Assembly (NCBI RefSeq): GCF_017433805.1
Contig: NZ_JAFRGN010000033.1
Coordinates: 1-64,000 of the forward strand
Length of the DNA stretch: 64,000 nt
Origin: Butyrivibrio sp.
GTDB taxonomy: Bacteria; Bacillota; Clostridia; Lachnospirales; Lachnospiraceae
Direction: 5' to 3'
Part shown: positions 1 through 64,000 of the stretch, one piece after another
Numbering within the stretch: the first letter of the stretch is position 1
How the letters are laid out: each line of letters begins with the position of its first letter
Notes under the pieces: generated by a model
The model's database searches: none
The model's input: only the letters and a program-made list of their open reading frames with translations
What the model was told of the DNA's origin: nothing
Program-made: the position numbers and the translations under genes

Positions 1-142
1 CCCGCTTGCTGAACCACGCATGCGTGTTAGTTTGTATTATCGATAAAGTGGTTAGAATGAAATGTGAGGAGCCGTATGCGTTAATAGCGCACGTACGGTT
101 CTGGAGAGGAGTATAATGAAAAATTGTTATACTTACTTAAGT
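1..142 (+). mobile_element. 3' end of a group II intron (domains V and VI)
   Basis: Positions 69-101 fold as a canonical group II intron domain V. GAGCCGTA (69-76) pairs with TACGGTTC (94-101) including the conserved G-U, and TGCG (77-80) pairs with CGCA (88-91). The two-base CG bulge is at 92-93 and the catalytic AGC triad at 70-72. Downstream, AGTATAA (110-116) pairs with TTATACT (127-133) as domain VI, and A135 can be drawn as a bulged branch-point adenosine. The exact 3' splice site is not certain, perhaps 136-143. The body of the intron and any reverse transcriptase lie upstream of the window. Confidence 0.8.
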
Positions 143-156
143 TTTTGGGAGAGAGT

Positions 157-939
157 ATGTTAGAAGTATTGAATTTTTTTCTTAAGTATATTCTGCCGTT
201 TGTCATCGCTTATATTCTGAATTTAGTGATGAACAAACTCTTTAGCAAGGAGAGGCTTCGTGGTAAGCTTCATCTTATTTTTCTAAAAGGTATCATTATG
301 GCGTTTTTCTGGGCAGTGGCTGCGCTGTTTGCTCTTAGCGGAATTCCTGCCTTTAGTAAGACTTGGGAGACGGCTATTGCATCATCAGGAATTGCCGCTG
401 TAGTAATCGGTCTTGCGGCTCAGTCTACGCTCAGTAATGTGTTTGCAGGAATTGCGCTGTCTGCATCAAGATCAAGGCCTTTCGACATCGGAGACAGAGT
501 TGCGATTGATTCTATTGCTCCTGGATTTGTGGAGGATATCACTCTTCGCCACACTGTTATCAAGACTTATCAGAATGAGAGAATATATGTGCCCAACTCA
601 GTTGTTGGAAGTGCTACGGTCATCAATTACACTCAGGACCGCTCTTATTCTTTTCCTATAACGGTATCTGTGGCCTATGGAACAGAGATGCAGAAGGCAA
701 TGGATATTATGGCGGACGTGGTAGAGCAGCATCCAAATCACTTTGGAGTGAGACCTACAGTTTTGTGTAAGAGCTGCGATGACAGTGGAGTTACACTTCG
801 TGTTCTTGTGGAGACAAGAGATTTCAGAGAGAATCCTAAGGCATGTTCTGACTGCCTTGTAGAGATAATGAAGAGATTTACTGAGGCAGGAATTGAGATT
901 CCATACAACAAGTTGGTTGTATATAACGGCGATAAATGA
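157..939 (+). CDS. mscS: Small-conductance mechanosensitive channel, MscS family
   Basis: This is a 260-residue membrane protein with hydrophobic segments near residues 7-28 and 45-70. A glycine/alanine-rich pore helix follows (about 80-110, containing GIAAVVIGLAAQ), then a soluble beta domain (FDIGDRV, YVPNS) and an alpha-beta tail. This order and length fit short MscS channels, which open under membrane tension and release osmolytes. ATG 157 is chosen because GGGAGAGAG lies just before it. The TTG at 124 and the ATG at 116 fall inside the hairpin of the group II intron. The gene therefore begins just after the intron's 3' end, so its promoter may be the intron or lie upstream of it. Confidence 0.9.
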   Translation: MLEVLNFFLKYILPFVIAYILNLVMNKLFSKERLRGKLHLIFLKGIIMAFFWAVAALFALSGIPAFSKTWETAIASSGIAAVVIGLAAQSTLSNVFAGIALSASRSRPFDIGDRVAIDSIAPGFVEDITLRHTVIKTYQNERIYVPNSVVGSATVINYTQDRSYSFPITVSVAYGTEMQKAMDIMADVVEQHPNHFGVRPTVLCKSCDDSGVTLRVLVETRDFRENPKACSDCLVEIMKRFTEAGIEIPYNKLVVYNGDK

Positions 940-957
940 GTGGGATGAGGGGAACCT

Positions 958-1935
958 ATGATTTACGTACTTTTTGACAATCCTAGTAAGATTGCATTTG
1001 TGACGGATGCCATAACAGAGCCTTATGAGGTCATGAATATCGGTGGTAGAAAAGGTCCGTTTTTGATGAAGGTCTTTTCCTGCTGCAAGGACACTGCGGG
1101 GAGAGTTAAGGATGGCGACGTGATTGTCTGCTGGCTGGATTTAATGGGAGTTTTGTGCTGGCATCTTTGTAAGCGCAAGAAGGTCAGGATTGTTGCCATC
1201 AATATTTTGTTAAAAGAAAAAGCGACGCTCAAGAACCGCATCTACAGGCGATTATACCGCAGCGCTCTTAAGGATAAGAATCTGGTTGCTACGGTTACTG
1301 CACCTGAGTATGGCAAGTATCTTAATTCTTTTCTTGGAATTGACAGGGAATATGAGCTTCTCCATGATGCTTACAATCCGGAGAAGTGGCTACAGGGGAT
1401 TGAAGAGCCTGTAGAGCCGGGTACAGTGTTCTGTGGTGGACGAAACGGCCGCGACTGGGCCAAGGTAATTGAGATTGCCAAGGCTATGCCTGATGTTAAG
1501 TTTAATCTTGTTATGCCAGGGGAGGTATATCAGGAGTTTAAGGGAGAGCTTGATGTTCTAAAAAATCAAAATGTAAGGCTTTCTGTGGATGTTAAGCGTG
1601 GGGATTTCGCCAAAGTGCTGGCAAGTTCAGAACTTGTGGCAATGCCTTTGGATTCGCAGTCTCCGTCAGGACTATTAGTATTCTATGAAGCTACAGCCAA
1701 GGGGAAGATGATAATTACTTCAGATACAGTAACTACAAGGGAGTATTTCTCTGATGGGCGCGGAGCTCTTTGCAGCGAGGCTGTTTCCAAGTGGACGGAA
1801 ACTATCAGGTTTTATCTTGATAATGCTGATAAGGCTAAGGAATGTAATGAGAAGCTGAACAGTTTTTTAATGGAGAAGTGCTCAGTTGGGCAGTTCCAGC
1901 ATAAGCTTGCAGATATTATTTCTAACATAAAATAA
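958..1935 (+). CDS. Glycosyltransferase, GT4-like (GT-B fold)
   Basis: A 325-residue cytosolic protein. The C-terminal half has the layout of a GT4 nucleotide-sugar-binding domain: a strand-loop start with a GGRNGRDW segment near residue 160, and SPSG followed by a Glu-containing helix (VFYEA) near residue 235. In this family the acidic residue contacts the donor sugar nucleotide. The N-terminal half is short and divergent. The acceptor cannot be told from sequence. It sits 18 bases after the channel gene with GAGGGGA as ribosome site and is followed by tdk at 17 bases, so the three genes probably share a transcript. Confidence 0.7.
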   Translation: MIYVLFDNPSKIAFVTDAITEPYEVMNIGGRKGPFLMKVFSCCKDTAGRVKDGDVIVCWLDLMGVLCWHLCKRKKVRIVAINILLKEKATLKNRIYRRLYRSALKDKNLVATVTAPEYGKYLNSFLGIDREYELLHDAYNPEKWLQGIEEPVEPGTVFCGGRNGRDWAKVIEIAKAMPDVKFNLVMPGEVYQEFKGELDVLKNQNVRLSVDVKRGDFAKVLASSELVAMPLDSQSPSGLLVFYEATAKGKMIITSDTVTTREYFSDGRGALCSEAVSKWTETIRFYLDNADKAKECNEKLNSFLMEKCSVGQFQHKLADIISNIK

Positions 1936-1952
1936 AAAGTATTGGGGGATGT

Positions 1953-2564
1953 ATGGGAAAGTTATATTTCAGGTACGGAGCTATGGGGAGTTCCAAGACA
2001 GCAAACGCGCTGATGGTGCGTTACAACTATTATGAGAAGGGGCAGAATGCGATCATTTTGAAGCCTCAGACAGAGAATCGAGACGGGGAAAAGACTGTAA
2101 AATCCCGCATGGGGTTATCTGCGGAGTGTACATTTGTAGAGGAATTCCTTGAAACAGTGCAAAATGACTGGCTTACAGGCAAGTCTGATTCATGGAAAGA
2201 GCTTGACTGCGTAATCGTGGACGAGGCTCAGTTCCTTACTGAGGAGCAGGTGGATATGCTGGCGCTTGTGGTTGATAAGTATGATCTGCCAGTTATCTGC
2301 TATGGACTTCGTACAGATTTTACGAGTCATCTTTTCACAGGCTCCAAGAGACTTATGGAGATCGCGAATTATATAGAAGAAGTTCCGACAGTTTGCTGGT
2401 GCGGACGAAGGGCGCATTTCAATGCTCGTGTTCACGATGGCAAGATTGTTAGAAGCGGTGAGCAGATCATGATGGGAGGCAACGAATCCTATGTATCTGT
2501 TTGCAGGAGACATTTCCTTTCTGGCGAGGTTAACGGCGCCAGAGAGAGGGATGTGGAAGAGTAA
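1953..2564 (+). CDS. tdk: Thymidine kinase
   Basis: A 203-residue type II thymidine kinase that phosphorylates thymidine to dTMP with ATP in the pyrimidine salvage pathway. Visible hallmarks are the P-loop GAMGSSKT at residues 9-16, the Walker B-like VDEAQF near residue 90, the lasso segment CYGLRTDF, and zinc ligands in CWCGRRA near residue 148 with a later C-x2-H pair (CRRH). Length is normal for the family. A GGGGG-rich ribosome site precedes ATG 1953. Its position among envelope glycan genes is probably incidental. Confidence 0.95.
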   Translation: MGKLYFRYGAMGSSKTANALMVRYNYYEKGQNAIILKPQTENRDGEKTVKSRMGLSAECTFVEEFLETVQNDWLTGKSDSWKELDCVIVDEAQFLTEEQVDMLALVVDKYDLPVICYGLRTDFTSHLFTGSKRLMEIANYIEEVPTVCWCGRRAHFNARVHDGKIVRSGEQIMMGGNESYVSVCRRHFLSGEVNGARERDVEE

Positions 2565-2641
2565 AAGAGCTGCCTTGGGTAGGCGGTGTAGTGTAATAGA
2601 AGAAAAGTAAGTTGGGATTTGGAAGTAGGTAGTAAGCAGGT

Positions 2642-4156
2642 ATGAAGCACCGTAGTATTAAAAGAGTTTACGAGATTTGCATTTTTGTTGGATTAATAGT
2701 TTTAGTTGGGTTTAGGCTATTTTACAAGCTGGGGAATGGGGCCCTTAATGTTACAGATGAAGCATGGTACGGTGTAAACGCGTATGAGATGTTTAAATCT
2801 GGTAACTTTCTGGTACCTACTCTCAGGCATCAGGTAGATTACGCCTCCAAGCCGCCTTTGGGACTATGGTGGATTTTGATAGGCTTTAAGCTATTTGGAG
2901 TTAATCTTGTTGGACTTCGAATGTATTCGGCTGTGGCAGGTCTTTTGACAATTTGCCTTATCTGCATTTATCTGCTTAGAAGATGCGGGCTTAGAAATGC
3001 GCTTGTAGCAGCGGCTGTGTTTGCGGCTTTGTGGCAGTGCTTTGAACTACATATGTATAGATCCGGGGATATGGATGCGCTGTTTTGCTTCTTTTATGCG
3101 CTGGCAATAATCTCTCTTGCAGAAGTAACAAGGGGCTTACCCCATATGTTCATTGCTTATGGCTGTGCTGTGGGCCTTGGCTTTATGACCAAGAGCATGC
3201 ATGTAACAGTTTTCCTGATTGTAGGAATTCTGTATCTCCCAGTTATATGGCATAAACTTAAGGCAAAAGACATTGTGCTGGCTATAGTTGCAGGTCTTTT
3301 ACCAAATTTTATATGGATTATTGCAAGGTATCCTGTTGATGGATTTAAGTATATTCTGAGTATTACGCTTGGAGAAGCAGGTGATCAGACCAGAGCCGGT
3401 ATTACATTTGATTATCTAAGGGATATTTCCAGGGAAAAAGTGACATGGGTTCTTGTAGCTGTTCTTGTTACCAGAATAGTTCTGTTTTTTGTGGGCTTTG
3501 CCACTGATAAAAGAGAGGACGCAGAGAGGCTATCTTTCAGAACTCTTTATACATATCTTTTTGATTACTGTAAGAGCAGATATTTACTTATATTAGGTGC
3601 ATTAGTGCCGATTGTGTTCTACACATTGGCTGGGCATTACATGAGATGGTATATCGATCCTGCTTACATAGCTATGGTTTGCTACATCGCTATCGAGACA
3701 CCTGATACTTTTGACAGGCTCAAGGCTTATATAGGTAAATGGGGAGTTATATTACCCTATGGAGTAATAGCGTTTTGTATATTGTATGCATGCCTTCAAA
3801 TTTGGCAGTATAGGGGGCTTGGAACTGGCGGAGGTGCAATTGAGCAGTTTGGGCATGACATGATTGAATTCAGGACAGAGACGGCTGGTAAATACGATGG
3901 CTATAAAGCTTATATAGCCTACGACAGAGAGCGCCATGTCGGCAACAGAGGCCACTGGGAGCTTGATTTCGTATTCCTTGGTAATGCCAATGCAGGACTT
4001 GAGTGTGTTGACGGAGGGGTAGAAGGCTTCCTTGCAGATGAGAACTCACTTTTAGTTCTAGATAGTAATCTTTGGAGCGAGTATTCAAATGTTCTGACAG
4101 GGTATGTCTTCCTGGAGCAGAATTCGTACTATGTTCTGAGTCATGATAGGTACTGA
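2642..4156 (+). CDS. Membrane glycosyltransferase, GT39/ArnT-like (GT-C fold)
   Basis: A 504-residue polytopic protein with about ten hydrophobic helices and a soluble C-terminal tail. Near residue 39 an acidic DEAWYG motif follows the first helix, and KPPLGLWW follows near residue 70. This is the typical first periplasmic loop of protein mannosyltransferase/ArnT-type GT-C enzymes, where the Asp-Glu is catalytic. Such enzymes move a sugar from a polyprenyl-phosphate carrier onto an acceptor outside the membrane. Substrate and acceptor are unknown. AGCAGG precedes the start, and 77 bases separate it from tdk. Confidence 0.8.
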   Translation: MKHRSIKRVYEICIFVGLIVLVGFRLFYKLGNGALNVTDEAWYGVNAYEMFKSGNFLVPTLRHQVDYASKPPLGLWWILIGFKLFGVNLVGLRMYSAVAGLLTICLICIYLLRRCGLRNALVAAAVFAALWQCFELHMYRSGDMDALFCFFYALAIISLAEVTRGLPHMFIAYGCAVGLGFMTKSMHVTVFLIVGILYLPVIWHKLKAKDIVLAIVAGLLPNFIWIIARYPVDGFKYILSITLGEAGDQTRAGITFDYLRDISREKVTWVLVAVLVTRIVLFFVGFATDKREDAERLSFRTLYTYLFDYCKSRYLLILGALVPIVFYTLAGHYMRWYIDPAYIAMVCYIAIETPDTFDRLKAYIGKWGVILPYGVIAFCILYACLQIWQYRGLGTGGGAIEQFGHDMIEFRTETAGKYDGYKAYIAYDRERHVGNRGHWELDFVFLGNANAGLECVDGGVEGFLADENSLLVLDSNLWSEYSNVLTGYVFLEQNSYYVLSHDRY

Positions 4157-4366
4157 TGATTCTCATGAGTGTATAGTGTGCATTGCGGCAGTCTATTTAA
4201 TAAAACTTAATCGTTATAAATCATTTGAACGAAAACCATGTTGAAAACTGGGGTTAATATATTGTTTATTGATTTTTATTTATCTGTTTATGGTAAAGAA
4301 TTATCCAGTGATCTATGATGTCAATTGTAGCGGTTTTAATTTTATTTCAACATGGAGGTGTTTTTA
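4157..4366. other. Intergenic region before the small exported protein gene
   Basis: 210 AT-rich bases with no convincing ORF. A promoter for the following gene is expected here, but no -35/-10 pair with good spacing stands out. The ribosome site ATGGAGG at 4352-4358 precedes ATG 4367. Confidence 0.5.
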
Positions 4367-5077
4367 ATGCGTAAAAGTTTTAGTATTGAGACAGTAGTTG
4401 TTGTTCTTGCTGCTTTGGCATTACTTGTTGCTGTTTTTGCACCATCTGCTGCCAGAACAGCGTTTGCTTCCGAGAATTCCTCAGAAGAGGTCAAGAATTC
4501 CTCAGAAGAGGTAAAATGGCTTCCTGAGCCTCAGCCTGATCCAGTTCAGGTAGCTGCTGAAGCACAGGCACAGGCAATTGTTAATGAGGGTACTAAGATT
4601 GAGAACAGATCAGTTGGTGGAACTAAGTCAGCAGCTGATGGGCTTTATCTTGCTACAGAAGTAAATGGTGTTGCATTCCAGGCTGCTCCTGGATCTACAC
4701 TTACAGAAACAAGAGTTACAACTCTTGATACAGACCCTAAGAAGAGCCCAGCAGCTATGGCATGTGTAAATAATGCTGCAGAGGCAAATGGCCTTGTACC
4801 TGGACCAGTTATCGATATCTATGTTCAGAAGAAGGGCGCAGACAAGCTTCAGGATGGTTCATTTACATCTATGGGAACAGTTGCACTTGGTCTTCCAGCT
4901 AACTTCACTGGTGGAACAGCGTACAATGTAGTTGTAGTAGCACCTGGCGGAAATACAGAAGTTCTTCCAGCTACACTTTCTGCAGATGGCAAGTCAGTTT
5001 CTGTTGATCTGACACAGCTTAGTGATACAGCTAAGGCTGCTAAGCAGCTAACTGTTTCAATTTGCAAAGCTAAATAA
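4367..5077 (+). CDS. Small exported protein of unknown function
   Basis: A 236-residue protein, not recognised. Residues 1-36 form a signal peptide: a basic start (MRKSF), a hydrophobic core (VVVVLAALALLVAVFA), then small residues up to AFASE. Next comes a short acidic tandem repeat, NSSEEVK then NSSEEVK, encoded by an exact-unit DNA duplication. The rest is Ala/Thr/Val/Gly-rich with beta propensity (for example VYNVVVVAPGG-like stretches), consistent with an extracellular beta domain. No LPxTG anchor is seen. ATG 4367 is chosen because GGAGG lies 9 bases before it; the ATG at 4352 overlaps that site. A strong terminator follows directly, so this is probably a single-gene transcript. Confidence 0.65.
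   Translation: MRKSFSIETVVVVLAALALLVAVFAPSAARTAFASENSSEEVKNSSEEVKWLPEPQPDPVQVAAEAQAQAIVNEGTKIENRSVGGTKSAADGLYLATEVNGVAFQAAPGSTLTETRVTTLDTDPKKSPAAMACVNNAAEANGLVPGPVIDIYVQKKGADKLQDGSFTSMGTVALGLPANFTGGTAYNVVVVAPGGNTEVLPATLSADGKSVSVDLTQLSDTAKAAKQLTVSICKAK
4474..4515 (+). repeat. In-frame 21-bp tandem duplication
   Basis: Two adjacent 21-base copies (4474-4494 and 4495-4515), beginning GAATTCCTCAGAAGAGG, differ at one base. Each encodes NSSEEVK just after the signal peptide of the exported protein. Confidence 0.9.
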
Positions 5078-5105
5078 ATCTTATTACAATTGAATATAGA
5101 AGACT

Positions 5106-5139
5106 AAAGAGCTGGGAGAATTGGTCTCTCAGCTCTTTT
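5106..5139 (+). terminator. Rho-independent terminator
   Basis: AAAGAGCTGGGAGA (5106-5119) pairs with TCTCTCAGCTCTTT (from 5125) with one G-U, and a T run follows. It ends the transcript of the exported protein gene. Confidence 0.85.
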
Positions 5140-5233
5140 CATGTAATGGGAATTGTATTCGGGTTACATGATTATTATACATATTATGTATTGCGTTTGT
5201 TTCTAGGGTCGAGTCTATCGAGGGTGCGCGGGT

Positions 5234-6850
5234 ATGAACTACAGGATTCTGGTTGCAGTTGCAGCTCTTTTACTAATCATTTATGTCTATTTGCGGAGAA
5301 AAGAAAATGCGGAGAAGCTTTCAGTACTGAATTACTGGTACGTCGCATTATTATTTTCGCTGTATCCGCTTGTCTTTTCACCAATTCAGGGATATTACGC
5401 CATGGGGATATTCAAATGCAGAATATGGGCTGTAATGACTATATGTCTTGTGGCGTACGAGGCAGCTTTTTTGGTGATTCATAAAAAAACGCTTGTTTTC
5501 AAATATAAGCTGACTGCTGTTGATGCTTCGATGGTTGTTTTTCTTTTTGCTGAAACAATTTCTTTTGTTATTGCACCTGATAAAAAGCTTGCACTTTTAG
5601 GTGCTGAAGGGTGGTATACAAGTCTTTTATTCCAATATGGCATAGTGCTGATCTATTTCAGCGTTTCCAGATTCCTTAAGCCTGATATGAAGCTGATCCG
5701 AATCATTCTGGTATCAGCCATGGTCGTATTTGCCATTGGAATTCTTCATCGTTTCCTAATTGATCCAATAGGAATATATAGTAGCTTGTCTGAGAATGAG
5801 CATGTGAGGTTTTTATCCACAATTGGGCAGGCAACCTGGTATTCTGCGTATCTGTGTGTGATCTTTCCATTAGGGTTACATACGTATCTATATAATGAAA
5901 AGAGAGTGATCTCGGGTGCTTTTCTGTTTTTGGCTGCTGCGACGTTTGTCACGCAGAACAGTGATACGGCGTACGGGGCTTTCTTTGTGATCATGCTGGC
6001 ATATCTGTATAAGGCGATGACAGATAAGGATTGTTGTGGGGAAGAGAGTGCTTACACTGGTATTTGGAGATTGGTAAAGAGTAGGCATGTGCTGAACAGG
6101 TATGGGCAGGCGGTTGTGATAATGTCTGTTGCTATACTGTGTATAGGTGTGTTGGAGAGATTATTTAAAGATCATATGCCTCTACTTGATGATCTGTCAC
6201 TTGAGCTGGCACAGGGGTATTTACCTGTGATAGGTATTATTGCTGGAGTTTTTTTGATATTGCTTGGGAATTATGTTAAGAGTGGTAAGCAGTTTGGAAG
6301 AGGAATTCTTATATTTGTGATGATTGTGGTCGCTGTTACAGTTGTCGGTATTTCTTTTGCCCAAAAGAGTGCAGGGGATTTGTACTTCTCTTGGGGACGA
6401 GACTGGGGAAATGGTCGTGGCCTCATTTGGACACGTACCATTCAAATGTACACAGACTTACCTCTTATTAACAAGCTGTTTGGAGTTGGCCCGGGACATT
6501 TTTACGGAAGTATAATCGGATACACGGAGCTTGTGCTTGCTAATGCGCATAATGAGTGGCTTACAATGCTGGTGGAATCAGGGATAGTTGGGGGGATTTC
6601 GTATTTGGCGGTATTTATTGTGGCAGTCTTTATGATGCTTAGAAATAATAGCCGTACGGATGGAGAAATGACAGAATCCGGTAAATCTGATGGATGCATA
6701 ATTAGACATCTGGAGTATGCTATCGTAGTAACCGTGCTTGCTTATATTGTCCACGGAATGTTCAATTACCAGCAATGCATCTCTACACCTATGATGTTTG
6801 CATTACTGGGGATTGTGCAAACCACAAAATTTGCGGTGAAAATGGACTAA
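5234..6850 (+). CDS. O-antigen ligase/polymerase family membrane protein (Wzy_C type)
   Basis: A 538-residue polytopic protein with about 12 hydrophobic helices. The large loop near residues 380-440 carries the family signature around NAHNEWLTMLVESG, with an upstream Arg-rich loop (GRGLIWTRT). In WaaL/Wzy enzymes this outer loop and its Arg/His residues join or polymerise polyprenyl-linked glycans. Whether this is a polymerase, an O-antigen-type ligase or a protein-targeting oligosaccharyltransferase cannot be told from sequence. It stands alone between two terminators and immediately precedes the flagellar cluster. The start at 5234 has only a weak purine-rich site (GGGTGCGCGGG). Confidence 0.75.
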   Translation: MNYRILVAVAALLLIIYVYLRRKENAEKLSVLNYWYVALLFSLYPLVFSPIQGYYAMGIFKCRIWAVMTICLVAYEAAFLVIHKKTLVFKYKLTAVDASMVVFLFAETISFVIAPDKKLALLGAEGWYTSLLFQYGIVLIYFSVSRFLKPDMKLIRIILVSAMVVFAIGILHRFLIDPIGIYSSLSENEHVRFLSTIGQATWYSAYLCVIFPLGLHTYLYNEKRVISGAFLFLAAATFVTQNSDTAYGAFFVIMLAYLYKAMTDKDCCGEESAYTGIWRLVKSRHVLNRYGQAVVIMSVAILCIGVLERLFKDHMPLLDDLSLELAQGYLPVIGIIAGVFLILLGNYVKSGKQFGRGILIFVMIVVAVTVVGISFAQKSAGDLYFSWGRDWGNGRGLIWTRTIQMYTDLPLINKLFGVGPGHFYGSIIGYTELVLANAHNEWLTMLVESGIVGGISYLAVFIVAVFMMLRNNSRTDGEMTESGKSDGCIIRHLEYAIVVTVLAYIVHGMFNYQQCISTPMMFALLGIVQTTKFAVKMD

Positions 6851-6911
6851 TTTACCACAAAATATGTGGGATATTTAATAATCTGAATATTTAGACTTTT
6901 CTCTTTTAACT

Positions 6912-6938
6912 TAATATGGTAATCCCATACGCCGATAT
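6912..6938 (+). promoter_or_regulatory. Sigma-28/sigma-D-type promoter upstream of the EF-hand-like gene
   Basis: TAAT (6912-6915), exactly 15 bases, then GCCGATAT (6931-6938). This matches the Bacillus sigma-D consensus TAAA-N15-GCCGATAT with one change. Transcription would start near 6945, upstream of the hairpin at 6961. Confidence 0.75.
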
Positions 6939-6960
6939 AATATTTGCTATGGAAAGCGTG

Positions 6961-7000
6961 AACCTTCATGGAAGATTGTTATTAACCATGAAGGTTTTTT
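6961..7000 (+). terminator. Rho-independent terminator or leader attenuator
   Basis: A perfect 11-bp stem, AACCTTCATGG (6961-6971) with CCATGAAGGTT (6986-6996), is followed by a T run to 7000. It can end the transcript from the O-antigen ligase gene. It also lies between the sigma-28-type promoter (6912-6938) and ATG 7086, so it could attenuate that promoter. Confidence 0.8.
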
Positions 7001-7085
7001 GTGTTTTCACCACCAGCAGGCGAACATAACTCATCTGGTGTTTGCCTTGAATGCGCAGAAGACCTTCGCTAACCTAGGAGGCACA

Positions 7086-8306
7086 ATGAAAATTGCACAA
7101 AGTGAAGTAAATCTAGTGTCGAGCAATCATTACTATGAGGAGAATACGGTATCGATAAGTAGTGGGGTAGTGGCAAAGGGAACGTTTCAGGACAATCTGC
7201 AGAAGCAGGAGAATGCAGCAGAGAAGGGGCAGAATGTAGCTGCAGCGAAAGATCCAGGTAAAAAAACAGATAGCAAGAATAGTAATCAGCTAAAGCTATC
7301 CGACTACCTCGATCTTACTAGCAATGGCAATAGCAACAAGGCTGAGGATGCTCTTGGAAGCGAGACCTACAACAATCTTAAATCCCACAAGTCTGCGGCG
7401 CTCAGTACCTATGAGATGAGCCTTCAGGAGCAGATAGCTCAGATCAGAGCGAGCTTGTTGGAGAGTCTTTTAAGTTTCCTTCAGCTGATAGGTGGGGATA
7501 ATTCGAGAAGTGGTTATAAGGAGACAATTGAAGAAGCATCAAGCTTGGTGATAGAAAGTCATTTCGTCAAAGTGACGACGATTCAGATGAGCCATGTGGA
7601 GGAGGAGTCTACATCTTTTTCCGGAAAAGGAATGGCGATGACTGAGGATGGAAGGACAATTGATTTCAATGTGAATTTCAGTATGTCCAGGCGCCTTACG
7701 AGGTACGCCGGAATCAGCCTGGCAAGGGCAGTCAACATGATAGACCCGCTAGTTATCAATGTTGGGAGCGACGTAACGAGCATCAGCGACCAGAATTTCT
7801 TTTTTGACCTGGACTGCGATGGAGAGAAAGAGAAGATCAAGGGCCTCGGCCCTGGAACAGGGTTCCTCACCTATGATAGGAACGGAGACGGCGTGATCAA
7901 CGATGGCAGCGAGCTGTTCGGAACCAAGAGTGGCGACGGCTTCAGGGATCTGGCTCAGTACGATGATGACGGAAATGGCTGGATAGATGAAAACGATGCT
8001 ATTTATGGCAAGCTTCAGGTATGGCTTCGCGGAGAAGACGGCGTAGATACGTTGTTGTCGCTGCAGGAGGCGGATGTTGGAGCAATATTCTTGGGAAGTG
8101 CGGAAACGGATTACACGTTTATGGATAATCCTGGTAGTGGTGAAAGAGTGAATGGAAATGGCACAGCAAGTAGTGCTATTGACAATGCCGGGGTCAATAT
8201 GACAGCTGGAATGGCCGCCGCAGCCATGATGAGGGCCAGTGGACTATTTCTTAGGGAAAGCGGCGGCGTTGGAACTGTGCACCAGGTAGATCTGGCGAGG
8301 TTGTAA
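7086..8306 (+). CDS. EF-hand-like calcium-binding protein of the flagellar regulon
   Basis: A 406-residue protein with no signal peptide. The N-terminal 230 residues are Ser/Asn/Gln-rich and partly helical. Residues about 240-303 hold three Asp-rich loops: FFDLDCDGEKEK, then YDRNGDGVINDGSELFG, then YDDDGNGWIDEND. This DxDGDG / NGDGxIxDGxELFG pattern is a known calcium-binding module of bacterial secreted proteins, often linked to cell surfaces. ATG 7086 is preceded by AGGAGG at 7075-7080; an earlier in-frame start lies right after the terminator hairpin. The sigma-28-type promoter and lack of a signal peptide suggest that it is made with late flagellar proteins and perhaps exported by their machinery. 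That export is inference. Confidence 0.65.
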   Translation: MKIAQSEVNLVSSNHYYEENTVSISSGVVAKGTFQDNLQKQENAAEKGQNVAAAKDPGKKTDSKNSNQLKLSDYLDLTSNGNSNKAEDALGSETYNNLKSHKSAALSTYEMSLQEQIAQIRASLLESLLSFLQLIGGDNSRSGYKETIEEASSLVIESHFVKVTTIQMSHVEEESTSFSGKGMAMTEDGRTIDFNVNFSMSRRLTRYAGISLARAVNMIDPLVINVGSDVTSISDQNFFFDLDCDGEKEKIKGLGPGTGFLTYDRNGDGVINDGSELFGTKSGDGFRDLAQYDDDGNGWIDENDAIYGKLQVWLRGEDGVDTLLSLQEADVGAIFLGSAETDYTFMDNPGSGERVNGNGTASSAIDNAGVNMTAGMAAAAMMRASGLFLRESGGVGTVHQVDLARL

Positions 8307-8339
8307 GAATATAGTACGAAATTGATGTAAAGTGTACGT

Positions 8340-8704
8340 TGCGGCTAAAGGTTTAGGGAGGCGTTTTGAGGTTCGTTAGCCGCATGTATGATGAAAAGTG
8401 ATATGCGGCTAATAGATTTGAGGTCGTGATTTCGGATCATTAGCCGCAAGAGCATAAAAAGGAAGTTTTCGGCTAAAGCTATTTGTTGTGATATTTGGCG
8501 GCTATTAGCCGAAAATGGTATTAAGAGTGATATGCGGCTAATGGATTTGTGGGCATGATTTCAGATCATTAGCCGCAAGAGCATAAAAAGGAAGTTTTCG
8601 GCTAAAGCTATTTGTTGTGATATTTGAATTCCATTAGCCGCAAAACAAGATAAGTGTGCTCTGCGGCTAAATGTCACAAGACATTTGGCCGCGGGACACG
8701 AAAA
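8340..8704. repeat. Array of six GCGGCTAA-type inverted repeats
   Basis: Stems (left/right arms): 8340-8348/8376-8384 TGCGGCTAA; 8404-8413/8439-8448 TGCGGCTAAT; 8466-8476/8505-8515 TTTTCGGCTAA; 8533-8542/8568-8577 TGCGGCTAAT; 8595-8605/8634-8645 TTTTCGGCTAA with a bulged C; and 8663-8675/8680-8692, a 13-bp stem with one G-U and a 4-base loop. Hairpins 2-3 are repeated as hairpins 4-5 at an offset of 129 bases, and 8436-8497 is identical to 8565-8626. Arms are conserved and complementary while most loops vary, so structure appears to be selected. Confidence 0.9.
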
Positions 8705-8762
8705 AGGATATCAATTTTCATCAGTTCACGAAAAGTTCACAAAAAAAATTCTAAAATAACTC

Positions 8763-8790
8763 TAAAGTTTTTAAAAAGAATAACCGATAA
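8763..8790 (+). promoter_or_regulatory. Sigma-28-type promoter P1 of the flgM operon
   Basis: TAAAGTTT (8763-8770), then CCGATAA (8784-8790). Spacing from TAAA to ACCGATAA is 16, one more than ideal. It would give a leader of about 165 bases for flgM. Confidence 0.65.
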
Positions 8791-8892
8791 TAAAATTGGA
8801 AACCAATAAAAAGTGTTGAAATCCTTGGAGAGAGCGCACATTACCGGCCTGGAAAAAGAGGGGATATTTTTCAGGAAAAGAATCAAAAAGAC

Positions 8893-8919
8893 TAAAGTAA
8901 TGTGAATATCTACCGATAA
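8893..8919 (+). promoter_or_regulatory. Sigma-28-type promoter P2 of the flgM operon
   Basis: TAAA (8893-8896), exactly 15 bases, then ACCGATAA (8912-8919). This is a better-spaced copy than P1 and lies about 45 bases before ATG 8963. Confidence 0.7.
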
Positions 8920-8962
8920 ATGAAGTAGATAAAAAAATACTCCAGGGAAGGAGGAAAAGATT

Positions 8963-9250
8963 ATGCGTATAGAAGCATACAGTCAGGTTCAGCAAGTTTA
9001 TTCAAACAACAAAGTGGGTAAGGCACAGCCAGCTAAGAAGACAAATGATATCAGGGATACTGTATCATTCTCTTCAATTGGCAAAGATATTCAGGTTGCT
9101 AAACAGGCTGTAAGCGCAGCTCCAGATGTCAGGGAGGACGTTGTAGCTAAGTACAAAGCTGCTATTAAGAACGGAACTTATGATGTAAGTGGAGAGGCAT
9201 TTGCAGACAAGCTTCTTGCTAAATTCGAAGAATCTGAAGGATTAGCATAA
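8963..9250 (+). CDS. flgM: Anti-sigma-28 factor FlgM
   Basis: A 95-residue protein that holds sigma-28 inactive until the hook is finished, when it is secreted through the flagellar export gate. The disordered, Gln/Asn/Lys-rich N-terminus, the DTVSFSSIGKDIQVAKQA segment and the C-terminal helices with VAKYKAAIKNGTYDVSGEAFADKLL match the FlgM family, whose C-terminal half binds sigma-28. GGAGG precedes ATG 8963. It opens the flgM-flgN-flgK-flgK2-flgL operon, and two sigma-28-type promoters upstream imply feedback control. Confidence 0.92.
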   Translation: MRIEAYSQVQQVYSNNKVGKAQPAKKTNDIRDTVSFSSIGKDIQVAKQAVSAAPDVREDVVAKYKAAIKNGTYDVSGEAFADKLLAKFEESEGLA

Positions 9251-9302
9251 GCAAGCCAAAACCATGATATCAAATTGAATATATTTAAGGAGGATAATTC
9301 CA

Positions 9303-9821
9303 GTGGCTAGTTTAATGGAGACTTTGGTGCAGGTTCTCGATAACGAGTGCACCATGTACGAGCGATTACTGGGGTTGTCGAGCCGAAAGACCGCTATTAT
9401 CGTATCAGGCGATCTTAAGGCACTTGCGGAAATCACGGATGAAGAGCAGTGCGTGATAGGCAAGATCCAGCGCCTTGAAAAAGAGAGAATCGTGGCGATG
9501 GAGAACATTGCCAGCGTACTCAACAAGGATGTTGATTCATTAAAACTGACCGATCTGATCGAGATACTTGAAAAAAGGCCACAGGATCAGAAAAGCTTGG
9601 CGACACAACGAGACCGACTAGTTGGTGTAGTGGATAGTGTCAAGCGTGTAAACGGACAGAACCAGGAACTGCTGAGAAGTTCCCTTGAAATGGTTCGATT
9701 CGAGATGAACATCATCCAGGCGTCTAGAAGAGCTCCACAGACAGCAAATTATTCCAGAGCTTTAGACACTACAGGCGATTGTCTAGGTTACACATCGGGC
9801 GGGTTTGATGCAAAGCAGTGA
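9303..9821 (+). CDS. flgN: Flagellar export chaperone FlgN
   Basis: A 172-residue, mostly helical and coiled-coil protein. FlgN keeps FlgK and FlgL unfolded in the cytosol and delivers them to the export gate. The N-terminal helices (ECTMYERLLGLSSRKT, ALAEITDEEQCVIGKIQ) and the SLEMVRFEMNIIQ segment near the C-terminus fit the family. It begins with GTG at 9303 with AAGGAGG well placed upstream. Its position directly between flgM and flgK supports the call. Confidence 0.88.
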   Translation: MASLMETLVQVLDNECTMYERLLGLSSRKTAIIVSGDLKALAEITDEEQCVIGKIQRLEKERIVAMENIASVLNKDVDSLKLTDLIEILEKRPQDQKSLATQRDRLVGVVDSVKRVNGQNQELLRSSLEMVRFEMNIIQASRRAPQTANYSRALDTTGDCLGYTSGGFDAKQ

Positions 9822-9961
9822 GTAGCCTCTTTGGTAAAAGAAAAAGAGGCTCCGAGCATGTAGATAACCCACCCGGGATAGACGATTTCCCGATAGTGTC
9901 TTTTTTGCGCCCAAAAATAGGGTACCAGAGCCCCGGCGCAGGATAAATAAGGAGAAACCAA

Positions 9962-11635
9962 ATGTCACTTATGGCGAACCTTTATGTAGGCCAATCCGGA
10001 CTGCAGACATCACAAAATGCCCTTAATACAACGGCACATAACATGTCTAACGTGGACACTGAAGGCTATACAAGGCAGCAGGTGTCACAGGGAACCAGAG
10101 CATATCAGACTCTTGAGAAAAGATATGACTGCATTGCTCCCAAGCAGATCGGTACAGGCGTTAACTACAACAAATGTAAGCAGGTCAGAAGCGAATTTCT
10201 CGATGTCTCCTACAGACAGGAGAGCGGGAGATTGGCTTTTTACGACGTTTCAACCAAGGCACTTGAGGAAATCGAAGACCAGCTGCAGGAGATGAACGGT
10301 ACAGAGTTCGCAGATTCCCTTAATAACCTGTGGGTATCAGTTCAGGAGCTGGCCAAGGATCCATGTTCAGCAGTTAACCAGAGCGCACTTGTAACAAGAG
10401 CTAACGAGTTCCTTACAAGAGCAAAGAGCGTATACAACGGACTGGTTGCTTATCAGGAGAACCTGGATTCCACAGTAGAAATTATGGTAAAAGATATCAA
10501 CTCAATCGGCGACAAGATTCGTCAGCTGAACGAGGATATCGTATATATAGAGTCAGGCAGACAGGAAAAAGCCAACGACCTTAGAGATGAGAGAAACACT
10601 CTTTTGGATAAGCTTGGTGAATACGGCAAGATTGAGTACACAGAAGACGTATTTGGAAATATAACAGTTCTGTTCGAAGGATCATCCTTCGTAACAACTG
10701 ACCATGTTAACCACATTGGAATAATCACAACAGAGCACGTTGAGCCACCAGAGAGCCCTGTAGGCTATGCTACACCATATTGGGAGTACGCAGCCAAGAC
10801 AGAGTTGGATGAATATGGCAACAAGGTCATCACATCAATTGCAGGCGGCCACTTATATAACCTTGAAACAACAATCTCAACCACAACCAACACCGATATC
10901 GGTAAACTCAAAGCAGTTCTCCTTGCTAGAGGTGATCACAACGCAACCTACCACGATATCGTTGAAGATGAGAATTACTACAACAGCAACATCGCACAGT
11001 CAGTAATCATGAACGTTCAGGCTGAGTTCGATCAGATGATACACGCTATCATGACCACGATCAACGATGTTCTGATAAATGCAGAATCAAACCCGGCAAC
11101 ACTGGACAACACAGCTGGTCTTCCTTCTGACTTTGCTCTCTTTGTAGAAGCAAACCCAACTGATCAGCTCACCTACGACATCAACGATGAGAAGCCTGCA
11201 GGAACAATATCAACTGGTTTTACAATCATGAACACTCAGGTTAATCCAAAGCTCATCCAGGATCCAACTCTTTTTACCTTCAGAACTATAGATGGTGGCG
11301 AGGATACAGCTACCATGACCGCGTTAAAAGAGGCATTTACTAAGGAAGATTACATCCTTAACCCTAACGTATCCACAAGAAACAGCTTTGTCACCTATTA
11401 CAACAGCTTAGTTTCCCAGGTGGCCAACTCGGGCGACGTTTACAAGTCAATCCAGCAGGCCCAGGAAGAAACAGTATCAGCCGTTTCTTCAGGAAGAGAG
11501 CAGATTGTAGGTGTATCAAGCGACGAGGAACTGGAATTCATGATCATGTTCCAGAATGCGTACAACGCTTCCAGTAGATACATCAACGTTGTCAGCGAAA
11601 TGCTGGAACACCTGGTAAGTACACTGGGTTCATAA
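9962..11635 (+). CDS. flgK: Flagellar hook-associated protein 1, FlgK (first copy)
   Basis: A 557-residue protein of the hook-filament junction. The N-terminal rod-type motif (LNTTAHNMSNVDTEGYTRQ, about residues 20-38) and the C-terminal coil with FQNAYNASSRYINVVSEMLE are the family hallmarks that form the inner tube. The middle region, residues about 230-480, is the variable outer domain. The start has AAGGAG upstream. A 140-base spacer after flgN contains a CGGGA/TCCCG hairpin. It is followed after 12 bases by a second flgK-like gene. Confidence 0.93.
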   Translation: MSLMANLYVGQSGLQTSQNALNTTAHNMSNVDTEGYTRQQVSQGTRAYQTLEKRYDCIAPKQIGTGVNYNKCKQVRSEFLDVSYRQESGRLAFYDVSTKALEEIEDQLQEMNGTEFADSLNNLWVSVQELAKDPCSAVNQSALVTRANEFLTRAKSVYNGLVAYQENLDSTVEIMVKDINSIGDKIRQLNEDIVYIESGRQEKANDLRDERNTLLDKLGEYGKIEYTEDVFGNITVLFEGSSFVTTDHVNHIGIITTEHVEPPESPVGYATPYWEYAAKTELDEYGNKVITSIAGGHLYNLETTISTTTNTDIGKLKAVLLARGDHNATYHDIVEDENYYNSNIAQSVIMNVQAEFDQMIHAIMTTINDVLINAESNPATLDNTAGLPSDFALFVEANPTDQLTYDINDEKPAGTISTGFTIMNTQVNPKLIQDPTLFTFRTIDGGEDTATMTALKEAFTKEDYILNPNVSTRNSFVTYYNSLVSQVANSGDVYKSIQQAQEETVSAVSSGREQIVGVSSDEELEFMIMFQNAYNASSRYINVVSEMLEHLVSTLGS

Positions 11636-11647
11636 AGGAGAAATAAT

Positions 11648-13495
11648 ATGACATCTCAATTCTTCGGACTAAATATCGCAGCTTCAGGCCTTAGAGCATC
11701 TAATGCTTCCCTGAACACGACTGCCAACAACATAGCAAATGCCAACACAGATGGCTACAGCCGCCAGAAGGTTACACAGGCTGCAAGCAACGCCTTGAGG
11801 GTATTTGCCACATATGGATGCGCCGGAGCAGGTGTTGATACCCTTGCAATTGACCGTGTAAGGGACAACTTCTATGATGTCAAATTCAGAAACAACGAAC
11901 AGCTCCTTGGAAATGTAGAACAAAAGAACTACTACAATCAGCTCATTGAAAAGTATCTTGACGACGACGGAAGCAGCGGATTCTCAACTCTTTTTAACAA
12001 GATGGAAGCATCTCTTGAGTCAGTAATGACAGCAGCTGGCACAACAGAGACCAAGACAACTTATATTTCACAGCTCAAGGCAGTAACTGAGTACTTTAAC
12101 AATGTATACGGAAGCCTTCAGAATGAACAGGCTGATGTTAACGCAGAGATCAAGCTCTGTGCCGACAGAATCAGCGCCATCGGACAGGAAATAGCCAGCA
12201 TCAATAAGCAGATCAATGTCATCGAGATGACAGGCGCCAAGGCTAACGAGCTCAGAGATAAAAGAGATGTGATGGTGGACGAGCTGTCCAAGATGGTTTC
12301 AATAGAGACAAAAGAAACACCTGTCGTTGATGAAAACAATCCAACCAGAGTTACAGGAGCAACTAGATACCAGATATGGATCGCAGGCGCATACGAACTG
12401 GTTGATACCTACGAATATAGAAAACTTATCTGCGTTGCCAGAGACAAAGACGGCAGCACCAATCAGAACGACGTTGAAGGTCTTTTCGACATCAAATGGG
12501 GCTACGGAAGCTACAAGGACGGCGACAATGTCAACGAACTTTCAGACTTCGCCCTTGATTCACAACTCATTGGTGGTGAACTTCAAGGTCTTTTGGCAAT
12601 GAGAGATGGTAACAACGGCCAGTACTTCCACGGTAAGAGCGCAAACGCAGAGTGGGTGGGTGATAAGATGGTCGTTACAGTAGATGTTGAGGCTGGATAC
12701 TTAAAAGACATGACTAAGGCCACACTTCCAGCTCAAGGTAGCATCCACATCGGAGCTAAGGATTACAAGTACGACAGTTGGAGCTACGACGGCGATTCTA
12801 CTTATAGTTTCGTGATCGACGACGAGACATTGTCATCCTATCCGGATTCAGGCGTAACAGTTAAGATCGGCTACTCCAACAGCTATCAGGGAATCCCATA
12901 TTACATGGCTCAGATGAACGAGTGGCTTCGCCAGTTCTCAGATGCGACCAACGAGATCATGGTAAGTGGCTACACTTCAGATTCTATCGACGGAATCAAC
13001 ATCCTTACAGGTATGATGGACATGAATTCCCTTGCCCAGTACAGCTACGAGCAGCTGACAACTCTTTCAGAGAACAAGGGCTATTACAACCTGACTGCCG
13101 GAAACTTCTCAGTTAACGCAGTTCTTCTAGATAACGCCGACAGACTAGCTACTAAGGCTGACCTCACAGAAGGTGAATCAGAGTTTGGCAATCTCAAGAA
13201 GTTAAAAGAGATGTTTGATACCAAGAAGATTTTCCGAGGCGCAACATCCGGTGAGTTCCTGACCAAGGTTCTCGCAGATGTCGCACTTAATAAGAGTAAT
13301 TCCAACACTCTCGAAGAGACCTACAAGTCTCTCGAGAACACAATCGACAATCAGAGACTTTCAGATTCTGGCGTCGATGAGGACGAAGAGGCATCCAACC
13401 TGGTTAAATACCAGAACGCTTACGCCCTTTCTTCCAAGATGATCCAGACTCTGACAGAGATTTACGACAGATTGATACTTCAGACAGGCGTATGA
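11648..13495 (+). CDS. flgK: Second FlgK-type hook-associated protein
   Basis: A 615-residue paralogue of the preceding gene. It has its own rod motif (LNTTANNIANANTDGYSRQKV, about residues 23-43), the same CADRISAIGQEIASINKQI-type coil near residue 175, and a C-terminal YQNAYALSSKMIQTLTEIYD. The variable centre differs strongly from the first copy, with no long shared stretch. Both copies keep full N- and C-terminal polymerisation regions, so both could assemble. They may occupy successive layers or be used alternatively. AAGGAG precedes ATG 11648. Confidence 0.85.
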   Translation: MTSQFFGLNIAASGLRASNASLNTTANNIANANTDGYSRQKVTQAASNALRVFATYGCAGAGVDTLAIDRVRDNFYDVKFRNNEQLLGNVEQKNYYNQLIEKYLDDDGSSGFSTLFNKMEASLESVMTAAGTTETKTTYISQLKAVTEYFNNVYGSLQNEQADVNAEIKLCADRISAIGQEIASINKQINVIEMTGAKANELRDKRDVMVDELSKMVSIETKETPVVDENNPTRVTGATRYQIWIAGAYELVDTYEYRKLICVARDKDGSTNQNDVEGLFDIKWGYGSYKDGDNVNELSDFALDSQLIGGELQGLLAMRDGNNGQYFHGKSANAEWVGDKMVVTVDVEAGYLKDMTKATLPAQGSIHIGAKDYKYDSWSYDGDSTYSFVIDDETLSSYPDSGVTVKIGYSNSYQGIPYYMAQMNEWLRQFSDATNEIMVSGYTSDSIDGINILTGMMDMNSLAQYSYEQLTTLSENKGYYNLTAGNFSVNAVLLDNADRLATKADLTEGESEFGNLKKLKEMFDTKKIFRGATSGEFLTKVLADVALNKSNSNTLEETYKSLENTIDNQRLSDSGVDEDEEASNLVKYQNAYALSSKMIQTLTEIYDRLILQTGV

Positions 13496-13510
13496 TAAGG
13501 AGGATCTCAT

Positions 13511-15622
13511 ATGCGTATCACCAACAAGATCATGCAGAATAATTCCCTTTACAATATTAATAACAACAAGGTTACCGAGGATCAGCTCAACACCATGATG
13601 TCTACAGGGAAAAAGCTTACAAGACCCTCGGATGATCCTGTTATTGCCATAAGAGCTCTAAGACTTAGAAGTAATGTAACACAGCTCTCTCAGTACTATG
13701 AGAAGAACGCCAAGGATGCAGAGAGCTGGCTCAATGTTACAGCGGATGCACTTTCTACCATCACAGCTGTCCTTACAGACTCTGTTAAGCAGGCAACCAA
13801 GGGCGCCAGCAAGGATCTGACCTTAGACGACCTTGAGACCATCATTACTCAGATGGATGCATTGGCAAAAGAGTATTATTCAACTGGTAATGTAGACTAC
13901 GCTGGAAGATATGTATTTACAGGATTTAGAACAGATACACCACTTACTTTTGATAAGACTACAACAGCAGCATATACAGGAATCAACGATGAGTTTAATG
14001 CTTCTATAGTAAGCGAATCCAAGCGTATTCTTGGTAAGTACAAGCTTGATTCCTCCACAGTTATGGACAAGTCAGCAGAAGATGCTGTATATGAGAACAC
14101 TATCGTCGAGAGTATAGTCGGAAGAATTCGCTTATCTTACGATAATCTCAACTACATTGCACCTAATAATGCCAATGGCATTAAGAACGAGGCGATGCTT
14201 AAATATAGAGAAGACCTGATGCAGCCAGCAACCAGCAGTGTTAGCAGCACAACTCAGGTCATTAATGTAACCTTTAAGACCTATGATGGAATTACCAGAT
14301 CGGCTACTATCCCGATTGATAATAATGGCAATTACAAGATTACCAATGAAGAGGATGGTGCATCTTACACAGCAGTTGAGCAGGCAAACGGCTCATATCT
14401 TGTAACTGCAAGAGACTTATCAGGAAATATCATCGGTACTATTCCTGTCAGCAAAGATGGCGTAATGGGCGAGCTTGATCCTACAATGAGCATCCAGTCA
14501 GGAATTGCAAGTTTAGAGACCAAGCAGGTTTCAACACTTACCTACACCGACGATGACAAGAATGCCATAAGCGTGAGACTTCCTCTTTTACCAGCAATCG
14601 GACAGACTTACGAGATCGAACTTGATAAGGATGGTTATGTTGCCACTGTTAACAGTGATGGAACCTACACAGTAAAGAACCTGAATGCAGTTAATAATTC
14701 TGATGGTTCTTACACCAATACTGTTATTAACGTTACAGCCAATGGCAGCGTAAACTCTTCCTATAAAGAGACAACCATCGTGATTTCCAGTGACGATGAC
14801 AACATCATTTACTCTACCAGCGAGGAATCCGAGATTGATGCAGCATATGAGAAGCTCTCTAATGGAGAGGCAATGGCAGTTCTGAATGCGGCAACTGGTG
14901 AGATACTTTTGTGTGATTCGCTAAAAGACAAGCTTTCAACACTTCCAGATATTATCAATGCCAAGTCTATTGACGTTGTATATGACAAAAAAGAGTGGGT
15001 TAACGGCGATATTCGTCCTGAGAATCTTTTCAACTGTACATATACTGATGAAAATGGCAAGCAGATACTCTACAACAAGGGAAATGCCGGCCATGACATC
15101 GCTTATGACGTAGGATTTGCACAGTCTGTAATAGTTAACACAACTGCCAGCGAAGTTTTCACAACCGGTGTTAAAAGAGATGTTCAGGATCTTTCAAAGA
15201 TGCTGAGCGAGCTTAAGCAGATATCAGGAACCCTGACAACGCTTGATGATAAGTTGAAAGCTGCTACTGACGACAAGGTTAAGGAAGTCATCCAGGCGGA
15301 AATAGATTCAGCACAGAAGGCATACAATTACCTTCGTGATGAGATGCAGGTGGAATTCGAGCACAAGATCACCTCCAATCAGAAGTCACTTGATGTTGCA
15401 AACATTGCTGTTACTAATAACGGAACCAGATCCAAGAGACTTGATCTTGTTAACCAGAGACTCATGAATCAGACCACAACCTTCAAGACTCTCCAGTCTG
15501 AGAATGAGGACATAGACCTTGCTGAGACAGCAACCCAGCTCACAACAGCACAGGTAACCTACGAGGCCAGCCTTATGGCAACAGGTAAGATCAGTCAGAG
15601 TTCGCTAATAAATTTCATATGA
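13511..15622 (+). CDS. flgL: Flagellar hook-associated protein 3, FlgL (oversized)
   Basis: A 703-residue protein, more than twice the roughly 300 residues usual for FlgL. The N-terminal part has the family signature (MRITNKIMQNNSLYNIN, then STGKKLTRPSDDP near residue 33) and the C-terminus has the flagellin-like NQKSLDVANIAVTNNGTR and ETATQLTTAQVTYEASL. Between about residues 150 and 560 is a large beta-rich insert with repeated Thr/Asn/Asp-rich segments, which would form the exposed domain of the junction ring. AAGGAGG precedes ATG 13511. It ends the flgM operon. Confidence 0.9.
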   Translation: MRITNKIMQNNSLYNINNNKVTEDQLNTMMSTGKKLTRPSDDPVIAIRALRLRSNVTQLSQYYEKNAKDAESWLNVTADALSTITAVLTDSVKQATKGASKDLTLDDLETIITQMDALAKEYYSTGNVDYAGRYVFTGFRTDTPLTFDKTTTAAYTGINDEFNASIVSESKRILGKYKLDSSTVMDKSAEDAVYENTIVESIVGRIRLSYDNLNYIAPNNANGIKNEAMLKYREDLMQPATSSVSSTTQVINVTFKTYDGITRSATIPIDNNGNYKITNEEDGASYTAVEQANGSYLVTARDLSGNIIGTIPVSKDGVMGELDPTMSIQSGIASLETKQVSTLTYTDDDKNAISVRLPLLPAIGQTYEIELDKDGYVATVNSDGTYTVKNLNAVNNSDGSYTNTVINVTANGSVNSSYKETTIVISSDDDNIIYSTSEESEIDAAYEKLSNGEAMAVLNAATGEILLCDSLKDKLSTLPDIINAKSIDVVYDKKEWVNGDIRPENLFNCTYTDENGKQILYNKGNAGHDIAYDVGFAQSVIVNTTASEVFTTGVKRDVQDLSKMLSELKQISGTLTTLDDKLKAATDDKVKEVIQAEIDSAQKAYNYLRDEMQVEFEHKITSNQKSLDVANIAVTNNGTRSKRLDLVNQRLMNQTTTFKTLQSENEDIDLAETATQLTTAQVTYEASLMATGKISQSSLINFI

Positions 15623-15894
15623 TATAGATTTGAAAAGTCATGCATATGATGTGCTTGCACATTATTATGCATGACCTTGCAAATCGAACAATGATGAGGA
15701 AAAAAGCAGTATGAATAAAATGAATACTGCGATTTCCGAATTATTGTAGGATTGCGAGAACGAAGTGAAGCAATCCGTATATCATATATATACATATACG
15801 TATGCAAGGTTATAAAGTTTTAATAGATATATGACGAAATAACGTATATAATTAATTTGTAATGGGTATCATTATCGTTGATGGAGGTTAAGCA
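15623..15894. other. Spacer between flgL and fliW with three hairpins
   Basis: It holds three consecutive inverted repeats. The first is a 59-base cruciform at 15627-15685 with arms GATTTG/CAAATC and GTCATGCATA/TATGCATGAC. The second has arms GCAGTAT and ATACTGC near 15706-15730. The third has arms GGATTGC and GCAATCC near 15749-15776. None ends in a strong T run. A sigma-28-like promoter candidate follows. Confidence 0.75.
15813..15852 (+). promoter_or_regulatory. Candidate promoter(s) for fliW-csrA
   Basis: TAAAGTTT (15813-15820) followed 12 bases later by GACGAAAT (15833-15840) resembles the sigma-28-type sites nearby, with two -10 changes. An overlapping TATAAT at 15847-15852 could serve the housekeeping sigma factor. 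Neither is strong. Confidence 0.4.
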
Positions 15895-16353
15895 ATGAAA
15901 CTAACAACTAGAATCTTTGGCGAAGTTGAAATTGATGATAGCAAGATAATTTCTTTTCCTAATGGTATAATCGGATTCCCTGACCTCAAGAAATTCACAC
16001 TTATGTTTGATGAGGAGAAGGGATCAGACACAATCAAGTGGCTTCAGTCAATCGACGAGCCAACCTTTGCGATGCCTGTAATGGATCCACTTATTGTGTG
16101 CCCAGATTATAAACCAGAGGTAGAAGCGAGTATTACAGAAGAAATTGGCGATCTTCAGAATGACGATCTTCTGGTACTCGTTACTGTAACTGTTCCTCAT
16201 GACCTCAAGCAGATGACTGTAAACCTCATGGGACCTTTCATTATCAATGTAAAAGAGAAAAAGGCCGCACAGACCATTATTGATAATGATGACTACCCAG
16301 TAAAGTTCCCGATTTACGATATTTTGCAGAAAAATAAAGAAGCAAATTCATAA
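15895..16353 (+). CDS. fliW: Flagellar assembly factor FliW
   Basis: A 152-residue beta-barrel-type protein. FliW binds flagellin and, when flagellin runs low, binds CsrA and lifts its block on flagellin mRNA. Family features are the start TRIFGEVEIDDSKIISFPNGIIGFPDLKKF and the closing INPGFI-like segment (FIINVKEKKAAQTII). ATGGAGG precedes ATG 15895. csrA follows 93 bases downstream, the usual fliW-csrA order of Firmicutes. Confidence 0.95.
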   Translation: MKLTTRIFGEVEIDDSKIISFPNGIIGFPDLKKFTLMFDEEKGSDTIKWLQSIDEPTFAMPVMDPLIVCPDYKPEVEASITEEIGDLQNDDLLVLVTVTVPHDLKQMTVNLMGPFIINVKEKKAAQTIIDNDDYPVKFPIYDILQKNKEANS

Positions 16354-16446
16354 TTAATGTACCATTTAGTGATTACATGTATTATGATTAATAGTAGGTT
16401 CGGGGTAAGACAACTAGACTAGCTAAACCACGGAGGGAGAGGACAA

Positions 16447-16665
16447 ATGTTAGCATTATCAAGAAAAAAGAATGAGGCAATCGTAATAAACAACAATATT
16501 GAGATTACAGTTCTTGATATCAGGGGTGATCAGATTAAACTTGGAATCGCAGCACCAAAGGAGATTCCTATTTATAGAAAAGAAGTTTACATCCAGATTC
16601 AGAACGAGAACAAGCAGGCAACAGAAGATGTTTCCGGTATCGAAGAGCTCAAGAAGTTGCTGTGA
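16447..16665 (+). CDS. csrA: Carbon storage regulator/flagellin translational repressor CsrA
   Basis: A 72-residue RNA-binding dimer subunit: LALSRKKNEAIVINNNIEITVLDIRGDQIKLGIAAPKEIPIYRKEV has the CsrA strands and the Ile-Pro-Ile-Tyr-Arg RNA-contact segment. In Firmicutes it blocks flagellin translation by binding GGA motifs at the leader, and FliW relieves this. The ribosome site reads ACGGAGGGA, itself an ANGGA motif, so self-control is possible. The gene ends in a strong terminator. Confidence 0.95.
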   Translation: MLALSRKKNEAIVINNNIEITVLDIRGDQIKLGIAAPKEIPIYRKEVYIQIQNENKQATEDVSGIEELKKLL

Positions 16666-16691
16666 TAATATTGAGAATAATAAGAGATTGG

Positions 16692-16727
16692 ACAAGGCAA
16701 TTGCATTTTGCAGTTGCCTTGTTTTTT
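16692..16727 (+). terminator. Rho-independent terminator after csrA
   Basis: ACAAGGCAATTGC (16692-16704) pairs with GCAGTTGCCTTGT (16710-16722), followed by a T run to 16727. Confidence 0.9.
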
Positions 16728-16871
16728 AGGTAAAAACCTTATGTAGTTTTACAATAAGGTTGATATTTTAGAGGGTAATATATTTGGTAGATTGTTACAA
16801 ATGACTTGCTAAAAAGTGTATGTTAGTATAGATATACAAGGTGGGGACCTCAGAATTATGGAGGAAATAAC

Positions 16872-17294
16872 ATGTTAACACAGCAGGATATACTAGCAAT
16901 TAAAAATGCTCTTAAAGAAGATTTTGATAGAATCGATAGAAGATTCGATGGAATCGATGAAAGATTCGAAGGAGTCGATAGGAGATTTGATGAAATCGAT
17001 GAAAGATTCGAAGGAGTCGATAGAAGATTCGATGAATCCGACAATAGATTCGAAGGAATCGAAAGTCGCTTAGACAAGCTTGAAAGGGATGTCAAAGAGA
17101 TTAAGATTGATCTTCTCGAGAACAACGTGATTCCTAGACTCAATACTATCGAGCAGTGTTATTTAGACACTTCTAAGAGGTATATGGAGAGTGCTGACAA
17201 ATATGACAATGCTATAACTGATATTGAGGTTATGAAACTTGCAATTCAGAAGAATTCAGCAGATATCCGTGAACTTCAGTTAAAACAGGCATAA
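16872..17294 (+). CDS. Coiled-coil protein built from heptad repeats
   Basis: A 140-residue cytosolic protein of unknown function. After a helical start (MLTQQDILAIKNALKEDF), residues about 18-60 are consecutive seven-residue units of the form F(D/E)xIDxR: FDGIDER, FEGVDRR, FDEIDER, FEGVDRR, FDESDNR. A second helical part ends in IRELQLKQA. Such repeats form a long parallel coiled coil. The DNA repeats too. ATGGAGG lies 9 bases before ATG 16872. It has its own terminator and lies between csrA and a glycosyltransferase, but no sequence feature ties it to the flagellum. Confidence 0.6.
   Translation: MLTQQDILAIKNALKEDFDRIDRRFDGIDERFEGVDRRFDEIDERFEGVDRRFDESDNRFEGIESRLDKLERDVKEIKIDLLENNVIPRLNTIEQCYLDTSKRYMESADKYDNAITDIEVMKLAIQKNSADIRELQLKQA
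16921..17060 (+). repeat. 21-bp minisatellite inside the coiled-coil gene
   Basis: About six head-to-tail units resembling AGATTCGATGGAATCGATGA, with a 42-base higher-order period (AGATTCGAAGGAGTCGATAG recurs), encode the heptads. Being 21 bases long, gain or loss of units would stay in frame. Confidence 0.85.
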
Positions 17295-17345
17295 ATTTGA
17301 AAGAGTAGCTTTGATTTAGCTTAACTACATATGATGGGGTTAAAG

Positions 17346-17377
17346 AGCCGGTACACGAATGTGTGTATCGGCTTTTT
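17346..17377 (+). terminator. Rho-independent terminator
   Basis: AGCCGGTACAC (17346-17356) pairs with GTGTATCGGCT (17363-17373) with G-U pairs, then a run of T to 17377. It ends the coiled-coil gene transcript. Confidence 0.8.
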
Positions 17378-17722
17378 GTGATATTATATACATAATAACG
17401 ATGCAAAGAAGTGGTGTGAATGGAAAATGATTGACAAATCATGAATTGCATTTTTGATAAGCATCTATTGTATCTATTTTGTTTATTATCGATGCCATTT
17501 ATATGCTTTTATTTTTCCATGTGCATCGAAGAAAAGAATTATTGTATTAATTGATGCTAATTCTTTCTCCGAAGGTGCATGTATTTCATCGATAACCAAA
17601 ATTCTTGCATTATTGATGAACTCACTTCTCACGATGTCTTATAAATTTCATCTATTATGGCTATCTATATAAAAATAGATGCAAAATAAGTTTTCAGATT
17701 ACTTTTTATTCAGGATTACAGA
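17378..17722. other. AT-rich gene-free stretch
   Basis: No ORF here has a ribosome site or recognisable protein. The stretch is very AT-rich with many TGCAT/ATCGAT words. A 222-base segment (17461-17682) is bounded by the inverted pair GCATCTATT/AATAGATGC, and an inner inverted pair AAGAATTA/TAATTCTT lies near 17533-17568. Confidence 0.5.
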
Positions 17723-17725
17723 TTG

Positions 17726-18982
17726 ATGAGAATATTATATTATTCATGGGACGAATTTAATGGTGAAGATTGCAGAGATGCAATGGTAAGGCTTGGCCAT
17801 CAGGTGGATACCATAAAGGTTAATATGAATGGGTATGAACTGACACCGGAGATTGAACAGGCCTTTGCAGAGAAGCTTGGGATTAGGTATAGTGCTGAGA
17901 ATACTACTAATGGTGTGGCTGAAAGTGGCTATGACCTGGTCTTTTCTTTTGATTTCTTCCCCAACATTTCAGAATTCTGTCAGAAGCATAATATTCCTTA
18001 TATTTCCTGGGTATTCGACTGCCCACATTACACCATAGATTCTCACCATGCCAATAATCCTGTAAATCGAATATTCCTCTTTGACAAGAAGCTTTTCAGC
18101 CAGATGCTGAAGAACTCAAGTAAAATAAAGGCTAGTATAAATGCTGATTCAACTTTAGATAATGGAACATCTACCTTCAGATATTCCCCCCTTGCAGTCA
18201 ACGCAGAAAGGCTATCCAAGCTATGCCAAGACCTTGATGCAGAGACAGGCGGAAATATTGTGTATCAGCATGACGTATGTTTTCTTGGAAGTCTTTACGA
18301 CAATGACTACAATTTCTATGATCAGGTTAAGTTTCTGCCACCTTATCTCAAGGGCTATGTTGATGCCGTGATCGCAGCTCAGGAGCGTGTTTTTGGTGCG
18401 GACTTTTTTACAGAGGATGCTATTTTTTCAGATGACCATGTCAGAGAGCTCAGGGAATACATCAAGTTCGAAGATACTGGTAAATATGAGATCAACTATG
18501 ATAATGTGATCCGAGATATTCTCAGGAAGAAGGTAACTGTCAATGAGCGTCACCACATCCTTGAACAGATGGGTAAGCACTTTGAGACAGTTCTTTATAC
18601 TGCGCCTGGGGCAAGGGACATTCCCGGAGTCTGCAACATGGGAGTTGCTGACTATTACACCAAGATGCCCAAGGTCTTTCGTCGTAGTAAGATTAACCTC
18701 AATATAACTCTCAGATCTATTCTGTCAGGAGTACCCTTACGCGTAATGGATGTTTTGGCGGCAGGAGGATTTCTTATCACCAACTATCAGGAAGAGATTG
18801 CCGAGTATTTCGTTGACGGTCAGGATCTAGTAATGGCCTACACACCTGAGGATATGGTGGAGAAGACTGCCTACTACCTTGAGCACGATGAGGAGCGCAA
18901 GGCTATAGCTCTTAATGGCCAAAAAAAAGTCATGGAGAACTTTGCCTATACAAAGCTCCTTCCTCAAATACTCACTTTCTGA
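17726..18982 (+). CDS. CgeB-type glycosyltransferase (DUF3880-like plus GT-B C-domain)
   Basis: A 418-residue cytosolic protein. The N-terminal domain starts with a strand (MRILYYSWDEF) and has SFDFFPNISEFCQKHNIPYISWVFDCP near residues 75-105. The C-terminal domain has the family block SKINLNITLRSILSGVPLRVMDVLAAGGFL, then TNYQEE and an EHDEER helix. This is the layout of CgeB-like glycosyltransferases found in spore and flagellar glycan loci. Four intact and one broken paralogue lie downstream. Its place between the fliW-csrA and flaG-fliD groups suggests flagellin glycosylation. ATG 17726 is chosen over the TTG before it because paralogues start the same way. Confidence 0.8.
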   Translation: MRILYYSWDEFNGEDCRDAMVRLGHQVDTIKVNMNGYELTPEIEQAFAEKLGIRYSAENTTNGVAESGYDLVFSFDFFPNISEFCQKHNIPYISWVFDCPHYTIDSHHANNPVNRIFLFDKKLFSQMLKNSSKIKASINADSTLDNGTSTFRYSPLAVNAERLSKLCQDLDAETGGNIVYQHDVCFLGSLYDNDYNFYDQVKFLPPYLKGYVDAVIAAQERVFGADFFTEDAIFSDDHVRELREYIKFEDTGKYEINYDNVIRDILRKKVTVNERHHILEQMGKHFETVLYTAPGARDIPGVCNMGVADYYTKMPKVFRRSKINLNITLRSILSGVPLRVMDVLAAGGFLITNYQEEIAEYFVDGQDLVMAYTPEDMVEKTAYYLEHDEERKAIALNGQKKVMENFAYTKLLPQILTF

Positions 18983-19226
18983 CATTATTTACTCTGGATC
19001 ATCTACCCAAACATTGATCCAATTCTTAAATTTCTATAAATTCTTACTTTTTTATCCCTTATCCTATAAAGAAATAATCCCTATCTCCGATATATGTGAT
19101 AAGAAAGACTGCACGCTAGCTATGCACAAATGTAGCCCAGTCTTCATCACATAGATTTAATACAACAAAACGCTAGCAACGTATAAATAAGGATTTTTCC
19201 TGATTCTGACATGGAGGTATAGGATT
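18983..19226. other. Spacer before flaG with a nested hairpin
   Basis: AAGACTG (19105-19111) pairs with CAGTCTT (19138-19144), with GCTA/TAGC nested inside. No T run follows, so it is not a clear terminator. The flaG ribosome site ATGGAGGT lies just before ATG 19227. No convincing sigma-28-type promoter is seen. Confidence 0.5.
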
Positions 19227-19706
19227 ATGGGAATCGAAGCAATTAACGGCTTTAGTCCGCTCATTCAGCAGACACAGCCACAGGTTAGAACACAAGTACA
19301 GGAGCAAAGCCAGTCTCGCTCTGAGGTTGTAAATGCGGAGGCAAATGGCAGTACTCAGAATATTGAACTTAAAGTAGAAGCTACTGATAATTCAGCAGGT
19401 TCTAATGGTGATGCCCAGAGCGGCCCTCAGACATATACTCAGACACAGAACAGACTCGCAGAGACAGAAGAGCAGATCCAGGCTGATAATGCCAAGGTTA
19501 AACAGGCAATTACAGAGATGACCAAGAATGCCAAGTCCAGCGCTGAGGCAGTCTTTGGAATACATGAAAAGACAAATCGTGTGACCATCAAGATGGTTGA
19601 TAAAGAAACCAAGAAGGTCATCAAGGAATTCCCACCAGATGAGACTTTGGATATGATCGCCAAGGTTTGGGAAATCGCAGGAATCATGGTAGACGAAAAG
19701 AGATAA
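19227..19706 (+). CDS. flaG: FlaG-family flagellar protein
   Basis: A 159-residue protein. The N-terminal 100 residues are Gln/Ser/Thr-rich and probably disordered. The C-terminal part carries the FlaG domain: FGIHEKTNRVTIKMVDKETKKVIKEFPPDETLDMIAKVWEIAG. FlaG proteins affect filament length and usually lie just before fliD, as here. It heads the flaG-fliD-fliS-fliT-like group, with fliD starting 60 bases downstream. Confidence 0.88.
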   Translation: MGIEAINGFSPLIQQTQPQVRTQVQEQSQSRSEVVNAEANGSTQNIELKVEATDNSAGSNGDAQSGPQTYTQTQNRLAETEEQIQADNAKVKQAITEMTKNAKSSAEAVFGIHEKTNRVTIKMVDKETKKVIKEFPPDETLDMIAKVWEIAGIMVDEKR

Positions 19707-19766
19707 CGTTATGCATGACACGGATGTCAATGTTACAAACTCACGGACTGAGAAAGGAGAACGCCT

Positions 19767-21287
19767 ATGCCTATCAGAATAACAGGAATGAATTCAGGTC
19801 TTGATACTGAGAGCATCATAACCGCCCTCACCAGTACCAAGAAGACCAAATGGGACACTGCTGTAGGTGATCAGAAAAAACTCACCTGGAAGCAGGACAA
19901 ATGGAAAGAATTAAATAAGAAAGTTGTTTCATTTTATAATGGAGCACTTAGCAGTATGAGATTCTCAACTGCTTATACCAAGAAGACAACTTCAGTTTCT
20001 AATGAGAATGCAGCTTCAGTTATAACTGGCGACGGTGCTATGGATACAACCCAGAACCTCAGCATCAAGAGCCTTGCTACAGCAGCATATCTCACAGGAT
20101 CGAAGATAGACGCCAAAAAGGATACAGATGTATCAGAACTTGACTTAGCACCAGGAGATAAGCTGGAATTCAAGATTGGCGGAAATGCAAATGACGTTCT
20201 TTCAGTTAGTATTGAAGAAGGCGATACAATCGAAAAAGTACTTAGCAAGCTTAAAAACGCCAAGTCTTCTGAGTCTCAGACTCAGCTCAACTTCAATTTT
20301 GATGAGAACAATGGAAGATTCTTCGTTTCAGCTAAAGAGGCTGGCGTAGCAGCAGGCTTTGAACTTGCAGGTGATGCTGATACCATGAAGAAGCTTGGCT
20401 TTGAAGTCAAGCAGTATGAGGATGGCAGCAGTAACTACATAGCTGGAACAAAGGCTAAGATCACATTAAATGGTGAGACCTATGAATCGGACAGCAACAC
20501 CTTTGAAATCAACGGTCTGACTATTACAGCCAAGCAGGTTGCAGAAAATGTCACTCTCACAACCAAGCAGGATACAAGTGGCATCTATGACAATATCAAG
20601 AACATGATAAAAGAGTACAACGACCTCATGAAAGAGTTCGCTAAGCTCTACAACGCAGATGCTGCCAAGAAATACAAAATGCTCACTGACGATGAAAAAG
20701 ACGCCATGAGCGACAAAGAAGTAGAAGCCTGGGAAGAGAAAATCAAAGATGGCCTTCTTTCAAAGGATGAAACTGTTGGAAACCTTAGAACTGCCATGAG
20801 AGACATAATGAATTCTTCTATGAATATTACTCTCAAGGACGGAACAACCAAGTCACTTTCACTTGCAAGCTTTGGTATTTCAACAGGAAGCTACTTTGGA
20901 ACAGAGGAAAACGAAAGAGATGTTTTCCACATCGATGGCGACAAAGACGATACCACATCAAGCGGAAATACAGATCTTCTCAGTGCATTTATTTCGACAG
21001 ATCCACAGGCAGTACAGGATTTCTTCTCACAGTTATCCAAAGACCTGTACGGTAAGCTTTCAGATCTCATGAAAGGCACTCAGTACAGCAGCTCTTTTAC
21101 CATCTACGAAGACAAGCTTATGGCATCTCAGTACAGTGCGTATAACACCAAGATCTCTGATGCACAGAAAGCTTACGAGGCCGCTCAGGACAAGTACTAC
21201 AAGCAGTTCTCCAAGATGGAGACAGCACTTGCCAAGGTTAATTCAACAAGCGGATCACTCACCAGCTTCTTTGGCGGAGGCAGCTGA
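19767..21287 (+). CDS. fliD: Flagellar filament cap protein FliD (HAP2)
   Basis: A 506-residue protein that caps the growing filament and folds flagellin into place. The N-terminal FliD signature is clear (ITGMNSGLDTESIITALTSTKKTKWD), with a FliD_C-type middle (ITLNGETYESDSNTFEINGLTITAKQ; NMIKEYNDLMKEFAKLY). The end is a coiled coil. Length is normal. AAGGAG precedes ATG 19767. fliS follows after 55 bases. Confidence 0.94.
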   Translation: MPIRITGMNSGLDTESIITALTSTKKTKWDTAVGDQKKLTWKQDKWKELNKKVVSFYNGALSSMRFSTAYTKKTTSVSNENAASVITGDGAMDTTQNLSIKSLATAAYLTGSKIDAKKDTDVSELDLAPGDKLEFKIGGNANDVLSVSIEEGDTIEKVLSKLKNAKSSESQTQLNFNFDENNGRFFVSAKEAGVAAGFELAGDADTMKKLGFEVKQYEDGSSNYIAGTKAKITLNGETYESDSNTFEINGLTITAKQVAENVTLTTKQDTSGIYDNIKNMIKEYNDLMKEFAKLYNADAAKKYKMLTDDEKDAMSDKEVEAWEEKIKDGLLSKDETVGNLRTAMRDIMNSSMNITLKDGTTKSLSLASFGISTGSYFGTEENERDVFHIDGDKDDTTSSGNTDLLSAFISTDPQAVQDFFSQLSKDLYGKLSDLMKGTQYSSSFTIYEDKLMASQYSAYNTKISDAQKAYEAAQDKYYKQFSKMETALAKVNSTSGSLTSFFGGGS

Positions 21288-21342
21288 TAACTGAAGTTTA
21301 TTATAACGGAATGATAAAAAAGAATGCGAGGGAGCGTAAACT

Positions 21343-21744
21343 ATGCCAGTATTGACTACACAGCAAAATGCCTATGCACAGTATAAAAATAATAAAGTTA
21401 TGTCAGCATCAGGTCCGGAATTGACACTCATGCTGTACGATGGAGCGATCAAGTTCCTTAATATTGCGGACTTTGCAATTGAAAAGAAGGACATTCAGAA
21501 GGCTCACATCAATATTATTAAGACAGAAAAGATTATTGAGTATCTGAGAAATACCCTCGATATGAAGTATGCAGTTGCTCAGGATTTCGAAAACATGTAT
21601 TCTTATATTGCAAGGAGACTTGTTGAAGCAAATATTTCGAAAGATAGAGATATTATTGCAGAGGTCAACAAGCATATGCACGCAATAAGAGATAACTGGA
21701 TCGAAGTAATGAAGGCTAATCACGTATACGCCAAGGATGCATGA
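21343..21744 (+). CDS. fliS: Flagellin export chaperone FliS
   Basis: A 133-residue helical protein that binds the flagellin C-terminus in the cytosol and prevents early polymerisation. Signature regions are TQQNAYAQYKNNKVMSASGPELTLMLYDGAIKFLN and the later SYIARRLVEANISKD. Length and position after fliD are typical. A GGGAG site precedes ATG 21343. Confidence 0.94.
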   Translation: MPVLTTQQNAYAQYKNNKVMSASGPELTLMLYDGAIKFLNIADFAIEKKDIQKAHINIIKTEKIIEYLRNTLDMKYAVAQDFENMYSYIARRLVEANISKDRDIIAEVNKHMHAIRDNWIEVMKANHVYAKDA

Positions 21745-21773
21745 TAATCTGCATCAGAAAGTGTGAGGGGAAA

Positions 21774-22253
21774 ATGTTAACATCCAGCTTGGACATGTTA
21801 GAAGAAAGTCTAGTTAAGAAGCTCGATATCATGACTCAGATTGAAGAGGAGAATGAGAAGCAAAAAGAGGTGCTCTCAAGTATGGAGGAAGAGAGAGAGC
21901 CTGAATTTGAAGCAACCGTCGATCGCAAGATGGAGCTGATCGACCAGCTAGAACTTCTCGATGACGGTTTCCAGTCACTCTTTGACAGGGTTAAAGAGGA
22001 AGTTAACAATAACAAAGACCTGTATAAAGACAACATCAAAAGAATGCAGCAGCTGATACAGGAAATTACTGGCAAGAGCGCATCTATAGAAGCCAGCGAG
22101 CATAGGAACAAAAGACTGGCAGAAGAGTTTTTCAGCTCGGCGAGACAGAAGATGAATGAAAGTAAACGTTCATCGGCAGCAGCCTTTAACTATTATCAGA
22201 CCATGAATAATTTTAAAGACATTCCGCCGCAGTTTCTGGATAACAAACACTAA
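21774..22253 (+). CDS. FliT/FlgN-like flagellar chaperone (putative)
   Basis: A 159-residue, highly charged all-helical protein (TQIEEENEKQKEVLSSMEEEREPEF near the start). Position directly after fliS is where FliT, the chaperone of FliD, normally sits, and the size and coiled-coil character fit FliT/FlgN-type proteins, although sequence similarity is too weak for a firm name. ATG 21774 is chosen because GAGGGGA lies just upstream; the earlier in-frame start overlaps the end of fliS and has no good site. A terminator follows. Confidence 0.6.
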   Translation: MLTSSLDMLEESLVKKLDIMTQIEEENEKQKEVLSSMEEEREPEFEATVDRKMELIDQLELLDDGFQSLFDRVKEEVNNNKDLYKDNIKRMQQLIQEITGKSASIEASEHRNKRLAEEFFSSARQKMNESKRSSAAAFNYYQTMNNFKDIPPQFLDNKH

Positions 22254-22274
22254 AGCATTAAGAAAATACATGAC

Positions 22275-22310
22275 GAGGATCTAGATCACCTGAATCTGGA
22301 TCCTCTTTTT
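22275..22310 (+). terminator. Rho-independent terminator after the flaG-fliD-fliS group
   Basis: GAGGATCTAGAT (22275-22286) pairs with ATCTGGATCCTC (22294-22305) with one G-U, then a T run to 22310. Confidence 0.9.
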
Positions 22311-22616
22311 ATTGCGCCAATATATCAGACAATAGAAACAAAATTTGTAAGGCTACAAAGCTAGAAAACATCCCCTGTCGGCTAGTTTTGTCAAAAACTT
22401 AATAGCAAAAATCAATTTTTTTGAAAAAATTTTCAAATTGTAGAAAAAATATAAAAAAAAGTTTCAAAAAGGGGTTAAGTTATGAAATAAAGTGTCGATA
22501 CTATTAGTGAAAAGAAAACAAAAGCAGCCATGGAAGGGACTCCGCATAAGGTCTGCACAATAAATTAAGATGGAAAGGCAGCAGGGAAGCGGGCCCCGGT
22601 CATGGAGGAATTAAAT
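22311..22616 (+). other. Promoter and leader region of flagellin 1
   Basis: This gene-free stretch is AT-rich to about 22470, then holds the sigma-28-type promoter and a leader of about 110 bases. The leader contains three ATGGA motifs (22530-22534, 22570-22574, 22602-22606), the last overlapping the GGAGG ribosome site. AUGGA is the core of CsrA binding sites. The first site lies in a GCAG...CTGC arm pair and the second in CTGC...GCAG. Confidence 0.6.
22475..22501 (+). promoter_or_regulatory. Sigma-28-type promoter of flagellin 1
   Basis: TTAA (22475-22478), exactly 15 bases, then GTCGATAC (22494-22501). It matches TAAA-N15-GCCGATAT at 9 of 12 positions. Confidence 0.7.
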
Positions 22617-23483
22617 ATGGTAGTACAACACAACATCACCGCTATGAATTCTAACAGACAGCTTGGCATTACAACTGATATCCAGGCTAAGTCAAGTGAG
22701 AAACTCTCTTCTGGTTACAGAATCAACAGAGCAGCTGATGACGCTGCAGGTCTTGCGATGTCCGAAAAAATGAGAAGACAGGTTAGAGGTCTTACTCAGG
22801 CTTCTGCAAATGCCCAGGATGGTATCTCTATTGTTCAGACTGCAGAAGGTGCGCTCAATGAAGTTCATGATATGTTACAGCGTATGAACGAGCTTGCTGT
22901 TAAGGCTGCCAATGATACACTTACAACACAGGATCGTTCCTATATCCAGCAGGAAGTAGTTCAGCTCTCCGACGAGATCACAAGAACAGCTGAATCCACA
23001 GAGTTTAACGATCAGCATCTTCTGGATGGAACATTTACTAATAAGAATCTTCAGGTTGGCTCAGAGACAGATTCACAGAACCAGATTAATCTTTGCATAA
23101 AGAAACTTAGTGCTACTACAATCGGCGTAGGTGCTGTCTTTAAGGAAACAGATGATGGTTTAAATACCGAAGCTAAAGATCAGATCAGTGTAATGTCACA
23201 CTCAAAGGCTAAGCAGTCCATCGAGAACATTAAGCAGGCCCTTATCTCCATTTCAAAGCAGAGATCAGATCTTGGTGCTATCCAGAACAGACTTGAGCAT
23301 ACAATCAAGAACCTGGATAACGTAGTAGAGAATACTCAGGCAGCTGAATCACAGATTCGTGATACAGATATGGCAGAGGAGATGGTTAGATATTCTAACA
23401 ACAATATCCTCGCTCAGGCAGGTCAGTCAATGCTTGCTCAGGCAAATCAGACAAATCAGGGTGTACTTTCACTCCTTCAGTAA
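22617..23483 (+). CDS. Flagellin (first copy)
   Basis: A 288-residue filament subunit. The conserved D0/D1 ends are present: MVVQHNITAMNSNRQLGITTDIQAKSSEKLSSGYRINRAADDAAGLAMSEKMR at the start and SNNNILAQAGQSMLAQANQTNQGVLSLLQ at the end. The exposed centre is short, so this is a small flagellin without large D2/D3 domains. It differs from the second copy mainly by a roughly 14-residue longer central segment near KETDDGLNTEAKDQ. ATG 22617 is chosen because GGAGG (22604-22608) precedes it and the second flagellin starts the same way. The centre would carry O-glycans if the downstream island modifies it. Confidence 0.95.
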   Translation: MVVQHNITAMNSNRQLGITTDIQAKSSEKLSSGYRINRAADDAAGLAMSEKMRRQVRGLTQASANAQDGISIVQTAEGALNEVHDMLQRMNELAVKAANDTLTTQDRSYIQQEVVQLSDEITRTAESTEFNDQHLLDGTFTNKNLQVGSETDSQNQINLCIKKLSATTIGVGAVFKETDDGLNTEAKDQISVMSHSKAKQSIENIKQALISISKQRSDLGAIQNRLEHTIKNLDNVVENTQAAESQIRDTDMAEEMVRYSNNNILAQAGQSMLAQANQTNQGVLSLLQ

Positions 23484-23520
23484 AACCGGAATAGATAATC
23501 CAGAATCCATAAGCACATCG

Positions 23521-23551
23521 AGCGGTGGCCTTCAAAAAGCCACCGCTTTTA
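23521..23551 (+). terminator. Rho-independent terminator after flagellin 1
   Basis: AGCGGTGGC (23521-23529) pairs perfectly with GCCACCGCT (23539-23547), followed by T residues. Confidence 0.9.
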
Positions 23552-23581
23552 AAATTTATTTTTAATTAATAAATTTAGGAC

Positions 23582-23608
23582 TAAAGTTTTTAGATTTATA
23601 GTCGATAA
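23582..23608 (+). promoter_or_regulatory. Sigma-28-type promoter of flagellin 2
   Basis: TAAAGTTT starts at 23582, and 15 bases separate TAAA from GTCGATAA (23601-23608). It is the best flagellin promoter in the window. Confidence 0.8.
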
Positions 23609-23629
23609 TAAAGGTGTAAGTAAACAAGA

Positions 23630-23713
23630 GAGATGTTTTATGCCAGCAATAAAACGGATCTCAAATAACAAAGCAAACGAGTGGCATGGAAGCCACCGTA
23701 TTTATCAAGGAGG
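23630..23713 (+). promoter_or_regulatory. Structured leader of flagellin 2 with a CsrA-type site
   Basis: Two hairpins are visible. The first (23630-23662) has arms GAGAT-GTTTTAT and ATAAAAC-GG-ATCTC. The second (23681-23696) is GTGGC-ATGGAA-GCCAC, presenting ATGGA in a six-base loop as CsrA prefers. The ribosome site AAGGAGG follows at 23707-23713, a second GGA. This two-site layout resembles the Bacillus hag leader. Confidence 0.7.
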
Positions 23714-23721
23714 ATAAAATT

Positions 23722-24546
23722 ATGGTAGTACAACACAACATTACAGCGATGAATTCAAACAGACAGCTTGGTATCACAACTGGTATCCAGGCAAAGTCAA
23801 GTGAGAAACTGTCATCTGGTTACAAGATCAACAGAGCAGCAGATGATGCAGCAGGTCTTGCTATATCAGAAAAGATGAGACGTCAGGTTAGAGGTCTTAC
23901 ACAGGCTTCTGCTAACGCTCAGGACGGTATCTCAGCAGTACAGACAGCTGAAGGTGCTCTTAACGAAGTTCATGATATGCTTCAGAGAATGAACGAACTT
24001 GCAACAAAGGCTGCAAACGATACGTTGACATCAACAGATCGTTCTTACATCCAGTCAGAGATGAATGCTCTTTCAACTGAGATCACAAGAACAGCTGAAG
24101 CAACAGAGTTCAACAACCAGAAACTTCTTGATGGATCTTTCACAAACAAGAATCTTCAGGTTGGTTCTGAGACAGAAGACAAGAACCAGATCAATATCTG
24201 CATTAAGAACATGTCAGCTACAACTATCGGTGTTCAGGCAACAGCTATTTCTGTAACATCTCACGAGCAGGCTAAGTCTACAATTACAAACATCAAGACA
24301 GCTCTTCAGTCAATTTCTACTCAGAGATCTGACCTTGGTGCTATCCAGAACAGACTTGAGCACACTATCAAGAACCTTGATAACGTTGTTGAGAATACTC
24401 AGAGTGCTGAATCTGCTATCCGTGATACAGATATGGCAACCGAGATGGTTAAGTATTCTAACAATAACATCCTTGCACAGGCAGGTCAGTCTATGCTGGC
24501 ACAGGCTAATCAGTCTAACCAGGGTGTTCTTTCACTTCTCGGCTAA
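23722..24546 (+). CDS. Flagellin (second copy)
   Basis: A 274-residue flagellin, near-identical in its D0/D1 ends to the first copy: MVVQHNITAMNSNRQLGITTGIQAKSSEKLSSGYKINRAADDAAGLAISEKMRR at the start and SNNNILAQAGQSMLAQANQSNQGVLSLLG at the end. The centre is shorter, with no extra segment after MSATTIGVQA. ATG 23722 follows AAGGAGG; an in-frame ATG at 23686 lies inside the CsrA-type hairpin loop and is not a likely start. It has its own promoter and terminator, so the two flagellins can be set independently. Confidence 0.95.
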   Translation: MVVQHNITAMNSNRQLGITTGIQAKSSEKLSSGYKINRAADDAAGLAISEKMRRQVRGLTQASANAQDGISAVQTAEGALNEVHDMLQRMNELATKAANDTLTSTDRSYIQSEMNALSTEITRTAEATEFNNQKLLDGSFTNKNLQVGSETEDKNQINICIKNMSATTIGVQATAISVTSHEQAKSTITNIKTALQSISTQRSDLGAIQNRLEHTIKNLDNVVENTQSAESAIRDTDMATEMVKYSNNNILAQAGQSMLAQANQSNQGVLSLLG

Positions 24547-24595
24547 TATCTACAATAGAAATGTTTTAAATCTGTTTGAAACATTGCAACTACCT

Positions 24596-24627
24596 AAAAG
24601 GGCTCCGGCTATGCCGGGGCCCTTTTT
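24596..24627. terminator. Bidirectional rho-independent terminator
   Basis: AAAAGGGCTCCGGC (24596-24609) pairs with GCCGGGGCCCTTTTT (24613-24627). A-runs and T-runs flank both sides, so it can end flagellin 2 and the convergent gene at 24637. Confidence 0.9.
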
Positions 24628-24636
24628 CAAATGTTT

Positions 24637-25629
24637 TTAAATTGGAGCAATAAGTCCATTATACTTGATGGTGCCATTAGAATACTCTCCAAGGGCACCA
24701 CTTTCCAAAACTGATAAGAAAAACTGCTCGGAAGATAGCTTTTCACGATAACGCTTGTTTCTAAAAAGCTCTGTCAGACTTGGCTCAGTTTCCTGATATT
24801 TTTCAAATGTTACAGCATGATAATCTTTAGAAAGCCAATCAATATCCTCCTGATTAAAATCATTTATATTAACAAAGAAGCTCAGATTTCTAAAACTTTT
24901 CCAATTTCTTAGTTTATATTCAGCTGGGTATTTCATTCCAATCCAGGTTCCGTAGGTTTCAAATTCTGAAAAACCGATTGCAAGATTATCATTTCCAAGA
25001 CAGCTAGTGATCTTTTCATAGAAAACATCACCGGTAAAATGCGTATTTTCAATATCTACTATCATATCAAGCATATATTTCTTACTAAATAACATATGCT
25101 CTGATATAAAAGATTTTTCTATTATTTTGTTAAATCCAAAGAGCCTTTCTATGGTTAAAAAATATGAATAATTACCATCTGGTTTGGTATCCAGGAAGGG
25201 CTTGCCATCATCAGAAAACATCTCAATCTTTTTTAAGGGGATAGTGTCCGAGTCCCAACATAGATAGTAATCTGTTTGACATATTTGTGAATAAGCCATT
25301 TTTAGATACTGTTGGTAATACCAGTGAACAGATGATGGATTGCTTTGCGTCGCGTTCTTTTTTAAATCATCATATATGGCTTTCACCGCTATGATGGGCA
25401 CAAGCTCATTCTCATCTATGTAACTGACCTTGTTATCATCGAATAGGCCGGAAGAAATATCTGACGAAGCTATTTCGCCCACATTTTTCGGACCAATAAG
25501 CACGATTTCATTTATTGGGAGATATTTGAAAAAGGTTTTGTAATATCCTTTGGTTCGATTGTAGTCATCTATTATTGTAGGAATGACACAAGGAAATTTT
25601 TGGGATTCGTTATGATCAAGCTCTGACAT
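24637..25629 (-). CDS. DUF6492-type glycosyltransferase-like protein
   Basis: A 330-residue protein. The centre has a GT-A-like acidic triad (YYLCWDSDTIPL near residue 125), preceded by WYYQQYLKMAYSQI and followed by FISEHMLF and SEFETYGTW. The same block occurs in the N-terminal part of the large protein at 32839. In DUF6492 proteins the WDxDT motif is thought to bind a metal and nucleotide sugar. It is transcribed after the CgeB gene on its right (14-base spacing, GGAGG before the start), so the two act together. Target sugar unknown. Confidence 0.65.
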   Translation of the reverse strand: MSELDHNESQKFPCVIPTIIDDYNRTKGYYKTFFKYLPINEIVLIGPKNVGEIASSDISSGLFDDNKVSYIDENELVPIIAVKAIYDDLKKNATQSNPSSVHWYYQQYLKMAYSQICQTDYYLCWDSDTIPLKKIEMFSDDGKPFLDTKPDGNYSYFLTIERLFGFNKIIEKSFISEHMLFSKKYMLDMIVDIENTHFTGDVFYEKITSCLGNDNLAIGFSEFETYGTWIGMKYPAEYKLRNWKSFRNLSFFVNINDFNQEDIDWLSKDYHAVTFEKYQETEPSLTELFRNKRYREKLSSEQFFLSVLESGALGEYSNGTIKYNGLIAPI

Positions 25630-25643
25630 AGTAAACCTCCATA

Positions 25644-26819
25644 TTATTTCGTGATAATTCTGAGTATTTCTATTACTCTGTTAAGAACTGAACCATTTTC
25701 ATTAACAATATTAAAACCATTATCTGCAATTCTACGTCTTTCGTCCTCGTGATTCAGATAATAGGTGGCTTTATCTACCAATTCAGCATAGCTTTTGTAG
25801 GTTACAAGGTGCTCCCCGTCTTTGAAAAACATGTCAATCTCCGGCTGATAATTAGTAAGAAGAAATCCCTTGCATCCAAGCACATCCCATATTCTTTGGG
25901 ATAAGCCACTTGAGATGGGACGCATAGTTATATTCAGATTGATTTTGCTTTGTCTGAAAACAAATGGCATCTCAGTAAGACTGTTTACTCCGCCGTGGAT
26001 AATAACTTTATCTGATATTTCACTTGTTTTGCTTTGAGTAAAAAGATGCAGATTACAGTTGGGAACGCTAGTTGCAATCAGGTTAAGTACTTTTAATCTT
26101 TCTTTATGTGCCATATGGGGGCCTAAGTAGTCATTTAATGCTACATATTCAGAAATATCTCTTACGCTCATGTCAGATGGATAAAAATCATTACTACATT
26201 CTTTCAAAGAAGATACAAGCTCTTTGTCCACAATCTTTGAAAGTTCTTTCAACCCATAAACCTCTCCTTCAAACTGGTGCTCTATTGCGGAATTCACTCT
26301 GGCGGTGATTTTATCTGGGAGATTTTTTAAGTTTGATAAAGGGTCTTTTTCACTGTAAAGAGACCCAACAAAAGAAATGTTGTATTTATAAGAGTTAGTG
26401 TCTCCTAGGGTCTCACTAAGTCTAGCATTTGCTGCTCCCAAAGGAAGGTGAAAAATACACTCAGGGTTCTCATCGCTGATGGAGCGGAATTGATCTTTAT
26501 CAAAAAGAAATATTCTATTGAATTTGCTTCGGATAGAAGCGTTATATATTTCAAAAACAGGACAATCTACAGTCATTGCAACATAGAAAACATGTAGCTT
26601 TTCGCACAGTATTGCTATGAAGGGAAGATAGTTAATTGAAAAAACAAACAGAGGCCTGCTATCAAAAATCATATTACCAAGGTGGTTTATTTTTTCTTCT
26701 AAGGCCAGGGACTGATCCATTCCGTCGCTATCTTCAAGAACCTCAACACCAAGAGCTTTGAAGGCATCAATATAATCTGGTTCGCATATGCTTTTGTATC
26801 GGTAAAAGATTATGTTCAT
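25644..26819 (-). CDS. CgeB-type glycosyltransferase
   Basis: A 391-residue paralogue of the CgeB-type proteins. The N-domain has MNIIFYRYKSICEPDYI, the FSINYLPFIAILCEKLHVFYVAMTVDCP segment, and FNRIFLFDKDQF. The C-domain has SKINLNITMRPISSGLSQRIWDVLGCKGFLLTNYQPE. It starts at 26819 with GGAG upstream and is the first gene of a two-gene minus-strand operon divergent from the SGNH gene. Confidence 0.78.
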   Translation of the reverse strand: MNIIFYRYKSICEPDYIDAFKALGVEVLEDSDGMDQSLALEEKINHLGNMIFDSRPLFVFSINYLPFIAILCEKLHVFYVAMTVDCPVFEIYNASIRSKFNRIFLFDKDQFRSISDENPECIFHLPLGAANARLSETLGDTNSYKYNISFVGSLYSEKDPLSNLKNLPDKITARVNSAIEHQFEGEVYGLKELSKIVDKELVSSLKECSNDFYPSDMSVRDISEYVALNDYLGPHMAHKERLKVLNLIATSVPNCNLHLFTQSKTSEISDKVIIHGGVNSLTEMPFVFRQSKINLNITMRPISSGLSQRIWDVLGCKGFLLTNYQPEIDMFFKDGEHLVTYKSYAELVDKATYYLNHEDERRRIADNGFNIVNENGSVLNRVIEILRIITK

Positions 26820-26885
26820 ATAAAATCTCCAGGAATCAATCTGATTCGCATTACTTAATGATATTATACCAAAAACATGACGTTA

Positions 26886-26898
26886 TATGGTGTATAAT
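26886..26898 (+). promoter_or_regulatory. Candidate promoter core shared with 43459
   Basis: TATGGTGTATAAT (26886-26898) ends in a consensus -10 and recurs exactly at 43459-43471, before another island gene. No good -35 is seen at either place. It lies 44 bases before ATG 26942. Confidence 0.5.
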
Positions 26899-26941
26899 TA
26901 AACTGTGAAGTTGCACACTTACATGTAATGTGAGGACATTT

Positions 26942-27967
26942 ATGGGTATTATCAAAAGACAAATATCCACCAAAGACTTATTTGAAAACATAAAGAGTTC
27001 ATTGCATAAAGATGAATCTTTATTTGATAAGTATAAAGCAAGTGATCTGTTAGCGTGTGTATATACTGACATTGCTGACGCCAGGCAGATTGTGGAAGAA
27101 AATAAGATATTAAATCTTTATGCTACTGTGGAAAAGAAAGAGCAATATCTTGAGAAGACATTGAAGTCTCATGATGCTGTGGGTGTTAGTACATGCTTGG
27201 ATGAACTACTTTCGACTATTGACGAGCTTCCCCCAAAAGAGGTTATAGAGCAAACAAATTATGATGAAGCTTATGAGAGGCACCGCGTTGAAGAAACCAT
27301 AGTTGTACTCGGGGATTCACATGTTAATTTCTTTAGCGGAAATGAAGCATTAACATTTTTGCCTATTGGACAGGAAATAAATGTATCACCCCAGATAAAT
27401 GGTTTTCCTTTTACTGCACTTCATTTAGGAGCATGCCTTGCTTATAAATCTAATATGTATGGCTCCTCAGAAGGATTTTTAGAAAAATTGGACTGGCTGA
27501 TGGAGCATTTTATTATTCCAGGTGGAAAAGTTGTGGTGAGCCTTGGAGAAATAGATATAAGATGCCACGTATTCAAACAAACGATTAGACAAGGCTGTTC
27601 GTATGAAAAGATAGTGGATGATATTTTGAATAACTATTTTGACATGCTTTTATATGTTAAAGAGCATGGATTTACGACTTATATCTGGGGACCAATAGCA
27701 TCACAAACTGAAAGCTGCCCAGTTGATGGGTATCTTCCTCGGGTTGGCAGTGAAGTTGAAAGAAATCTTGCCACCAGATATTTTACAGATTGCGCAAGGA
27801 AGAGATGCCAGGATATGGGAATTGGATTATCTTCAATTTTTGAAAACATGGTGGATGATAACCTAAAAACCAGAGAATCTTTTCTTTGCAGTGATATGTG
27901 CCATTTGACACAGAATGTTTATGATGTAGCGGTAGAAGCTTGGGATAAATCTGGTATTTTAAGGTGA
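26942..27967 (+). CDS. SGNH-hydrolase-like protein
   Basis: A 341-residue protein. After a helical N-terminal 110 residues of no known type comes an SGNH-like domain. Block I reads VVLGDSHVNFF (GDSH rather than GDSL, near residue 123), a Gly/Asn-type middle follows (NGFPFTALHLG), and block V is DMCHLTQ near residue 321 (Asp-x-x-His). SGNH enzymes add or remove acyl groups, including on bacterial glycans. The context suggests glycan de-O-acylation or acyl transfer, not proven. ATG 26942 is chosen because GAGG lies 6 bases upstream; a GTG at 26930 precedes it in frame. No signal peptide is seen, so it acts in the cytosol. Confidence 0.65.
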   Translation: MGIIKRQISTKDLFENIKSSLHKDESLFDKYKASDLLACVYTDIADARQIVEENKILNLYATVEKKEQYLEKTLKSHDAVGVSTCLDELLSTIDELPPKEVIEQTNYDEAYERHRVEETIVVLGDSHVNFFSGNEALTFLPIGQEINVSPQINGFPFTALHLGACLAYKSNMYGSSEGFLEKLDWLMEHFIIPGGKVVVSLGEIDIRCHVFKQTIRQGCSYEKIVDDILNNYFDMLLYVKEHGFTTYIWGPIASQTESCPVDGYLPRVGSEVERNLATRYFTDCARKRCQDMGIGLSSIFENMVDDNLKTRESFLCSDMCHLTQNVYDVAVEAWDKSGILR

Positions 27968-27974
27968 AGTACAG

Positions 27975-29147
27975 ATGAGATATGGCCTGTTATACCTAAA
28001 TGAACTTAAATATGATGATCTTGCCTGGGTATTTGTTAAGAATGGATATGATGCAGAGATTATAGATACTGGCATATCTGTGGACAGCATAAAACCTGAG
28101 GATGCAGAAAAGGTGTCTGATCAGCTTAAACAAAATGGCATAGATATCGCAATCACTATGGATTTTTGTCCTGCTGTGTCAGATGCCTGTCAAGATTGTG
28201 ATATCCCATATATTGCATGGATTAATGATGCTCCGCAGCAGGCGCTATACAACAGATAGATTACAAATTCTAATACTCATATTTTTTCTTTTGATGCTGG
28301 ACAGGTTAAGGAACTTCAGGTAATGGGAGCCAGAGATGTTGTTCATTTTCCTCTTGCTACAAATGTATATAGAAACTCCGGGCTTGTAATCTCAGAGGAT
28401 GACCAAAATCGCTATGAATGTGATGTTTCTTTCATTGGGAGTTTATACGTTGACGATTTTTATGACAAGGTTTATGGATTAGCATCTGATAATACAAGAA
28501 AAGAGATGGATTCTATACTGAAGGATAGTGTGGGAATCTGGGACGGGACAGATAGACTGGCTGGAAGATTATCAAAAGAGGCTATGGATGACCTTCAGAA
28601 GATATGTCACTTTACATATGACAGTGATAATCCTTTCGCTCTTGGTGTGGATAAGTATTTGGTTTCAAGGTTATTTGCCAGAAAACTCACTCACCTTGAA
28701 AGGATTGAAGCAGCCCAGATGCTATCTGGAAGAGATTTTAGGCTATATACCTCTAGTAAGGATTTTGAGATAGAGGGAGTAGATTTATGGCCAGCTCTTA
28801 GCTATGATGAGGAGCTTCCCAAGGCCTATCACCTTAGTAAGATTAACCTTAATATTACGCTTCACTCCATTACGTCGGGGATACCACTTAGAGTATTCGA
28901 TATTATGGGAGTTGGAGGGCTTGTTCTAAGTAATTATCAACCTGAAATCGAAGAATTTTTTACTATAGGTAAGGATATAGAAGTATACAGAAGCCTGGAT
29001 GAAATGGTGGATAAGGTGGATTATTATCTGACTCACGAGAAGTCCAGAAACTTCATAGCACTTAATGGATACAAGACTGTTTCTGAAAAATACAGTTATG
29101 ATGTAGCATTTCAGAAGATGATGGAACACATAAACGTTAAGCTGTAG
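27975..29147 (+). pseudogene. CgeB-type glycosyltransferase interrupted by an in-frame TAG
   Basis: The reading frame runs from ATG 27975 to 29147 with a single internal stop, TAG at 28257-28259 (codon 95). Before it are the CgeB N-domain features (TMDFCPAVSDACQDCDIPYIAWINDAP), and directly after it the expected continuation (NTHIFSFDAGQVKEL, then SKINLNITLHSITSGIPLRVFDIMGVGGLVLSNYQPE). Paralogues read straight through here. The downstream part could restart at ATG 28323 but would lack the N-domain. It is either a recent pseudogene, a readthrough gene or a sequence error. It lies between two intact genes of the same direction. Confidence 0.8.
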
Positions 29148-29162
29148 CAAGGAATGAGGCAT

Positions 29163-30350
29163 ATGAAAATTCTCTTTCTAGATTGGAAGAGCCTTGGAAA
29201 TGAAGACATAGTAAGTACTGCCCAGTATCTTAATCATCACGGATATAGTATAGATATAAAGCTCTATCCTTTTGACAATCACATCGAAGATGATGATAAG
29301 GAGGCAGCAGATGCTTTGGCAAAGGAGATTAGAAACCAATCTCCTGATTTTGTCTTGTCTTTTAACTATTTTCCGCTTGTATCTAATGTCTGCAAGGAGG
29401 CTGGAGTTAAGTATGCAGCCTGGGTTTACGATAATCCAGCAGTGAGGCTTTTTTCCTACACTCTTATCAATTCCTGTAATTACGTTTTTGTTTTTGATTC
29501 TCAGATGTATGAGACCTTTGCAAGTCAAGGAATTAAGACAGTTTACTATCTCCCAATGGCAGCAGCAGTAAGGCGTTACGATAATCTTCCAGATAATCCG
29601 GAAAAAGAAATAAAATACCGCGGAAAGGTATCTTTTGTAGGACACCTATATAGCGAAGATCATAACTACTATGACAGGATTATAGAAAAAGCATCTGATT
29701 ATACAAAAGGTTATCTTGAGGGGCTTATAAAATCCCAAATGGAGATACAGGGCCTTAATCTGATTGATAAGTCGATCTCGCCAGTAGTTATGCAGGAAAT
29801 GATAGATATTCTGGGAGTCAAGCCTGGGTACGACAGCGTTGTTACGTATGAGTACCTATATTCCAATTATGTGATAAACAGGAAGATAACATCTATCGAA
29901 AGAAGTCAGATTCTGACTGATATAGGGAAAAGATTCTCTGTGGAATTGTATACCTCCAATACGAAGTTTGCAGGTGAGGGTATTACCAATCACGGCGAGG
30001 TGGATTATTACCTGAGCATGCCTTATGTTTTCAAGAACTCAGACGTAAATTTAAATATATCTCTTAGGAGCATTCAGAGAGGAATTCCATTAAGATGCAT
30101 GGATATCATGGGATGTGGGGGATTTCTTTTGACAAATTACCAGGAGGACATGCTCCAGTTCTTTGAACCGGGAAGAGACTACGTGTATTACGAAAGCAGG
30201 GCAGATTTGTTGGATAAGGTTGAATACTACCTTACTCATGAGGATGAAAGAGAAGCCATCGCTGAAAATGGCTATAAGAAGGTAGCCAGAGACCACACGT
30301 ATGAGAAACGACTTCAGGAAATCATTAGTGTAGTAATGGGAACTGGCTGA
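29163..30350 (+). CDS. CgeB-type glycosyltransferase
   Basis: A 395-residue protein with MKILFLDWKSL at the start, SFNYFPLVSNVCKEAGVKYAAWVYDNP near residue 80, and the C-domain SDVNLNISLRSIQRGIPLRCMDIMGCGGFLLTNYQED. It closely resembles the next gene, so the two are a recent tandem duplication. ATG 29163 is preferred to the ATG at 29154 because paralogues begin MKxLF. Together with the broken neighbour it forms a three-gene CgeB run. Confidence 0.8.
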   Translation: MKILFLDWKSLGNEDIVSTAQYLNHHGYSIDIKLYPFDNHIEDDDKEAADALAKEIRNQSPDFVLSFNYFPLVSNVCKEAGVKYAAWVYDNPAVRLFSYTLINSCNYVFVFDSQMYETFASQGIKTVYYLPMAAAVRRYDNLPDNPEKEIKYRGKVSFVGHLYSEDHNYYDRIIEKASDYTKGYLEGLIKSQMEIQGLNLIDKSISPVVMQEMIDILGVKPGYDSVVTYEYLYSNYVINRKITSIERSQILTDIGKRFSVELYTSNTKFAGEGITNHGEVDYYLSMPYVFKNSDVNLNISLRSIQRGIPLRCMDIMGCGGFLLTNYQEDMLQFFEPGRDYVYYESRADLLDKVEYYLTHEDEREAIAENGYKKVARDHTYEKRLQEIISVVMGTG

Positions 30351-30377
30351 GAATTGTTTAGATAAGGATAGATGCCT

Positions 30378-31589
30378 ATGAAAGTACTTTTCATGGATAT
30401 TAAAATCTTTTTTGCCAATATGGACATGCTGGAAGCCTTTGAAAGCTATCGTGATGATTCTGGTAAGGCGCTTGAAATCGTCAAGTATCCTTATGATTAT
30501 GATGAGAAAAGAGTCAGAAATGACGAAGTCTTTGAAACTGATTTTCAAAAGGCATTAAGAGAGAATAGTCCTGATTTTGTCTTTTCTTTTAACTTTCTGC
30601 CTGTTATATCCAAGGTTTGCAATAAAGAAGGAGTGATATATGTTTCCTGGATCTATGATAATCCGGAAAACCTCTTGTATTCCTACCAGGTAATAAATAA
30701 GTGCAATATTGTCTGCATGTTTGACTCAGGACAATATGAGCTTTTTAGGAAAAACAGGATAGAAACTGTGGAATATCTGCCACTTGCTGCGTCAACTAAA
30801 AGGCTGGACAAGATGATTCCAGGAAAGGACGAGATAGATAAGTACTCCGCTGATATATCCTTTGTGGGATCTTTATATACCGAAAGAAAGCAGTATTACG
30901 ATGAAATAGCTCCTAAAGTAAATCCCTATACACTTGGATATATGGATGGTCTTATAAGGGCTCAATTACAAGTAGATGGCATGAATTTTATAGAACAGTG
31001 CCTTACTCCGGAAATTGTGGACGACATACAAAAAGCGAGCAATTTGTACATTTACCCTGACAGCGCTGAAACCTTGGAATATCTTTTTGCTAATTACATT
31101 ATAAACAGGCAGGCTACAATTCTTGAGAGAAAAGAAATTCTGACAATGATAGGGGAGAAATATCCCTTAAAGCTATATACATATAAGCAAAATAATGCCT
31201 TTGCGCCTAAGGGAGTTGAGAATATGGGGCCTGCGGACTATTTCGAAGTTATGCCGTATGTATTTAAGCTCAGCAAGATTAATCTTAATATCACGCTTAG
31301 GAGTATTCAGAGAGCGATTCCGCTAAGGTGTTTCGACATTTTAGGAGCGGGGGGATTTCTCTTGACTAATTTTCAAACGGATTTCCTCAGACATTTTGTA
31401 CCAGACGAAGACTATGTATATTATGAGTCTCGCGCAGACCTCATGGATAAGATTGGGTATTATCTAAACCATGACGAGGAAAGACAAGCTATTGCAAGGA
31501 ATGCGCACGACAAGATTATGAGAGAAAATACTTTTGACGTGAGAGTTGGTCAGATACTTGAGATGGTAAAATCTCGTTTGAATAAGTGA
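30378..31589 (+). CDS. CgeB-type glycosyltransferase
   Basis: A 403-residue tandem paralogue of the previous gene. Shared blocks include SPDFVFSFNFLPVISKVCNKEGVIYVSWIYDNPE in the N-domain and SKINLNITLRSIQRAIPLRCFDILGAGGFLLTNFQTD in the C-domain. The two differ through the central region, where acceptor choice would be set. The start at 30378 has AAGG about 10 bases upstream; an in-frame ATG lies six bases before it. The GT2 gene at 31637 follows in the same direction. Confidence 0.8.
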   Translation: MKVLFMDIKIFFANMDMLEAFESYRDDSGKALEIVKYPYDYDEKRVRNDEVFETDFQKALRENSPDFVFSFNFLPVISKVCNKEGVIYVSWIYDNPENLLYSYQVINKCNIVCMFDSGQYELFRKNRIETVEYLPLAASTKRLDKMIPGKDEIDKYSADISFVGSLYTERKQYYDEIAPKVNPYTLGYMDGLIRAQLQVDGMNFIEQCLTPEIVDDIQKASNLYIYPDSAETLEYLFANYIINRQATILERKEILTMIGEKYPLKLYTYKQNNAFAPKGVENMGPADYFEVMPYVFKLSKINLNITLRSIQRAIPLRCFDILGAGGFLLTNFQTDFLRHFVPDEDYVYYESRADLMDKIGYYLNHDEERQAIARNAHDKIMRENTFDVRVGQILEMVKSRLNK

Positions 31590-31636
31590 GAGCTTGAGAG
31601 GTGACTTATGAAGGTGGCGTTGCACAATGGAGGTAT

Positions 31637-32803
31637 ATGTTGATTTCAGTAATTATGCCGGTTAAGAACAACGAAAAAATATTCCCCCATGCTGTAAGTT
31701 GCATCCTGAATCAGCAGTATACTGACTGGGAGCTTATTATCATGAAGGGATGCTCATCGGACAGAACCCGAGAATTAGCGGATTCTTATGCTGAGTCAGA
31801 TGAAAGAATCAGAGTTTTTCATGTAGATGAATGGATATATGAGAGCATTAACATCGGTATTTATCATGCTAAAGGCGAATATATTACTTTTTTAAACTCT
31901 GACGATAAGCTTGCTGAAGATGCACTTGCCATTGCTGCAGATTATATTGACAGGTATGGAGTGGATTTGTTCCTGTTTCCTGTTGGAGTTTACCGCGTCG
32001 ATAGTCAACAGAACATTATCGAAGATTGTACGCCTCCTATATTTAATGTTTTAGATAAAGAACTGGTGCTTCAAGATGCAAAGAGCGTAAGAGACTACTG
32101 GGAAGACTTATTCTTTTTTTCAGGACTTTTACAAAATCAGCTCAATGTGTACAAAAAGAAGGTAGTAGAGGGGATTAGATTTAGAAATGACTATGTGAAC
32201 GCTGACCAGTTGTACAATCTTGAAGTCATGCCAAAGGTGAATTCACTTGCATATTACCCAAAGGTGCTTTATCAGTTTTTGGAATATCAGAAGACTGATA
32301 ATATGAATGCTTCAGTGGGAAAGTTTTATGAATATCATTTCGATATGTGCAACGAGCTATATTATAGAACTTTAAACCTGTTTGCAAGCTATAACCTTGA
32401 TAGTGACAGAGTCAAACACTTATTAAGAGAAAAAAGGATTACAAGCATTATTTCAGAGCTTGAAACCTATAAATTTGAAAACTGCGACATTTCTTTTACG
32501 GAAAAAATTCTAAAGATTATGCAACACGTTAATTACTGGAAAGATATTTTTATAATAGAAAATAGATTTGAGGAATTGGAAAACAAAGTAATTGCTGTTT
32601 GTTACGAGCTTTATATGTTATCTAGACTAGAAGAGGAACAGATTTCAAGCGAAATATATGAAATAATTGTGGGCATAATTGAAATCTTTAGTATTTCGTC
32701 AAAAGGACCCCAAGGGGTAGATATCAAGAAAATATACGGACTGGTAAAGGCTTATAATAATCCGGCACATATCGGAATTAGCATTTTGAATGAACTGTTA
32801 TAA
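31637..32803 (+). CDS. Family 2 glycosyltransferase
   Basis: A 388-residue protein. The first 110 residues are a GT2 GT-A domain: ISVIMPVKNNEKIF at the start, then GCSSDRTRELADSY and an acidic FLNSDDKLAEDA near residue 95 that would bind metal and donor. The rest is helical with no recognised fold, as often follows GT2 in flagellar glycan loci. ATG 31637 follows GGAGG; an earlier in-frame GTG would add 12 non-conserved residues. Confidence 0.78.
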   Translation: MLISVIMPVKNNEKIFPHAVSCILNQQYTDWELIIMKGCSSDRTRELADSYAESDERIRVFHVDEWIYESINIGIYHAKGEYITFLNSDDKLAEDALAIAADYIDRYGVDLFLFPVGVYRVDSQQNIIEDCTPPIFNVLDKELVLQDAKSVRDYWEDLFFFSGLLQNQLNVYKKKVVEGIRFRNDYVNADQLYNLEVMPKVNSLAYYPKVLYQFLEYQKTDNMNASVGKFYEYHFDMCNELYYRTLNLFASYNLDSDRVKHLLREKRITSIISELETYKFENCDISFTEKILKIMQHVNYWKDIFIIENRFEELENKVIAVCYELYMLSRLEEEQISSEIYEIIVGIIEIFSISSKGPQGVDIKKIYGLVKAYNNPAHIGISILNELL

Positions 32804-32838
32804 ATGACCTGTTGTTTGAATGCATTTGAGGGCGAATG

Positions 32839-35070
32839 ATGGAAACCAAGCACAGTTTTAACACACTTGTGGTAATAACTCCCAAGGACTTTCAGAGATT
32901 GATTAGCTTATATCCAAGGCTGGCAGATGCCATAGATTATGGACAGATTCTGTTTGTGGCTGATCCGGAGATAGAGAAGATAATAGATGGCAGTAACTTA
33001 AAGGGAAGGGTAGGAACTGTAGATGAGAATAGTATTCTGCCTTTTGGTGAAGTCCATGCCTGCATGAAGGAGAAAATGAAGAATATCCTGGCAGGTAGAG
33101 ACCTTCCAAGGGGCGTGACAGGCTGGTATTATCAGCAGTTTCTCAAAATGCAGTATTCACTAACTTGCCAGGATGAGTATTACATGGTGTGGGATGGTGA
33201 TACGATTCCCTGTAAAAAAATAAGCATGTTCCAGGAAGAGTCGGGCAAGCCTTACCTTGATATGAAGCATGAATACCATGCTGAATATTTTGAAACTATG
33301 GGGCGGATTCTTCCTGGATTTGGCAAGGTTATAGAGAGGTCTTTTATCTCAGAACATATGCTGTTTAGAACAGATATTATGAGGGCGCTGATAGCTGATA
33401 TTGAAAATAATGACAATATACCAGGACAAAAATTCTGGGAAAAGATAATAAATGCTATCCCTGAGGATAAGATTCAGGACTCTGCATTTAGTGAGTTTGA
33501 AACCTATGGAACCTATGTCGCCCTTAAATATATGAATGTCTATAAACTAAGAGAATGGCATTCCTTTAGACAGGGAGGAAATTTCTTTAAGATAGATACT
33601 ATATGTGACAGGGATTTTAACTGGTTAGCGAAGGACTTTGAGGCTATTTCATTAGAGAAAGGCCACGAAGTCAGAGAGGATAACGCCAATCTTTTTGACA
33701 ATCCTTATTATCAGGAAAAGCTCACTCCCAAGCAGATGCTGCAGGCAGCGCAGCTGGAGTATAAAGAAGGGTATAAGGAAGTATGGGCAGATGATAAGGC
33801 TGCTGCGGAGGCTAATACTACAATGGGCAGCTTTAACGCAGATGATGTGGTGCCGGAAAGTCCAATCAAGTATCTTAGTGAGGATACATACAAGATATAC
33901 AAAGAGCTTGGAGACAGCCTTGTGAGCAAAAATGATAACCAAGCTTATTTGTGCTATGAGAATGCAGAGTTTCTTTGTATGGATGATAATGAGAGATTAA
34001 AGCTTTCGAGTCTGAGAATGGGCCTTATTGAAAAGGGAGGTTTGTCCGTTAACAAGACCGCCTTCATAGTTTTATCCTACAATAATCTATACTTTACTCA
34101 GCGTTGCATTGAGAGTATATATACTAACTGCAATCCAGACAGTTGCCTTCTTGTTATATTTGATAATGGTTCCACAGATGGAAGTCAGGAGTGGCTTTCA
34201 GCATGGGGGAATGAACATGATGAGGCGTTGATAATATTAAATGAGGAGAATCTTGGCTTCTCTTCGGGAAATAATGCAGCCTGCCAGTATGTACCGGAAG
34301 GTTTTGATATCTTTTACCTTAATAATGATACCAGAATGCCAGCTAATGCTTTGTTCTGGATGAGAATGGCGCTATACTCATCAGATGATGTTGGCGGTAT
34401 TGGCGCTCTTCAGAACTATGCTGACGCGGACCAGCTTATGGAAGTTAAGTTCGATCTTCCTGAGCAATATGTTGAGTTTGGAGCAGAAAACAATGTTCCT
34501 ATGGAGAAGCCGTTGGAAGAGCAAAGCAAAATATGTGGATTTGCCATGCTTATTAGAGAAAAGGTCTATCGTGAAACAGGAGGCTTTGATGAGGCGTTCA
34601 ACCCTGGATTCTTGGAGGATGATGATTTAAGCCTTCAGATAAGGAATTTGGGCTACAAGCTTTATGTTTGCCATAATAGCTATATTTATCACGCTGGAAG
34701 CCAGAGTTTCATTAAGCGAAATGATACCAACGAGATGTTCCAAAAGCATAGAAAGCTGATAATAGATAAGTGGAAGTTTGATCCTTCTTTATATGCTGCA
34801 ATGAGCATTAACGAGCTGGAATACATTAAAAATCTCGAAAAAAAGGGATACAAAAAGGATTCTACGTTTAAACTTTTACATATTGGCTGCGGCTGCGGCA
34901 ATATGCTTGGCAGAATTCATTATATGTATCCTAATGCACAGCTATATGGAATTGAACCAAATGAATACGCAAGGAAATTTGCTATCTCATGTATCACCGC
35001 AGTTGGAAGCGAGAGCGAATTGCCATATAAGTTGGACGAATTTGATGAGGTTGCAAAAGATTTGGGATAA
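32839..35070 (+). CDS. Three-part protein: DUF6492, GT2 and a truncated methyltransferase domain
   Basis: A 743-residue protein. Residues about 1-300 are DUF6492-like (MVWDGDTIP near 115, FISEHMLF, SEFETYGTY), paralogous to the gene at 24637. Residues about 400-620 are a GT2 domain of the rhamnosyltransferase kind (VIFDNGSTDGSQEW, LNEENLGFSSGNNAA, FYLNNDTRMP, FLEDDDLSLQI). At about 677 a SAM methyltransferase starts (LLHIGCGCGNMLGRI, YGIEPNEYARKF) but stops after about 65 residues, only 11 bases before the convergent gene. The methyltransferase fold cannot be complete. ATG 32839 has GAGGG at a better distance than ATG 32836. Confidence 0.72.
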   Translation: METKHSFNTLVVITPKDFQRLISLYPRLADAIDYGQILFVADPEIEKIIDGSNLKGRVGTVDENSILPFGEVHACMKEKMKNILAGRDLPRGVTGWYYQQFLKMQYSLTCQDEYYMVWDGDTIPCKKISMFQEESGKPYLDMKHEYHAEYFETMGRILPGFGKVIERSFISEHMLFRTDIMRALIADIENNDNIPGQKFWEKIINAIPEDKIQDSAFSEFETYGTYVALKYMNVYKLREWHSFRQGGNFFKIDTICDRDFNWLAKDFEAISLEKGHEVREDNANLFDNPYYQEKLTPKQMLQAAQLEYKEGYKEVWADDKAAAEANTTMGSFNADDVVPESPIKYLSEDTYKIYKELGDSLVSKNDNQAYLCYENAEFLCMDDNERLKLSSLRMGLIEKGGLSVNKTAFIVLSYNNLYFTQRCIESIYTNCNPDSCLLVIFDNGSTDGSQEWLSAWGNEHDEALIILNEENLGFSSGNNAACQYVPEGFDIFYLNNDTRMPANALFWMRMALYSSDDVGGIGALQNYADADQLMEVKFDLPEQYVEFGAENNVPMEKPLEEQSKICGFAMLIREKVYRETGGFDEAFNPGFLEDDDLSLQIRNLGYKLYVCHNSYIYHAGSQSFIKRNDTNEMFQKHRKLIIDKWKFDPSLYAAMSINELEYIKNLEKKGYKKDSTFKLLHIGCGCGNMLGRIHYMYPNAQLYGIEPNEYARKFAISCITAVGSESELPYKLDEFDEVAKDLG

Positions 35071-35080
35071 TGGCTTCGTT

Positions 35081-36538
35081 TTATGCGCCGTGCAAGACAT
35101 CTACTATCTGTTCGTAATAATATGCATCATCATAATTGTGGCCATCTCTTGGATCATCCGTCAGGCTATACCTGGATGATTCAGGAATGGCTTTTATTAT
35201 GATCGCGTTTTCTATAAGCTGCTGCAGACTTTTGTACATAAACTCAAGAAGTTCATTAAAAACATCAATATCCTCCGGATTTGGAAGAGAAATTAGTTTA
35301 TTATCTGCAAGTTTCTTTTTAGCTAGATATCTCTCAATAATAAAAATAGGAATTGAAGGCGCAATTCTGCTAAGGCTCTCTTTTAGGCAGAGAACCCCGG
35401 ATTTCCACTGACTTATGTAATCATCTATACTTCCTTCAAATTTTTGAATGAAATCTATTTCTTCTAGTAAATCAATGATAAATAGGTTAGGAGAAGTCTG
35501 CTTACACAGTTCTTCAAATTGCCCCCTGATATTGGAACTAGTCATGCCTCTAAGGGTCATCTGTCTGATGTATCTGCTCTCAAAATCGCACCTTTTGGTC
35601 AGTAATTTACATAAAAGTCCACAGCGCTCACTCCCCCAGCCCATAGCTCTAACGTCATAAACCGTGGTATTAATGGAGAAAAGTCTTTTTATCTCTTCAG
35701 AGTAAGCAATCTCCCAATTGGCTCTATCGCTACCTGTAATGTCATGGTAAGGCTCCAGATTAAAGCCGGCATGATGCTCAAACTGGCTGATAATGGTGCT
35801 TTTATTCTGTTCATAAATACCTATCCGGTTAAATTCCGATATGGTATATTCTGCAATCAAACAGAAGTTACTAAGCAGCTTTTGAAGGTCTTCACGGGTA
35901 TGCATCATTGACTTTGGGTTTTGTCTGTAAAGATATAGTGGCTTGTAGACAAAACTACACCTTTTTGCCTTTGCAAAGAGGAGAGAATAAACAGCAAGAT
36001 CCTCCATTCTTATGGATTCCGGGTAATGAAAATCGTTTTCTATCCAGAATGATCTTTTGACCAAATATTTCCATGCGGAAGGAGAGCCAAAGCGTTCATA
36101 GAAGCTATGGTCAAAATCTTTAAGTAGCTCAAGGACATTATATGAAGTTAAGGTGGTCATATCCTCTGAGGCATTGTAATATTCACATTCTGCGATGTCG
36201 GAGTCGTTTTCAAGGGCAGAACTTACTAAATCTTCAATAAATGAAGGCATCAGCTTATCGTCTGAGTCGCAGAAGGCAAGGTAATCGCCGTGAGAGTGGG
36301 CAATTCCCTTGTTTCTTGCATAAGCCAGAGAGTTCTTGTCCTGGTCAACAATTCGGATTCTGGAATCTTTTTTAACCCAGCCTTCACATATTTCAGTGCT
36401 AATATCCGTAGATGCCCCAGGAAGCAGGATGATCTCTAAGTTATTATAGGTCTGCCTCGTTATAGATTCTATGCACTCATCAAGATATTTGGCTACGTTA
36501 TACACGGGAACAATAACGGAAACAAGGGGCTTATCCAT
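35081..36538 (-). CDS. Family 2 glycosyltransferase with a long C-terminal extension
   Basis: A 485-residue protein. Residues about 1-200 are a GT2 domain: LVSVIVPVYNVAKYLDECI, GASTDISTEICE, and AFCDSDDKLMPSFIEDL with the acidic donor-binding triad. About 280 residues follow that I do not recognise, ending in repeated Tyr/Asp residues. The start at 36538 is chosen because AAAGG lies upstream; an in-frame ATG at 36553 has no clear site. It converges on the three-part protein at 32839 and is alone on its strand here. Confidence 0.7.
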   Translation of the reverse strand: MDKPLVSVIVPVYNVAKYLDECIESITRQTYNNLEIILLPGASTDISTEICEGWVKKDSRIRIVDQDKNSLAYARNKGIAHSHGDYLAFCDSDDKLMPSFIEDLVSSALENDSDIAECEYYNASEDMTTLTSYNVLELLKDFDHSFYERFGSPSAWKYLVKRSFWIENDFHYPESIRMEDLAVYSLLFAKAKRCSFVYKPLYLYRQNPKSMMHTREDLQKLLSNFCLIAEYTISEFNRIGIYEQNKSTIISQFEHHAGFNLEPYHDITGSDRANWEIAYSEEIKRLFSINTTVYDVRAMGWGSERCGLLCKLLTKRCDFESRYIRQMTLRGMTSSNIRGQFEELCKQTSPNLFIIDLLEEIDFIQKFEGSIDDYISQWKSGVLCLKESLSRIAPSIPIFIIERYLAKKKLADNKLISLPNPEDIDVFNELLEFMYKSLQQLIENAIIIKAIPESSRYSLTDDPRDGHNYDDAYYYEQIVDVLHGA

Positions 36539-36583
36539 GGAAATACCTTTCATAAGAATTCAATACGATAATCGCTATTATGA

Positions 36584-36589
36584 TATAAT
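36584..36589 (+). promoter_or_regulatory. Candidate -10 element upstream of 36634
   Basis: TATAAT (36584-36589) lies in the context CGCTATTATGATATAATA, similar to the sites at 26886 and 43459, 45 bases before ATG 36634. Confidence 0.4.
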
Positions 36590-36633
36590 AATAACATAAT
36601 TATATTAACAGTTTTTGAGAAAAAGAGGTTTCT

Positions 36634-37722
36634 ATGGCAGAAGTTTCTTTCTGGGCGCAGGTCAAAAATGCTGATAAAACTCAGCAGATTGTAGAAAAGT
36701 TAAATTTAATAATGGAAACTTTCTATAACAGAGAGGATTATGAAGTAATTGTAATTGATTACACATCGGACGCGACCGAAAGTCTTGCCGGATTAGAACA
36801 AAAATACCCTGAAAATGTAATGTTAATTAATTGCGATGGCTCTGAGACAGAAGCTGCAACTGACATCATGCTTGATTACGCAAAGGGAAATCTTTTTCTG
36901 GAAATAAGTGCAGAGATATCTTTTGACAGCAACATGTTCGACAGGGCCTTGTATGATGCCAATATCTGTGACGATGACACCTTCAAATTTTTAAGGAACA
37001 AATATACATACATTTATCTTGGTGCTGAAGATGAGAGCTTTAGATATCAGAAAGACTTTGAGAAAAAATGCCTAAGTGATTACAGGGATAATGCTGGGAG
37101 TATTGATCTTCATTATTTTTATCAGGATATTTATGTTGCATCAAAGGTCAATGCAATGGGATTAAAGCACATATATGATATTGGGTCCAGAGTTGACGGA
37201 TATATTTCCCATTTGCTGAGTATGGGTATAGAAGTGACCATGATAGATATAAGGCCTCTTAACTACCAGGTAGAGGGACTAAGCTTTATTCAGGGAAATG
37301 CAACGGAGCTTACGGATATAGCAGAATCTTCAATAGATAATTTGTCCTGCCTTCATGCCCTTGAACACTTTGGCCTTGGAAGATATGGGGATCCAATGGA
37401 TTATAACGGATGGAAAAAGGCACTGTCTCATTACAAAAGAGTAATTAAGCCGAGGGGGAATCTGGTACTAAGCGTTCCTGTGGGGAAGACACAGAGAGCG
37501 TGCTTTAATGCTCATCGAATATTCAGACCTATGACTATAGTCAGAGAATTGGCACCGGAGATGAGACTCTTGGAATACACCAATATCCATAATGCAAAGA
37601 GAACAACTTTTGACTTTGGTAATAATTCCAATGCAGAGAAAATAGAAGAAGTTCTGGAGTGTTACTCTAATAGCAGTCTTGGAGAGTATGATTGTGGCAT
37701 TTTTCACTTTGTGAGGACTTAA
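36634..37722 (+). CDS. Degenerate GT2-like N-domain fused to a DUF268 methyltransferase-like domain
   Basis: A 362-residue protein. Residues 1-120 look like a GT2 domain (VIVIDYTSDATESL, then LINCDGSETEAATDIMLDYAKGN) but lack a clear DxD. Residues about 170-330 match DUF268: YDIGSRVDGYISHLLSMG, TMIDIRPL, LSCLHALEHFGLGRYGDP, and GNLVLSVPVG. DUF268 has a Rossmann, methyltransferase-like layout. A role in methylating a glycan is inferred. GAGG precedes ATG 36634. The next gene starts 2 bases after the stop, so they are probably translated together. Confidence 0.65.
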   Translation: MAEVSFWAQVKNADKTQQIVEKLNLIMETFYNREDYEVIVIDYTSDATESLAGLEQKYPENVMLINCDGSETEAATDIMLDYAKGNLFLEISAEISFDSNMFDRALYDANICDDDTFKFLRNKYTYIYLGAEDESFRYQKDFEKKCLSDYRDNAGSIDLHYFYQDIYVASKVNAMGLKHIYDIGSRVDGYISHLLSMGIEVTMIDIRPLNYQVEGLSFIQGNATELTDIAESSIDNLSCLHALEHFGLGRYGDPMDYNGWKKALSHYKRVIKPRGNLVLSVPVGKTQRACFNAHRIFRPMTIVRELAPEMRLLEYTNIHNAKRTTFDFGNNSNAEKIEEVLECYSNSSLGEYDCGIFHFVRT

Positions 37723-37723
37723 T

Positions 37724-38527
37724 ATGAACTATGTAGAGATAAAAGGTGGACTGGGGAATCAGCTGTTTCAGTACGCTTTTAGCAAGTTCCTTGAAAAGAA
37801 GACAGGTAGGTCTTCTGTTCTCCAGAAAGATTTTTTTACATATGTAAAGAATGTTGAAGAGGCTACCAAGAGAGAGCTTAGACTTGATAAGTTTGATTTA
37901 AACTACGTTTCTGTGGAGGGACAGATCACTTGCTCAGGGATAATACGCGAGGATGCATATAAAGAGACATCTGATTTTATTGATGATTATTTTTATAGTG
38001 GCTACTGGCAAAATAAAAGCTTTTTTATAGAAAATGCTGAAGAAATAAGAAATGAACTGGATATAAAAGTAAAATATAAAACAGAAGAATTGAGGAATCT
38101 GGCAAAAGAAATATCAGAGTGTAATTCTGTAGCAGTTCATTTAAGAAGAGGGGATTATTTAAGCGAAAGTAACAAGAAGATTTTTAATACGCTATCACTG
38201 GAATACTATAAAAAGGCTTATGAAAAGATAAGCGAAATACAGGGAGAAAAGCTAGTGATATATTTTTTTACAGATGATAAGGAGTATGCAGAGTCTGTGA
38301 AAGATGGGCTATTTGGTAATGATGTAAGGCTAATGCCTGACAGAAAAGACTATGAGGACTTATATCTTATGACATTTGCTAGGCATCATATAATAGCGAA
38401 CTCAAGTTTTAGCTGGTGGGGAGCAGCTGCATCGAAAGGTAGTGCTGGATGCACAGTAGCTCCGCGAGAATGGTTTGTTGATAGACCTTCGCCAAATCTG
38501 TACCTAGATGACTGGATGGTAATCTGA
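37724..38527 (+). CDS. GT11 fucosyltransferase (alpha-1,2 type)
   Basis: A 267-residue enzyme with the GT11 signatures: GGLGNQLFQYAFSKFLEKK near the start, AVHLRRGDYL near residue 138 (GDP-fucose site), DRKDYEDLYLMTFARHHIIANSSFSWWGAAAS toward the end. It transfers fucose from GDP-fucose to a galactose-like acceptor, so the glycan likely carries L-fucose or a close sugar. No GDP-fucose synthesis genes are in the window. It lies in the 36634-42394 run, all in one direction. Confidence 0.88.
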   Translation: MNYVEIKGGLGNQLFQYAFSKFLEKKTGRSSVLQKDFFTYVKNVEEATKRELRLDKFDLNYVSVEGQITCSGIIREDAYKETSDFIDDYFYSGYWQNKSFFIENAEEIRNELDIKVKYKTEELRNLAKEISECNSVAVHLRRGDYLSESNKKIFNTLSLEYYKKAYEKISEIQGEKLVIYFFTDDKEYAESVKDGLFGNDVRLMPDRKDYEDLYLMTFARHHIIANSSFSWWGAAASKGSAGCTVAPREWFVDRPSPNLYLDDWMVI

Positions 38528-38547
38528 TTGATTACAGAGGAATATAC

Positions 38548-40332
38548 ATGAAGATTAGTGTGGTAATTCCGTTTGTGGAGAAAAGTTCAAAGATTGATAG
38601 GTCGATAGAGTATATTGAAAAGCAAGATCAGTCTACAGTTGAATGCGAGATCATTATTGTAAATGCATGTGCAGATGAAAAGGTAAATGAAAAGCTTTCC
38701 AGCATAGAAGCTTCTGAACCTGAAAAGGTGGCTATCGTCAATGTTGATAATCGCCTGACTAAATCTGAGATTCTTAACTTGGGGATGGAATACTGTAAAG
38801 GAGATTATATTCTTTTTGTAAGGCCTGGGGATGCTATTAATCCAAGACTCTTTGGCGTGGCAGCAGATGTTATTGAATGCTTTCAGCCGGAGCTTGTTTC
38901 CTTCGATATGACCTATGCTCATGACAAGTTTGATATGTTTGACGATGACCCTTTTTTGGTGGATGGTTTTACCTTTGTAGAGCCAGACGATAAAACAGGA
39001 AGAATTTCTTATTTGATAAATTCTGGTATAAGTGAGTGTTACCTTTGCCATCTCTACAGTAGAAGTCTTATCGAAGAGGTGGGCGTAAGATTTTCTAATG
39101 ATGTTCAGGAAGAAAACCTGGTATTTGCATATCCCCTGATGCTGTTGGCTGAAGGCATCGCTTATACATCCGATAATGGATATTGTTTTTTTGAAAGCAG
39201 AGAGTATGGGGACGTTTCGTCAAGAATAACTGAAAGGATGAATCAGCAGGCAAGCCTTTTTGAAATGCTAACTGGAACTCCTGAGCTTTACAATGAGTAC
39301 AGAGATGAAATTGATGCTCATTTTATTAAGGAGTATTATCTCCGAAATCTTAAGATGGCAAGAGCTGCCAGACCGGATGATAAGCTTAAACTTTCTGTAT
39401 TTGAAGTGCTACAATATGTGACTTTGAGCATTGTTCCAAAGTGGATTGAAAATGATTATATCTTTTCTCTTAACAGGGATGACAGAAATCTTATGTTGTT
39501 ATTGGGGAGGCATTTTAATTCAGAGCAGGAACTTGATACAGAATTAAGAAAGGATATGCTCATAACAGTTATAACTGCCACTTACAACAGATGCGATAAA
39601 ATCAGAGAATCTATCGAATGTATTCTGAAACAGAGTTGGCAATACTTTGAATACTTTGTGGTTGACGATTGTTCACAGGATGAAACTGAAGATGTAGTGA
39701 GAGGGTACACTGATGACAGAATTAAGTATATTAGGAATTCTGAAAATCATGGTGTCAGTTATTCTAGAAACATTGGAATAAAGAATTCTGCAGGAAACTA
39801 TATTGTGTGTCAGGATGATGATGATTTTTGCAGACTAGATAAGTTGGAAAAAGAACTAGAGTGTATATTGAATCTTCCAAATGAATATGGAATGGTATAC
39901 TGCGAGTCTATAAATCATACGAGGAGGATTGCAGGAATTACCAATCAGGAGGCGATAATTCTTCCTTCCAGAGAAATGAGTGTTGCACGAAAATCTGGAT
40001 ATATTTTCCCAGCTCTTTTGCATAAAAACTATATAACAGCTACGGCAGGATTACTAAAAAAGCAGTGTGTCGAAGACGTTGGCATGTATGACGAGAGCCT
40101 ATTTGGTTACGAGGACTGGGACTTGTGTCTTAGAATAACAAGAAAATATGAGGTGGGATTCCTGAGAAAGCCACTTTATGACTACTATCAAAGGCCGGGG
40201 AGCCTTATTTCCAACAGGGAAGGCGAGCATAGGCAGAGAATTTTGCAGGCTCTTTATGATATCGATAATAAGTATGTTGAGGATAGGAAAAAGTATGGTA
40301 TAGAAACCTCTTTTAAAATCGTAAGTGAATGA
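38548..40332 (+). CDS. Two-domain family 2 glycosyltransferase
   Basis: A 594-residue protein with two GT2-like domains. The N-terminal one (ISVVIPFVEKSSKIDRSI, then LFVRPGDAI instead of a DxD) is degenerate. The second, about residue 330 on, is standard: MLITVITATYNRCDKIRESIECI, VDDCSQDETEDVV, and IVCQDDDDFCRLDKLEKEL near residue 425, with YEDWDLCLRI later. A dead domain attached to a live one suggests a scaffold role for the first. GAGG precedes ATG 38548. Confidence 0.75.
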   Translation: MKISVVIPFVEKSSKIDRSIEYIEKQDQSTVECEIIIVNACADEKVNEKLSSIEASEPEKVAIVNVDNRLTKSEILNLGMEYCKGDYILFVRPGDAINPRLFGVAADVIECFQPELVSFDMTYAHDKFDMFDDDPFLVDGFTFVEPDDKTGRISYLINSGISECYLCHLYSRSLIEEVGVRFSNDVQEENLVFAYPLMLLAEGIAYTSDNGYCFFESREYGDVSSRITERMNQQASLFEMLTGTPELYNEYRDEIDAHFIKEYYLRNLKMARAARPDDKLKLSVFEVLQYVTLSIVPKWIENDYIFSLNRDDRNLMLLLGRHFNSEQELDTELRKDMLITVITATYNRCDKIRESIECILKQSWQYFEYFVVDDCSQDETEDVVRGYTDDRIKYIRNSENHGVSYSRNIGIKNSAGNYIVCQDDDDFCRLDKLEKELECILNLPNEYGMVYCESINHTRRIAGITNQEAIILPSREMSVARKSGYIFPALLHKNYITATAGLLKKQCVEDVGMYDESLFGYEDWDLCLRITRKYEVGFLRKPLYDYYQRPGSLISNREGEHRQRILQALYDIDNKYVEDRKKYGIETSFKIVSE

Positions 40333-40363
40333 TGTTGGAAGTGGCGCTAGAGAGGTGTTTTTA

Positions 40364-41374
40364 ATGAAAAAGGTGAGTATAATTGTTGGCGCTTATAACG
40401 CCCATGATACTGTGGCAAGATGTCTTACCAATTTGGTACACCAGACCCTTGAGGATATTGAAATTATTGTGGTTAATGATGCGTCAAAGGATGATACCTG
40501 GGAAATTATGCAAAGGTGCAAGGAACAGTTTCCTGAAAAGGTGATCATCATTAATAATCTTGAAAATCTTGGTAGTGGTGGAGTAAGAAATCTTGGGCTG
40601 GAAGCTGCTACAGGAATGTATATAGGTTTTTGTGATAGTGACGATTATTGTGCATCGAATATGTTTGAACTTCTATATGACAAAGCCATTGAAAAGGATG
40701 CTGACATTGTTGATTGTGGCTTTTTTGCTGAAGCTGCAAACAAACCTTCAATTTCAACTCCGGATGTGGCCGAAGGGATACTTGATGACGAGAAACGCAA
40801 ATTGCTTATTCTAAATGGTGGGTATTTATGGAGCAAACTATTTAAGAGGGAACTGTTTTTGGATCCGCCTATTAAAATGCGAAAGCACGTAAGAGCATTG
40901 TCTGATAATGATATTCTTAAATATATGTATCTTCACGCCAAGGATATTTGGACTGTAAAAGAGGTCTTATATTATTACAGTGATGCCCCAGGGTCAGATA
41001 CCAAGGTAATGGATTTGGATAAATACTATGAGAGCATATATGGTGTAATGGAAGCGACCTATGAATTATGTCATAATTTGCCTACTTATGCTGCTGCAAA
41101 AGAGGTTATTGAATATGCACAGATTGTTTGGTATTCATATGGGATTAATCGCTGTATCTATGATCAGATTGTTAAATATGGCGCAAATGAGCAGAGTATA
41201 CCAAAGTATTTCGATAACTTATCTGTGGAAATAGAAAAAAAGCTAATGGATTTGGCACAGTTAAAGAAGCGAATTATTACTATTGATTATGATGATAATT
41301 CTGAGATTGGAAATCGTATATCTGACCTGGATATTAAAATTATGATGGAATGTGACAGGAGATTTGGACAGTAA
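40364..41374 (+). CDS. Family 2 glycosyltransferase
   Basis: A 336-residue GT2 protein starting MKKVSIIVGAYNAHDTVARCLTNLV, with NDASKDDTWEIM and CDSDDYCASNM as donor motifs. It is a close paralogue of the protein at 44597, with the same C-terminal blocks (SDTKVMDLDKYYESIYGVME; INRCIYDQIVKYGA). GAGG lies upstream of ATG 40364. The next gene starts right after the stop (41375), so they are coupled. Confidence 0.82.
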   Translation: MKKVSIIVGAYNAHDTVARCLTNLVHQTLEDIEIIVVNDASKDDTWEIMQRCKEQFPEKVIIINNLENLGSGGVRNLGLEAATGMYIGFCDSDDYCASNMFELLYDKAIEKDADIVDCGFFAEAANKPSISTPDVAEGILDDEKRKLLILNGGYLWSKLFKRELFLDPPIKMRKHVRALSDNDILKYMYLHAKDIWTVKEVLYYYSDAPGSDTKVMDLDKYYESIYGVMEATYELCHNLPTYAAAKEVIEYAQIVWYSYGINRCIYDQIVKYGANEQSIPKYFDNLSVEIEKKLMDLAQLKKRIITIDYDDNSEIGNRISDLDIKIMMECDRRFGQ

Positions 41375-42394
41375 ATGTCGGATTTAGTGATTACAAAGGA
41401 AATGACTAAAAATGAGGATATTGTGCTTTCCTACGGAGGCTTTCCTTTTTTATATGTGGGAAGAGGCTCATACTCCAGCGATATGGGAGTGCGTTCTCAG
41501 GCGGTAATGACATCAGGAACCAACGAGGTTCATCTAATATACATTGGAAGATATGTATCAATTGGTGACAATATCCAGATGCTCTGTAATTTGAACCATG
41601 ACTATAGATCAGTATATCAAGGTGTAATAGATGATTATGCTGATGATACAGAGGAAAAGGATTACAGAAAGAAAGTAGGACAGACACATGGTTTCCTATT
41701 AGAAAAAGGAATGATTGTAATTGGAAACGATGTTTGGATTGGAAATAATGTAACTATTATTTCAGACGTAAGAATTGGCAACGGTGCAGTTATCGGTGCA
41801 GGCAGTGTTATTACCAAGGATGTTCCACCGTATACTATTTGGGCTGGGAATCCTGCCAGACAGATTGGTACAAGATTTGATGTAGAAACAATTAGGAAAT
41901 TTCAAGATATTTCCTGGTGGGAGTTTAGTAAAGAAAAGCTTTTGGCTATTAAAGATGATATGCAGGGGGATCCATATGATTTTGTGAGAAAGTATTGGAA
42001 AAGTGATATGGGAAAAAGCAAAGAGCAAAATCGTGTTGTTAAATATCTGGCTTTTGTGGATATTGCAACGGATTATTCGACCTTCGGGAGAATTGTGGAA
42101 GAGTTTCTTAGACAGTTTTCAGGAGGCGGTGGGAAGCTAACTATTTGCTACGATGAAACTTCCGAGGATGAGAAGGAACTTGCTGATTCATTACGAGATA
42201 CTCTTGGTAGCGTATTTGCCAAGCAAATAGTAGATATTCGGGGGCTAAAGGAAGGTGATGACGAGGCAATAATAGCGTTGTCGGATCACTTTATTTTGGG
42301 AAGGGATATTAAAAATATCTTGAGAATAAGCTATGCATTCAAACATGGAACGACAATAATATCCGGAGTTAATGAACCTATGATTTGGAGTTGA
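41375..42394 (+). CDS. Left-handed beta-helix acyltransferase with an extra C-domain
   Basis: A 339-residue protein. Residues about 115-160 are hexapeptide repeats of the acetyltransferase kind: [46 protein letters not shown], with HDYRS near residue 72. It would add an acyl group to an amino or hydroxyl sugar. Residues about 215-339 (starting [14 protein letters not shown]) form a separate alpha-beta part that I do not recognise. ATG 41375 directly abuts the previous stop. Confidence 0.72.
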
Positions 42395-42423
42395 CGCATT
42401 ACGATATGAAGAGCTATAGCAGC

Positions 42424-43377
42424 CTATAATTGTAATAAGTGTTGAATGAAGCTCATAACATCTTCATCGAATTTTGCTTTTTCTCCAGCGATCATCTTCC
42501 TGTAGTTTTCAAATTTAGTCTGGTGCTGTGCAAAGTTATCACAGATATCATGAAGTAGAGCATCTATTTTATCTAGATTCTCTACGGGATTATCAAATTT
42601 ATACTTCTCAGGAATGGGGACGTCGCCTTCAAAGGCTGCGGCCCCTTTTTTATTGGTTATAACGCAGCAACCGTCGGCAGCAGCTTCCCTTGGAATGCGG
42701 TCTTTGCCTGGATGATTTCCAAAATCAACATAGACTTTTCCAGCCTCCATCATAAGCACCATGTGGGGAACATCAAGACCAGTGAGGGGAACCCATTTAA
42801 GCCAGTTGGCTTTTTCGACAAGTGGTTTGATTTGATCATAGCCTTTGGCAGGATTGTACAACCCAATGTTTTCACGGAATTTGGCAGGGTAGATGAATTT
42901 ACCATGCTCCTGATTTATATAATCGGACAGATATAGACCATTTGCACCGGGGATTTTCTTTTCTACATAGTCTTTAGCGTAATAGGACTGATACAAGTGG
43001 AGGCATACGTTATCCTTAATGAAAGGCATATTGGATTCTTTAGTAGAAACTACGTAATTGTCAACGCTCATCCACCACAAAACCTTTTTGGCTTGTGGAT
43101 AATAAGGCATGCTGAGAGTAAGCCCTTCAGGAAAGATGATGACACTATCAGGACTATCAAGTTCATCGGCGTTTGCTACATGATCTGTTTCATAGATTTC
43201 ATAGGCAGCAGGCGCTGGTACATCGATTCCAAGAGCTTTTTCAAAAGGTGCATTTATATCTACATAGCACATCAGACAGGGTACGTCAGTTAGCCTGTTT
43301 ATAGCATTACATAATTGATGAGAAAGCTCAGGACCCCCACTGGTATGATTTTGTGGTGCAAGAACATAAATGGTCAT
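42424..43377 (-). CDS. Putative GT-B-type glycosyltransferase
   Basis: A 317-residue protein with GT-B character: MTIYVLAPQNHTSGGPELSHQ at the start, with a glycine loop typical of N-domains, and a C-domain with MMEAGKVYVDFGNHPGKDRIPREAAADGCCVITNKKGAAAF, which is the usual donor-binding pattern (small-residue loop, then Glu, then Cys/Val strand). Family not assigned. GAGGAT lies 10 bases before the start at 43377. It is the only minus-strand gene of this stretch, divergent from the GT-D gene. Confidence 0.6.
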   Translation of the reverse strand: MTIYVLAPQNHTSGGPELSHQLCNAINRLTDVPCLMCYVDINAPFEKALGIDVPAPAAYEIYETDHVANADELDSPDSVIIFPEGLTLSMPYYPQAKKVLWWMSVDNYVVSTKESNMPFIKDNVCLHLYQSYYAKDYVEKKIPGANGLYLSDYINQEHGKFIYPAKFRENIGLYNPAKGYDQIKPLVEKANWLKWVPLTGLDVPHMVLMMEAGKVYVDFGNHPGKDRIPREAAADGCCVITNKKGAAAFEGDVPIPEKYKFDNPVENLDKIDALLHDICDNFAQHQTKFENYRKMIAGEKAKFDEDVMSFIQHLLQL

Positions 43378-43458
43378 GCTTTTTTATCCTCAAAATGGGT
43401 GTTTAAAGTGCTGATACAAATGTGTTGTTAACTATATTATAACAAAAATATCACGCAT

Positions 43459-43471
43459 TATGGTGTATAAT
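43459..43471 (+). promoter_or_regulatory. Candidate promoter core shared with 26886
   Basis: TATGGTGTATAAT (43459-43471), identical to 26886-26898, lies 68 bases before ATG 43539 in the region divergent from the gene at 42424. Confidence 0.5.
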
Positions 43472-43538
43472 AATGACAGGACTGCTAGATGGTTTGCCGC
43501 ACATGAAACAGCGACTATTCAGGGGAATGAGGCTAATA

Positions 43539-44582
43539 ATGGATAATAATCTGGAAGAGCGTATTGAACAACTGGAAAAAGAGAATGAGCTTCTTAGAAA
43601 CTGGCAGCAAAGTACCAATCAGCTCATATCCAAAATGATTGATGCATTAAACGAGCAGATTAAGAAGCAAGATTATTATGAAGAAAAAAGCCTTATGCTT
43701 CAATACGATATGGCAGTGTGCAAAGGACGAATTTCCAGTCTGCCATATGATCTAACTGATCCAGAGCTTAAACTTGCTGTTTGCAGGCCCAAGGTTCTTT
43801 CAACAAATGATACTATTGAGTGTCTTGTCAGTGAACATAAATCGATGGCCAGATTTGGAGATGGCGAATTTGGAATTATTTCTGGTGTTCAGAGATGGCG
43901 TTTTCAAGATGCTAATCGCTCTCTTGGAAAAAGACTAAGAGAAGTTCTGGAATCTGGCAACGGTGATTTTCTGGTGGCAATCAATCCCGATTTTTATAGA
44001 AATAATATAGGCCGTAGCGATGAAGATGTGATGGGAATAATGGCTTATATGACAGATGAAGTTAGAAAGCAGCATGCAGAACTTATAGATGAAGATAGAA
44101 TCTATGCTGATGCGCTTTGCTTTAGAAATGCCAAAACAATGGAAGATTTTCAGAATATCAAGAGACTATGGGATGGAAGGAAATGCCTGTTTATTGAAGG
44201 TGAAAATACTGGTCTCGGGGTAGGAAATGATCTTTTTTCTAACTGTAAAGAGATACATCGCCTGATATGTCCGTCTGAAAATGCTTATGATAGATATGAC
44301 GAAATATTTGAAAAGGCAAAAGAGTTTGATAAAGATGCACTTGTTCTGATTGCTTTAGGACCGACAGCAACTGTGCTAAGCTTCGATCTGTTTAGAGAAG
44401 GATTCCAGGCTGTTGATGTTGGAATGTTGGATATGCAGTATGAAGCAGTGACAAGGAATGTGAATATAACGGATGTGCAGATAGAAGAAAAGTATTGCCC
44501 AACTGACATTATTTATGGGGATAGAACTATAAGCCCCATAGATGATGCAGATTATTTGAAACAGATTTGGAAACGAATTTAA
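43539..44582 (+). CDS. GT-D fold glycosyltransferase (DUF1792 type)
   Basis: A 347-residue protein. A coiled N-terminus (LEERIEQLEKENELL) is followed near residue 105 by SMARFGDGEFGIISG, the hallmark of DUF1792 enzymes whose Asp-x-Glu binds metal, and later by FIEGENTGLGVGNDLF and LIALGPTATVLSFDL. In the Streptococcus Fap1 adhesin pathway this family adds a glucose to a growing glycan on protein serines. ATG 43539 has GAGG upstream; longer in-frame starts lack one. It begins the 43539-48752 run. Confidence 0.78.
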   Translation: MDNNLEERIEQLEKENELLRNWQQSTNQLISKMIDALNEQIKKQDYYEEKSLMLQYDMAVCKGRISSLPYDLTDPELKLAVCRPKVLSTNDTIECLVSEHKSMARFGDGEFGIISGVQRWRFQDANRSLGKRLREVLESGNGDFLVAINPDFYRNNIGRSDEDVMGIMAYMTDEVRKQHAELIDEDRIYADALCFRNAKTMEDFQNIKRLWDGRKCLFIEGENTGLGVGNDLFSNCKEIHRLICPSENAYDRYDEIFEKAKEFDKDALVLIALGPTATVLSFDLFREGFQAVDVGMLDMQYEAVTRNVNITDVQIEEKYCPTDIIYGDRTISPIDDADYLKQIWKRI

Positions 44583-44596
44583 GGAGATCTGCTCTA

Positions 44597-45601
44597 GTGA
44601 AAAAAGTCAGCGTAGTAATCCCAGCATATAACGTTCATGATACACTGGCCCGTTGCCTTGGAAGTCTGGTTAACCAGACTTTTGAGGATATCGAGGTGGT
44701 TGTTGTTAATGATGCCTCAAAGGACGATACCATCGATATATGCAGGCGCTGCGAGGCTGCGTTTCCAGGCAAGGTAGTGGTGGTGGATAGTAAGGAAAAC
44801 CTTGGCTGTGGCGGCGCAAGGAGCCTAGGGCTTGATTATGCCACCGGAGAGTTCATCGGCATGGCGGATGCAGATGATTATGTTGCTCCTACTATGTATG
44901 AGAAGCTCTATGCTAAGGCTATGGAGACTGGGGCAGATATTGTGGATTCGGGATTTTATGCAGAGGCTACAGATACAGCTCTTTTGAAGGTCAGTGATGA
45001 TCTGGCAGGAGACCTTGATGACGTAAAGCGCTCTAAGTTGATTGTCAGCGGCGGCTACCTTGTTACCAAGATTTTTAAGAGAGAGATTTTTGAAGAACCC
45101 AAGATTCGCATGCAGCGGAACATGGCAGCTTTGGAGGATCTTGAGATTTTTACTTATTCTTTTTTACGGGCAAAGAGTATTGCCACGGTAAAAGAGATTT
45201 TTTACAACTACTGTGATACAGCGGGTTCCAACACCAAGATGATGGATATGGACAAATACTACGACGCGGTGTACAGGGCTATGCAGGGTACTTATGATAA
45301 ATGTCATGAAAGACCGGAGTATTCTGGATGCCAAGCGGCAATTGAGTTTATGATGGCAAATGTTTATTCTTACGGAATTAACCGCTGTCTCTATGACCAG
45401 ATTGCAAGGCTTGGGGCGGATAAGAAAAATGTGAAGAGGTACTTTGATGGTCTTTCTGGGAAAGAGCAAGGCTTGGTAAAAGAGCTGGTGGCTCTTCGAA
45501 ATGAAGTTATAAAGATACCTTTTGATGAGAATGAATATATAAGGAATAAGATTGCTGAGCTTGACCTTATGATCATAAAAGAATGCGACAGACTGTTCTG
45601 A
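44597..45601 (+). CDS. Family 2 glycosyltransferase
   Basis: A 334-residue GT2 protein starting at GTG 44597 with AAGGAGA upstream (44581-44587). The start gives MKKVSVVIPAYNVHDTLARC, aligned with the paralogue at 40364. Motifs NDASKDDTIDICR and MADADDYVAPTMYEKL are complete. C-terminal blocks SNTKMMDMDKYYDAVYRAM and INRCLYDQIARLGA match the paralogue. It lies 14 bases after the GT-D gene. Confidence 0.82.
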   Translation: MKKVSVVIPAYNVHDTLARCLGSLVNQTFEDIEVVVVNDASKDDTIDICRRCEAAFPGKVVVVDSKENLGCGGARSLGLDYATGEFIGMADADDYVAPTMYEKLYAKAMETGADIVDSGFYAEATDTALLKVSDDLAGDLDDVKRSKLIVSGGYLVTKIFKREIFEEPKIRMQRNMAALEDLEIFTYSFLRAKSIATVKEIFYNYCDTAGSNTKMMDMDKYYDAVYRAMQGTYDKCHERPEYSGCQAAIEFMMANVYSYGINRCLYDQIARLGADKKNVKRYFDGLSGKEQGLVKELVALRNEVIKIPFDENEYIRNKIAELDLMIIKECDRLF

Positions 45602-45626
45602 TGGTAAACACAAGGAGTACATAGTA

Positions 45627-46778
45627 TTGAACATCCTTCTCTACGATTTCCTAAATTCATATATACAGCCTGATCTGGTGTACTATCTGGAGAAGATGGG
45701 ACATCATTGCACAAATGTGCTCTACAGGCAGCAGTTTGACAGGTATAATGATGAGTCTTTTAAAACACGCATGGAAAGAGACCTAAAAAGTGGCCATTAC
45801 GATCTGGTTCTGACGACCAATTTCTGGCCGGTGGTGTCTAAGGTCTGCAAGGCAAAAGACATTAAGTATGTTTCATGGTTTTTTGACTCACCGCCCAATC
45901 TGCCTACGGCTGAGTGTATGGAGTATGAGTGCAACAGAATCTATTTCTTTGCAAGGGCTGACTATGAGAAGTACAAGGCTATGGGCCTCGATAACGTGTA
46001 TTATCTGCCACTGGCAGTAAATGTTGACAGGCTCAGTAAAGTCGCGGTGGATGAAGGTAAATTCGGCGGCGAGATTTCTTTTGTTGGAAGGCTGTATGAA
46101 TCCATGCTTCCGGCGCTAATGAGCCACATGGATGATTATCAGAAGGGCTTCATTGACGGAATTATCAAGATTCAGCTGCAGCTCTATGGCGGATATATCA
46201 TCGATGATGTGATAACTGAAGAATTCACAGAAAGTGTGAGGAAGCGCTATAAGAGCCTTTCTGACAAGGCAATCCAGGTATCCCAGAAGGAGCTGGCCTG
46301 GGCCGTGGCTTCTCATGTGACGCACCTAGAGAGAATGACGCTTCTTTCTATTCTTGGCAAAAGACATCAGGTAAAGCTCTACACCTTTGAACTATCGGAG
46401 GATGAAAAGAGAATACTGGAAAGCGTGGAATTCTGCGGCTCTGTTGATTATCTTAGTGAGATGCCACAGGTCTTTTCCGCAAGCAAAATTAACCTGTGCC
46501 CAGTGCTTAAGGCAAATAAGTCTGGAATCCCACTTAGGGCGCTGGATGTAATGGGCTGCGGAGGATTTCTTTTATCAAGCTATCAGAGCGAGCTCTACGA
46601 GTATTTCCTTGATGGTGAGGAGTGCGTGATGTACACGTCTCTTGAGGATGCCATAGCCAAGGCGGATTTCTATCTGGCGCATGATGATCTCAGACAGCAG
46701 ATAGCTAATGCTGGGCGGGCCAGGATTGAAGAAGCTTTCAGGTATGAGGACAGAATAGAGGAACTTCTGAGTAGGTAA
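45627..46778 (+). CDS. CgeB-type glycosyltransferase
   Basis: A 383-residue protein that starts at TTG 45627 with AAGGAG 9 bases upstream, giving MNILLYDFLNSY. It carries the N-domain TTNFWPVVSKVCKAKDIKYVSWFFDSPP and the C-domain SKINLCPVLKANKSGIPLRALDVMGCGGFLLSSYQSE. The usual NLNITL is changed to NLCPVL, a small departure from the other paralogues. It is the last CgeB gene of the island and precedes the LicD genes. Confidence 0.8.
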   Translation: MNILLYDFLNSYIQPDLVYYLEKMGHHCTNVLYRQQFDRYNDESFKTRMERDLKSGHYDLVLTTNFWPVVSKVCKAKDIKYVSWFFDSPPNLPTAECMEYECNRIYFFARADYEKYKAMGLDNVYYLPLAVNVDRLSKVAVDEGKFGGEISFVGRLYESMLPALMSHMDDYQKGFIDGIIKIQLQLYGGYIIDDVITEEFTESVRKRYKSLSDKAIQVSQKELAWAVASHVTHLERMTLLSILGKRHQVKLYTFELSEDEKRILESVEFCGSVDYLSEMPQVFSASKINLCPVLKANKSGIPLRALDVMGCGGFLLSSYQSELYEYFLDGEECVMYTSLEDAIAKADFYLAHDDLRQQIANAGRARIEEAFRYEDRIEELLSR

Positions 46779-46805
46779 CTACTGGATGGGTGGTTTTGAT
46801 ACGAA

Positions 46806-48752
46806 ATGCGACACGGCATAGATTTTTTTAGGGACGAAATTAGAAATGGTTTCTATATTCCGACAGCGGTCAAGCAGTCTTGGGCCGCTGAACTTGACGT
46901 GCTCGCAGAAATTGACAGGATATGTAAGAGACACGATATCAGGTACTTTGCTGATTGGGGAAGCTTTCTGGGAGCTGTACGCCACGGAGGCTTTGTGCCC
47001 TGGGATGATGATCTTGATATCTGTATGCTAAGAGACGATTATGTGAAGTTCAGAGCGGTTTGTGATGCTGAGTTTCCAGATAATTATTGCATTCATGACT
47101 ATGAAAGACACAAGGATCACTGGCTCTTTTTGTCCAGAGTGGTGAACAACCATCATATTTGTTTTGATGAGAATTATCTAAAAGATAACTACAATTTCCC
47201 ATGGCTTTCTGGGGTGGATATTTTTATCAAGGACTATCTATATAGAGATCCCGATCAGGAAAAGAAAAGGTGCGATGAGATAATGCACATCCTTGCTGAG
47301 GCAGAGAGTATCATTAATAAGCTTAGCAGTGGCAAGTATGCCGGAGCAGAGGCAGATAGCGCAAGGCAGAAGGCTATAGCTCTGTATAAGAAAGCTGAGG
47401 AGAGGATGTCAGAAGTGCCTCCCGAGGAGAGCGACCAGGTGTGTCAGCTCTTTCCATGGGGGCTTAAGGGCGTACCTGGCGAAGATAAAGAATTCTACCA
47501 GGAGATTACGTATCTTCCATTTGAGGATACGTTTATTCCAGTGCCTTCGCAGTATAACAAGGTGCTGTCCAGGCGCTATGGTGACTACAATAAAGTTTTC
47601 AAGGGCGTAGCTGGTCATGATTATCCATCCTTTGAAGGCCAGAGAAAAATTTTTGAAAAAGAGACTGGAACAGCGTTGCCGAGATTCACATTCGAAAAGG
47701 GAATGCTGGATAGGCCTTCCCAGGCTACAGGTCGCGAAGTCCTCTTCCTGCCGATAGGTCCGCGCGAATGGAAGAGTCTTGAGTCTTACTTCGTAAAAGA
47801 ATGTGCTATTTCTGATACGGAGGTGTATGTGGTTCCACTTCCGTTGATGCAAAGGGATATTTATGGACAGATAAGCGCAAGTGATGAGGAAATCCTTGAA
47901 GCGGAGCATTTTGAGGACTATGTGAATATCATAAATGAGCTGGAGGCAGCAGGCGTAAATACAGATCACGTGTGCCTTACAGGCTTTACTGATTATGATC
48001 TTCAGGAGCATAAGCCAGAGAGAATCTATATTCAGAGTCCTTACGATGCCCACAATCCAGTGCTCACAGTTCCGCCATATTACTATGCGGATAATCTGCG
48101 TCTTTTCACTGAGGAGCTTATATATATTCCCCTTGGCCCGGTTGGAGAGTTTTCAGACGAAGATAAACCGGATATGCTGGGGATGAATTTCTATGTGACG
48201 ATGCCTGGGGTAATTTATGCAGATAAAGTGATTGTGCAGTCGGAGAATATCAAAAGTCACTATGTGGATAAATTAGTTGAGTTTTGTGCTGGTACAGACA
48301 GGGGATATTGGGAAAAGAAGATTGTCAGTAAACATGGTAATGTTGCAGATGGTAACAATAGCAAGAGAAAAAGAATTCTCTATGGAATTTCATCGTATGA
48401 GTATTATGAATATAAAGAGAATTTTAAAGAGGTTATCAGTTCTCGTATAGCTATCTTTACAGAAAATAAGGAAAAGGTACAGGCGACAATATACCTGTAC
48501 CCAAGTTATGATGCCAAATTTGCCGATGTAAATAATGCTTTTTACTCAGCTGATTATAATGAGTTTTGCAAAACAGTCATAAATCTTGCATCAGAAAGTG
48601 GCATCGAAATCGTCGATGGTATTAGCCCTACATATTCCGCAATATCTGCGTTAGCTGGAAGCTTTGATGCATATTATGGCAGTTCACTTCCTATAGTCCA
48701 GGAATTTGTGATGCAGAAAAAGCCTGTAATGATCGCGGATTATTCTGTATAA
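46806..48752 (+). CDS. LicD-family protein with an unrecognised C-terminal domain
   Basis: A 648-residue protein. Residues about 1-290 are a LicD domain: RHDIRYFADWGSFLGAVRHGG, then FVPWDDDLDICMLRDDY near residue 65 with the Asp cluster, and the closing YGDYNKVFKGVAGHDYPS. LicD proteins transfer phosphocholine or related groups from CDP-linked donors to glycans. Residues about 310-648 (GREVLFLPIGPREWKSLESYF on) form a second alpha-beta domain with YIQSPYDAHNPVLTVPPYYYADNL. I do not recognise it, though its layout recalls GT-B N-domains. The protein at 56237 has the same architecture. The weak site GGTGG lies before ATG 46806. Confidence 0.72.
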   Translation: MRHGIDFFRDEIRNGFYIPTAVKQSWAAELDVLAEIDRICKRHDIRYFADWGSFLGAVRHGGFVPWDDDLDICMLRDDYVKFRAVCDAEFPDNYCIHDYERHKDHWLFLSRVVNNHHICFDENYLKDNYNFPWLSGVDIFIKDYLYRDPDQEKKRCDEIMHILAEAESIINKLSSGKYAGAEADSARQKAIALYKKAEERMSEVPPEESDQVCQLFPWGLKGVPGEDKEFYQEITYLPFEDTFIPVPSQYNKVLSRRYGDYNKVFKGVAGHDYPSFEGQRKIFEKETGTALPRFTFEKGMLDRPSQATGREVLFLPIGPREWKSLESYFVKECAISDTEVYVVPLPLMQRDIYGQISASDEEILEAEHFEDYVNIINELEAAGVNTDHVCLTGFTDYDLQEHKPERIYIQSPYDAHNPVLTVPPYYYADNLRLFTEELIYIPLGPVGEFSDEDKPDMLGMNFYVTMPGVIYADKVIVQSENIKSHYVDKLVEFCAGTDRGYWEKKIVSKHGNVADGNNSKRKRILYGISSYEYYEYKENFKEVISSRIAIFTENKEKVQATIYLYPSYDAKFADVNNAFYSADYNEFCKTVINLASESGIEIVDGISPTYSAISALAGSFDAYYGSSLPIVQEFVMQKKPVMIADYSV

Positions 48753-48788
48753 TAGTGAATTATCATAATTTGTATAAAGAGGGATGAC

Positions 48789-50447
48789 ATGAAAAAAGAT
48801 GCACTATTTGTTGGGATTCTGATGCTTTTTGGAATCGCCATTTGCTTTGTTTCATTTGGGGATGGATACACCAAGACAATCGAGTTTGGTTACCATTTAT
48901 CCAGAATATATAGTCTTACTGATTCACTTAAGAATGGTATTTTTCCTGCCAAGATACGTCCGGTTTTGGTGCACACCTTTGGATACGGTGAAGGTTTCTT
49001 TTATCCGGATTTCTTTTTATATCTTCCAGCAGTTATGAGGCTTGCAGGTATACCACTTGCAGTCTCTGTCAAAACCATGATCGTTCTGATGATTCTGACA
49101 GGTCTGTGTCTGTGCTACATTTCACTTTACAAGCTAAGCGACAACAAACTGGTGGCATTTACAGGAACTCTTCTGTACTACTCAGTTGAGGCTTTTTGGT
49201 ATGCCCTTTATGAGGAAGGCGGCGTTGGACGCTGGGGTTCCCACATTTTCCTGATAGTTACACTGGTAGGTCTTTTGCTAATCCTTGAGGAAAAGGATGG
49301 CGGGCTGATCTATGCAATAGGCATCGTGGGAGCACTTCTGACACATCCGCTTATGTTCCTGACTCTCATTTTTGCCATGGTTTTGATAGTTCTTTTTAAT
49401 CTAAGGCAGCTGTTTAGAGGAAAAGCTTTTAGGAACTTTGCTGTTTACAGCCTTGTGCCTATGGTGCTGACTTCTTTTTACTGGCTTCCGGCTTTTGAGC
49501 AGATATATCATCAGAAGTTTAAGGTTTTCTACGCCAACATCTACGACGCAGAGGAAAATGTTCTTAGGTTCAAGGAAGTTGTGGCAAATGTTGGACTTGT
49601 GGTTGTAAGTTTCTTTGCTGTGGCACTTCTCTTTTACCTTGTCTATTGTATCTGGCAAAAGAAAACGAGCCTCATCATCAACAAGCTTCTTGCGATTGTG
49701 CTGATATACACATGGCTCATAGTATCCAACAGCTTCTGGGAGAGTGGAATTGGCGACAAACTCAGCTTTTTCCAGTCCTCTGAGCGTTTTATTTATTCGC
49801 TTGCTGCGATTATGATCATTGAGATTACTTATATTGGCGGATTTATTCTGAAGGGAAAAGAGATAGATAACAGGTTCCTTACTGTAGCTGGAGCGCTGCT
49901 TGTTCTTGTCTTTGGACTTGTGACTAGCAGGTACATTGTGAGATATACAGGCTTTGAGAGAACTCCAATCGATGAAGAGCTCGAATATACTATGCTGTAC
50001 GAGCACAGGGGAATTAGTGCAGGAATGGAGTGGCTTCCTGTGGAAACCTGGCCAGATAACTGTACAGAACCCAACACAGCTCATGCCCCGGATGGCTCAG
50101 GTGCCGATGGAACCAAGCATGATAACGGTAAGTCTTTTGACGTATACCTGGTTTCCGGCCATGAGTATTACGACATGCCATATATTTACTACTATGGCTA
50201 CAAGGCATATGTTTTGGATGGTGAAGGCAACATCACAAGCGAGCTTCCGACTCAGAAGGCTGAGAATGCCAACGGACATCTGAGGGTTTTCCTACCTGAT
50301 GTCTACGAGGGCGATATTATCCACGTTCTCGTGACATATAGAAAGACAGCCATCCAGATCGCAAGTTACATAATTAGCCTGGTGGCTGCCCTTAGTCTTA
50401 TTGTTTATGCGGTTGTCAGATCAGTCAGAAGACGTCATTCCCAGTAA
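48789..50447 (+). CDS. Polytopic membrane protein, probable GT-C glycosyltransferase
   Basis: A 552-residue protein with about eleven hydrophobic segments. The first loop has GFHLSRIYSL-like EFGYHLSRIYSLTDSLKNGIFPAKIRP, the acidic-aromatic layout of the periplasmic loop in membrane glycosyltransferases of the YfhO or related kind. A soluble C-terminal part around residues 400-520 follows. GAGGG precedes ATG 48789, and TGTATAAT at 48747-48754 inside the end of the previous gene may be a promoter. It converges on the minus-strand group and overlaps it by 13 bases. Confidence 0.6.
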   Translation: MKKDALFVGILMLFGIAICFVSFGDGYTKTIEFGYHLSRIYSLTDSLKNGIFPAKIRPVLVHTFGYGEGFFYPDFFLYLPAVMRLAGIPLAVSVKTMIVLMILTGLCLCYISLYKLSDNKLVAFTGTLLYYSVEAFWYALYEEGGVGRWGSHIFLIVTLVGLLLILEEKDGGLIYAIGIVGALLTHPLMFLTLIFAMVLIVLFNLRQLFRGKAFRNFAVYSLVPMVLTSFYWLPAFEQIYHQKFKVFYANIYDAEENVLRFKEVVANVGLVVVSFFAVALLFYLVYCIWQKKTSLIINKLLAIVLIYTWLIVSNSFWESGIGDKLSFFQSSERFIYSLAAIMIIEITYIGGFILKGKEIDNRFLTVAGALLVLVFGLVTSRYIVRYTGFERTPIDEELEYTMLYEHRGISAGMEWLPVETWPDNCTEPNTAHAPDGSGADGTKHDNGKSFDVYLVSGHEYYDMPYIYYYGYKAYVLDGEGNITSELPTQKAENANGHLRVFLPDVYEGDIIHVLVTYRKTAIQIASYIISLVAALSLIVYAVVRSVRRRHSQ

Positions 50448-52030
50448 AACAGGTAGAAGCTGTAGCCAAAGCGTTCAGTTTTGGCTCCGCATTCTTCCAT
50501 AACGGCCTTATCGTCGTCAGTAGGGTTATAGATCAGATAAACAGGAGCTACGCCTCCGACATTGTAGAAGTAATCACGAAGTGTTGGATATTCATAGGTG
50601 TTGAACCAGGCGTATCTTTCATCCTTATAGTTGCCGTCGTGGTCAACCTTGTCAGGTGACGGGAGGGCAGTAGCAGCGAAGAACTGTGGTGGTATATTAC
50701 TTACCACCACTTTTTCTTTGAGCAAATCATTCTCCTGAATGTACTGATAGCCTTCAGGACACATTGATGTGGTGGTTACTCTCTGCCATGCGATCACTGT
50801 GAAATAAGAATACAGGAATATTGTAAAGTAGATTCCATAAACTGCAGCCAGTGTGCACCATGATGGTAGTACAAACTTCTCAGGAAATTTGTCAATAAGT
50901 GTGTATATTCCCAGGATTGTCATGAACATCACAGGGAAGATCAGTCCGTTCATTCTGTTGGTGTTGGGCTCTGTCATGAGGCCTGCAGCCAGCGTCTCAC
51001 CTATTACCCAGAAAAAGACAAGTACATTTCCATCTATGCTATTTTCTTTAATTGAGACGATAGCTCTTTTTACAAGGATATAGAATCCATAGAAAAAGAA
51101 CGGGATGGACATTGGATAAAAGGTAAAGAAGTTCTTGTTGGTGTTGTAGCCAAGGCCATCGTAGCACAGAACGCTAAAGTAACCCTTGAAAATTCCTGGG
51201 AAGAAGTCATTAAGGCTAATCTCGCCTGATCTGTATTCTCTGAACTTGGTGATGGTAAAGATGCCAAGCTGGAACTGTTCTTTATCAAAGTAGTTGACAT
51301 ACTGTACCAGAATCAAAGGAGTGGCAAGTATCGCAAGCGGAATCACAAACAGGATGACATTCAGGAAGCTTATCTGCCTGGTTCTGACCATGTAAATGAT
51401 GGCCAAAAGAAGCATTACAGGCAGAACGATATAGGCTATAGCGTAGGTATAAAGCGTGATTCCTGCAAATAGTCCTGCGAGCAGGTAAAAGAGATTTTTC
51501 TTTTCCCTATGTGCTCTGACCAGGAAGTAGAGGAATACTGTACTGCAGCTGAACATGAGGTTACTCTCAAGGGCAAATCTGGAAGCCATGAAGGTGTATG
51601 GCGCTATGGCATAGAGAATCGCGAAAAGAAGCATTGCCTTGGGCTTTTTATCATCATCCTTGGTGAGCTGCCCTGTTAAAAGTGTTCCAACAATTCCGCC
51701 CATTATACTGAATAAAAGAGCTGGAAGTCTTATTGCAAATTTAGAATACCCCAGAAACTTGATTGTCAGTACGCAAACATAGGTGTACAGCGCGTTCTGT
51801 CCGCCTCCGTAGTTGATGAAATAAACTGGCCATGAGTAGCCATATCTGTCAGTTCCGTAGTGAAGGAGACAGTATGCATCGTAGCCACAGCCCATCTCGT
51901 CGGACTGTGTCTGATCCATGAGAACTCCGAATTTAATGCATTTAACTGCGACTCCAAGTAGGAGCACCAGGATAATCGCGATTTTATAAAGTTTTGCTTT
52001 TTCTTCAGCAGTTTTGTTCTTGAAATTCAT
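50435..52030 (-). CDS. GT39-like membrane glycosyltransferase
   Basis: A 531-residue protein with about eleven hydrophobic helices. The first extracytoplasmic loop has DQTQSDEMGCGYDAY, with Asp-Glu as expected for GT39/ArnT-type enzymes that use polyprenyl-phosphate sugars. The C-terminal soluble part ends near EECGAKTERFGYSFYLF. It is the last of the four minus-strand genes 55367-50435 and lies 30 bases after the previous one. Substrate not known. Confidence 0.7.
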   Translation of the reverse strand: MNFKNKTAEEKAKLYKIAIILVLLLGVAVKCIKFGVLMDQTQSDEMGCGYDAYCLLHYGTDRYGYSWPVYFINYGGGQNALYTYVCVLTIKFLGYSKFAIRLPALLFSIMGGIVGTLLTGQLTKDDDKKPKAMLLFAILYAIAPYTFMASRFALESNLMFSCSTVFLYFLVRAHREKKNLFYLLAGLFAGITLYTYAIAYIVLPVMLLLAIIYMVRTRQISFLNVILFVIPLAILATPLILVQYVNYFDKEQFQLGIFTITKFREYRSGEISLNDFFPGIFKGYFSVLCYDGLGYNTNKNFFTFYPMSIPFFFYGFYILVKRAIVSIKENSIDGNVLVFFWVIGETLAAGLMTEPNTNRMNGLIFPVMFMTILGIYTLIDKFPEKFVLPSWCTLAAVYGIYFTIFLYSYFTVIAWQRVTTTSMCPEGYQYIQENDLLKEKVVVSNIPPQFFAATALPSPDKVDHDGNYKDERYAWFNTYEYPTLRDYFYNVGGVAPVYLIYNPTDDDKAVMEECGAKTERFGYSFYLFYWE

Positions 52031-52060
52031 TTTGTGTTTGTCCCTGTCTTGTTTAAAATA

Positions 52061-53704
52061 TTACTTTTCGCTTTTTCTTATTGTTAGTTTCTTGAGACCG
52101 GCGGTAATTGCGGTTGCCAGCTGCGTAAGCTCACAGGCTGCAAGCGGTATGAGTACCATAAAATATGTCATGCAGTATCTTGCCTTCTGTTCCCACATGA
52201 GCTGGAAAAGAAATCCACCAACAAAGAAGATTACTAAAAGGGCAGCCTTATTAGGCATATCTTTTTTGAAAAGGGTTCTTAACACCCATAGGAATGCAAG
52301 AAGGTAGACCATCATCTGGAAAATATCCGCATAGAGGATGATTGTCTGCATTATTTTACCACTAAGGAGGTGCCTGTAGCTATCTGTTAAAACGAAGTTT
52401 TCATAGGAAGGAAACTGAGTCATCTGCGTGGAATCAAACATGGAGTTGGTCCACTGGCACCTTGTCTTTTCATAGAAAAAAAGAAGTGGACGCTTGCCGG
52501 TTAAGTATTCGCCGATGATTTCTATAGTTCTGCTCTTGCAGTAGCTAGAAGTGCTGGCGGTATCGAAATTATTGAGCTGCCAAGCCATGGAATGTGAATC
52601 ATTGTAGCTTCCAGCGCCGTTTACGCCATCTCCAGCGGATAGTCCCATGTAAATCCAGGCGATAGCAGGCATTCCGCCGCCAAGCTCAAGGCCCGTAACA
52701 AAGCTAAAGAGGAAATTAGCAATCTTGCCAGTAAAGAGCATAGAGAGAACTAGCAGTATTGCGGTAATAAGGAGCTTTTTTGAAGGAACTTTTTTGTCCA
52801 TAAAAAGAAGGTAGATGATCGTAGCAAGTACCGCAATCATGGCTCCCTGATAAATGTACATGGCCAAAGTAAAGGATAGCACTGTGAAAATAGCATCTGC
52901 CACCCGGTTTTTTCGGCAGAGCTTCAGTGCAAATAAAAAGCCCAGAACTAAGAGGCAGATAGATGGAACAGTACCATATACAAGGTTTGCAAACAGTACA
53001 AACGGAACAAAAAGAGATAGGAGAATTCTAGTAAGGATAGTAATTTTCTCATCCTGCCAGATTTCGCCAGCTATAAGCGACAGTGCCTGAATTGTAGCAA
53101 GTATCATAGCAAGGTTAAGGAACCTTAAGATAATGTAGGCATTGTCATTAAATACTTTGTAAAAGAGAGCTTCTAATATAACGATTCCTCTTTGGTTAGC
53201 AAAGGTATTTATATAGTCGATGTATTCTGAAGTGTCGGTGCCATAGGCTATTGCTTTGGCCATATCTGCAACTGCTCTGGCATCGCCAGCTACTGGAAAT
53301 TCATCCACCAGAACCCACCAGATTCCGAAGATTGCGGGTGGAAGGAGAGTCAGGGTAGTGATGAGAAGGTTTCTATTTGGACTAGTATTATTTGTACAGG
53401 CATTGGTTGGTGAATTTTCTTTGTTGGTATGGCTTGGGGCTGTGTAGTTGTGGCACTTATTAGTAGATTGCAATTTATGTAGTGCAATTGTCATGCCTGC
53501 AGTGAGTATTGCAAGAAGGACTACAAATAGAATTTTGAGAGGCGGATTCCATAAATATAATACCGGCATATCTTCATAGGTCATTAGGTTTACATGCTCA
53601 ACAGGGCCGGTAACAAGGTATGTCAAAAGGCCCAGCGCCGCAAATGCCAGGACCAGGGATATCTTTTCAATTATTGTGCTGAGGATGTTACGCGCGTTGT
53701 TCAT
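52061..53704 (-). CDS. Polytopic membrane protein, GT-C glycosyltransferase-like
   Basis: A 547-residue protein with about eleven hydrophobic helices. A first outer loop with VDEFPVAGDARAVADMAKAI places acidic residues as in GT-C enzymes, and a later loop has ELGGGMPAIAWIYMG. A long Asn/Thr-rich cytosolic insert follows helix 3. Related families include GtrII and PMT_2, which cannot be separated here. It is co-directional with its neighbours in a four-gene minus-strand group. Confidence 0.6.
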   Translation of the reverse strand: MNNARNILSTIIEKISLVLAFAALGLLTYLVTGPVEHVNLMTYEDMPVLYLWNPPLKILFVVLLAILTAGMTIALHKLQSTNKCHNYTAPSHTNKENSPTNACTNNTSPNRNLLITTLTLLPPAIFGIWWVLVDEFPVAGDARAVADMAKAIAYGTDTSEYIDYINTFANQRGIVILEALFYKVFNDNAYIILRFLNLAMILATIQALSLIAGEIWQDEKITILTRILLSLFVPFVLFANLVYGTVPSICLLVLGFLFALKLCRKNRVADAIFTVLSFTLAMYIYQGAMIAVLATIIYLLFMDKKVPSKKLLITAILLVLSMLFTGKIANFLFSFVTGLELGGGMPAIAWIYMGLSAGDGVNGAGSYNDSHSMAWQLNNFDTASTSSYCKSRTIEIIGEYLTGKRPLLFFYEKTRCQWTNSMFDSTQMTQFPSYENFVLTDSYRHLLSGKIMQTIILYADIFQMMVYLLAFLWVLRTLFKKDMPNKAALLVIFFVGGFLFQLMWEQKARYCMTYFMVLIPLAACELTQLATAITAGLKKLTIRKSEK

Positions 53705-53761
53705 AGGATTACACTCTTGTGATCTGATGGATTTCTATAGTGATTATTTCTAAATGGAAAT

Positions 53762-54385
53762 TTAAAGTTGTTGTTCTTTATGTTTGCTGGTTATTGGAAC
53801 CATGATCATGATTGTGGATGACAGATCCAGAATAACCCAGATCAGTAGCATCCGCCCTGCGACGTGCCTTGCAGTCTTAGACGGATTGGACGTGATCTGT
53901 GCATCTTTTACCAGAATATACCTGGTGCCGTTTGCATCGTCCAAAAAGACGCCGTTACTGATAAGCCCGATTTCAAGGGTGGAAGGGCTGTCGTCGTATG
54001 GGCTATAAATATCAAAGGAAACCTGGCCTGTGGTAGAAGGAAGGAGAACCTCTCCTTTCATCGGGCTGATAGAAATATCTTTATGAGTGCTGTACACGCG
54101 GGCTGAAGTGCCATAGATGGCATCGGCATTGAGGTTGCACTCATAGCCTACGGTTACAGTATAGGAACCCTTGTTAAGGGTAAAAGAATCTGTGGTTAGA
54201 GTTCTGGCATCCGCATCATAGGAGGAGTCAAGGTACACCATCTCGGTTCCATCCTTTTTCAAATAAAACTTATCAAGGGTGAGAGTTTCTGGCTCCTTCC
54301 CGGCGTAGCGGAAGTATGTGAAAAGACAAATGAATAACTGAATTATTACTATTAAGCTGCAGATAACTAGTGTGTGTTTTTTCAT
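53762..54385 (-). CDS. Membrane-anchored beta-rich protein of unknown function
   Basis: A 207-residue protein with one hydrophobic helix at each end (about residues 5-27 and 180-200). Between them lies a beta-rich domain with Thr/Ser/Asp content (YLDSSYDADARTLTTDSF; GYECNLNADAIYG; ISPMKGEVLLPSTTG) that would face outside. No family is recognised. It sits between a LicD gene and two GT-C genes, suggesting a helper for the surface transfer step. Confidence 0.55.
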   Translation of the reverse strand: MKKHTLVICSLIVIIQLFICLFTYFRYAGKEPETLTLDKFYLKKDGTEMVYLDSSYDADARTLTTDSFTLNKGSYTVTVGYECNLNADAIYGTSARVYSTHKDISISPMKGEVLLPSTTGQVSFDIYSPYDDSPSTLEIGLISNGVFLDDANGTRYILVKDAQITSNPSKTARHVAGRMLLIWVILDLSSTIMIMVPITSKHKEQQL

Positions 54386-54455
54386 TGTGGGTAAATACCT
54401 GGCTTTTTATCAGAATAGTTCATCTAAATATTATCAATATTGAGTATATCACAAT

Positions 54456-55367
54456 TTAGTGCATGTCAATCCATTCTTGTTGTTCTTTGTAGAACGGATA
54501 GTCATGAGTGCTATTCTGGCGAAGGGGAGTCATGTAGTCAGGACCATAGCACAAAGTCAGAACCTGGTCATAGCCCTCTGGAATAGGGGCCTTCAGCATC
54601 TCGAAATCTACTATGGCTGTGTTGGTATAGGCAGACAGAGGGCGCCTCATGTCATTTTGTCTCATGGCCCAGTCGGGATACCACAGGACAGAGTCACTTT
54701 CTTTTTTCTTGGTCATCGTTGCTATGCCATCAGTCAGCTTCCATAGGGCAGATGCCGAGCTGTCATCTCTTGGGACAGTGACATTTAGAAGTTCTTCAAT
54801 CTGGGTAGCGTACCCCTCGAACTCACCGGATTTTTTGTACTGCTCGCAGTTCATTGCAAGGTCGTAGACAGCGATATAGATATTCCGGATAAGGTTAGCC
54901 TGTTCAGAATCTCTTGGAACGTAGTCAAGAGGATAGAGGTCAACTCCCGCAACATAAGGAAGACCAAAGAAGATATCCGTAAGCTCTTTTTCCGCTGGAT
55001 CAATTCCTGAATCCACATGCTCTCTGTTGGAAATGAAAGCCTTGGGCTGAGTATAGCCAGGTGTAGTGTAGAGGCTTCTGACCATGTAATAATCGGGAAG
55101 CTCTCTCTGAAGCGCCATCAAAAGAATCAGGTAGTCCTTTCTCATTACGCAGATATCGATGTCGTCATCCCACGGAATATAGCCCTTGTGGCGAACGGCC
55201 CCAAGAAGTGAGCCGTAGTCAAGCCAAACCTTGATGTGGTTGTGCTCAGCTATAGCCAGAACCTTATCCAGCACTGTCAGCTGTATGCCCCAGGCCCTTT
55301 TCATGGTCTCTGACACTTCGAAATCAAGCCTTGTTTCAGTTTGGAAGAAGCTTTCCGGTATCTGCAT
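54456..55367 (-). CDS. LicD-family phosphotransferase-like protein
   Basis: A 303-residue protein with only the LicD domain. It has IPESFFQTETRLDF at the start, DYGSLLGAVRHKG, IPWDDDIDICVMRKDYL near residue 64, the PYVAGVDLYPLDYVP segment, and the C-terminal QVLTLCYGPDYMTP. LicD enzymes attach a phospho-substituent such as phosphocholine to a surface glycan. GAGGAAAAGAGA lies just before the start at 55367. It is the first gene of the minus-strand group and diverges from the epimerase gene. Confidence 0.82.
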   Translation of the reverse strand: MQIPESFFQTETRLDFEVSETMKRAWGIQLTVLDKVLAIAEHNHIKVWLDYGSLLGAVRHKGYIPWDDDIDICVMRKDYLILLMALQRELPDYYMVRSLYTTPGYTQPKAFISNREHVDSGIDPAEKELTDIFFGLPYVAGVDLYPLDYVPRDSEQANLIRNIYIAVYDLAMNCEQYKKSGEFEGYATQIEELLNVTVPRDDSSASALWKLTDGIATMTKKKESDSVLWYPDWAMRQNDMRRPLSAYTNTAIVDFEMLKAPIPEGYDQVLTLCYGPDYMTPLRQNSTHDYPFYKEQQEWIDMH

Positions 55368-55532
55368 TCTCTTTTCCTCGCTTAACTATTGTCTTGCAGT
55401 TATCACAATTTCGCTAAATATGATAAAATATACATAATAACATAATATTATTATATAATCTTGCGTTTATTATTCAAGAATGCGATATTACTGCATTTTT
55501 GGCATGGTGTTTGACACGAGGGGATCAAAGCT

Positions 55533-56258
55533 ATGGCTGGTGCGAAAAAGGACTTTATTTTGAGCGCATCGATGATGTGTGCGGACTATGGAAATCTGGA
55601 ACGAGAGGTCAAGGAGCTTGAAGAGGCTGGAATTGACTCTTTTCATATTGATATCATGGATGGACGTTACGTTGATAACTTTGCAATGTCCCTCTATGAC
55701 ATGGCTTATATTGCCAGAGTTAGCAAAAAGCCGCTTGATGTACATCTTATGATTGAGCACCCAAGGCGCAACATAGATCTTTTCCTGACTCACCTGCGTC
55801 CCGGCGATACGGTGTACATTCATCCTGAGGCTGAGTACCATCCGTCGACTACGCTTCAGAAGATTGTTGATGCCAAGATGCACCCTGGAATCGCAATCAA
55901 TCCGGGAACCAGCGTTGAGACAGTAAAAGAGATGCTGAGAATCGTTGACAGAGTTCTTGTAATGGCCGTAAATCCGGGCAATGCCAGCCAGGTCTTTTTA
56001 CCTTATGTAGGTGAAAAGATAGAGCAATTGATTAAGCTTCGATCCAAGATGAAGTTTGATCTTTTCTGGGATGGAGCCTGCGGAGCTGACAGGATTTTAG
56101 AATATGCCCCCCACGGCGTTGACGGCTTTGTGCTTGGTACAACACTCCTGTTTGGCAAGAAGGCTTCCTATAAGGAAATTATCGCTGCAACGAGAGAGAT
56201 GAATTTCGATTATCTCAAGAAAGAAAAGAAGGTTAAGTGCAATTCTTACATGAGCTGA
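55533..56258 (+). CDS. Ribulose-phosphate 3-epimerase homologue
   Basis: A 241-residue TIM-barrel protein. It has the family start (FILSASMMCADYGNLEREV), the catalytic HIDIMDGRYV near residue 36 and DVHLMIEHP near 70, plus LFWDGACGADRI near 175 where the usual sequence is VDGGI. Such epimerases interconvert ribulose- and xylulose-5-phosphate. In this setting it might feed pentose-derived donors to the glycan instead, which is inference. Its last 22 bases overlap the next gene, so the two are translationally coupled. Confidence 0.78.
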   Translation: MAGAKKDFILSASMMCADYGNLEREVKELEEAGIDSFHIDIMDGRYVDNFAMSLYDMAYIARVSKKPLDVHLMIEHPRRNIDLFLTHLRPGDTVYIHPEAEYHPSTTLQKIVDAKMHPGIAINPGTSVETVKEMLRIVDRVLVMAVNPGNASQVFLPYVGEKIEQLIKLRSKMKFDLFWDGACGADRILEYAPHGVDGFVLGTTLLFGKKASYKEIIAATREMNFDYLKKEKKVKCNSYMS

Positions 56259-58405
56259 CAAATTTGATATTTCCTGAGTCCTTTTTTGAGGACGAGGTCA
56301 GGGAGGGCTTTTACATTACGAGCATGATGAAGCGCTATTGGGCATCGCAGTTGAAAGTCCTTTCTTTTATTGCGCAAATTTGCGAAAAATATGACATCAA
56401 ATGGTATGGTGAGTATGGTACCTTGCTTGGAGCAGTTCGCCATGGGGGATACATTCCATGGGACGATGACCTTGATATTGTTATGTTCCGTGAGGACTGG
56501 GACAGTTTTTTTGAAGTGGCGGAAAAAGAGCTGCCTCATGGATATCAGCTTCTGACTATTGAACGAAACTCTGAGTACAGAGAGGTAATTGGCCGCGTTG
56601 TAAACACTGGAGTTATTGACTACGGGCAGGAGCATTTAAGGGAGTATTTTGGCTGCCCATATACCATTGGCGTGGATATTTTCCCAATGGATGGCCTGTA
56701 TGAAGATGAGGAAAAAGAAAAAGACAGGTTGGCCCGGGCCAAAAAGGCTGTTGAGAAATTCAACGAGGTAGAAAGTGGAAAGCGCCCTGGAAATGCCCAT
56801 GAGCTCCTTCAAAAAGTAGAGAAGATATATCGCGAGTGCCCTTGCACTGGGGCTTCCAAGGTGGCACTTATGCCATTTTATACTTCAAGGGGAAGCCATG
56901 TCTTTCCTGTAGAATGGTATCAGGATACTGTGGAGCTTCCTTTTGAGCATACATCTATAACCGTTGCTGCTAGATATGAGGAAATGCTGGGCCATGAATA
57001 TGGGGATTTTCTGCACGTATATAAGAGCGGCGGAATCCATGAGTATCCTGTTTATTCCGGACAGGAGGCGATACTAAAGGAGAATATCGGACATAATCCT
57101 TATAGATATACACTAGATCCAAATGAACTTCTTCGTTCCGTGCAGAGGTATGTACTGAGGGTGTCGAAGGCGGCGCTTGAAAAACAGCCTTTGCAGGAGA
57201 TGGGATCTGGTGATAAGTCTGGCAATGGATTTGGAAATGAATCTTGTAAGGACGCTGATCCATGTGGTGCCGAAGATAAGAAGATAGTAGTATTCCTTCC
57301 ATGCAAGGCAAAGTGGTGGAGCACCATGGAACCACTGTGGAAAAAGTATGTGGATGATCCTGGTGTGGAAGTTCATGTGCTTCCTATCTTTTGGTATGAC
57401 TGCAACTACAACGGCGAGCTGGGAGAGAAGCACGATGAGAGAGCTCTTTTCCCAGATTATGTAAAGGTAGAGGACTGCGAGAAATTTGATTTTGAGAGAA
57501 TTCATCCTGATATCATCGTGACTCAGGTTCCTTATGATGGATACAGCACCTTTATGACTGTTCATGAGTTCTTCTATTCTGCCAATATGCAGAATATGAC
57601 GGATGAGCTTATTTATGTTCCATATCTTCATGCTGATGCTCCAGAGGAGAAGGGGGATAAGGCCTGGGCTTCGCTATCTGTCTTGGTTGAACAGGAAGCT
57701 GTCATCAACGCCGACAGAGTTATCGTAGAGTCTAGTGCCATGCGAGATTTCTATGTTGCCAGGCTCATCGAGATGTGCGGCGAAGAGACCCGCGGCTACT
57801 GGGAGCAGAAGGTCTTGAATATGGAGGATGTGGTCGGAGAAGATACACAGGAAAAGTGCACTGAGGCGGGAAATTATAAAGGAAATACTGGAAACGACGG
57901 ATCAAGTGAAAAGAATGACATAGATGAATCGGAAGATGAATGGATCAAATTCCTTGGGCAGTATGCAGGTAGAAAGGTCATAATTTACCATGTTTCTATA
58001 GCTTTTTTATTACGAGATAAGGAGAAATCTATTGATAAGATCCGTAGATCTCTTGAAGTGTTTGCTGAATCAGGAGACAGAGTCTGCGCTATCATAGTGC
58101 CACAGAAGCAGATACTAACTGACCTTGAGCGAATTGATGAGGGCTTGTGGCAGCAGTTCCAGGGGGTGGTAGGAAATATTTCTGTGCCAGAAATGACTAG
58201 TGCTGAGAACCCGGAAGATAATGGAAATGCAAATATAAGTGATGCTGAGGGAAACACTTTGATTCCCAATTGCATCTACGATGAAGCAGGCTTCTCGCTG
58301 GATTATATGGATAAGTGGAGCGGTTATTATGGCGATGCTGATCCTCTTGTTAGAAAGTGCGTCCTAAAGGGAATCCCGGTGATGATCGAGAATATAGAGA
58401 TCTAA
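56237..58405 (+). CDS. LicD-family protein with the same unrecognised C-terminal domain
   Basis: A 722-residue protein. Residues about 8-290 are a LicD domain: EYGTLLGAVRHGG, IPWDDDLDIVMFREDW near residue 75, and the closing YGDFLHVYKSGGIHEYP. Residues about 340-722 match the extension of the gene at 46806 (ELIYVPYLHADAPEEKGD; YIAFLL-like VSIAFLLRDKEKSIDKI). A Gly/Asn/Asp-rich linker at about 535-565 splits this part in two. GTG 56237 overlaps the end of the epimerase and has AGAAGG upstream. It ends before the gene-free stretch at 58406. Confidence 0.72.
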   Translation: MQFLHELTNLIFPESFFEDEVREGFYITSMMKRYWASQLKVLSFIAQICEKYDIKWYGEYGTLLGAVRHGGYIPWDDDLDIVMFREDWDSFFEVAEKELPHGYQLLTIERNSEYREVIGRVVNTGVIDYGQEHLREYFGCPYTIGVDIFPMDGLYEDEEKEKDRLARAKKAVEKFNEVESGKRPGNAHELLQKVEKIYRECPCTGASKVALMPFYTSRGSHVFPVEWYQDTVELPFEHTSITVAARYEEMLGHEYGDFLHVYKSGGIHEYPVYSGQEAILKENIGHNPYRYTLDPNELLRSVQRYVLRVSKAALEKQPLQEMGSGDKSGNGFGNESCKDADPCGAEDKKIVVFLPCKAKWWSTMEPLWKKYVDDPGVEVHVLPIFWYDCNYNGELGEKHDERALFPDYVKVEDCEKFDFERIHPDIIVTQVPYDGYSTFMTVHEFFYSANMQNMTDELIYVPYLHADAPEEKGDKAWASLSVLVEQEAVINADRVIVESSAMRDFYVARLIEMCGEETRGYWEQKVLNMEDVVGEDTQEKCTEAGNYKGNTGNDGSSEKNDIDESEDEWIKFLGQYAGRKVIIYHVSIAFLLRDKEKSIDKIRRSLEVFAESGDRVCAIIVPQKQILTDLERIDEGLWQQFQGVVGNISVPEMTSAENPEDNGNANISDAEGNTLIPNCIYDEAGFSLDYMDKWSGYYGDADPLVRKCVLKGIPVMIENIEI

Positions 58406-58757
58406 GCAATGATTGTAACCATATTAGCAATGATAATGATAGTAGTGGTAGTGGTATGGAGTGTAGAAATCATGCTGATTTAGATAACAGGGGTAATAGA
58501 ATTACAGTATTGGTTTGACGATAGGTATTTAACATATTTATGAGAATAATTTACTGCTAGTATCTGAGAAATTGGAAAATGAACGTAGCCCAATTTTTTC
58601 TTTACCGCTAGATTGCTGTTTTTTCTTTTTTGATAGTAAGGTAGGGACAAAATTGAAGCTAAAATTGAAGCTTGCCTACGGCTGGAATCGAGAAATCTTT
58701 TAAATGAGAGTAAAAAAGGCTCAAACTAAGAAGAATTTTTGACTTGAATCAAATTTC

Positions 58758-58792
58758 AAAAGTGAATTCTTACTGCTAGAACTCACTTTTTT
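58758..58792 (+). terminator. Possible rho-independent terminator
   Basis: AAAAGTGA pairs with TCACTTTT and TTCT with AGAA, with one mismatch, in a hairpin ending in a T run. Its distance of 350 bases from the previous stop makes it less certain. Confidence 0.45.
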
Positions 58793-59022
58793 AATATACA
58801 GCCGTAAGAAAAAAATCAGGCTACCGCTGCAAAACGCTTCTGCGAAAAACAGACGTAAAAATGCACTATAAAATGCAATATGATAGACAATATGCCGAAC
58901 TGCACCCTCCACGCCACAAAAACTTCCCTGCAGCTGTAACAATACCCCCTCCACAGCCGCAAATTAGAATTGATCCTGCATCTCCAATCCAACATCCCCA
59001 TTTATCAATATACATAAGATAA

Positions 59023-59051
59023 TTGAGAACTTCGCCCGTATGCTATATAAT
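59023..59051 (+). promoter_or_regulatory. Sigma-70/sigma-A-type promoter of the exopolysaccharide operon
   Basis: TTGAGA (59023-59028), 17 bases, then TATAAT (59046-59051). Transcription would start near 59058, leaving a leader of about 75 bases before ATG 59134. Confidence 0.75.
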
Positions 59052-59133
59052 TACTCTGGGTGTGCATGTTCGCATGCATGATCTGCCTGTATGCTATAGC
59101 TGCGGGCAATTGTAATTAATATGGAGAAAAGAA

Positions 59134-60231
59134 ATGCCTAAGAAATTAAACGGAACAGTAATCGTCACCTACAGATGTAATGCACGTTGCAACATGTGCA
59201 ACAGATATAAGGCACCATCTGATCCAAAGGATGAGATTTCAATAGAGACAATTAAGAAGCTCCCTGAGATGTACTTTACTAACATCACAGGCGGTGAGCC
59301 ATTTATTCGCGAAGATATCAAGGATATCGTAAGAGAGCTTCGTAAGAAGAGTGATAGAATCGTTATTTCTACTAACGGATTCTTTACAGACAAGATCATT
59401 GACCTTTGCAAGGAGTTCCCTGATGTTGGTATCAGAATTTCCATCGAAGGTCTTGAGCAGACTAATAATGAAATCAGAGGCCTTCCTGATGGCTTCAACA
59501 GAGGCTACACAACTCTGAAGAAGCTCAGAGAGATGGGACTTAAGGATGTTGGCTTTGGTATGACAGTTCAGGATAGAAATGCTCCTGACCTGTGCGAACT
59601 GTACAAGCTTTCTGATGAGCTTGATATGGAGTTTGCGACAGCTTCACTCCACAATAGCTTTTATTTCGTAGAGGCCAAGAACATTATCCACGACAGACAG
59701 ATGGTTGCTGAGCATTTCGAAGAGCTCATTAACATGCTTCTTAAATCCAAGAGCCCCAAGAAATGGTTCAGAGCATATTTCAACCATGGACTTATCAACT
59801 ACATCTATGGACAGAAGAGACTTCTTCCATGTGATATGAGTTTTGATACATTCTTTATTGATCCATATGGCGATGTTATGCCATGTAATGGAACCAAGGA
59901 CAAAGAGGTTATGGGTAACCTCAATACTCAGAGCTGGGATGAACTGTGGAATTCAGAACAGGCTGACAGAGTCAGAAACGTAGTCAGACATTGCGACAGA
60001 GACTGTTGGATGATCGGATCAGTTTCACCAGCAATGCATAAGTATATCTGGGTTCCAGCATGGTGGGTTATCCGCCACAAGTTCAAGGCTCTTTTCATGA
60101 AGAAGCCGTACTCAATGTATGAGAACAAGATAGTAAGAGACCTTCGCGATGGCAAGGTTACCAAGGAAGAATTGGATAAGTGCAGCACCTGTGATATGTG
60201 TGCTGTAGCTAATGACGGACTTAAAAAGTGA
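59134..60231 (+). CDS. Radical SAM protein with a C-terminal auxiliary cluster region
   Basis: A 365-residue enzyme. Cys15, Cys19 and Cys22 (in TYRCNARCNMCNRY) bind the 4Fe-4S cluster that splits SAM, and NITGGEPFIREDI is the SAM-binding GGEP. Near residue 245 PCDMSFDTFFIDPYGDVMPCNGT resembles the SPASM/twitch region, with more cysteines at the end (CSTCDMC). It resembles members near exopolysaccharide genes; the substrate is unknown. It is followed by a gene overlapping its stop by one base. Confidence 0.8.
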   Translation: MPKKLNGTVIVTYRCNARCNMCNRYKAPSDPKDEISIETIKKLPEMYFTNITGGEPFIREDIKDIVRELRKKSDRIVISTNGFFTDKIIDLCKEFPDVGIRISIEGLEQTNNEIRGLPDGFNRGYTTLKKLREMGLKDVGFGMTVQDRNAPDLCELYKLSDELDMEFATASLHNSFYFVEAKNIIHDRQMVAEHFEELINMLLKSKSPKKWFRAYFNHGLINYIYGQKRLLPCDMSFDTFFIDPYGDVMPCNGTKDKEVMGNLNTQSWDELWNSEQADRVRNVVRHCDRDCWMIGSVSPAMHKYIWVPAWWVIRHKFKALFMKKPYSMYENKIVRDLRDGKVTKEELDKCSTCDMCAVANDGLKK

Positions 60232-61649
60232 TGAGCACAGGTAAGAGAATTTCCAAGAAAAAATTATTCGTAATAGATGAACTGGCACTGGTGCTGGGTT
60301 TCTTTACTGCGCTCATTGTCAGGTACACCAGAATATTCCACACCTGGACTACATTTTATGATGGTCTTTATGTGTCGCTTCTGGTATTCCTTGTGTTGGT
60401 TCAGGCGATTATCTTCATGGGCTATGACGCCAGAAGAGCTTCTATCATGTCAATGGACAAGATTCAGAATGCCTTTTCTGTTATCAAGGGACGCATTTTC
60501 CTGTTCATAGCAATGATCATTTATCTCTATGTTATTCAGCAGGCTACGAATTCATCAAGATTTGTAATCCCGGCGATAGTGCTGATGGATGCAATTTATG
60601 AGTGTATTTTCAGAATGCTCTTTAAGCGCCATTACATTAACAAGTATGGCAACAATGCTGATGTGGCGCTTGAACTACGAGCTCCTTTCCCAGATGAGAA
60701 CGGGGTAAAAGAGCTGCTTGCTGGCGGTAAGTACACAAGAGCCCTTATCCATGCAGAAGGAGCTGACGATGCAGAGACTAATAGAGTCGCAGCAATCCTT
60801 GAAAAAGAAGGAATTCATCCTTATGTTTCTCTTGATAGTCTTGGCTACGCAGTTAGAAGTGGAATTGTCAGCGATATCAATGATTATGCTTCTATCCCTG
60901 TAGCAGTAAGAGGCGAGCACTGTGATCTTTTTGGTATTCACTATGCTGTAGCCAGAACTGAGGAGGCGGTGCTTCATGTGATCCGCCATATTCACGAGCT
61001 TTCAGGAGAGTATATCTGTTTTTCAAACGTTCATACTTCTGTTATGGGTAAAGAGAACCAGGATTACAGAAGAGTTTTAAACGGAGCGGCTTTTACTTTC
61101 CCTGATGGCAATCCAATTGCTCAGTTCCAGCAGAAGATGGGCCATGAGCTCTCAGAGAGAGTTGCAGGACCTGATTTTATGGAGCATATGTTCAGGAACA
61201 CAGCTGATGGACAGCTTTCACATTTCTTCTACGGAGCATCCCAGGAAACACTGGATGCGCTCAAGGTTAACCTTGAGAAGAAATATCCTGGAATAGTTAT
61301 AAAAGGAATGTATTCACCACCATTCAGACCTCTTTCTGAGGAGGAGGACAAGGCAGATATAGAGATGATCAATGCTGCGGGGGCAGACATTGTATGGATC
61401 GGCCTTGGCGCACCCAAGCAGGAGAAGTGGATGCAGGCCCACAAGGGACTTATTCACGGCGTAATGATGGGAGTTGGAGCTGGCTTTGATTTCCACGCAG
61501 GTACTATTAAGAGGGCGCCTAAGTGGATTCAGAACTTTGGCCTTGAATGGCTCTACAGATTGTTCCAGGATCCAGGACGTCTTGTTAAGAGATATGTCGT
61601 GACCAATGGTAAGTACATGTATTACATGTTTTGGGAAAAATTCAGGTAA
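60231..61649 (+). CDS. WecG/TagA/CpsF glycosyltransferase with a membrane N-domain
   Basis: A 472-residue protein. Residues about 1-135 hold four hydrophobic helices (LALVLGFFTALIV, LYVSLLVFLVLVQAIIF, IFLFIAMIIYLYVI, SRFVIPAIVLM) laid out like the N-domain of polyprenyl glycosylphosphotransferases. Residues about 235-472 are a GT26-type domain: FSNVHTSVM, FPDGNPIAQF near 290, and GLGAPKQEKWMQAHKG near 390. These enzymes add a sugar, often an N-acetylmannosamine unit, to a polyprenyl-linked intermediate. The fusion is unusual. ATG 60231 overlaps the previous stop. Confidence 0.78.
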   Translation: MSTGKRISKKKLFVIDELALVLGFFTALIVRYTRIFHTWTTFYDGLYVSLLVFLVLVQAIIFMGYDARRASIMSMDKIQNAFSVIKGRIFLFIAMIIYLYVIQQATNSSRFVIPAIVLMDAIYECIFRMLFKRHYINKYGNNADVALELRAPFPDENGVKELLAGGKYTRALIHAEGADDAETNRVAAILEKEGIHPYVSLDSLGYAVRSGIVSDINDYASIPVAVRGEHCDLFGIHYAVARTEEAVLHVIRHIHELSGEYICFSNVHTSVMGKENQDYRRVLNGAAFTFPDGNPIAQFQQKMGHELSERVAGPDFMEHMFRNTADGQLSHFFYGASQETLDALKVNLEKKYPGIVIKGMYSPPFRPLSEEEDKADIEMINAAGADIVWIGLGAPKQEKWMQAHKGLIHGVMMGVGAGFDFHAGTIKRAPKWIQNFGLEWLYRLFQDPGRLVKRYVVTNGKYMYYMFWEKFR

Positions 61650-61676
61650 TCTATCATCGTTGTGTTGGGATTTTTA

Positions 61677-63239
61677 ATGGGGAAAAGACATATGAATTCT
61701 GAAATAATGAGGAAATTCAAAGATAATAGACAGCAGATTGGAGAAGGAATTTACCTTCTCTATTTTGCTGTTATGATAGGAGCCAGGGCAGCAGGGCTCT
61801 ATGAAGGAATGACAATCTACAATCTTTCACTGGTCTGTGGCCTTGGCCTTTTTGCACTCAAGATGCTGGTTACCCAGTATAGTCTCAAAGAGTATGCTGT
61901 TTGCGCGGGATTTCTGCTTCTGTCTGGAATCGTATATTATAAGACTGGTGAAAAAGGTCTTATTGTCTGCTTCTGCACCATGCTTGGAATGAAGGGTGTC
62001 AGTGTCATGAAGGTCGTTAAGACCGGAATCATCGTATCTGGAGTGATCATCCTTGTGAGAATCTTTACTGGAGCCTTTGGACTTGTAAATGGCATCTACT
62101 ATCCTCAGGTAAGAGAAGGCGTTGGACTGATGTTCAGAGAGTCTCTTGGATATGCTCACCCCAACACTCTTCATATGAATGTACTGATGCTGACCATGCT
62201 CTGCATGTACTTTGTCAGCAAAGCGCTCAGAGGGGATAAGGTAAGACTTCTTATGTACTCTGCCTTGGCGTTTTTATTTAATCTGTATGTATTCCAGTTT
62301 TCAGGAAGCAGAACAGGACTTTTGGGATGCATAGCTTTCCTTATAGTTAACTTCTGGTTCTCAGTAATAAATGGACCAAGACTTTTTGAGAAGCTTGTGT
62401 GCTACGCTGCATTTCCAATCGCATGCTTTTTGGCAATTGTATTTCCATTTATTCTTCCAGAGAGCATTTTTGAAAAGGTAGATACTACTATATTTACAAC
62501 AAGGCTTTCTATAGCAAGGTACTTCTGGGAGAACAATTCTGTTTCTTTATTTGGAATAAGACTTAACAATCCTCATCATTTGTATAAGACCTATGGTATT
62601 GATATGGCTCAGCTATATCTTTTCCTGCAGCTGGGACTTGTGGCCTTTGCTGTGATCAGTGTCCTTACAATATGGTTTATCCACAAGAGCCTCAAGGCTG
62701 GACATATGCAGGAGCTGGCAGTTCTCATGGGAATGCTCTTTATAGGAATATGGGAACCTCTTTTATATAATCTTGGATTTAAAAATTTTGTTTATATTTT
62801 TATGGGTTCAATGATGTTCAACAGTTTTCAGTTAGAGCTCGCATCGCCTAGAATTTCCGGCATTTCCAGTAAAGTTTTGGGAAGAGCAATTGCTTTTGGA
62901 GCTGTTGCCGGAGTTTGCGGAATGATGCTGTTTTATCTGCTCACCAGTGAACCAGCAGCTTTCTATGGCAACAGAGAAGCAGATGAGACAGGTAAGAGCC
63001 TTGGAATGGAAGCTATTTACTTAACTGAGACAGAAGTATCTCAGCTCAAGGCAGATGGAGACATTGTTGTAGGGTATGTAGATGCCCAAACACCAATGTA
63101 CAAGTATGATAGCAGCATTGCCGGAATGGAATACGAAAGACGTGGATTAAGTATTGCGATTTACTTGGCATTGTTTATAATTGTGGTACAATGTTTATTT
63201 GTAAAAATTAATAAAAATTTTAGAAATGGGGAAGTATGA
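61677..63239 (+). CDS. Wzy-like polysaccharide polymerase/ligase membrane protein
   Basis: A protein of about 520 residues with about twelve hydrophobic helices. Short motifs fit the Wzy/O-antigen polymerase type (RESLGYAHPNTLHMNVLML near residue 160; SGSRTGLLG near 220). The C-terminus continues with a soluble part, then one last helix. The start could be 61677 or 61692, each with some purine site upstream; an in-frame GTG lies at 61662. It is the third gene of the run. The next gene overlaps its stop. Confidence 0.65.
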   Translation: MGKRHMNSEIMRKFKDNRQQIGEGIYLLYFAVMIGARAAGLYEGMTIYNLSLVCGLGLFALKMLVTQYSLKEYAVCAGFLLLSGIVYYKTGEKGLIVCFCTMLGMKGVSVMKVVKTGIIVSGVIILVRIFTGAFGLVNGIYYPQVREGVGLMFRESLGYAHPNTLHMNVLMLTMLCMYFVSKALRGDKVRLLMYSALAFLFNLYVFQFSGSRTGLLGCIAFLIVNFWFSVINGPRLFEKLVCYAAFPIACFLAIVFPFILPESIFEKVDTTIFTTRLSIARYFWENNSVSLFGIRLNNPHHLYKTYGIDMAQLYLFLQLGLVAFAVISVLTIWFIHKSLKAGHMQELAVLMGMLFIGIWEPLLYNLGFKNFVYIFMGSMMFNSFQLELASPRISGISSKVLGRAIAFGAVAGVCGMMLFYLLTSEPAAFYGNREADETGKSLGMEAIYLTETEVSQLKADGDIVVGYVDAQTPMYKYDSSIAGMEYERRGLSIAIYLALFIIVVQCLFVKINKNFRNGEV

Positions 63240-64000
63240 GTAACAAGTACAGAACACTGCAGACCTACGTTCTGTGGGTAATTGACATGGCGTGCATTAT
63301 TGTGACGTACATGTTCTTTTCATGGCTGAGATTTAAGGACAACAACGATTGGGGAGATAAGACACTTCATTATATGGTATGTGTGTTATTCCTGTTGTTT
63401 TGTACCGGCTACACTTTTTTGGCTGACTGGAACAGGGATTTCATTGTAAGAGGATATATAATTGAATTCCTTCACGTAGTCAGATTTGTTGATGTTATGA
63501 TGCTTGCATCTATTGCAGTAGTATATTTTCTTGACTGGGCAAGAATTCTTTCAAGATTTGTTATCCTGAATTTCATTTGGGCTGACATTCTTTTGACACT
63601 CATAATCAGAGTGATATTCAAGAATATTTTCAGAAGCTATATCTCCAGCGATATGAACGTTGAGAGAGTAGTTGTTGTAGCAGAAAAAGAGCTTATGGAG
63701 AGCACAATCAAGAAGCTCATGCGCAACAGCAAGGGCCTTGGTTACAAGGTAGTAAGAGCATATTGTGTTGATGATGAGAAGACTTCAGAGGAAGAACCTT
63801 GGTACATTGATGGTGTTCATGTTCACCATGGTATTCAGAATCTGACTGAGAGACTTATCACAGATCCTTTCGATGAGGTATTCATCAATACTCCTAATAT
63901 TCCACAGCGCAAGATGGAAGACATCATCCTTGGCTTTGAGGAGATGGGTGTTACAACTCACTACAACCTTGAGCTTCCTGATGTTGGCAAGGCTGTTACA
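63236..64000 (+). CDS. Polyprenyl glycosylphosphotransferase, N-terminal part (cut by window end)
   Basis: The reading frame starts at ATG 63236, overlapping the TGA of the previous gene (63237-63239), and runs off the window after 255 codons. It begins MSNKYRTLQTYVLWVIDMACIIVTYMF and has four hydrophobic helices, then SRFVILNFIWADILL, a short charged part, and a Rossmann-like domain starting ERVVVVAEKEL. This is the layout of the N-terminal half of WcaJ/EpsL-type enzymes, which put the first sugar phosphate on undecaprenyl phosphate. The catalytic C-domain lies beyond the window. Confidence 0.72.
   Translation, partial: MSNKYRTLQTYVLWVIDMACIIVTYMFFSWLRFKDNNDWGDKTLHYMVCVLFLLFCTGYTFLADWNRDFIVRGYIIEFLHVVRFVDVMMLASIAVVYFLDWARILSRFVILNFIWADILLTLIIRVIFKNIFRSYISSDMNVERVVVVAEKELMESTIKKLMRNSKGLGYKVVRAYCVDDEKTSEEEPWYIDGVHVHHGIQNLTERLITDPFDEVFINTPNIPQRKMEDIILGFEEMGVTTHYNLELPDVGKAVT

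Follow-up and report, generated by a model that had tools for sequence, protein, structure and literature searches.

Arrays of inverted 9-bp half-sites spaced by helical turns and their linkage to a nuclease-like gene family in Butyrivibrio and related genera

The window, a stretch of 64,000 nucleotides from a Butyrivibrio sp. genome, carries upstream of flgM an array of short inverted half-sites. With a probability of roughly 0.7, the array is a set of sites at which a dedicated protein, from an unnamed ~270-amino-acid family, binds double-stranded DNA, gene and repeats forming a REP-like system. The strongest single result is a 10.5-bp rhythm in the distance between units, which suggests that double-stranded DNA is read on a single face. 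Arrays of the same geometry accompany many genes of this protein family, and further copies are scattered in intergenic DNA.

Organization of the array in the window

The inverted GCGGCTAA/TTAGCCGC arms span positions 8340-8670 and the first half-site begins 33 bases past the stop codon of the upstream ORF (Table 1). Exact 7-mer half-sites (CGGCTAA or TTAGCCG) occur 11 times within 8340-8704, in alternating orientation, and once in the remainder of the window. Shuffling the mononucleotides of the whole 64 kb 200 times yields a mean of 5.75 half-sites and a maximum of 12, so that the clustering of the half-sites, not their total, is beyond chance. Start-to-start distances in the window are 29 or 30 when measured from TTAGCCG to the following CGGCTAA, and 34 or 35 between CGGCTAA and the following TTAGCCG. 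The repeated unit is TTAGCCG(C/A)A-N19-T(G/T)CGGCTAA, 37 bp long, and the window has five units, 64/65 bp apart.

The first-pass annotation had described this segment as six stems with a common core and a 62-base exact block repeated at an offset of 129. The inverted arms stand, but the stems are not equivalent: the fifth pair is uncompensated (TTTTCGG versus CCGCAAA), and the sixth stem is a separate hairpin with TTTGGCCGC rather than a half-site as its right arm. A terminator scan found no T-run terminator at this hairpin. The exact repeat is real and has 63 bases (8435-8497 = 8564-8626). The gene called EF-hand-like does precede the array; its label finds no backing in Pfam, which has no match in this ORF. 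At gathering score Rfam gives two matches in the window, neither of them on the array: Clostridiales-1 RNA (RF01699) at 15618-15786 (+), with 109.6 bits, and the group II intron model RF00029 at 67-142 (+), barely over the cut-off at the left window end. A tandem array of period 21/42 (AGAAGATTCGATGGAATCGAT) is present at 16916-17062.

Table 1. Coordinates of the array elements, their neighbours and the transposase relative of the same genome (window positions unless a locus is named)
Feature	Position	Strand	Remarks
Upstream ORF	7086..8306	+	Likely start 7086, open from 6999
Lone half-site TGCGGCTAA	8340..8348	-	Right-arm orientation, without partner at unit distance
Unit 1	8376..8412		TTAGCCGCA-N19-TGCGGCTAA
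129-bp tandem duplication	8376..8633		Two periods, 8376-8504 versus 8505-8633, 86% identical
Unit 2	8440..8476		TTAGCCGCA-N19-TTCGGCTAA
Unit 3	8505..8541		TTAGCCGAA-N19-TGCGGCTAA
Unit 4	8569..8605		TTAGCCGCA-N19-TTCGGCTAA, identical to unit 2, within the 63-base exact repeat
Unit 5	8634..8670		TTAGCCGCA-N19-TGCGGCTAA
Separate tight hairpin	8655..8700	+	4-nt loop, MFE -30.9 kcal/mol, z -8.9, overlaps the last half-site
flgM, downstream neighbour	8963..9250	+	Pfam FlgM 5.5e-20
RAYT relative, 259 aa	L182:3787-4563 (G000 C34)		NCBIfam

Recurrence of the unit and its helical spacing

The window belongs to contig C29 of genome G000 (3.45 Mb, 74 contigs). The exact pattern GCGGCTAA-N10..40-TTAGCCGC is found at 20 places of this genome and TTAGCCG-N22..24-CGGCTAA at 33, with 0 matches for the reversed-pattern control in each case. 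The arrays lie on contigs C2, C14, C29, C54, C57 (two) and C64 (several), some of them with an outer step of 24. On C64 (locus L024) one array and the ORF beyond it are present in two copies, ~5 kb apart. The insides of the units are unrelated between arrays, though fixed in length. All 42 inner gaps start with CA or AA and 41 of the 42 finish with TG or TT, which extends the conserved half-site to 9 bp, TTAGCCG(C/A)A. It is from TTAGCCG to the next CGGCTAA that the gap is constant (23 bases in 35 of 42 cases, 22 in five, 24 in two). The first-pass annotation had paired the half-sites in the opposite register, where the gap is 27 or 28 in 36 of 38 cases and 17 in two, and about 38 or 48-49 in genomes G001 and G031.

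In a genome contig collection the exact pattern has four loci, of which L030 (Butyrivibrio, MAG RGIG3377) alone carries an array, the others being single matches. This array reappears in the same-genus genome G099, and the C54 array of G000 has three units fewer than RGIG3377. The arrays of G001 and G031 are of the TTAGCC(T/G)AA type, with an inner step of 29-30 and an outer step of mostly 45 or 55/56. In a model search the best match outside G000, G087, G099, G031 and G001 has E=0.0012 among the matches listed.

A role specific to flgM is not supported, since the half-site of the window recurs in arrays at numerous other places. A strict scan, which requires 9-bp arms with no more than one mispair, a gap of 18/19 and at least three related units, detects arrays in the slot upstream of flgM at 5 of 30 flgM loci, the window's own included. 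G087 also has a TTAGCCG array there, with insides that are not alignable to those of the window. At the same place G014 has units TTA(C/T)ACGAA-N19-TTCGTGTAA and TTATATGCA-N19-TGCATATAA, the outer gaps being 28, 39 and 18, and the units of G032 are of the CTACTGTAT type; in both genomes the unit geometry is that of the window while the half-sites are quite different. In G014 (L167, contig C76) the TTA(C/T)ACGAA and TTATATGCA units alternate, with arrays on both sides of the gene upstream of flgM and matching arms. No array is found at the flgM-upstream place of G063, whose FlgM is 96% identical; inspection by eye (L034, L166) reveals there a GC-rich hairpin after the stop codon of the upstream gene instead.

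The distances between units were pooled from 43 arrays, leaving out L305, L317 and L248, each a copy or near copy of another locus, together with steps of at least 110 bp, and retaining related arrays of sister species. The resulting 140 unit-to-unit steps gather near 53 (32 steps), 64 (36), 74.5 (43), 85 (20) and 95 bp (7), with two others. Their resultant at 10.5 bp is R=0.89 (n=140), or 0.82 with one value per array; the rhythm is matched in none of 5000 uniform draws, and the best period in the range of 7 to 16 is 10.6. The scan fixes the distance within the unit and otherwise only forbids overlap between units, so the search itself does not impose the rhythm.

The linked gene family, its half-sites and the scattered arrays

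Neighbours of the TTAGCC-type arrays include the gene of an unnamed protein of ~270 amino acids in G087 (424 kb), on contig C57 of G000 and in G001. The C57 gene is broken into two pieces, with stops and its middle missing, while its same-slot counterpart in G087 is intact. In G001 the family gene is flanked by arrays on both sides and has different other neighbours. Searching with the G087 protein reveals relatives in 69 of 79 genomes of the genus, at up to 11 places per genome, and members occur in 94 of 392 sampled genomes of the order, spanning 43 of 173 genera. In G099, which has TTAGCC arrays, the incomplete assembly yielded no close member of the family.

Linkage was assessed at the 30 best-scoring genus places of the search with the G087 protein, one of which (L232) is circular, the family having been discovered there. 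The strict scan detects arrays at 16 of these 30 loci and at none of 30 transposase loci of the same genus and of equal total length. It also detects them at 5 of 16 loci from other genera (L290, L293, L295, L296 and L297), these being the 16 of 30 fetched loci of the order sample whose other 14 are from the window's genus, and at 3 of 20 further loci (L305, L312 and L317). A lax scan (7-mers, at most one mismatch each side, at least three units, the array with most units taken at each locus) gives arrays at 25 of the 30 genus loci, at 9 of the 20 further copies and, in other genera, at 12 of the 16 loci, counting the weak arrays L237, L292 and L320, against 1 of 30 in the control; the family loci where it finds no array number 5 of 30, 11 of 20 and 4 of 16, respectively. 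When the distance is set to control values the lax scan still matches 7 of 30 genus loci and 3 of 16 from other genera at 45-52 bp, and 6 of 16 from other genera at 14-21 bp, which is tentatively attributed to longer arms and outer pairings. Arrays accompany 2 of 5 further copies in G000 and 2 of 7 copies in G016. The contig of the window carries another family member outside the window (L301, C29:94809-95597), and no array was found beside it. The array is 5' of the gene at 36 of 46 array-bearing loci (33 of 43 unique ones), 25-460 bp from the matched region, gene positions being taken as the ends of the protein matches rather than start codons.

The 23 aligned members have in common R-S-K-S-E, D-F and E-H-x-G motifs in their carboxyl-terminal half. 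The acidic motif residues E170, D201 and E216 are invariant, and the usual (D/E)XK lysine is absent from its place. Pfam and NCBIfam offer no convincing match for the family. The PADLOC model PDC-S68 matches all 23 members (best 5.7e-31) and HEAT_CxxC_PDDEXK 18 of them, while the PHROG Holliday-junction resolvase matches 12; through these PADLOC and PHROG models the protein is connected by sequence to the PD-(D/E)XK superfamily. The carboxyl-terminal half is read as a putative PD-(D/E)XK-type domain with the usual lysine displaced or lost. The amino-terminal half has no convincing solved relative. It is more variable (mean identity 0.29 versus 0.46) and tracks the half-site with a slight edge (0.112 versus 0.072, given without a significance figure); it would be the natural candidate for reading the half-site.

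The half-site differs between family copies of one genome: in G000 it is TTAGCCG at C57 and TTTACCG at C67, in G001 TTAGCC at C11 and TTACCTG at C30. Protein pairs at least 60% identical have a mean half-site score of 6.3 (16 pairs, 11 scoring at least 5 and five below), which falls to 1.5 for pairs 45-60% identical (73 pairs) and to about 0 for more distant ones. L313 and L261 encode proteins 72% identical and have a half-site score of 1. Over all pairs protein and half-site correlate slightly, though more than after shuffling (Mantel r=0.085, p=0.016). Part of the agreement among close proteins comes from common descent of gene and array.

Relatives of the protein are also encoded by viral contigs, at nine loci, the three with ORFs listed coding for proteins of ~1200-1300 amino acids. 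A plasmid collection gives two partial matches and a phage collection two faecal contigs, with 83-91% of the protein covered. A viral origin of the arrays was set aside, as viral contigs give no match to the exact array pattern and none of the nine relative loci has an array.

Dispersal is also seen with units of the ATGACTT type. Among the 79 genomes they are numerous only in G033 (27), G016 (10), G071 (8), G035 (5) and G102 (5); single matches occur in 14 other genomes, the reversed control giving one match in each of six genomes. A family gene adjoins an ATGAC(T/C)T array in G033, G071 and G035 and a TATGACT array in G102. G016 has ten ATGACTT units, yet its best-matching family copy (L254) has no array alongside. 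In G033 a unit on C8, beside the family gene, is identical to one on C12, and the homology of the two loci is limited to the array. Between G033 and G016 the arrays at one place, with flanks ~98% identical, differ by one 74-bp period, showing gain or loss of a whole unit. A MITE-like segment of ~420 bp carries an ATGACTT array at L346 4772-5190, L347 275-695 (G071) and L348 (G035); its ends look inverted by eye (GGGGCTGTCG.../...CGACAGCCCC) and it is a possible vehicle for the array. In a sample of 36 scattered arrays, chosen by hand and with ORFs called by length only, 23 lie between co-directional genes, eight between convergent and four between divergent ones, one being untyped. Many scattered arrays closely follow a stop codon.

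Meaning of the arrays and comparison with known systems

The family protein would combine a variable amino-terminal half with a PD-(D/E)XK nuclease-like carboxyl-terminal half. One symmetrical dimer probably holds the 37-bp unit (9 bp, 19 bp, inverted 9 bp), and neighbouring dimers would sit on one helix face because the units are spaced by whole helical turns. Each gene copy would own a private half-site, with an array usually just upstream, and the 5' position of linked arrays suggests that the protein probably controls its own gene. More arrays with the same half-site lie dispersed at other intergenic places, the window array among them. Its presumed cognate gene is the broken copy beside another TTAGCCGCA array on C57; as this gene is broken in G000, the window array may now lack an attendant protein or depend on a relative. 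Genomes such as G033 have both intact family genes and many exact cognate units, which makes constant cutting unlikely. Binding, or conditional cutting or nicking of the units, remain as options compatible with the sequences. Scattered copies, varying unit numbers and half-sites peculiar to each gene copy suggest a REP-like element that mainly serves itself; the main alternative is that the arrays have a structural or regulatory function in the cell. It is possible, and proposed here only tentatively, that the system is a self-propagating chromosomal element of a new class. Its DNA-reading halves would occupy the inverted 9-bp sites while the nuclease domains meet over the spacer, self-control would operate via the upstream array, and binding or occasional breaking would drive gain, loss and copying of units, with a private sequence for each gene copy.

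The arrays might instead be host sites, operators or chromosome-organising sites of another, unlinked protein, with the nuclease-like gene a mere frequent neighbour or passenger. This appears unlikely, because the half-site varies between family genes even within G000 and within G001, close proteins mostly have common half-sites, and arrays are far commoner near family genes than near control genes; it would account for half-sites that stay intact in G000 despite the broken neighbouring family gene, for arrays that hold their place across species while their insides change (window versus L091, L095 versus L089) and for the many family copies without array. The spread of REP/BIME repeats by a REP-associated tyrosine transposase (RAYT) is hardly credible. 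G000 does encode a match to the NCBIfam model REP_Tyr_transpos (80.8 bits for a cut-off of 80), with relatives in G001 and G031, but this gene does not track the arrays: array-bearing G087 and G099 have no match, the matches in 27 of 79 genus genomes are mostly in genomes without TTAGCC arrays, no array turned up within 20 fetched regions surrounding PF01797 genes, and the lax scan finds one at 30 loci near RAYT relatives. RAYT was set aside as the acting protein after scans of the Pfam family, of proteins and of flanks. Plain tandem duplication or hitch-hiking on a MITE, leaving the half-sites functionless, can invoke the obvious duplications of the window (129 bp) and of the C57 array, as well as the ~420-bp segment shared by G071 and G035. 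It is nonetheless very improbable, as half-sites and spacing are constant across units with unrelated insides, and helical quantisation and gene linkage hold across unrelated half-sites.

The first-pass annotation had left open an RNA element, citing compensatory changes in the arms. Transcribed hairpins that end, protect or process mRNA, or that form a small RNA, would suit the strong folding of the array (z -6.7), a value that does not discriminate since any inverted-repeat array folds, and the position of many scattered arrays close behind a stop codon. The swap of TTTTCGGCTAA and TTAGCCGAAAA that had been noticed is indeed present in the third pair. A tally of half-sites with a single core change gives 9 of 90, and the neighbouring half-sites are unchanged in all nine, one changed core (TTAGTCG) being still able to give a G-U pair in RNA. 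In neither register does extended complementarity within the unit exceed that obtained with shuffled partners (z -1.04 to 0.09). At base 8 the inner pairs are complementary in 24 of 40 cases, without association (Fisher p=0.49), and the outer pairs, in the register of the annotation, in 28 of 35 (p=0.012, uncorrected for the relatedness of units). This weak and unexplained association is the single result in favour of the stems; together with the null inner tests it leaves compensation hinted at and unproven. The uncompensated cores, a unit spacing that tracks the helical repeat of DNA, the lack of an Rfam family on the array and the mostly upstream position of gene-linked arrays render an RNA role improbable. 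The wider claim of a selected structure is supported, and of the two forms offered for it the protein-binding palindrome fits better than the RNA element.

If binding by a dedicated family protein is the right reading, a family present in 69 of 79 genomes of the genus and in 43 of 173 sampled genera of the order owns private, helix-phased arrays next to many of its genes. Dozens of natural pairs of protein and half-site would then be available for studying DNA sequence choice, and intergenic repeats of one class, found in gut and rumen bacteria, would have a candidate explanation. The system is judged novel relative to Pfam, NCBIfam, Rfam, PADLOC, PHROGs and the open-access literature, where word-match searches, judged by titles and the starts of abstracts, showed no account of it.

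Among known systems, CRISPR arrays differ by their long conserved direct repeat, as here only the 9-bp arms are conserved and the 19-bp insides vary; Pfam names no cas genes among the window neighbours and five selected proteins elsewhere. Operator arrays of bacterial regulators can have inverted half-sites, helix-phased spacing and a position before the protein's own gene. They are set apart from the present arrays by the nuclease-like domain, the long arbitrary spacer, the scattered copies and the half-site that changes with each gene copy. The carboxyl-terminal nuclease-like domain is shared with the PDC-S68 candidate phage-defence proteins of PADLOC, which are however ~1200 amino acids long with helicase-like parts and have no array at the nine viral loci; a defence role is not inferred from this resemblance. 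The STAR elements of staphylococci are direct repeats of a 14-bp motif with 40-44 bp spacers (PMC3532100). They resemble the arrays in their short conserved motifs, fixed-length spacers, presence at several intergenic places and varying unit number, and in both cases function and way of spreading are unestablished; alternating half-sites and a linked gene distinguish the arrays, as the passages on STAR name no linked gene (PMC3532100).

The closest likeness is to REP/RAYT systems. In both, species-specific palindromic repeats of alternating orientation and regular spacing are scattered in intergenic DNA, one gene is cognate to the repeats and co-varies with them, and repeat number follows the presence of the gene. 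The differences concern the protein, PD-(D/E)XK-like here and a tyrosine (HUH) transposase there, and the unit, here made of two 9-bp sites around an arbitrary 19-bp spacer and spaced in whole helical turns. REP palindromes carry a short conserved tag at one end, for example GTAG, and no such tag stands beside the units in the arrays examined. A cognate RAYT gene flanked by repeats was not found; the linked array is here mostly 5' of its gene, while RAYT genes have one repeat on each side. If the proposed reading is correct, these arrays and their genes would form a second kind of gene-plus-repeat system beside REP/RAYT.
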